Origin: Lachnospiraceae bacterium
GTDB taxonomy: Bacteria > Bacillota_A > Clostridia > Lachnospirales > Lachnospiraceae
DNA length: 5,139 nucleotides
Reading direction: 5' to 3'
Assembly: GCA_017416055.1 (NCBI GenBank)
Contig: JAFQDI010000092.1
Coordinates: 1-5,139 of the forward strand
The number at the start of each line of letters is the position of its first letter. Position 1 is the first letter of the stretch. Positions 1 through 5,139 of this stretch are shown here, one piece after another. Under the pieces are notes generated by a model. That model was not told where the DNA came from and made no database searches. It saw only the letters and a program-made list of their open reading frames with translations. The position numbers were made by a program, and so were the translations under genes.

Positions 1-960
1 CAGACAATAATCCAAAAACTCCGTATCAAAATCCCGTTCTCCTGCCAAAGTTCCCTCTATATACTTCGCCGCTTCAGGGCAAACACGCAACTCCACAGGC
101 GTTTTCCCTTCGTCCAGGCGCTTATCCACTAAGCGCTCCTTCATTTTCGGCAAAAATTCCGTAGCAGCCACCCGATGAACCAAACAAACCTCCGCCGCAT
201 TGCACACGGAAGGACGGCTGGTCTTGGCATTCTCAATGATCTTCAGCGCCATATCGATATCCGCACTCTCGTCCACATAGACGTGGCAAATTCCGGTTCC
301 CGTCTCGATACAAGGCACCTTCGCCTGTTCCACACAGGCGCGAATCAGTCCCGCTCCGCCTCTTGGAATGAGTAAATCTACAAGACCTACTGCAGTCATC
401 AATTCCGTCGCAGAAGCCCGGCTGGTATCCTGTACCAGACTGATCAAATTTTCCGGAAGCCCGGCTTTCTTAAGGCCGGCGCGCAGCGCATTCACAATCG
501 CGTTCGCACTGCGAAAAGCCTCCTTACCGCTGCGCAGTACACAGACATTTCCACTCTTTAAGGTGAGTGCCGCTGCATCGGAAGTCACATTTGGTCTGCT
601 CTCATAGATGATCGACACCACACCCACCGGGACCGCTGTTTTGCGGATCACGAGGCCGTTTGGTCTCACTTCCTCACGAAGCACTCTCCCCACCGGGTCA
701 GGCAGGGTGATCACCTGGCGGATCCCGTCTGCCATCCCTCCAACGCGTGCCGCGTTTAACATCAGACGGTCCAGCATTACCGGGGAGATCGTCCCCTTCG
801 CCGCCTCCATGTCCAGTGTATTCGCCGCCAGAATCTCCTCCGTATATTCGATCAGGCTGTCCGCCATCGCCTCCAGTGCAGTATTTTTCTGCTCTGTGGT
901 CAATCCGGCAAGACATGCCTTTGCATTTTTTGCTCCCACTAAGATTTCTCTTGTTGTCAT
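1..960 (-). CDS. proA: Glutamate-5-semialdehyde dehydrogenase (gamma-glutamyl phosphate reductase), 3' end cut by window
   Basis: ProA catalyses the second step of proline synthesis, the NADPH-dependent reduction of L-glutamyl 5-phosphate to glutamate 5-semialdehyde in the cytoplasm. I translated the reverse strand from the ATG at 960-958 and found an uninterrupted frame of 320 residues to the window edge. The family is usually about 415 residues, so roughly the last quarter is missing. Family signatures seen are VPVGVVSIIYESRPNVT, the segment LRSGKEA, DLLIPRGG, ETGTGICHVYVD, and the catalytic cysteine in RPSVCNAAE (Cys253, codon 204-202). The start is supported by the ribosome binding site AGGAGGT five bases upstream and by the ProA-like N terminus MTTREILVGAK. 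The gene follows proB by 53 bases with no terminator between them, so the pair is read as a proBA operon. The reading is secure. I saw no frameshift or missing key residue in the visible part. Confidence 0.97.
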   Translation of the reverse strand, partial: MTTREILVGAKNAKACLAGLTTEQKNTALEAMADSLIEYTEEILAANTLDMEAAKGTISPVMLDRLMLNAARVGGMADGIRQVITLPDPVGRVLREEVRPNGLVIRKTAVPVGVVSIIYESRPNVTSDAAALTLKSGNVCVLRSGKEAFRSANAIVNALRAGLKKAGLPENLISLVQDTSRASATELMTAVGLVDLLIPRGGAGLIRACVEQAKVPCIETGTGICHVYVDESADIDMALKIIENAKTSRPSVCNAAEVCLVHRVAATEFLPKMKERLVDKRLDEGKTPVELRVCPEAAKYIEGTLAGERDFDTEFLDYCL

Positions 961-965
961 CTGCC

Positions 966-972
966 ACCTCCT
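966..972 (-). promoter_or_regulatory. Ribosome binding site of proA
   Basis: On the minus strand the sequence reads AGGAGGT followed by five bases and the ATG of proA. It is a near-perfect Shine-Dalgarno match and fixes the proA start at 960. The rest of the 53-base proB-proA gap (961-1013) shows no terminator hairpin or promoter that I would defend. Confidence 0.85.
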
Positions 973-1013
973 GATGTCACGCACATACCATATACCATTC
1001 TCTCCGATTTCGC

Positions 1014-1781
1014 TCAGTGCTTACCCACAAACAGAGTTCCCACACTCTTTCCTTCCAGCACATCATACAGTTCATACGGCCTGCTTCCGTTCATGATCCG
1101 CATGGAGATGCCCTGCCCGGTGGTCATCTGCGCCGCACGAAGCTTCGTCGCCATCCCACCGGTTCCAAGGTTCGACCCTGCGCCGCCACCTAAGCACATC
1201 ACCTCCGGCGTGAGTTCTTCCACCACCTCGATCAATTTCGCATCCGCGTTCTTGTGTGGATCAGCCGTGTACAGTCCGTCGATATCGCTGAGCAGAACCA
1301 AAAGATCCGCTTTCACACAGACAGACACAATGGCCGCCAACGTGTCATTGTCCCCGATTTCGATCTCCTGCGTCGCCACCGTATCATTCTCGTTGACAAT
1401 GGGCAGAGCTCCCAGCTCCAACAGTCTAAACAGCGTGTTCTGGAAATTCGTCCGACGCTTTTCGTCATCGATATCCTCTCCGGTAATGAGAAGCTGCGCT
1501 GCCGTGTGGTTGTACTCGCCAAATTCCTTATCATAAATGTACATTAGTTCACACTGGCCGACGGAAGCCGCTGCCTGCTTGGTGGGCATGTCCGCCCCCT
1601 TTCTGGAGAGCCCCAGCTTCCCCATTCCCATGCCGATGGCTCCGGAGGAAACCAAAATCACTTCATTTCCCGCGTTCTTGATATCACTTAATACCTTGCA
1701 CAGTTCCTCTACCCGGCGGATATTCAGCTGGCCGGTGACGTGTGCAAGCGTGGAAGTTCCGACTTTTACGACAATTCTCAT
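1014..1781 (-). CDS. proB: Glutamate 5-kinase, short form without PUA domain
   Basis: ProB phosphorylates L-glutamate with ATP to L-glutamyl 5-phosphate, the first and usually proline-inhibited step of proline synthesis, and hands the product to ProA. The protein is 255 residues and consists of the amino acid kinase fold only. Visible motifs are VVKVGTSTL at residues 4-12 (phosphate-binding loop), VSSGAIGMG at 44-52, NENDTVA at 130-136, GDNDTLAA at 143-150, SDIDGLY at 165-171, and GTGGMATKL near the C terminus. The Escherichia coli enzyme is about 367 residues because it adds a PUA domain. Here the frame stops right after the kinase domain, as in other short ProB proteins, so I do not read this as truncation. 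I chose the ATG at 1781 because a good ribosome binding site precedes it and the family N terminus begins there. An in-frame ATG at 1832 would add 17 atypical residues and lacks a good site. Regulation is probably by the promoter at 1871-1899. Confidence 0.97.
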   Translation of the reverse strand: MRIVVKVGTSTLAHVTGQLNIRRVEELCKVLSDIKNAGNEVILVSSGAIGMGMGKLGLSRKGADMPTKQAAASVGQCELMYIYDKEFGEYNHTAAQLLITGEDIDDEKRRTNFQNTLFRLLELGALPIVNENDTVATQEIEIGDNDTLAAIVSVCVKADLLVLLSDIDGLYTADPHKNADAKLIEVVEELTPEVMCLGGGAGSNLGTGGMATKLRAAQMTTGQGISMRIMNGSRPYELYDVLEGKSVGTLFVGKH

Positions 1782-1789
1782 GATGTGTT

Positions 1790-1796
1790 CTCCTTT
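1790..1796 (-). promoter_or_regulatory. Ribosome binding site of proB
   Basis: The minus strand reads AAAGGAG, then eight bases, then the ATG at 1781. This match decides in favour of the 255-residue ProB over the longer in-frame start at 1832. Confidence 0.8.
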
Positions 1797-1870
1797 GGTG
1801 TCCGAGACAAAAATCCTTGCAAATCTCCTCATTTTATCGAGCTGACGCTTTAATTTGCTAATTTGTTGAT

Positions 1871-1899
1871 ATCATAGCACATCTTCTCAGATTTGACAT
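1871..1899 (-). promoter_or_regulatory. Probable sigma-A promoter of proBA with extended -10
   Basis: On the minus strand, ATGTCA (1899-1894, four of six matches to TTGACA) is followed after exactly 17 bases by TATGAT (1876-1871). The spacer ends in TGC, so the -10 reads TGCTATGAT, an extended -10. Transcription would start near 1864, giving a leader of roughly 80 bases before proB. The leader is too short for a T-box and I see no antiterminator or terminator pair in it. The call rests on sequence match and position only. The extended -10 and correct spacing make it better than chance in this A+T-rich gap. Confidence 0.6.
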
Positions 1900-1902
1900 C
1901 TG
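1888..1902. repeat. 15-base palindrome CAGAT-N5-ATCTG over the -35 of the proBA promoter
   Basis: The arms CAGAT (1888-1892) and ATCTG (1898-1902) are perfect inverted repeats around the five-base centre TTGAC. The element covers the proposed -35 hexamer at 1894-1899, the kind of position used by repressor operators. Seven T residues follow on the plus strand (1903-1909), so it also looks like a very weak plus-strand terminator, but the stem is only five pairs and no plus-strand gene needs one. Function is unproven and a chance palindrome is possible. Confidence 0.3.
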
Positions 1903-1916
1903 TTTTTTTCAGAAAA

Positions 1917-2468
1917 TTACATTTTATGCAAATAACACTCCTCATCGTGTGAATTGATCACTCCGATTGCCTGCAAATAAGAATAGATGATCACAGACCC
2001 GACAAACTTCATCCCTCTCTTCTGTAAGTCTCCGGAAATCGCGTCCGACAGATCGTTTGTGGTTTTATCGGTTTCATAAATAATCTCACCGCTGATAAAC
2101 TGTTTCAGATAGTGATAAAACGAACCGTATTCGTTGGAGATTGCCTTGAAAATCTTGCTGTTATTGATACTTGCGATGATTTTTCTCCTGTTTCGGATAA
2201 TGCCTTTGTTATTTAGCAGTTCATTTACCTTTCGATCATCATAACAAACCACTTTGTTGATGTCGAACTGATCATACGCCAGTCTGAAATTCTCCCGCTT
2301 GTTCAGCACGCATTCCCAAGATAATCCGGCCTGAAACGACTCCAGGATCAACATTTCGTACAGATATCCCTCGGTGAAATTCGGTTTGCACCATTCATGA
2401 TCGTGGTATTCGATATATAAGGGGTTATTTAAGTTACACCATTTGCATCTCTTTTTTCCGTCACTCAT
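1917..2468 (-). CDS. tag: DNA-3-methyladenine glycosylase I
   Basis: Tag removes 3-methyladenine from alkylated DNA by cutting the N-glycosidic bond, the first step of base excision repair. The protein is 183 residues against 187 in Escherichia coli and aligns over its whole length. The zinc-snap ligands of the family are all present: Cys8, His22, His174 and Cys178, with the last pair spaced by four as in E. coli (His175/Cys179). The active-site region LESFQAGLSW holds Glu43 and Trp51, matching E. coli Glu38 and Trp46, and Tyr21 matches Tyr16. KRGMKFVGSVI near the C terminus is also typical. The ATG lies inside the end of the upstream gene in an ATGAGTGA overlap of eight bases. AAGAGG seven bases upstream serves as ribosome binding site, so translational coupling is likely. 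The gene is about 40% G+C (my count over 1921-2460), clearly below its neighbours, which may mean a separate origin. No terminator follows it. Confidence 0.97.
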   Translation of the reverse strand: MSDGKKRCKWCNLNNPLYIEYHDHEWCKPNFTEGYLYEMLILESFQAGLSWECVLNKRENFRLAYDQFDINKVVCYDDRKVNELLNNKGIIRNRRKIIASINNSKIFKAISNEYGSFYHYLKQFISGEIIYETDKTTNDLSDAISGDLQKRGMKFVGSVIIYSYLQAIGVINSHDEECYLHKM

Positions 2469-5139
2469 CTGCTAACCTCTTCTTTCCCAGCCGCACATCC
2501 TCCATCACATCCCGCATCTCCTCATCGAGATGATCAAAGAGGTAATTCTTTCCGGACACAAAGCGGCCAAGAAACTCCTTTCGCATCTCCACGCACACCC
2601 GCTCGATCTCCTCCTGCAGTTCCCTGGCAGACATTCTGATCGCTCCGGCTCCCAGAATGATCACCTGCTCCATTCCATCGGACGTGGCCACTGTCACTCG
2701 GTGGTGCTTCGCAATCCGGCGGGTTGCCTTCTCAATGTACTGATCGGCGGTCTCCGCCTCACGGGTATAGACCACATGGATGTTGTGGTAATCCTGTACG
2801 GATTCTGTTCCGCCCTGTACACGATACGCATCAAACACCAAAATCAGTTCACAGCCCACGGCGCCCTGATAGTTGCAGAGGACGTCCATCAGTTTTCCTC
2901 TGGCACTGTCGATATTTTCCTTTGCGAGCGCAGAAAGTTCCTCCCACGCAAAAATAATATTGTAGCCGTCCACCAAAAGATACTCGGTCTGTGGCTCAGA
3001 CTTTTTTATCACCGTGCGTACCGGTGCAGCGTATTCCCGCACCAAAGGTCCGCTCCCCAGGCTTCTCTCCCGTTTGATCGGACCATAAGTTCTCGTGAAG
3101 ATCTCTTCCAGTTCCTCATCCAGCTTTGAGGTCCCAAAGGAAGCTCCTCGGTAGATTTGTGAGCCGCGGGGCTCATTGACCGTATCCTGTTCGCAGGATG
3201 CGATATCCATAAATTCAGCCTTGTTTTCCGCCTGCACAGAACCGGCATGGTTCACCTCAGAGGTCCATCCACTCTCAACATGCATGTAATTTCGCACTTC
3301 ATCCCAAGGCACCCAGAATCCGGCACCATGGGTGCAGAAGACAGATCCGGTGGGATTGTCAAGATCAGCCTCACTGTCATAGTCTCTGGATTCGATCACT
3401 TCCTCCGCATTATGGCAGGGCAGATATCCCTTCACTGTACAGAACAGTCTTCCTCGGCCTCCGGTATATGCCGCCACCTGCGCCTGATAATTCCGCATAC
3501 AAGCTACCGGCGCGCTCCCCGTGAGCACTGCCATCTCACCGATGGTCTCCGGTGCCGTAAATTCACCAAACATACTCTGAATGTCGGTCATCGCACGACC
3601 GACCTGGGCAAGCGGCACCTCCAATTTAAACTGATACCAAGGCTCCAAAAGAACGCTCTTCGCGCACTTTAGCCCCTGTCGCACTGCGCGGTACGTCGAT
3701 TGGCGGAAGTCGCCGCCTTCCGTATGTTTTAAATGAGCTTTTCCGGCGATCAGCGTAATCTGCATATCGGTGATCGGTGCCCCGATCAATACGCCCACAT
3801 GTTCTTTCTCTTCCAAATGGGTCAAAATCAGCCTCTGCCAATTCTTCGCCAACACTTCCTCACTGCAATCAGAGCCATACCTAAGCCCACTGCCCGGCTC
3901 ACCGGGTGTGAGGAGCAAATGCACCTCCGAATAATGGCGAAGTGGCTCGTAGTGACCCACTCCCTCCACTGGTTCTGCAATCGTTTCCTTATAAACAATA
4001 TTTCCCTCACCAAACTCCACCGAAAAGCCAAAACGGTCTGCAATCAGACTCCTTAATACCTCTGTCTGCACTTCGCCCATGAGCTGAGCATGCAGTTCAC
4101 CGAGCTGCTCGTTCCACACAATATGCAGTTCCGGCTCTTCCTCCTCCAGTTGGCGGAGTTTAGGAAGAACAGTCCGCACATCGCATCCATCGGGCAATAA
4201 AATACGATACGTCAGCACCGGTTCCAAAACCGGCAGGATCGTTCCTTCCTCTGCTCCCAGCCCCTGTCCGGGATAGGTGTACGTCAAACCGGCGACCGCA
4301 CATACACAACCTGCGCTCACCTCATTCACCGTCTCATATTTCTCGCCGGAATAAAGTCTGATCTGACTGATCTTCTCCTCCCAGCGTTCACTTTCTGCGC
4401 CACCACCGACCGATGATTCAAAAACCGATCCGCCTCTGTCCGGCCTCTCCGCCCGATCTCCGGACAAAACGGCCTTCACTTTCAGGTTTCCACCGGTCAG
4501 TTTCAAATGGGTGAGGCGATTCCCCTGATCATCACGGGAAATCTTAAACACTCTGGCCCCAAAACGCTCACCATAATTTAGCTCGTTCGTATAAGCAGAA
4601 ATTCCGGCAAGCAATTCCTCCACTCCATCCAGTTTGAGCGCCGAGCCAAAATAGCACGGAAATACCGTTCGTTCTGTGACCGCCTCCGCAATTGATACGG
4701 TACTGATCGAACCGTTTTCCATATATTCCTCCAGCAGAGCCTCACTGCACATCGCAAGACTCTCCTGAAACGCTTCCCCATTTCCGGAAGAAAATTCCAC
4801 ACAGCTATCGCTAAGCTGCTCCTTCAGTTCACTCATCAGCGCTGCCGGATCCGTCCCTTCCTGATCCATCTTGTTGATAAACAAAAACGTGGGGATCCCG
4901 TAACGTGCAAGGAGGTTCCACAGGGTGTGCGTATGCCCCTGCACACCGTCAGCACCGCTGATCACCAGTATCGCCACATCCAGCACCTGAAGCGTCCGCT
5001 CCATCTCCGCCGAAAAATCCACATGACCCGGTGTATCCAGCAGTGTGATTTCCATCTCTCCCTGTACAAACCGTGCCTGCTTGGAAAAAATCGTGATTCC
5101 TCTCGTCCGTTCCTGCGAGAATGTATCCAAAAAAGTATC
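2461..5139 (-). CDS. TetM/EF-G-like translational GTPase fused to C-terminal Rae1/YacP-like NYN nuclease domain, 5' end cut by window
   Basis: 892 residues are visible. The frame is open to the edge, and by comparison with the family roughly 45 N-terminal residues, including the P-loop, lie outside. Numbering from the first visible residue, the GTPase domain shows switch I RGITI (13-17), G3 DTPGHVDF (35-42, His39 the presumed catalytic histidine), G4 NKMD (89-92) and G5 GSALK (165-169). Domain II begins near 194 and holds a glycine-rich insertion at about 227-252. EF-G/TetM-like domains III to V follow to about 623. A linker of about 95 residues carries DEELEEIFTRTYGPIKR. From about 719 a NYN domain aligns with Bacillus subtilis Rae1 (YacP): LLVDGYNII with Asp724, VFDAY with Asp770, ETAD with Asp799, TSD with Asp821, and SARELQEEIE. 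TetM-type proteins enter the A site and Rae1 cuts mRNA there, so I infer a cytoplasmic ribosome-bound mRNA-cleaving or rescue factor. Automatic pipelines probably call it tetracycline resistance, but the domain IV loop differs from TetM. It overlaps tag by eight bases. Confidence 0.93.
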   Translation of the reverse strand, partial: DTFLDTFSQERTRGITIFSKQARFVQGEMEITLLDTPGHVDFSAEMERTLQVLDVAILVISGADGVQGHTHTLWNLLARYGIPTFLFINKMDQEGTDPAALMSELKEQLSDSCVEFSSGNGEAFQESLAMCSEALLEEYMENGSISTVSIAEAVTERTVFPCYFGSALKLDGVEELLAGISAYTNELNYGERFGARVFKISRDDQGNRLTHLKLTGGNLKVKAVLSGDRAERPDRGGSVFESSVGGGAESERWEEKISQIRLYSGEKYETVNEVSAGCVCAVAGLTYTYPGQGLGAEEGTILPVLEPVLTYRILLPDGCDVRTVLPKLRQLEEEEPELHIVWNEQLGELHAQLMGEVQTEVLRSLIADRFGFSVEFGEGNIVYKETIAEPVEGVGHYEPLRHYSEVHLLLTPGEPGSGLRYGSDCSEEVLAKNWQRLILTHLEEKEHVGVLIGAPITDMQITLIAGKAHLKHTEGGDFRQSTYRAVRQGLKCAKSVLLEPWYQFKLEVPLAQVGRAMTDIQSMFGEFTAPETIGEMAVLTGSAPVACMRNYQAQVAAYTGGRGRLFCTVKGYLPCHNAEEVIESRDYDSEADLDNPTGSVFCTHGAGFWVPWDEVRNYMHVESGWTSEVNHAGSVQAENKAEFMDIASCEQDTVNEPRGSQIYRGASFGTSKLDEELEEIFTRTYGPIKRERSLGSGPLVREYAAPVRTVIKKSEPQTEYLLVDGYNIIFAWEELSALAKENIDSARGKLMDVLCNYQGAVGCELILVFDAYRVQGGTESVQDYHNIHVVYTREAETADQYIEKATRRIAKHHRVTVATSDGMEQVIILGAGAIRMSARELQEEIERVCVEMRKEFLGRFVSGKNYLFDHLDEEMRDVMEDVRLGKKRLADE
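2476..2481 (-). promoter_or_regulatory. Ribosome binding site of tag inside the upstream coding region
   Basis: The minus strand reads AAGAGG, then seven bases, then the tag ATG at 2468. The site lies within the last codons of the GTPase-nuclease gene. Ribosomes finishing that gene would uncover or reuse it, which supports coupled expression of the two. Confidence 0.65.

Follow-up and report, generated by a model that had tools for sequence, protein, structure and literature searches.

A GTPase gene that runs into a Rae1-type nuclease domain

The window, that is, the whole 5,139-nucleotide stretch of Lachnospiraceae DNA that was analysed, ends within a reverse-strand gene whose frame stays open up to the window edge and whose modules follow one another as an EF-G/TetM-type GTPase, a hairpin tail, a linker of about 100 residues and a complete NYN_YacP (Rae1) domain. 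By comparison with P0002, the closest complete relative among the matches listed (951 aa, 80% identical), the missing N-terminus is estimated at about 39 residues and includes the P-loop. The features, numbered by visible residues, are as follows:

2461..5139, (-) strand: fused GTPase-NYN gene, a continuous frame with Pfam domains, truncated at the 5' end where the window stops, with 892 residues in view
4588..5139, (-) strand: GTP-binding domain (GTP_EFTU 1.1e-36), residues 1-184, Pfam match 2-184
4009..4224, (-) strand: EF-G domain III (EFG_III), residues 306-377; 22.2 bits, below the curated cut-off of 27
3661..4002, (-) strand: EF-G domain IV (EFG_IV 5.9e-15), residues 380-493
3700..3738, (-) strand: domain IV tip AHLKHTEGGDFRQ, residues 468-480, occupying the place of the TetM SPVS loop in an alignment to TetM and EF-G
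3409..3654, (-) strand: EF-G domain V (EFG_C 2.2e-15), residues 496-577
3277..3408, (-) strand: conserved tail past domain V, SVFCTHGAGFWVPW...YMH, residues 578-621, also carried by unfused relatives
2980..3276, (-) strand: linker, residues 622-720
3076..3114, (-) strand: conserved linker helix ELEEIFTRTYGPI, residues 676-688, from a loose motif and helix 666-677 of the L007 predicted model
2491..2979, (-) strand: NYN_YacP (Rae1-type) nuclease domain, residues 721-883 (PF05991 9.6e-51), with Asp724, 770, 799 and 821

The frame and the Pfam matches bear out the earlier note, which had read TetM/EF-G-type domains and a complete NYN domain in one continuous frame. An assembly chimera was considered and ruled out, as PF05991 occurs in 120/120 of the relatives listed (7973 found; window protein included) and the identical GTPase-NYN join recurs at 80 loci of named genome records. 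The relatives at loci from such records are mainly Lachnospiraceae, and their database names, among the matches listed, include 'TetM/TetW/TetO/TetS family...' and 'small GTP-binding protein', just as the earlier note had stated for fused proteins of this family. It had also placed all four acidic residues of the nuclease at Asp724, 770, 799 and 821, and its numbering proved right: these positions correspond to D7, D53, D81 and D104 of the 5mq9 stretch, are identical in 81/81 fused proteins and remain so in all 164 of 164 NYN rows (101 fused, 62 standalone, 1 PDB). We take these four to be the NYN_YacP active-site residues. The domain itself scores 172.5 bits for PF05991 against a cut-off of 24.6 and aligns with the solved YacP chains 5mq8 (1.3e-26) and 5mq9 (6.8e-27). 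Two further positions, R835 and E840, are fixed in 51/51 standalone domains and relaxed in fused ones (R835 kept in 68/101, E840 in 45/101), a comparison first made without seven long-branch rows (L212, L214, L215, L195, L197, L199 and L200), which were restored for the 164-row count; the window protein has both residues.

On the GTPase side, the visible part holds DTPGH and NKMD, and the G-motif residues, including those of the upstream P-loop AxxDxGKTT that lies beyond the window, are invariant across an alignment of 66 sequences (A1). Both modules look intact and conserved. The EF-G-like fold with its GTPase motifs is present as in ribosomal protection proteins of the TetM/TetO type, but the likeness to TetM that the earlier note had drawn gives way at the tip of domain IV, where the alignment has HxKHTEGGDFR in the position of the absent SPVS. 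The SPVS loop of domain IV has a role in displacing tetracycline. Against the NCBIfam tet_protect cut-off of 775 bits, the window protein, with its N-terminus missing, reaches 337 and three full-length fused relatives reach 429, 400 and 425. Judged by its tip and by a score far under the resistance-family cut-off, the fusion GTPase is no TetM orthologue, and it differs from TetM/TetO further in having the additional tail, linker and nuclease. Closer to it stand unfused Tet-like GTPases of Clostridia (L112-L125), a sister clade that shares the tip HxKHT(E/S)GGDFR and the tail SVFC..G.GF but stops after the tail, with no nuclease and with the strict linker-helix motif in 0/14. In the predicted structure of L007, the fusion of Blautia hansenii (pTM 0.64), the tail past domain V forms two adjacent strands; VIA-align returned no NYN match among the matches listed, which are filled by the EF-G part, and of two proteins compared with PADLOC models, one gave a weak match to ThsB (E 0.0026) and the other none.

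Fused and free yacP across Clostridia

NYN_YacP exceeds its cut-off in 193/293 Clostridia-class genomes, which by protein length comprise 89 with a standalone-length protein, 96 with a fused-length one, 7 odd cases and 1 with both; grouped, 103 genomes have the fusion and 91 a standalone gene, and the two overlap in 1, against 32 expected under independence, shared ancestry being ignored in that figure. The remaining 100 genomes have no NYN_YacP, so Rae1 is dispensable. The search for a separate yacP gene that the earlier note had proposed was informative, as none was present in 32/32 genomes searched among those of the 80 fusion loci and the fusion is the sole NYN_YacP in each. G285, with fusion and free yacP both intact, is the lone such genome found among those searched. 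A partial second NYN lies at a contig end in G346; second matches in G141, G191 and G220 reach about 21 bits, under the cut-off, and were not counted. The fusion gene is near-core in the family of Blautia (Lachnospiraceae), where 110/120 genomes have NYN_YacP, by our count 104 fused and 6 standalone. A 2018 work by Condon, reportedly a survey of Rae1 distribution to judge by its title, may already contain parts of these findings.

Standalone yacP adjoins sigH at 15/15 loci read. For the corresponding rlmB locus we chose 19 fusion genomes, G285 aside; 3 of them lacked sigH in the stretch, and no intact yacP lay between nearby rlmB and sigH in 16/16 (G285 aside; G016, G023 and G028, which also gave a match, stand outside this count). 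A search for remnants in seven of these 16 gaps turned up a clear yacP relic in the L226 gap (36.6 bits against 25.8 for its own best shuffle), a weak one in the L228 gap (25.8 against 23.9), and none in the other five. Shuffles over all seven gaps reach 25.8 bits, equal to the L228 score, so that this second relic rests on place and motif. The window gene, for its part, is not a free-standing gene between rlmB and sigH: it is fused and adjoins tag. At the level of these genome sequences, the fusion is shown to stand in place of a free rae1/yacP that has been lost from its usual locus.

The GTPase tree, in which 34/34 fused rows form one clade (98/96), shows that, as far as these rows can tell, the fusion arose once. 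In the NYN tree 37 fused and 7 standalone domains share a 100/99 clade, whose internal order the tree does not settle. The sister GTPase is present as a separate gene in 5/7 of the genomes carrying the nearest standalone yacP, and some Lachnospiraceae keep GTPase and yacP as separate genes; these apparently represent the pre-fusion state and no secondary split, a direction that we draw from the gene order beside rlmB, the tree giving no basis for it. The first NYN tree was built with the window protein and 39 of the 102 fused loci, and L215 (G212) fell there on a very long branch among standalone domains; given its position within the fused clade of the GTPase tree, we read that placement as a long-branch error. 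A later NYN tree was built without the seven long-branch rows, and the last GTPase tree, a quick search, without L215, L120, ten EF-G-like rows and the broken GTPases L248 and L273.

A candidate GTPase-borne Rae1 and its alternatives

The GTPase-NYN architecture is already published: Tet-NYN fusions of the same architecture as the window gene were described in ten Clostridiales species, with RNase-based resistance as the suggested function (Atkinson 2015, PMC4342817). This is the only published description that our literature search, which was not exhaustive, returned, and in the part of that paper available to us the loss of free yacP, the relics, the single origin and the features of tip and linker go unreported. 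What the genomes add is that the fusion is the only Rae1 of these bacteria among the genomes searched, G285 excepted. Rae1 is an A-site endonuclease (PMC6613710, PMC12320835, PMC10100781), and how it gets into the A site of the appropriate ribosomes is put forward as a proposal in the available portions of PMC10100781 and PMC6613710. Candidate Rae1 targets named in PMC10632193 are S1025, yrzI, bmrC and bmrD. The likeness to Bacillus subtilis Rae1/YacP lies in the NYN_YacP domain, whose four Asp match those of the solved YacP chains; the B. subtilis protein is a free one co-transcribed with yacO/rlmB, whereas here the domain makes up the C-terminal end of a GTPase encoded at another place in the genome.

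Our main reading, to which we give a probability of roughly 0.6, is that the gene is these bacteria's Rae1 set on a translation-factor-like GTPase, with the nuclease tethered, a housekeeping role and a dependence on the GTPase cycle. Most likely the protein serves housekeeping mRNA decay or ribosome rescue and is not mainly a tetracycline-resistance protein. We infer that it binds ribosomes, cleaves and couples cleavage to GTP: the EF-G-like module would bind ribosomes with a free A site, as after a pause, and domain IV would probe that site; upon GTP hydrolysis the GTPase would depart and the nuclease, tethered by the long linker with its one conserved helix, would move in, or might already sit near, and cut the A-site mRNA as is thought for Rae1. 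Since domain IV and the nuclease presumably cannot share the A site, delivery would be sequential or from a neighbouring position, and the action of Rae1 would hinge on the GTPase cycle.

Alternatively, GTPase and nuclease may retain separate functions; being fused would then give them no more than joint synthesis and a ribosome address, with GTP hydrolysis uncoupled from cleavage. We consider this reading plausible though unlikely. It is favoured by the linker, which is long and variable (75-147 aa in the 96/101 proteins where it was measurable) and of which two stretches have a pLDDT under 50 in the L007 predicted model, by the commonness of standalone yacP, and by unfused GTPase relatives (at least 40% identity) in 14/61 genomes with standalone yacP and 6/80 without yacP, a search that covered 61 of the 91 standalone genomes (plus G285) and 80 of the 100 without NYN_YacP. 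As Rae1 acts GTPase-free elsewhere and close unfused GTPase relatives occur in those 6/80 yacP-less genomes, neither part needs the other, which counts against our main reading. Yet, of the genomes searched, only G285 turned out to carry a free yacP as well as the fusion (the partial second NYN of G346 apart), and the linker helix is conserved: the loose motif is found in 97/99 linkers where shuffled linkers predict 0.6, a figure that is a guide only, the motif having been picked after viewing the linkers and the linkers being homologous, and the strict motif in 37/96. The relaxation of R835 and E840 in fused domains would also fit an altered docking surface, though the window protein retains both.

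An RNase-based protein of resistance to tetracycline or another ribosome drug, after Atkinson 2015, would agree with the general fold, with ribosomal protection proteins as the best NCBIfam match and with the database names, but we hold it very improbable: three full-length fused proteins score 400-429 bits against 775, the TetM tip loop is replaced, the gene is near-core in one family, 7/52 fusion genomes additionally have a TetM/W-type gene over its cut-off, and no conserved partner gene was found near the fusion, the best neighbour cluster being common to 13 of the 94 loci, out of 99 given, where the fusion was found whole. Very improbable, to our mind, is a tRNA or rRNA target (maturation, or stalled-ribosome decay) in place of A-site mRNA, since, although rRNA and tRNA maturation was the first proposal for NYN domains (Anantharaman and Aravind 2006, cited in PMC4342817, available in part), the domain is Rae1-like in sequence, active-site residues and genome displacement, and B. 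subtilis Rae1 is described in the accessible portions of PMC6613710, PMC12320835 and PMC10100781 as an mRNA cutter during translation.

Within the reading of a GTPase-borne Rae1, we offer tentatively a bolder version, a one-protein bacterial no-go decay machine, in which a third type of domain-IV GTPase, neither EF-G nor TetM, would sense or clear the paused A site and through its GTP cycle pass the site to its own Rae1, which would cut the A-site codon and commit the mRNA to decay; in much of the Clostridia this machine would have taken the place of free Rae1. A near-core Lachnospiraceae gene is, in any case, labelled tetracycline resistance in databases, probably wrongly, and the mislabelled fusion could inflate resistance counts in metagenomes. 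Our data suggest that in many Clostridia a carrier GTPase brings the cutter Rae1 to the ribosome, and the confinement of Rae1 to the C-terminal end of an EF-G-like GTPase hints that a translation factor can handle its entry into the A site, an idea that is directly testable.

A GTPase joined to a complete Rae1-type nuclease

The fusion gene reads in a single minus-strand frame from position 5139 down to a stop at 2461, with the following features:

2461-5139, minus strand: fusion gene, whose EF-G/TetM-type Pfam domains are GTP_EFTU, EFG_III (weak), EFG_IV and EFG_C
residues 721-883, minus strand: complete NYN_YacP domain (Pfam)
1917-2468, minus strand: tag (DNA-3-methyladenine glycosylase I), sharing 8 bases with the fusion gene's end

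The front part of the protein matched TetM and EF-G, the nuclease part matched the solved YacP chains 5mq8 and 5mq9, and comparison with the closest complete relative (P0002, 951 aa, 80% identical) placed the N-terminal ~39 residues, including the P-loop, outside the window. The frame, the Pfam domains and the alignments thus bear out the earlier note, which had described a GTPase joined in one frame to a complete NYN domain with four Asp residues. Downstream, tag is followed on the same strand by proB and then proA, and the most widely shared neighbour gene occurred at 13 of 94 fusion loci.

The four residues (Asp724, 770, 799 and 821) are identical in 81/81 fused proteins (window plus 80 loci) and in all 164 NYN rows, fused and free, previously dropped rows included. 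Likewise, the P-loop AxxDxGKTT, DTPGH and NKxD are all invariant in an alignment of 66 GTPase sequences (52 fused, 14 unfused). Two positions that do not vary across 51 free YacP domains, R835 and E840, are strongly relaxed in fused domains (kept in 68/101 and 45/101) and a third, R747, slightly (92% of 98); the window protein retains all three. Its NYN domain is itself complete; in many fused proteins the match stops near position 133-158 of 166, the domain end seemingly short or missing, and in 15 of the 80 named fusion loci the DGYN-to-end stretch is below 165 residues.

Distribution of fused and free genes

The separate yacP (rae1) gene whose presence the earlier note had left in question was absent from all 32 searched genomes with a fusion locus (out of 80 loci), the fusion being their sole NYN_YacP. 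Across the class Clostridia, 193/293 genomes had a NYN_YacP match above cut-off: 89 free-length, 96 fused-length, 7 odd and 1 both (genome G285). Three odd genomes hold fusions with a broken frame (L157-L159), three (G173, G174, G090) appear to have frames cut by contig ends, and the last (G287, locus L199) has a free gene with an insert. With these assigned (6 fused, 1 free), 103 fused and 91 free genomes overlap in one, versus 32 expected under independence, shared ancestry uncorrected. In Blautia's family 110/120 genomes had a match; by our tally 6 are free and 104 fused, the latter including broken genes and genes at contig ends as well as whole ones. An additional partial NYN lies at a contig end in G346, and frame-broken fusion genes in G169, G072, G204, G349 and G424 reflect assembly error or decay.

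yacP adjoins sigH in every one of the 15 free-gene loci read, G221 not counted, with rlmB as its direct neighbour on the other side in 14 of them. Among 19 fusion genomes read, 16 had rlmB near sigH with no intact yacP between, while the stretch read held no sigH in the remaining three. A search of seven of the larger rlmB-sigH gaps revealed a clear yacP relic in Herbivorax (G032, gap L226; 36.6 bits vs at most 25.8 in 100 own shuffles), a short, weak one in G297 (gap L228; 25.8 bits vs at most 23.9 in own shuffles) and none in the other five. G285 carries the fusion alongside an intact rlmB-yacP-sigH locus (L153, L219), and the fusions of G032, G297 and G285 cluster together in both NYN trees (99/98; 100/98). 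From the relics, the two genes of G285 and this joint grouping, we infer that here the fusion came by transfer and the resident yacP then decayed.

YacP-like matches were also seen on 23 plasmid records, 12 of them from Clostridioides difficile; the eight C. difficile records listed (H3-H10; 97-118 kb) encode a NYN protein at 43.5% identity. Another group (H1, H2, H11) comprises 58-60% identity matches on records filed as Monoglobus and Agathobacter plasmids, which are probably fusions since features there are named as GTPase or Tet proteins, and a faecal record filed as phage with a 66% identical NYN stretch.

Origin of the fusion

Fused GTPases are monophyletic (34/34 rows, 98/96), with 14 unfused relatives as sister and TetM and EF-G outside; a wider quick GTPase tree agreed with a single fused clade. 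The fused nuclease domains group at 100/99 with seven free ones (six from Blautia's-family genomes, one from G221), separate from the 51 other free domains. In 5/7 of these nearest free loci (L254-L258) yacP adjoins rlmB, and 5/7 of these genomes (G221, G336, G355, G360, G391) carry a sister GTPase as a gene of its own, with 43-49% identity to the Blautia hansenii fusion (L007), the G391 copy being frame-broken. A nearest free yacP together with a separate sister GTPase looks like the pre-fusion state.

Unfused GTPase relatives occur in 14/61 free-yacP genomes versus 6/80 without yacP (p 0.014), and the GTPase-yacP partnership is therefore loose. A nuclease-less Tet-like GTPase family of ~620-730 aa (L112-L125, L268-L272) is found in Clostridia both with and without yacP; L112-L125 have the tip HxKHTxGGDFR in common.

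Proposed action of the fusion

The Tet-NYN architecture is already known from ten clostridial species, for whose proteins resistance using RNase activity has been proposed (Atkinson 2015, PMC4342817); we found no experimental test of this proposal in the literature searched. Against it, 7/52 fusion genomes also carry a TetM/W-type gene over its cut-off, the fusion gene is near-core in one family (Blautia's), and the fusion's domain IV tip (HxKHTEGGDFR, at the place of the TetM SPVS loop) is unlike TetM's. The Rae1 of Bacillus subtilis is described as an A-site endonuclease acting on mRNA under translation (PMC6613710, PMC12320835, PMC10100781). Judged from sequence, a fusion standing in place of Rae1 and bearing an EF-G-like front would most simply perform the job of Rae1 and be directed to ribosomes by that front. 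As domain IV and the nuclease could not fill the A site together, the nuclease would act from a place next to domain IV, or during or following its departure, and GTP may have a role in this action. Within the literature searched, it is new that free rae1 was displaced and left relics, that the fusion had a single origin, that what appears to be a pre-fusion state survives and that the domain IV tip is of a third type; the proposed mechanism would be easy to test.
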